15,248 nucleotides of DNA, from the NCBI GenBank assembly GCA_036939355.1, contig JALLAP010000333.1, positions 1 to 15,248 on the forward strand, given 5' to 3'. Below are positions 1-15,248 of this stretch, one piece after another. Each line of letters begins with the position of its first letter. Within the stretch, counting starts at the first letter, position 1. The notes beneath the pieces were generated by a model. It saw nothing but the letters and a program-made list of their open reading frames with translations. It ran no database searches and was not told where the DNA came from. A program made the translations under genes and the position numbers. The DNA is from Thalassiosira profunda (Eukaryota > Bacillariophyta > Thalassiosirophyceae > Thalassiosirales > Thalassiosiraceae).

Positions 1-966
1 CGCCCGTCGGGTCCGTGCCCTCCATCAACGGCAGCACGTCCCGCACCAAATGCAGTAGCACCGCGTCCTTCTCGGCACTCCGGCAGGTAATGAAGCCCAT
101 CCGCAGCTCCTCGCTCACTTGCACCTCGGAATCCAACCGCACCACGGTCGGATCGTGCATCATCCCCGTCCTCGTGAATTCCACCAGGGCCTTGGGCATC
201 GTCGCGGAAAACAACATCGTCTGCCGGTGTTCCGGCATCGTGTTGCAAATCTGCCTTAACTGCAGGGCGAATCCCATCTCGAACAATCGATCGGCCTCGT
301 CGAACACGGCCATCTCGCACTGCCTCAAGTGAAAGTCGGGTATCTCGCTCAAATGGTGGGCGAGGCGGCCGGGCGTCGCCACAATCACGTCGGGGCGCGA
401 CGACAGGAGGGCGAACTGCTTCTCCATCGATTCGCCGCCGTTGATGCCCACGAACTTGAAGCCGTAATTCTGGATGCAGTAGTGGCCGAGGGTGCGGAGC
501 ACCTTGAGCGTTTGCACGGACAATTCGCGGGTGGGGGAGAGGACGACGGCGAACGCAGAAGAGTGGGCGGCGCCGGAGGAGGCGGCGGACCCGGACTCGC
601 CCCGGGCGGCGACGAGGCGCTCGAGGACTGGGGCGAGGAACGCCACCGTCTTCCCGCCTGCGCAGAAGTACATATTGTGAGCAGAGGAAGATACACATCA
701 ATACTTGCAAAAAAGTAGACACATGAAGTGCACATCATACAGACAACCCGCAAGAACTCACTCCCCGTCCGCGCCATGACGACGGCGTCGCTCCCCGTCA
801 GCAAAATCGGCAGGCTCTTGCGCTGGACCGGCGTGGGGGTGCGGTACCCGAGCTTCTTGATGCCGCCGAAGACGGGCGGGGAGAGGTTGAGGGATTGGAA
901 GCCCCCGCCGGAGCCGGAGCCAGCGCCGCCGCCGCCGCCACCGGGGTTGGATTTGGCGGAGGCCAT
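1..966 (-). CDS. DBP10: DEAD-box ATP-dependent RNA helicase, DBP10/DDX54 type (5' part)
   Basis: Two exons, 966-762 and 657-1, give 287 residues before the window edge cuts the gene. The split codon (A|GC) rebuilds Ser69 of Walker A, GSGKT at 68-72. Other helicase motifs follow: Q motif around 40-52 (YRTPTPVQ), PTREL 110-114, GG 142-143, TPGR 163-166, DEAD 188-191 in the string [12 protein letters not shown], and SAT 219-221. That string and the N-terminal [12 protein letters not shown] are typical of the Dbp10/DDX54 family, nucleolar helicases of 60S ribosomal subunit assembly. The start at 966 is the ATG just before a Gly-rich leader. A Ser/Ala/Gly-rich insert sits between Walker A and PTREL (about 88-103). 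The second RecA domain and C-terminal region lie outside the window. The gene is divergent from the fluoride exporter gene. Confidence 0.92.
658..761 (-). other. Intron in the DBP10-like gene
   Basis: 104-bp GT-AG intron in minus-strand orientation. The donor is GTGAGT at 761 and the acceptor CTGCGCAG ends at 658. Reading through it destroys the Walker A motif; removing it gives ARTGSGKT. Phase 1. Confidence 0.93.
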
Positions 967-1236
967 GATCGATGCGCGGCCGCCCCTGAAGACGCTGGCG
1001 TGGGCGAGAGGGCAGCCCTGGGTGGAGGAGTGTATGGCGCCCTCCGCGGATGAGGTGCGGAGGATGGATCCGCCCGTCCGTCGGAGTGGTCGGAGGCAGG
1101 CGAATTTGAGTGGTCGACAGTCGACAGTCGAAGAGCGTGAATCCGCCCGTCCCTCACACCTCACACGACATCTCCGCGCAGGCGTCCCACCCGCTCCTCT
1201 TCCGGCGGCCCCGATGGACGTCCCCGCCCGGGCACG
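967..1236. promoter_or_regulatory. Divergent intergenic region between DBP10-like and FEX genes
   Basis: 270 bp between two outward-facing start codons, so it must hold both 5' UTRs and promoters. I see no convincing TATA box. At 1113-1132 the 7-mer GTCGACA occurs twice in tandem followed by GTCGAA, forming overlapping GTCGAC palindromes. A short upstream ORF lies at the FEX end. Confidence 0.5.
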
Positions 1237-1240
1237 ATGA
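1214..1240 (+). other. Short upstream ORF whose stop overlaps the FEX start (ATGA)
   Basis: ATG at 1214 opens an 8-codon reading frame ending in TGA at 1238-1240, overlapping the exporter start codon at 1237-1239 as ATGA. If the transcript begins upstream of 1214, ribosomes translating this peptide would stop exactly on the main start, an arrangement compatible with re-initiation. No transcript start is known from sequence, so its use is inference. Confidence 0.35.
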
Positions 1241-2568
1241 ATGGTAACGCCGTCGAGGCGGAGGCGGCGCCTGTCAGTGTACTCTCGGCCGCGTCGGCGT
1301 CCAAGGACGGCGATATCTGGGACGAGCAGTGCACCGACGAGGGTGCGGCTGCTCTGCCGCAGCATGCACCATTTGCAGAGCTTGCCTCTGTTGCAAAAAA
1401 CACAGGCGAGGAGGACGAGCGATGGGTTGCCAATCTGACAACCCACGCGTGCAGAAACTGGCGCTGGCTCCACCTCTTCTACCTCTCCCTCCTCTCCACC
1501 CTCGGGGTGACGGTGCGCGCATTCACCGGCCGGTTCTTCGGGGGCGACTGCGAGGCCGACGCGGAAGACCACCCGATCGACGATTGGCTGTGGCCGCTGT
1601 CGCACCGAATCTGCGTCACGGCGAGCGGGCAGACGAGGCAGCACGGCGGCGCCCTGTTCATTGATTTGCCGGCGAACATGCTGGGAAGCTTCATAATGGG
1701 TTTCATGACGGGGCACCGCGCGGGGGAATGGCCGTCCCTGCCGTTCTTGAGCCACGACCACCCCCTCCAGGGACACGAGGGGTTGCACGTCGGCATTCGG
1801 ACGGCCGTGTGCGGCTGTCTGACGACCTTCTCCTCGTGGAATGCGCAAATGGTGTTGATGATGGACGGCACCGCCAACCCTTTTCTGGGCCCGCAGGTGG
1901 TGGCCGCCCTCTTTGGGTACATCCTGGGATTGCAGGTCGCATTAGTGAGCTACCGCGCGGGACGGACATTGTCGGCGTGGTGCCACCTCCGTAGGAATCC
2001 CCACTTGTTCTTCTCTGATAGAAGCAAGGTCGTCATGCGACGGCGGTGCCACCACGAGCACTGGTGGTGGATTGCTCCCGTAGCGGTGTCGGTCCTCATT
2101 GGCACGATATTTGCATTGTACGTGTGCGGAGATGTGGTGTGGGGAATATCGTACTACCGCGAACTGTGGATAGCATGCCTCGTGGCACCGGTGGGCACGA
2201 TCTTTCGATGGAAGCTGTCGACGCTCAATGGCAAAATCACCTACCGAAACCTGACCTGGTTTCCGTGCGGGACGTTTCTCGCCAACCTTTCGGGGAGCAT
2301 CGTCGCTGCCGGACTTCTGGCATGGGCAGTCATCGCCGAGGAGAACGAGGTGGGTGGCTACTGGAAGGTGCCGGGATTGAAGGCGCTGTCGCTCGGCGTG
2401 GCCGGGAGTCTGTCGACGGTGTCGACCTTCGTGAAGGAGTGCGTGGACATTTGCGAGAAGCATCCGACGTTCGACAAGAAAGTGTTTCTCTACTCGCACG
2501 GAACGATGCTGATTTGCTGCTTCGTAGGCCTAATGGTGTACAGTCCGATCGTTCGGAATGGGCTATGA
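1237..2568 (+). CDS. FEX: Two-domain fluoride exporter (FEX/CrcB/Fluc family)
   Basis: 443 residues in one exon. Two homologous CrcB-type membrane domains are joined by a linking helix, the layout of eukaryotic FEX proteins that export fluoride through the plasma membrane. Domain 1 has helices near 78-98, 139-159, 187-206 and 215-240; a linking helix is near 277-297; domain 2 has helices near 309-327, 342-366, 380-399 and 416-437. The signature GCLTTFSSW (193-201) in domain 1 corresponds to GSLSTVSTF (390-398) in domain 2, and the conserved pore-region Asn appears as PANMLGS (N147) and LANLSGS (N350). The first 70 residues are soluble and low complexity. The start is the ATG at 1237; the only nearby upstream ATG belongs to a short out-of-frame ORF. 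Fluoride specificity is inferred from family. Confidence 0.9.
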
Positions 2569-2671
2569 ATGAAAGAGAGGCCCGTGTAAATAATAATGTA
2601 CAAAGCAACGCTAGAAACAAAGGCAGAAGCATTAGTGGCTTCATGATAGTACGTGCAATCGGCCACTCTGT
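2569..2671. other. Convergent 3' spacer between FEX and DRC10-like genes
   Basis: 103 bp separate two convergent stop codons. The segment is more AT-rich than the flanking genes (for example TAAATAATAATG near 2587) and probably contains both polyadenylation regions; the 3' ends may overlap. Confidence 0.5.
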
Positions 2672-3541
2672 TCATTTCTTCTTTCCCTTCTTCTTTCCCT
2701 TTCCCTTCTTTTTCTTCGACCTCATCTTGGCAATTGTAGCCCTCTCTTTGAGCCCGCGCCACAGCTTTTGGAGAGAAGTCGCTCCATCATCGAGCAACTT
2801 GTTGGCCTTCTCGTTCAACTCGCGGACCAACCGCAACTGTTCCTCCTCTTCCATCTTCGCCGCATTGTCCAAATCAACCCGTGCGAAATGCTCTTCCAAC
2901 GTCTCGCGACGCTTTGTTTGCTCCTCATTTTGAGATCGCACCGACTCGATTTCTGCCTGCCTTGCAGCCATGGCGGTCTCGTGCTCGTTCGTCAGCGTCT
3001 GAGTATGCGTCCTGAGCGACGAAATCTGCTCGCTCAGGGTAGATTTTTCCTCGTCGTAGCGGCGCCTCTGCTCGTCGTACTGCTTCGAGAGGGCCGCCGT
3101 CTTGTCTTCCAAGGCCTTTCGCTCCTCCTCAAACGCATTGCGCTGCGATTCGAGCTCTGCTAGCTCGCTCGTCTCCGTCGAGGCTTGCCTCTCGAGTAAC
3201 GCCTTGCTCTTGCCTTCGAACACTCTTTTGAGCGCATCGCGCTCGCTCTCGAGCTCGTCGCGCCTCTCCTGCCTCTCCTCGCGCATGTCACGAAGCTTCG
3301 CCTCGAGCTTGACGAGGTCGTCGTTCTTGGTGCTCTCTTCCACGCCGAATCGGCAAACGTCGGATCGCAGCGACGCGGATTCTTCGGCGGTGAGGCGCAA
3401 CGTGTCCGTCACCTCGGCTTTCAGCGCCTCTAGCCCGATCGATACGTCCGCCCCATCTTCCGAGACGGCCTTCAGCGACTGGATGGCGCCGTCCAAGACG
3501 CCTCCCACCCTATCAGCGTACACTGCGTTGACTTGATTCAT
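2672..3541 (-). CDS. Coiled-coil IQ-motif protein, DRC10/IQCD-like (nexin-dynein regulatory complex candidate)
   Basis: 289 residues from the ATG at 3541; the open frame extends about 60 bp upstream but only to a TTG. Most of the protein (about 35-250) is charged, heptad-like coiled coil rich in Glu, Arg and Lys. An IQ-type motif, TSLQKLWRGLKER, lies at 255-267, followed by an almost pure Lys/Gly tail (272-289, KKKKGKGKKKGKKK). Coiled coil, then a single IQ motif, then a Lys/Gly tail is how DRC10/IQCD, and to some extent DRC9/IQCG, end; these are axonemal nexin-dynein regulatory complex subunits. IQ motifs bind calmodulin-like proteins. The protein is shorter than animal DRC10. If the organism is a centric diatom, the product would serve the sperm flagellum. 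A generic coiled-coil protein remains possible. Confidence 0.6.
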   Translation of the reverse strand: MNQVNAVYADRVGGVLDGAIQSLKAVSEDGADVSIGLEALKAEVTDTLRLTAEESASLRSDVCRFGVEESTKNDDLVKLEAKLRDMREERQERRDELESERDALKRVFEGKSKALLERQASTETSELAELESQRNAFEEERKALEDKTAALSKQYDEQRRRYDEEKSTLSEQISSLRTHTQTLTNEHETAMAARQAEIESVRSQNEEQTKRRETLEEHFARVDLDNAAKMEEEEQLRLVRELNEKANKLLDDGATSLQKLWRGLKERATIAKMRSKKKKGKGKKKGKKK

Positions 3542-3666
3542 TGTATCGTACGGCAGACGGCTTACCAGCAAGCGAAGAGGCTGAGGGCGCGAGAAATGCA
3601 AGCAAATTAAAAAATCAAGTCACTTTGAAAGTTTCATTTTCAATTTTTCCAAAAAAAACTTCCACC

Positions 3667-3746
3667 CAAGACAGATGATGTGCACAAGACTGCACAAGAC
3701 CTGCAAGACGTGCACACTGTGCTCAAGCAAGACGTGCGCCCAAGAC
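3667..3746 (+). repeat. Cluster of six CAAGAC motifs
   Basis: CAAGAC occurs at 3667, 3685, 3695, 3704, 3728 and 3741. Two of the copies lie in an exact 10-bp tandem, TGCACAAGAC at 3681-3700, and GACGTGC follows two others. All six are on the same strand within 80 bp of a divergent promoter. It could be a transcription factor site cluster or a decayed microsatellite. Confidence 0.6.
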
Positions 3747-3818
3747 CATGACCTCCCGTAGCAGCCCAACCACCCTCGGCGGCCCTCCCCATCGATGAAC
3801 TGAGCGCCCGACAAACCG

Positions 3819-4015
3819 CCATCGAAGCTGTCGTGGACGGGTGCTCGCAGCGGCGCGTTACATCCCCGCCGCTCGCTGCGCAAAATCGGCCACAGCAACG
3901 CTGCCCTCAATTGCAACAGTCCATCATCGTCCATCGGTGAACCCATCGAAGGCGGACGGGTGCTGTGTGCTGTAGCGGCGCAGCAAAACCCCGCCGCTCG
4001 CCGCAAAATCGGCCA
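3819..4015 (+). repeat. Imperfect direct repeat, two copies of about 74 bp
   Basis: Copy 1 is about 3819-3892 and copy 2 about 3943-4015, spaced about 124 bp. Shared blocks in the same order are CCATCGAAG, GGACGGGTGCT, CCCCGCCGCTCGC and CGCAAAATCGGCCA; between the second and third the copies differ. This looks like an old local duplication in the promoter/5' UTR of the ARM gene. Confidence 0.65.
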
Positions 4016-4087
4016 TCTGCAACCACGGAAAGACCTGCAACGCCACCCCTCTCGTTCGACGATTGATTGCAACGTCCATCAGCAACC

Positions 4088-6481
4088 ATGGCTGACCTCA
4101 ACCGGGCGGGCATGGTCCAATCGCCGGAGCAAATTCGGGACAAGCGTCGCTCCCGCGGCTTCTGCGACACGTGCCGCATTGAGGCCGAGCCAGTGCAGTG
4201 CTACGAAATCAAGAAGCGCATGCTCGGCCGCGAGCGCGTCCCGTTGACCCGGCCGGGGCGGGTGTTCAACGGCACCTGCCTCGTGTGCCACCCCGACCGC
4301 GATCCGGACGGGGGGAGGCACCAGCGGAGGAACCGGCCCAGCAATCACCAGCACCAGCATCGCCATCCGCACCGGGGGTCTCAGCCGGATCGCTACCCGC
4401 AGCATTCGCAGGGGCAGGATGAACGGTTCCACCCTGTTCCTATCAATAGCACCGGGGTCCCCATGCCGCAATACATTGACAGCGGGGAGGCCTTCCGCGG
4501 CGACGATTGGGTTCGGGGGAGCTCCCTGCCCAGCCTAGGGGTGGGACAACAGATGATGGAACGCCGTCCCGACCGCCAGGGCGGCGTTCGCGATCTGGCG
4601 ACATCTTTGCCCGCCGAGTTTCAGCAGCAAGCTAGCATGGGGCATTTGCAACAGGGTCTGGAAGAGGAGTATTACAGGGACGAGCAAAGGAATTACAGAG
4701 GTGATCGAGCGAATGGCGAATACGTCGAGACGACCGAGACGAACATATTTGGCGAACCCGTCACAGTGAGAAGGAGGGCGAATCCCCATCGGAGCAGAAG
4801 GAGGAGCCAGGAAGCCCCCGGCTCTCCCGATGGCCGGAATGGGGCACGAAGCCCGCAAAACCATCCCACCAATCGAAGGTACGGTGGGCTTGGAACCAGT
4901 CCTCCGGGGTCGCCCCAACAACGTTCGCCTGGGTACCTCAGTAACCCAGCGCCCCAACAGCGTTCGCCTGGGCATCCCAGTCCGCGATATCCAAACGAAG
5001 AGAAGGTGGAAGAGCAGGCCCCGGATGACAACTTTGACTATCCCGTGCAAGCGCCAGAAGAGGAAAGGCGCCCAGGGCCGCGGCATGATAGGCCACAGGA
5101 TGGATACCAAAACGGCCGTGGCAGTCCGCGTGCAGACTTCGGCCGTCATCCCCATCCTTACCACCAAGATTCGGGGAGACGGCAACACGAGGAGATTCCA
5201 ACCGTCCCCGAACTAAGCGAGGAGAACGGAAACAGTGGCGCTGCAACTGCAGGGAGTCGCGAGCAATCGACCAGCGAAGCCACGGACGATGAAAGCCTGG
5301 ACGCGCTCGCTGCCGTCGTGGCAAGGCACTGCGCCAGGAAGGTGGAGAAACAGGAGTCCATCCCCTTCGTCCCAGGCAGGACATTGCACTCTTATGGCGA
5401 GCTGACGCTTCAGCCTATGGACGACGACATGACGGCGCTCACCCTCGACTCAGGCTTGCGAACAACGTCGGCCACCCTTCCCTCTGGCCAGCCGAGCCAG
5501 CGGACGCAGCTGAGCGCCATCAGCGAGGCGCCGAGCAACGCCTCGACAGGGCCGCAGCGCTCCCTTGCCAGCCACGAAATAAAGGAGCCGGCCCCCGCCT
5601 TTGACATGGAGGCCCACCTCGAGTCGACGGCGCCCGAGCTTGCGACGTTGCGCGAGTTTGTGGGGAATTTCACTGCCATTGGCGACGATTTGATGGCAAT
5701 CGAAACGATCACGCAAGCGCTAATTCACGACAACGCCACCTCCATGTCGCAGGAGCTAGCGCTTTTCTGCCTAACGACGCTGTGGGTGCTGGCGCGGAAG
5801 TGCGACGAGAACAAGCGGACGATCCTTCTTGAGGGCGTGACCTTCGATGCCATTATCGAGGCGATGCAGATCTACCGGGAGTTGTCAGTGGAGATCCAGA
5901 CGCGGGCCTGCGGTGTTCTGTGGAGTCTGAGTATGGATCCCAAGGACCGGAAGCACGTTGCCCAAGGCGGTGGCTGCGACGCCATCCTCAACGCCATGCT
6001 GGCCTACGCAGACAACGACGAGTTGCAGGTGATGGCGATGGGCGCCCTGAAAGTGATATCGTTTGACAACATCGGCAAGTCCACGCTGCGCTCGCGCGGA
6101 GCACGGATCAACGTCGTTGACGTCATGCGCAGGCACGGCAGCAATCCCACGATACAGTCAGAGGGATGCGTCATCATCGGCAACCTCGCCGTGGACGAAA
6201 CAAACCACTTCGTGGCCCCGGTGAGCGAGGGTGAGGTCGATGTCGTGGTCAGCAGTATCTTGGCCCACCCCGAATCGCTCGAGGTTCACGAGGCGGCATG
6301 CTTCACCTTAATGAGCCTGGCGTCCTCGGCGGCCAACGTTCAGCTGATCCGTCGCAACGGCACTTCTCGGCTGGCCCTCGAGCTGGCCTTCCAGAAATAT
6401 CCCGACGAGCTGGGGGCGGGCATACTGACCTTGCTTGGGAGATTGGGATTCGGCTCGTCTTCGGAAGAGCAGAGAGGCTGA
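4088..6481 (+). CDS. ARM-repeat protein with N-terminal CxxC...CxxC module and disordered middle
   Basis: 797 residues in one exon; the ATG at 4088 in an AACCATGG context is chosen over an upstream TTG in the same frame. Residues 20-68 hold a compact Cys module: C26-x2-C29-x8-C38, then PLT (52-54) and C64-x2-C67-H68, probably zinc binding. I recall similar N-terminal modules in diatom proteins but cannot name a family. Residues 70-400 are low complexity, rich in Pro, Gln, Arg, Ser and His, with a 13-residue repeat. From about 516 to 790 there are helical repeats with armadillo character: ACGVLWSLS, MGALKVIS, GCVIIGNLA and ACFTLMSLA each have the ARM helix-3 look. Such solenoids bind proteins; the partner is unknown. 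The SGF29-like gene converges on its 3' end. Confidence 0.75.
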   Translation: MADLNRAGMVQSPEQIRDKRRSRGFCDTCRIEAEPVQCYEIKKRMLGRERVPLTRPGRVFNGTCLVCHPDRDPDGGRHQRRNRPSNHQHQHRHPHRGSQPDRYPQHSQGQDERFHPVPINSTGVPMPQYIDSGEAFRGDDWVRGSSLPSLGVGQQMMERRPDRQGGVRDLATSLPAEFQQQASMGHLQQGLEEEYYRDEQRNYRGDRANGEYVETTETNIFGEPVTVRRRANPHRSRRRSQEAPGSPDGRNGARSPQNHPTNRRYGGLGTSPPGSPQQRSPGYLSNPAPQQRSPGHPSPRYPNEEKVEEQAPDDNFDYPVQAPEEERRPGPRHDRPQDGYQNGRGSPRADFGRHPHPYHQDSGRRQHEEIPTVPELSEENGNSGAATAGSREQSTSEATDDESLDALAAVVARHCARKVEKQESIPFVPGRTLHSYGELTLQPMDDDMTALTLDSGLRTTSATLPSGQPSQRTQLSAISEAPSNASTGPQRSLASHEIKEPAPAFDMEAHLESTAPELATLREFVGNFTAIGDDLMAIETITQALIHDNATSMSQELALFCLTTLWVLARKCDENKRTILLEGVTFDAIIEAMQIYRELSVEIQTRACGVLWSLSMDPKDRKHVAQGGGCDAILNAMLAYADNDELQVMAMGALKVISFDNIGKSTLRSRGARINVVDVMRRHGSNPTIQSEGCVIIGNLAVDETNHFVAPVSEGEVDVVVSSILAHPESLEVHEAACFTLMSLASSAANVQLIRRNGTSRLALELAFQKYPDELGAGILTLLGRLGFGSSSEEQRG
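4911..4988 (+). repeat. 39-bp tandem repeat inside the ARM-protein gene
   Basis: Two 39-bp units starting at 4911 and 4950 share CGCCCCAACA and CGTTCGCCTGGG. They encode 13-residue units containing PQQRSPG. The repeat preserves frame and lies in the disordered region. Confidence 0.7.
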
Positions 6482-6759
6482 GCAGAAGTAGATAGAGTGT
6501 AAGAGTAGGGAGAGTAGTTTAGTGCACATGCCACATCTCATGACTTGTTTGTATCGGCAGCTGCAATGAGAATGAGCAATACTAAAGAATATCTCTTTCG
6601 CATCATCTTATGCGCTAGCTCTGTGGTCTCTGAGCTGTCCCCAGTCTGGATGGCAGTTCTCTCCCCCAAAATTCCCCTCCTCTCGCATCGCTTCACCAAA
6701 CATTATATGCACAACCCCCCTCCATTTCAGTGTTCGTGTGTTGCACTCCAAATTTTGCC
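6482..6759. other. Convergent 3' spacer between ARM and SGF29-like genes
   Basis: 278 bp between two convergent stop codons. AT-rich patches (ACTAAAGAATATC near 6582 and CATTATATGC near 6701) could carry 3'-end signals. No gene or RNA structure recognised. Confidence 0.5.
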
Positions 6760-7689
6760 TCAAACAGTTGTGCTCGGAGCCGTCAGGTCGACATCGTCCT
6801 CGTCCTCGTAAAAGTACTGTTGCGGCAACGGGATGACGTACCGACTGGGCACCCTCCGGTGCGGCGTCTTCCCACTCTCCTGATCCTCGTCGTCCTCGAA
6901 CTTCAGTATCACCTCCTTCACCCGCGGCTTGTGCGCGTTGCCCACGCCCCCGCTCCCCTCCTCCGCGGACGTCCCCGACGTCCACGTCGGCTGCTTGGAG
7001 ACGATGGCGCGGTAGAAGCTGGTCGTTTCCGGGAAGATGGCCATGACGTTGGCCCCCTTCTCGAGGAACCCCTCCGTGCCGCTGCTGAGGCGAATGACGT
7101 GATTCCACGGGAGGCGGATAAGCTTGGAGGTGTCGTCCTCGTCCTGCACATCGTAGGTTTCACTGTCGGGGTAGAACCTCAGCACATACGCCAAGATCCA
7201 GCTCCCGTTCTCGTCGGTGCGCGTCACCTTGGCGGCCACCTGGTCGCCCTGGTTGGCGGCGAACTTGCGCCGCTTCCACTTGCGCCTCGAGGGGGAAAGG
7301 GCCGATCCGTCGAACGGAATGGAGGAGCGGACGTAGTCGGCGAGGAGCTGGTCGGCCGCCGCGGAGAGGAGCTTCATGTTCCCTCCCCCACTTCCGACGC
7401 TGTCGGTGGAGGGCGCCGGGCGAGGGTCGTCGTTCCCCCCCGTCTCCAGCCGCGCCAGAAATCCCCCGATGGCCTCCTCTTCGTTCACATTGGCCGTCTC
7501 GAAGTGCTGCGCCACGGCCACGCCCAACTCGCTGGGCGGGGCCTCGGCGCTGATGGGGATGCCGTAGTGGCCGATGTACGCGAGCTGGGTGGAGGAGGAG
7601 AGGGTGCGGAAATCGACCGACACGCCGCGGGGGTAGCGCTGGGAGTACTTGCGAGTGTTCTTCCCCGTCTTGGCCTTGGTGGCGCTCAT
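6760..7689 (-). CDS. SGF29: SGF29-like tandem-Tudor protein with SAP30-like Sin3-binding N-terminus
   Basis: 309 residues in one exon from the ATG at 7689; the frame runs further upstream but has no ATG there. Residues about 148-292 match the SGF29 C-terminal tandem Tudor: GDQVAAKV (148-155), WILAYVLRFYPDSETYDV (164-181), VQDEDD, LPWNHVIRL, IFPETTSFYRA (218-228), LKFEDDED and RRVPSRYVIPLP. In SGF29 these pockets bind H3K4me2/3 and recruit SAGA acetyltransferase; FPETTSFY corresponds to the conserved P-x-T-T-x-F-Y segment. Residues about 25-82 are different: VDFRTL, HYGIPI, ELGVAVAQHFE, VNEEEAIGGFLARL. This resembles the SAP30 domain that binds the Sin3 corepressor. Typical SGF29 has a coiled coil there. 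A basic patch RRKWKRRK (134-141) may be a nuclear signal. Divergent from the large chromatin gene. Confidence 0.85.
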   Translation of the reverse strand: MSATKAKTGKNTRKYSQRYPRGVSVDFRTLSSSTQLAYIGHYGIPISAEAPPSELGVAVAQHFETANVNEEEAIGGFLARLETGGNDDPRPAPSTDSVGSGGGNMKLLSAAADQLLADYVRSSIPFDGSALSPSRRKWKRRKFAANQGDQVAAKVTRTDENGSWILAYVLRFYPDSETYDVQDEDDTSKLIRLPWNHVIRLSSGTEGFLEKGANVMAIFPETTSFYRAIVSKQPTWTSGTSAEEGSGGVGNAHKPRVKEVILKFEDDEDQESGKTPHRRVPSRYVIPLPQQYFYEDEDDVDLTAPSTTV

Positions 7690-7991
7690 GGTGGGCGTCA
7701 AGAGGTCGGTGGATAGGAGGGCGGGGCGCCGGGCGGGCGCGGATTTTTGTGCGCGTCTTTGCAAGCGGAAGAAGTGCCTATGTAGCGTACTACGTAAGTA
7801 GGTAGCGGTCCCATTTGACAGAGACCTGGTGGGATGTCGTTTGAGCAAGTCTACTGAGGAATCAGTACAACTCTCGTAGAAGTTTTGGATTTGCAGCGAC
7901 AGGATTTCTCTCGAAAAGGCGGCGGTTGCGATTTTCACCTTCACCTCACAAATTCACGTCCAGCGCATTGCCAGCATTGCACCCCCCGAAC
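7690..7991. promoter_or_regulatory. Divergent promoter region shared by the SGF29-like and large chromatin-reader genes
   Basis: 302 bp between two outward-facing ATGs. It must hold both 5' UTRs and start sites. GTACTACGTAAGTAGG around 7788-7803 contains the palindrome TACGTA with partly symmetric arms. No TATA box is evident. Confidence 0.5.
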
Positions 7992-10900
7992 ATGGATCCA
8001 TCCCCAGCATCTGCACCGCCGCCCCCTTCGGAGGCGCCAGCCTCCCCCCAGCCTCCCACCGCGACGCCTCCCCCGGCCGGGTCGCCGCCGCCGTCCTACG
8101 AAGCGGCGCTGCGCCTGTCCGCAGCCGAGGACACGACACGTGCACCAACCCCGCAGGGGGCCACGAGTGGCGCCGTGGACCGCGACGCCGCCTCGCCCTC
8201 CCCCGCGCCCGCCGCACCTGCCCCCAAGGAGCCTCGAGACGCCCCTGAAGATATGGAGGAGGCCCCTCCCGCCGCCGCGCCGGCTCTTCCGGCCGCGGCA
8301 AACGGCGCACCAGCCGCAGCCGGGACCAATGCGCCACCCTCCACGGCGGCCGAAACCGCCCCGCCCCCCTTCGGCGTCGACCCCCAGGTCCTCTCGCCCC
8401 AGTGCCAGGCCCTCATGTCCGACGCCAAGCAGGACACGGAGGAAAAATCCTCCCCCGCCCCGGCCGCCGCGGCGGCGGCGGCACCCAAATTCCGCAAGTG
8501 CGTCGCCGTGCCCATGCTGGCCTCGCCCCGCCGCCCGCGGATGGGCGCGTGCTCCCAGCCGGGGTGCGGGAGGTACGCCCTCGCCAACGAGTTGGGCGGG
8601 GGGCTGTGCGTCGTCCACGCCGAGGCCGCGACGGAGCAGGAAAAGGTCGCCCAAGGGGCGAATCAGGTGCGTTTGTCATTTGTGTGCACATGATGTGAGC
8701 GTCATTGCTTAGTGTCATTGAACGATCTGACCGAATGTTTCGCCCCCTATCCTACTCCCAACATTTGCAGGGCCTCCCTTCCATTGGCCAACAGGAGGGG
8801 GAGGAGCTCGCCACCCAGGAATCCGCCAATCCATCCGCCGCCCCCTGCAAGTTCAGCGGGGGGTGCACCGAGAGTGCCACCGTGGGGGGGAATTGCCAAA
8901 CCCACAACGACTCAATGCTCGAAGAGGCTGATCTTTTGAGCACCCTTTTCCACTCCTCGGGGGCCTCGGCCTCGGGGGAGTCGGGGGGGGAGGATGGAAA
9001 TAGTGTGGGGAGCGAGGGGGGGATGCCCCGGCCCACCACCATGGGGAAGGAGCCGGACGAGAAGGGCATCAGCACGGAGGAGGACAATCTTCAAGTGCCC
9101 AACGCCGTTACGCTCGAGGAAGAGGACATCGTCGGAGAGCTCCCTCCCGACTACATTTCCCCCGAGGCGCGCCGCGTCCTGGCCAACTTCAAGAAGAAGG
9201 CGGCCCTTCCCTCCAAGAAGAAAGACAAGAAGCAGAGGGAGACGCAGAAGAAGAGGGAGCAGACGGAGAAGCAGAAAGAGAAGGAGATTCTCCTCCAGCT
9301 CCTCAAGGCCAAAACCCCCTCCCCCAGCCCCGATGGCAAACTTCCCCCGGAGACCGCCAACTACCTCCGGTCGTGGCTCCTGAGCAAGCAGCACTTCGAG
9401 CACCCGTACCCTTCCGAGATGGAAGCGCTCCAAATCAGGCACGCCACGGGCGCGGACGGGAAGCAGCTGAAGAACTGGTTCGTCAACAACCGCAAGCGGG
9501 TGTGGCGCCCCCTGATGGCGGAATTCCGCACCCAGCACGGATTGGCGGACGACGAGGCCATCCCCGGGCACCTCCTGGACACGCTCGAGGACGCCCCGGA
9601 GCCGTTGATCCGCCCGGGCGAGCTGCAGGCGGCTGCCAATGGCCGTCCCAAACCTCCCAAGAAGTGCGACGGTTTCAAGCCGGTCGAGCTGACCGCGTCG
9701 GCCGATTCCGTGGCGGCCGCATCGATGGTCATGATGAGCGAGAGCCGCGCCGCGTCGCCCGCCAACTCNGTCGGCCGATTCCGTGGCGGCCGCATCGATG
9801 GTCATGATGAGCGAGAGCCGCGCCGCGTCGCCCGCCAACTCGTCGACGTCCACTGTCGCGTCCACCGAGAGTGCGATCGCGCCCAAGGTGCTCTACAAAG
9901 AGAACGTCAAGCTCAACGTGGGCGGCACCATCGTCCAGGTCCCCTCGGCCATCCTCATGAAGTACCCGGGGTCCAGGATCGCCTCCATCGCGCGTTCGGC
10001 CATGCTGATTGAGTCGTCAGGCGCTCCCATCGCCCTGGCGAACAACTACGAGCTGTTCCGCCACTGCATCTACTACCTGTGCAACGGCAAGGTGACCCTT
10101 CCCCACGACGTGCGGAGGGTGGACTTCGAGAGGGAGATGCGGGACTTCGGCATCCCCTACGACGAGCGCCGCATTGCGGGAGGGAATGCGAAGAATCCCG
10201 TGGGGAGGCCCCGGAAGTATCCCTTGGGGCGGGAGATCTCGCCAACGACCGTCACGCAACTCAATCGGCCCATCATTGTCTCTGCCGCGACGACCTCCAC
10301 GGCGTCTCATCAGGTGCCCAAGTCGGATTTCTCTGGTCCGCCGGAGATGGAAGCGGCGCCCGGCTCCGAGCCCGAGATCGCGGAGATGGAGTTGGAAGCG
10401 ACGGAGCAGGGTACGGAAGAGGCGACAAAGGCGCCATCCCCCCTCGACGTCCTCTCCACCGTCGCCTCGCGCTCTAGCTCGCCAGTGGCTTTCACCGGCG
10501 CCCCTGTGGCAGGTGCTGACGGCAAATCTAAGCCTCACAAGACCCGTTGGATGTGCGGGCACTGTGAGGCTTGTCTGCGCGACGACTGCGGGAAGTGCAA
10601 GGCCTGTCTCGACAAGCCCAAGTTCGGAGGCAAGGGCACGTTGAGAAGCAAGTGCCTCCTGAGGAAGTGCCCCCACGCGCTACAGAAGCCTAAGGATTCG
10701 GAGCAGGACAAGGCGGCCCCGGCCGGCAACACCCGGACGAGGTCGTCCTCCGTGTCCGAGCGCAAGCCCGACATTCCCAACCTCCCGGGTTTGGCTTCGG
10801 AAAAGCGGTGGCGCGAGAACCTGGAGCATCTGCGTCCCTGCATCAAGCCGGACGGCCTCCTCGACTACAGCGTCATCCCCAACGAGCAAATTCGCGGCCG

Positions 10901-13900
10901 CGTCAAAAGCTGGGTCAAGGAGCAGCGGAAGGCATACCGGTTCCGGGTGAGCGGCGAGAAAACGAACATGACGGACGAGCGGTTCGGATTGCTGCAGGAG
11001 GCCAACTTTCCCTTCACGTTCAAGCACTCCATCGCGGACAAGTTCTTCGAGCGCAGCGAGCTCACCACCGTCGCTACCATGAATGCGGCGTCGACGGGCC
11101 CCACGTCGTCCCTCGATGCGCTGTGCCTGGTCACCTCCCAATCGTTTGATGCCATGGACGTGGCGGAGGACGAGGATGTGGACTTTGACAACGAGGAAGA
11201 GACGGCCCCTGCCCCTGATGCTGACGACGCTGCCCCTGAAGCTCTGAAACGAAGTGCGACTGGAAGGCTCATGAGCTGCAACAAGTGCGAGGCTTGCCTG
11301 CGCGACGACTGTGGCGAGTGCAAGGCCTGCCTCGACAAGCCCAAGTTTGGAGGGCCCGGCCGGGCCAGGAGGAAGTGCTTCAATAGGCAGTGTTTGGCGA
11401 AAGTTCACCAATCGAAGGACGAACAGAAACCTACTGCTGCCGCGAAGCCAGCTGCCACGGGGGACGAGGACGACGAGAAGGCTAGCAAGAAAGAAGAAGC
11501 TAGGATGCAGCGAGAGCTCGCTCGGATCCGCGCAGAATTGGACGAGAGGGCGTCGAAGGTGAAGGGATACAAGGCGCCGCTTGGACGTCGCTCGAGCAGA
11601 CGCATCGAGGAGCAGATATTGACGGAAGAGGAGGAGGAGGACAGTTCCAGCGACGAAGAACACTCCGACAGCGACAGCGACAGCGACACGGAAGAAGAGT
11701 CGTCGGACAGTGAATCCGAGACCGAGTCAGAGAGCAGTGGCGACGAGGATGACAGCCACCCCAGCCAGGACCTGTGCGATGCCGTGTACCGGACGGCGAT
11801 GACCGCCGGAATGTCCGGCCAGGCCTTGCCCCGTGGCGTGACTGTTCGCCCTTCGGGCAAATGGGTGAGCTCAGTTTTACTCGTTGCGTCTCAGTTTGTG
11901 TCTCTGTGCCACTTCTCTCATCCCCTCCTCCCCTCCCTATTTCTTGCAGCAAGTGCAAATTTACTACGCCGGAGTGTCGCGCTACATTGGCCTCTTCGAT
12001 AATAAGCAGGAAGCCGCCGCCGCTTACGAGATGGCGAGGGAGTGCTCTGAAGGGTTGGCGGACGACAATCCGTCGCCTCAGCGCGTCAAGAAGAACATCG
12101 AAAAGATTCGCAAGGCAGCGTTCTCGGGCGGTGAGTGGAAGAGCCGTCACATGGCGGCGTCGAGGAAGCGACGCGAGGACAAGAAGCCGGTTGCCGAGGC
12201 GAAGGGCAGCTCGAAGAGCAAGCGAGCTGCCCCAGCTCTTCCGACGCGGAAGCGTAAGGAGCGCGAGAACGCCTCGAAGAAAGCCGAGGGCGCCAGGGCC
12301 AAGCTTGGCCTCAGGCATGCATCCAAGCCACCGGCGGCGAAGCCAGCCCCAGTGAGCAAGAAGGCTGCTCCGGCGCCTCCCAAGGCGAAGAGAGCGAGGG
12401 TGGAAAGGCCAAAGCCAGTCAAAGCATCCCCAGCTCCCAAGGTGGCCAAGGCGAAGAAACCCGCATGGTCGTCTAAGAAGTCCACCTGGGACAACCTTGA
12501 GAAGGAGGCGGAGAAGATTGGGGGCAAGCGTACGTTCAACAACGAGATTTACGAGAGGGCCAAGTCCCTGGCGAACAAGCTGCCTCGCGGCATCACTGTC
12601 AGGCCTTCCGGCAAATGGGTGAGTGCCACAACAGTAAAGGTTCATTTCTTTTCCACGTTTGCCTCTCTCACAGCTATAAATGCCTCTTCTAAACGGCACT
12701 GCAGCAAGTCCAGATGTACTACCAGGGCAAATCGAGGTACATGGGCGTCTTCGATTCTAAGCTCGACGCCGCCGTTGGATACGAGCTGGCGAGAGAGGTC
12801 CTCAATGAGTTCAAGGACGACGCGGTGACTGACGAACAAGCGAAGGAGAACATTCTCCTCATGCGGAAGGCGGCATTCTCTTTCATGGAGCACAAGGGGA
12901 ACGTCGCGCCCATCAAGAGGCAAAAGACCGTGGATACGAAGCCAAAGGGACCACGCAAGCCCCCTCGTGACCGATCGACGGATGCAGTGACGACCATGGT
13001 GACGAGGCAGAAGCCGGCTGCTGCGACTGCGGTCACGGCAGCTCCCACCATGACGACCAGGCGCTCTGGAAGGGTGCACACGGAGCCAGACCCCATCAGC
13101 GACCGCAGCAGCGAACGCAGCAGCGACGAGGAAATGGAGGTCGTGCAAAGCACTCCGAAGGCTGCCAAGCCAGTGCAGCAGCAACCCACCGCAGCAGCTG
13201 CCACTGCACCCACGGACATGAATGTCGACAGCCCACCGTCGCCTTCGCAAAAGATCGTCACGAAAGATCTGCCTGAAGTGGGCCCTGGCTGGACCGTGCA
13301 AATTCGCACGAGGAAGGATGGCTTGAGCAGGGACTGTGAGTATTTGCATTCGCCTTTTGACTGCATTGCTGCGAACAACCCCGCCTCACACAAGGCTGCC
13401 TTCCATTCGTTTAGATTACTACCATTCTCCCAACGGCATCCGTTTTCGCAACATGCACGATGCCTTGGCGCATGCCAAGGCGACTGACAGTGGCGCGGGC
13501 AAGTCTAGCCCCAGCGCCGGTTCGTTTGGCGCGATTGGATACAGGTTCAGCAAGAACTTTGCCGACGAAAGCGGGAACAGCCTTGGATGGTTTGAGGGCG
13601 TGGTCATCGGTGTTGTCGCTGGGTCGGGTGAGTAGCTGCAGGCATGCCCCCTGCAAGNGATGGTTTGAGGGCGTGGTCATCGGTGTTGTCGCTGGGTCGG
13701 GTGAGTAGCTGCAGGCATGCCCCCTGCAAGCTCCTTGTACGATCGCACCATTCTCATCGACCTTATGTGTCTTGTGCTCCTCCAGAGAACATGAGGCGCG
13801 TCAAATACGAAGCCGATGGGTACATCGAGGAGCTCAGCTTGGATGAACTCAAGGCCCTTGCGAAGGAGGCCAATGCAGGAGGAATCCAGAAGCTGCCGTC

Positions 13901-14636
13901 GGTCGCCTCCTCGCCCAGTGACCCGCCTGGCACCGTGATCAAAGATCTGCCTGACTGTGGCCCCGGGTGGATCCTCAAGATCGTCCCACGCAAGAACACC
14001 ACCCACAAGCATCATGATTACTATTACTACTCCCCGACAGGCGAGAAGTTCAAGGCTCTGAAGGCCGCGCAGAGTGCTGCGGCCTCATCTCGCTATCGCC
14101 AAGCGCCTTCTTCCCCAGCCGTGGCGTTCGGAGCTGTCGGCCACAAGTTCAAGAAGCAGTTCGGGGATGGCAAATGGTACGAAGGGGTCGTTGTGAAGAT
14201 TCTGAAGAATTCAGCCAATGGCAACGATCGTCGCTGCCATTATCCGGCTGACGATGACTTCGAGGACCTCAGCCTGGCCGACCTGCGCAAACTCGACGAG
14301 CTGGAGAGCAGCAAGCCTGCGGGAGAGGTGGAGGAAGTCGTGTCCAGCGACGACGGGATGCACAATGACTTGTGCGAGACCTGCGGGGACGCAGGCGAGT
14401 TGCTCTGCTGCTCGACTTGCAATCTGGTGTTCCACCTCGGATGCACCCGGCCCAAGCTCGACCAGCTGCCAGAGGGCGACTGGAGCTGCGCCTATTGCGT
14501 TGCATCGGGAGACGTGAAGAACACGAGCAAACAAGATCAGCAGAAGGCTCGCCTGGCGGTCGAGGAGATCGAGATGCTGAAGGAAGAGGCCGCGGCCAAG
14601 AAGGGATCTCGTAAGAAATCGAAGCGCGTAGCGTAA
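7992..14636 (+). CDS. Large multi-domain chromatin reader: homeodomain, T1, 2 CXXC, HA, 2 AP2, 2 MBD-like, 2 Tudor-like, PHD
   Basis: Six exons: 7992-8666, 8771-11864, 11950-12618, 12705-13335, 13415-13627 and 13786-14636. As written, exon 2 is frameshifted by 73 extra bases at an N. Discounting them, every splice joins in frame and the product is about 2,019 residues. Order by corrected residue number: Pro/Ala-rich 1-170; Cys/His modules 187-209 and 251-270; Lys/Glu-rich helix about 366-402; TALE homeodomain 413-478; T1/BTB-like 574-668; AT-hook-like GRPRK near 679; CXXC 796-834; HA domain 880-947; CXXC 1037-1075; acidic tract about 1152-1196; AP2 1220-1265; Lys/Ala-rich linker about 1300-1435; AP2 1443-1490; MBD-like 1644-1685; Tudor-like 1703-1760; MBD-like 1791-1835; Tudor-like 1849-1910; PHD 1933-1974; basic C-terminus GSRKKSKR. 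A nuclear protein that binds DNA and reads CpG and histone state is inferred. Being two or more adjacent genes is less likely because open frame and splicing are continuous. Confidence 0.82.
8550..8905 (+). other. Two small Cys/His modules in the N-terminus of the large chromatin protein
   Basis: Module 1 is C187-x4-C192-x13-C206-x2-H209 in exon 1; module 2 is C251-x5-C257-x9-C267-x2-H270 in exon 2, so intron 1 falls between them. Both have the C..GC...A...G.C..H spacing of short CCCH repeats found in WRKY19-type proteins of plants and stramenopiles. Zinc binding is inferred. Confidence 0.5.
8667..8770 (+). other. Intron 1 of the large chromatin gene
   Basis: 104 bp, donor GTGCGT, acceptor TTTGCAG, phase 0. 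Reading through meets an in-frame TGA about 30 bp in; splicing joins exon 1 to the frame of the second Cys/His module. Confidence 0.85.
9332..9529 (+). other. TALE-type homeodomain in the large chromatin protein
   Basis: Residues 413-478. LPPETANYLRSWLL makes helix 1; HPYPSE is the three-residue loop extension with the PYP signature of TALE (KN/PBC-like) homeodomains; LKNWFVNNRKRVWRP is recognition helix 3 with WFxNxRxR. DNA-contacting Asn and Arg are present. A Lys/Glu-rich coiled-coil-like stretch precedes it. Confidence 0.88.
9697..9841 (+). repeat. Exact 72-bp duplication around a single N: unmerged contig overlap
   Basis: Copy A is 9697-9768, N is 9769 and copy B is 9770-9841; the copies are identical. 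The inserted 73 bases shift the frame by +1. Upstream the homeodomain frame is open, and downstream the T1/CXXC frame is open exactly one base out of register. This looks like an assembly artefact rather than biology. Confidence 0.93.
9888..10172 (+). other. T1/BTB (potassium-channel-tetramerisation-like) domain in the large chromatin protein
   Basis: Corrected residues 574-668. VKLNVGGTIVQVPSAILMKY, PGSRIASI, ELFRHCIYYLCNGKVTLP and EMRDFGIP match the T1/KCTD pattern VxLNVGG...L...PgS...lFrhil.yL..Gk..LP...dfgIp. No membrane segments follow, so this is a KCTD-like oligomerisation domain, not a channel. An AT-hook-like core GRPRK follows near residue 679. Confidence 0.82.
10554..10670 (+). other. 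CXXC zinc finger 1
   Basis: Corrected residues 796-834 with eight Cys in CXXC order: CGHCEACLRDDCGKCKACLD, then PKFGG and C-x4-C. The KFGG motif that contacts unmethylated CpG in MLL, CFP1 and DNMT1-type CXXC domains is present. Confidence 0.93.
10806..11009 (+). other. Helicase-associated (HA) domain between the two CXXC fingers
   Basis: Corrected residues 880-947. The pattern RW...L..L, a central IP...I, then VKSWVKEQRKAYRF, GEKTNMTDERFGLLQEANF matches the HA three-helix repeat (WVxxQRxxY...MTxxRxxxLxxxxF). No helicase motor is present. It is probably a DNA-binding helical bundle. Confidence 0.75.
11277..11393 (+). other. CXXC zinc finger 2
   Basis: Corrected residues 1037-1075, the same 39-residue length as finger 1. 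Eight Cys: CNKCEACLRDDCGECKACLD, PKFGG, C-x4-C. It is near identical to finger 1 in the N-terminal half and clearly different after KFGG, consistent with an internal duplication. A Glu/Ser/Asp tract (about 11622-11755) follows. Confidence 0.93.
11826..12048 (+). other. AP2/ERF-like DNA-binding domain 1 (split by intron 2)
   Basis: LPRGVTVRPSGKW (1220-1232) ends exon 2 and QVQIYYAGVSRYIGLFD begins exon 3, followed by EAAAAYEMARE. This is the AP2 pattern RPxGKWxxxIxxxGxxxxxGxFdxxxeAAxAYexA. The intron lies directly after the Trp codon. Confidence 0.85.
11865..11949 (+). other. Intron 2 of the large chromatin gene
   Basis: 85 bp, donor GTGAGC, acceptor CTTGCAG, phase 0, directly after the Trp of RPSGKW in AP2 domain 1. 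Confidence 0.93.
12580..12800 (+). other. AP2/ERF-like DNA-binding domain 2 (split by intron 3)
   Basis: LPRGITVRPSGKW (1443-1455) ends exon 3 and QVQMYYQGKSRYMGVFD begins exon 4, followed by AAVGYELARE. It is a close copy of domain 1, with the intron at the same codon and phase. The Lys/Ala/Pro-rich linker between the two domains resembles a histone H1 tail. Confidence 0.85.
12619..12704 (+). other. Intron 3 of the large chromatin gene
   Basis: 86 bp, donor GTGAGT, acceptor ACTGCAG, phase 0, directly after the Trp of RPSGKW in AP2 domain 2. Same position as intron 2 in the first copy. Confidence 0.93.
13336..13414 (+). other. Intron 4 of the large chromatin gene
   Basis: 79 bp, donor GTGAGT, acceptor CGTTTAG, phase 1. 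The joined codon T|AT restores DYYYHSP, matching DYYYYSP in the second MBD-like copy. Confidence 0.88.
13586..13730 (+). repeat. Exact 72-bp duplication around a single N: second unmerged contig overlap
   Basis: Copy A is 13586-13657, N is 13658 and copy B is 13659-13730, all identical. It spans the 3' end of exon 5 and the start of intron 5. The overlap length equals that of the first N site, pointing to a fixed assembler overlap. Confidence 0.93.
13628..13785 (+). other. Intron 5 of the large chromatin gene (enlarged in this text by an assembly duplication)
   Basis: 158 bp as written, donor GTGAGT, acceptor CTCCAG, phase 1. Discounting the 73 extra bases around the N gives 85 bp, like introns 2 and 3. 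The joined codon G|AG continues into NMRRVKYEADGY. Confidence 0.85.
13947..14303 (+). other. MBD-like plus Tudor-like unit 2
   Basis: MBD-like, 1791-1835: LPDCGPGWILKIVPRKN, then DYYYYSPTGEKFK. Leu stands at the post-GW arginine position and Lys replaces the FR arginine, so methyl-CpG affinity may be altered. Tudor-like, 1849-1910: FGAVGHKFKKQF, KWYEGVVVKIL, FEDLSLADLRKL. The unit repeats the order of unit 1 but has no intron. Confidence 0.7.
14373..14498 (+). other. PHD finger at the C-terminus of the large chromatin protein
   Basis: C4HC3 order from C1933 to C1974: CETC, CSTC in ELLCCSTC, FHLGC and WSCAYC, with LPEGDW before the last pair. The GDAGELLCC core with no aromatic cage residue resembles AIRE/BHC80-type PHD fingers that prefer unmodified H3K4; that specificity is inference. 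Confidence 0.92.
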
Positions 14637-15045
14637 GTGCCTCGCATGCGCATCTGAAATGTTGGCGGGCACCCAGCTGGTGCAACTGTCTATTGTATTG
14701 GAGCAAAGAAATGTATTGAAATCAACCCTTTTAAGAGATTATTAGTATCAACACTCTGGTGTACTGAGGCATTGCATATACCATAGACAAGCCGAGCAGC
14801 AACCACGCAAGAAGGGGGTGAAGTGGTCAGTTCTGCCTATTTTAATGACCCTTTGTCCTATACCAAATGCTTCCCGCGGCGCTTCCATCGGCCACGCTGT
14901 GCGAAGGGGTTCTCTATTTCACAACCCTCGCTATATTCATGTCTTTTGTGGCTTTGGTAACAGCGACACCGAGTAAAACCACGCTCTTCTGGCCTGTTGT
15001 GCATTTGCTCTGTCCTCCGTTACATACATCGCAGTTTAGGCCATT
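14637..15045. other. Convergent 3' spacer between the large chromatin gene and the Rab gene
   Basis: 409 bp between two convergent stop codons. An AT-rich stretch (about 14690-14750, with CAAAGAAATGTATTGAAATC) may hold the polyadenylation region of the chromatin gene. No coding region, RNA gene or repeat recognised. Confidence 0.5.
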
Positions 15046-15248
15046 TCAGCAGCAGTATCCGCCTTCTCCATCGTCGTCCAACCCCAGATTGGCAGCGCCC
15101 TTCCCTGCGCCCTTGTTCAAGTTCACTGCCGTCTTGGGCTTTCCAGGAACCGTGTTCAACAGAAGATCGGGATCCTCGAGTATCTTGTGCACCACCTCCA
15201 TGAACGCCTCCTGCACGCCCGTCTTGGTTTTGGCGCTGGCCTCCAAAA
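15046..15248 (-). CDS. Rab-family small GTPase, C-terminal end (Rab18/RabC-like)
   Basis: The last 66 complete codons of a gene that continues past the right window edge; no start is present. The visible part opens with EASAK, the G5 guanine-base-binding motif (SAK). It continues with TKTGVQEAFMEVVHKILEDP, the final alpha helix of a Rab, then a flexible hypervariable tail and the C-terminal YCC, a double-Cys geranylgeranylation signal that anchors Rabs to membranes. The helix wording favours Rab18/RabC, but subfamily cannot be settled without switch regions. Role: vesicle or lipid-droplet trafficking, inferred from family. Confidence 0.87.
   Translation of the reverse strand, partial: LEASAKTKTGVQEAFMEVVHKILEDPDLLLNTVPGKPKTAVNLNKGAGKGAANLGLDDDGEGGYCC

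Follow-up and report, generated by a model that had tools for sequence, protein, structure and literature searches.

The vertebrate protein MBD1 carries a methyl-CpG-binding domain (MBD) and several CXXC fingers on one chain and, to our knowledge, has no homeodomain, T1, HA, AP2 or PHD. A working DNA-binding loop is absent from two of its three CXXC fingers, according to a section of PMC3685328. In UHRF1/UHRF2 and in PHF1/MTF2, a Tudor domain is located near a PHD finger. UHRF1 reads hemimethylated DNA by means of its SRA domain and is also a RING ligase. MEIS/PKNOX factors have a TALE homeodomain. In diatoms, some of the DNMT5b enzymes have N-terminal methyl-CpG-binding and Tudor domains, as described in part of the text of PMC9998398.

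A 15,248-nt stretch of the genome of the diatom Thalassiosira profunda is termed the window here. It contains a gene whose very large predicted protein product combines modules of nine kinds that would read DNA, its methylation or histones, several of them with altered key residues. Each module is known, and CXXC and MBD are already joined in MBD1. The likeness to MBD1 is one of layout, i.e. an MBD and several CXXC fingers in one chain; unlike the MBD1 fingers, those of the window protein have KFGG without the glutamine. The window protein joins MBDs with Tudor-like domains, and some DNMT5b join methyl-CpG-binding and Tudor domains, but the latter are SNF2/methyltransferase enzymes; no methyltransferase domain was found by Pfam in the window protein.

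The initial annotation knew of no described protein with this set of domains, and in the open-licence literature searched no description of the set or of its order was found. No paper was found in that literature on diatom proteins joining CXXC with methyl-CpG or homeodomain reading, nor one that connects diatoms or stramenopiles with CXXC. The accessible sections of PMC3145265 have no mention of CXXC, MBD or PHD, and those of PMC4827209 none of CXXC. The terms “MBD” and “CXXC” are absent from the accessible main text of PMC9998398, though methyl-CpG-binding domains in DNMT5b are mentioned there. Orthologues of the window protein are deposited publicly as hypothetical or unnamed proteins; thus the sequence is not new, but its description may be.

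Gene structure and assembly joins

Splicing of positions 7992–14636 (plus strand) at GT..AG sites yields exactly 2,019 residues followed by a stop codon. This agrees with the initial annotation, which had six exons joined in frame into one protein of about 2,019 residues. The protein looks real because related diatoms have similar proteins, which align over much of its length. The proposed domain list and order in a single gene are supported as well, and relatives display a similar layout.

Two assembly joins lie inside the gene, at 9697–9841 and 13586–13730. Each consists of a 72-nt copy, an N (positions 9769 and 13658, respectively) and an identical 72-nt copy, and the second join lies across the last intron's 5′ splice site. 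Removal of the N and one 72-nt copy at the 9769 join preserves the reading frame. Among the loci fetched by then, 11 of 15 N rows show a 72-nt duplication around the N, a count that includes the window and overlapping loci; with the window's two rows removed and overlapping loci merged, the duplication is present at seven further distinct places, and four Ns are without it. We read the joins with 72-nt copies as unmerged contig overlaps, a recurrent habit of this assembly.

A domain search, which had been proposed as a check on the initial annotation, gave Pfam scores over the cut-off for Homeobox, T1, both CXXC, both MBD and PHD. The AP2, HA and Tudor domains scored below their cut-offs and are supported by relatives, profile comparison or fold model. 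There is no catalytic Pfam domain in the 2,019 amino acid protein at E-values up to 1. The suggested progression from DNA readers through CpG readers to histone readers is only roughly followed: the AP2 pair comes after HA and the two CXXC fingers, and the MBDs alternate with the Tudors. The T1-CXXC-HA-CXXC stretch is single in its own assembly; nine other matches consist of one domain, with or without a flank.

Conserved stretches are also found between domains, near residues 536 (ADSVAAA), 689 (ISPTTVTQL), 757 (SPLDLLS), 980 (SSLDLLCSITSQSF) and 1115 (the coiled-coil-like ELARIRAELDAKA), all given as consensus forms. These short stretches may represent partner-binding motifs.

Relatives in other diatoms

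A protein search that scored 7,982 candidates yielded five relatives (P0001–P0005) and four unrelated PHD proteins. P0002 is from Thalassiosira sp. AJA248-18, P0003 from Stephanodiscus triporus and P0004, which is partial, from Thalassiosira exigua. The five show 34% to 46% identity to the window protein over 1,396 to 1,684 aligned columns. The same domain order is found whole in P0001 and P0002, with the MBD cut in the gene model in P0003, and in part in P0004 and P0005; P0005 is without the homeodomain and stops before the PHD finger. These relatives have one MBD (none in the models of P0003 and P0004) as compared with two in the window. A tree of T1 plus CXXC 1 places the window next to P0004 (topology only). 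NCBIfam gave nothing relevant on three relatives.

A profile search, with 120 of 163 matches listed, added family fragments. Among the matches listed, 11 of 17 grouped fragments (P0010–P0015, P0017–P0027) have GKWVS, an intron start read as protein, in their last 30 residues. The window, P0001–P0005 and these 17 form a group of 23 proteins with a pattern-matched CXXC, our own grouping, termed here the two-CXXC branch.

A third search led to a Skeletonema branch, represented by P0130 (S. marinoi) and P0133. These have, in one chain, a homeobox, WW, T1, one CXXC, an AP2-like stretch, zinc fingers, two Tudor-like repeats, an MBD and a PHD. Compared with the window protein, the MBD is behind the Tudors, and HA is not called. 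The order that the initial annotation suggested be sought in diatom proteins is present in Thalassiosira and Stephanodiscus and, with changes, in Skeletonema.

P0001 has 1,875 amino acids on a 6,378-nt contig and P0133 has 1,744 on 6,443 nt. P0001 shows GKWQVQ, uninterrupted by an intron, in each AP2 repeat. P0133 is continuous at the Tudor codon, whereas all 10 fragments of the Skeletonema branch enter an intron there. Since introns are missing where relatives have them, the sequences suggest that P0001 and P0133 are spliced transcripts.

Domains of the predicted protein

All features below are on the plus strand. Two degenerate WRKY19-like zinc fingers, at residues ~187–209 (positions 8550–8618) and ~251–270 (positions 8846–8905), were recognized by alignment with P0001 and P0002; the Pfam cut-off for the first is exceeded in P0001 only. 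A MEIS/PKNOX-like TALE/KN homeodomain at 9386–9499 scores 44.3 bits (Pfam cut-off 24) and matches Meis2/Meis1 in the PDB with E = 5.9e-12. It displays the loop extension and the WF.N.R recognition helix of TALE homeodomains: WFVNNRKR aligns with WFINARRR of Meis, and the Asn and Arg contacts are kept. It differs from the MEIS/PKNOX factors in a loop longer by two residues, and the protein has further modules.

The T1/BTB_2 domain (residues 580–662, positions 9906–10154) has a Pfam score of 24.0 bits against a cut-off of 21.4 and is recognized by both sequence and fold. By sequence it is related to KCTD15 (E = 4.8e-4), and its model resembles the Kv2.1 and KCTD15 folds (E ~1e-5). It would thus belong to the KCTD/Kv class, on weak sequence similarity and on the fold of its model. 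T1 domains also serve as adaptors, e.g. in KCTD proteins. A search for viral folds returned mainly BTB proteins, which match the T1 fold only; no horizontal or viral origin is proposed.

CXXC 1 (10542–10670) and CXXC 2 (11271–11393) both retain the eight cysteines and the KFGG motif of type-1 CXXC domains. Such domains contact CpG via a K/R-Q dipeptide after KFGG, according to a section of PMC3685328. This dipeptide is R-S in CXXC 1 and R-R in CXXC 2. As a control, seven other CXXC loci of this genome were compared: K/R-Q is present in L009, L011, L012 and L013 and absent in L015, L016 and L017. The pair had been regarded as readers of unmethylated CpG; this is not borne out, and a role for both fingers as plain CpG readers was rejected because the CpG-contacting glutamine is absent in each. 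With the fold residues kept and this glutamine gone, the fingers most likely provide general DNA or protein contacts. A tree of single CXXC domains, with support values varying from 0 to 0.97, does not single out either finger of the pair as the counterpart of the Skeletonema finger.

The HA (helicase-associated-like) domain at 10800–11009 forms three helices in the model. Its Pfam score of 19.3 bits is below the cut-off of 28.4, and it is termed HA-like on the basis of an hhalign value of 96% to HA repeats of its own genome; a search of solved structures with HA gave chance-like matches only. The two AP2 domains are at 11829–12054, split by an intron at 11865–11949, and at 12580–12809, split by an intron at 12619–12704. 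The first is below the Pfam cut-off and relatives have an intron at the same codon; the second, with no Pfam call, is based on alignment with relatives. The term AP2-like is used since the gathering score is missed (26.5 bits, cut-off 33.3) and Pfam makes no AP2 call in P0001–P0005. Both introns are at the same codon of the repeat, after GKW. From sequence, it is as if an intron-bearing unit had been duplicated.

MBD 1 (13266–13476) extends across an intron at 13336–13414. The methyl-CpG contacts of the MeCP2 MBD are R111, D121, Y123 and R133, as given in part of the text of PMC8811898. MBD 1 has four of these four, with both arginine fingers, the Asp and the Tyr kept, and MBD 2 (13938–14081) has three of four, with Lys for the second arginine finger. 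The family MBD profile has its best match with human MBD2. MBD 2 looks like a local addition, because none of the relatives compared shows it and its second arginine finger is Lys. Only the window has an MBD between the Tudors. The single MBD precedes the Tudors in P0001, P0002 and P0005 and follows them in P0130 and P0133.

Tudor-like domain 1 (13519–13856) extends across an intron at 13628–13785. Tudor-like domain 2 (14121–14291) is below the Pfam cut-off and is based on a fold model. A search of solved structures with the Tudor alignment gave weak matches, the best being Tudor domain-containing protein 1 (E = 0.036). Few of the VIA matches are outside model residues 113–178.

The PHD finger at 14373–14498 shows the C4-H-C3 zinc ligands in alignment and scores 28.4 bits in Pfam (cut-off 24). 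Its best match is CHD4, followed by AIRE and PHF21A among others. Thus PHD fingers of the H3K4me0 class (AIRE, PHF21A) are among the nearest by sequence, with one acidic position occupied by Ser; as this Ser replaces the CHD4-aligned Asp after CC, H3 binding may be weakened. The proximity of the Tudor-like domain and PHD in the last exon is similar to that of Tudor and PHD in UHRF1/UHRF2 and PHF1/MTF2. In a Foldseek search with the last exon, the best chains were PHF1 (E = 4e-5) and the UHRF1 TTD-PHD (E = 1e-4). The likeness is one of single domains, with the arrangement unmatched, since TM values are 0.14–0.25 and rmsd is >12. Pfam called neither SRA nor RING in the window protein.

Genomic setting

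The assembly shows 14 matches to C5 DNA methyltransferase (three nearly full length), 18 to MBD and nine to CXXC, two of the latter being those of the window. The number of MBD matches suggests an expansion in this diatom. One locus (L033, G000:C515) has an MBD in an open reading frame with Tesmin/TSO1 CXC domains. Another (L051, G000:C49:12853–13176), a gene with LRR and CXXC, shows 54% identity to the window protein over 114 query residues, extending upstream of CXXC 1.

A gene on the minus strand at 6763–7953, which fuses a SAP30 Sin3-binding domain with an SGF29 tandem Tudor, is head-to-head with the large gene. The likely start codons of the two are ~300 bases apart, and a promoter shared by these two chromatin genes is possible. 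On the plus strand, positions 1141–2568 encode a protein with two CRCB stretches, probably a FEX-type fluoride exporter.

Methylated cytosine is reported in four diatoms, including Thalassiosira pseudonana, in part of the text of PMC9998398. The ratio of observed to expected CpG is 1.03 in the window and 0.97 across the 142 kb of fetched loci, which overlap in part. Because CpG is not depleted, methylation may be sparse or located elsewhere.

DNA-reading residues in the two branches

The two branches differ in their DNA-reading residues, though the counts do not represent independent events since many of the sequences are close relatives: the homeodomain Asn is kept in four of four legible members of the two-CXXC branch (window, P0001, P0002, P0003) and replaced in 11 of 11 members of the Skeletonema branch (Ser in 10, Ala in one); the four MBD contacts are complete in all four legible first MBDs (window, P0001, P0002, P0005) and the MBD Tyr is Phe in two of two in the Skeletonema branch; in the two-CXXC branch, K/R-Q is found in seven of 38 CXXC domains (none in the window), compared with 12 of 12 in the Skeletonema branch. 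Without the distant P0024–P0027, which may be paralogues, the count of seven becomes 6 of 30. The loss of the glutamine is not general, as it is kept in P0005, P0017, P0018, P0020, P0021, P0023 and P0026. P0005 departs from a clean swap between the branches, having one K/R-Q finger (with KNGG) alongside a full MBD.

The retained Asn and Arg of the homeodomain, the AP2 repeats, which rank among the most conserved stretches, and the loss of one arginine finger and of the glutamine in each CXXC would be consistent with a protein that is chiefly a sequence-specific transcription factor, acting through the TALE homeodomain and AP2 pair, with chromatin readers that are secondary or degenerating. We consider this unlikely. 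The four contacts of MBD 1 and the PHD zinc ligands are kept, and the Skeletonema branch has much of the layout, yet its homeodomain Asn is replaced in all 11 members.

A CpG-island type of reader resembling CFP1/KDM2, in which the CXXC fingers bind unmethylated CpG through their basic loop and the protein marks active or poised promoters, appears improbable: the CpG-contacting glutamine is missing from both fingers and, across the two-CXXC branch, from 31 of the 38 CXXC domains, even though the eight cysteines, KFGG and the basic loop are retained. In its favor, a PHD is present, as in CFP1, in two of five other CXXC open reading frames scanned, and CpG is not depleted. An artefact of assembly or gene model, i.e. 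two or more neighboring genes fused across N gaps, is very improbable and was rejected, as the two N joins inside the gene both fit the recurrent 72-nt duplication pattern and the same order is present in separately assembled relatives.

A proposed role

With moderate confidence, we propose that the protein is a non-catalytic chromatin scaffold, probably oligomerized by T1, whose DNA-reading duty differs between branches. Oligomerization would allow many weak readers to act jointly. The MEIS-like homeodomain, and perhaps AP2, would select DNA sites, MBD 1 would dock onto methylated CpG, the PHD finger would favor the unmodified H3 tail, and the Tudors may contribute methyl-lysine/arginine contact. 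The conserved short motifs between domains would bind partners. The proposed net effect is that partners are held at methylated chromatin without H3K4 methylation. With its intact CXXC, the scaffold of the Skeletonema branch would read unmethylated CpG instead.

The initial annotation had suggested that the protein would integrate DNA methylation with chromatin, reading CpG in both methylation states. This is supported in part: by its residues, MBD 1, with all four contacts present, may read methylated CpG, but reading of unmethylated CpG is not supported, as both CXXC fingers are without the CpG-reading glutamine. Within the family, a P0005-type member may, by its residues, read both states in one molecule.

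A more tentative reading, which we regard as possible though somewhat doubtful, is that the DNA-reading duty was swapped between lineages, from methylated to unmethylated CpG or the reverse, with T1, Tudor and PHD kept. The Thalassiosira/Stephanodiscus/window side would have kept the homeodomain and the methyl-CpG reader, with CXXC mostly disarmed, and the Skeletonema side would have kept the CXXC reader and lost the homeodomain Asn and MBD Tyr. P0005 would be an intermediate.

The four named members of the family so far are from Thalassiosira, Stephanodiscus and Skeletonema, all of them genera of Thalassiosirales. Homeodomain, T1, CXXC, MBD and PHD modules, together with HA-like, AP2-like and Tudor-like ones, are combined in one protein, and partly re-ordered, within one algal order. 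Of the new points, the residue contrast between the branches lends itself best to testing. The family provides a concrete candidate reader that occurs in several Thalassiosirales and is predicted to differ in specificity between the two branches.
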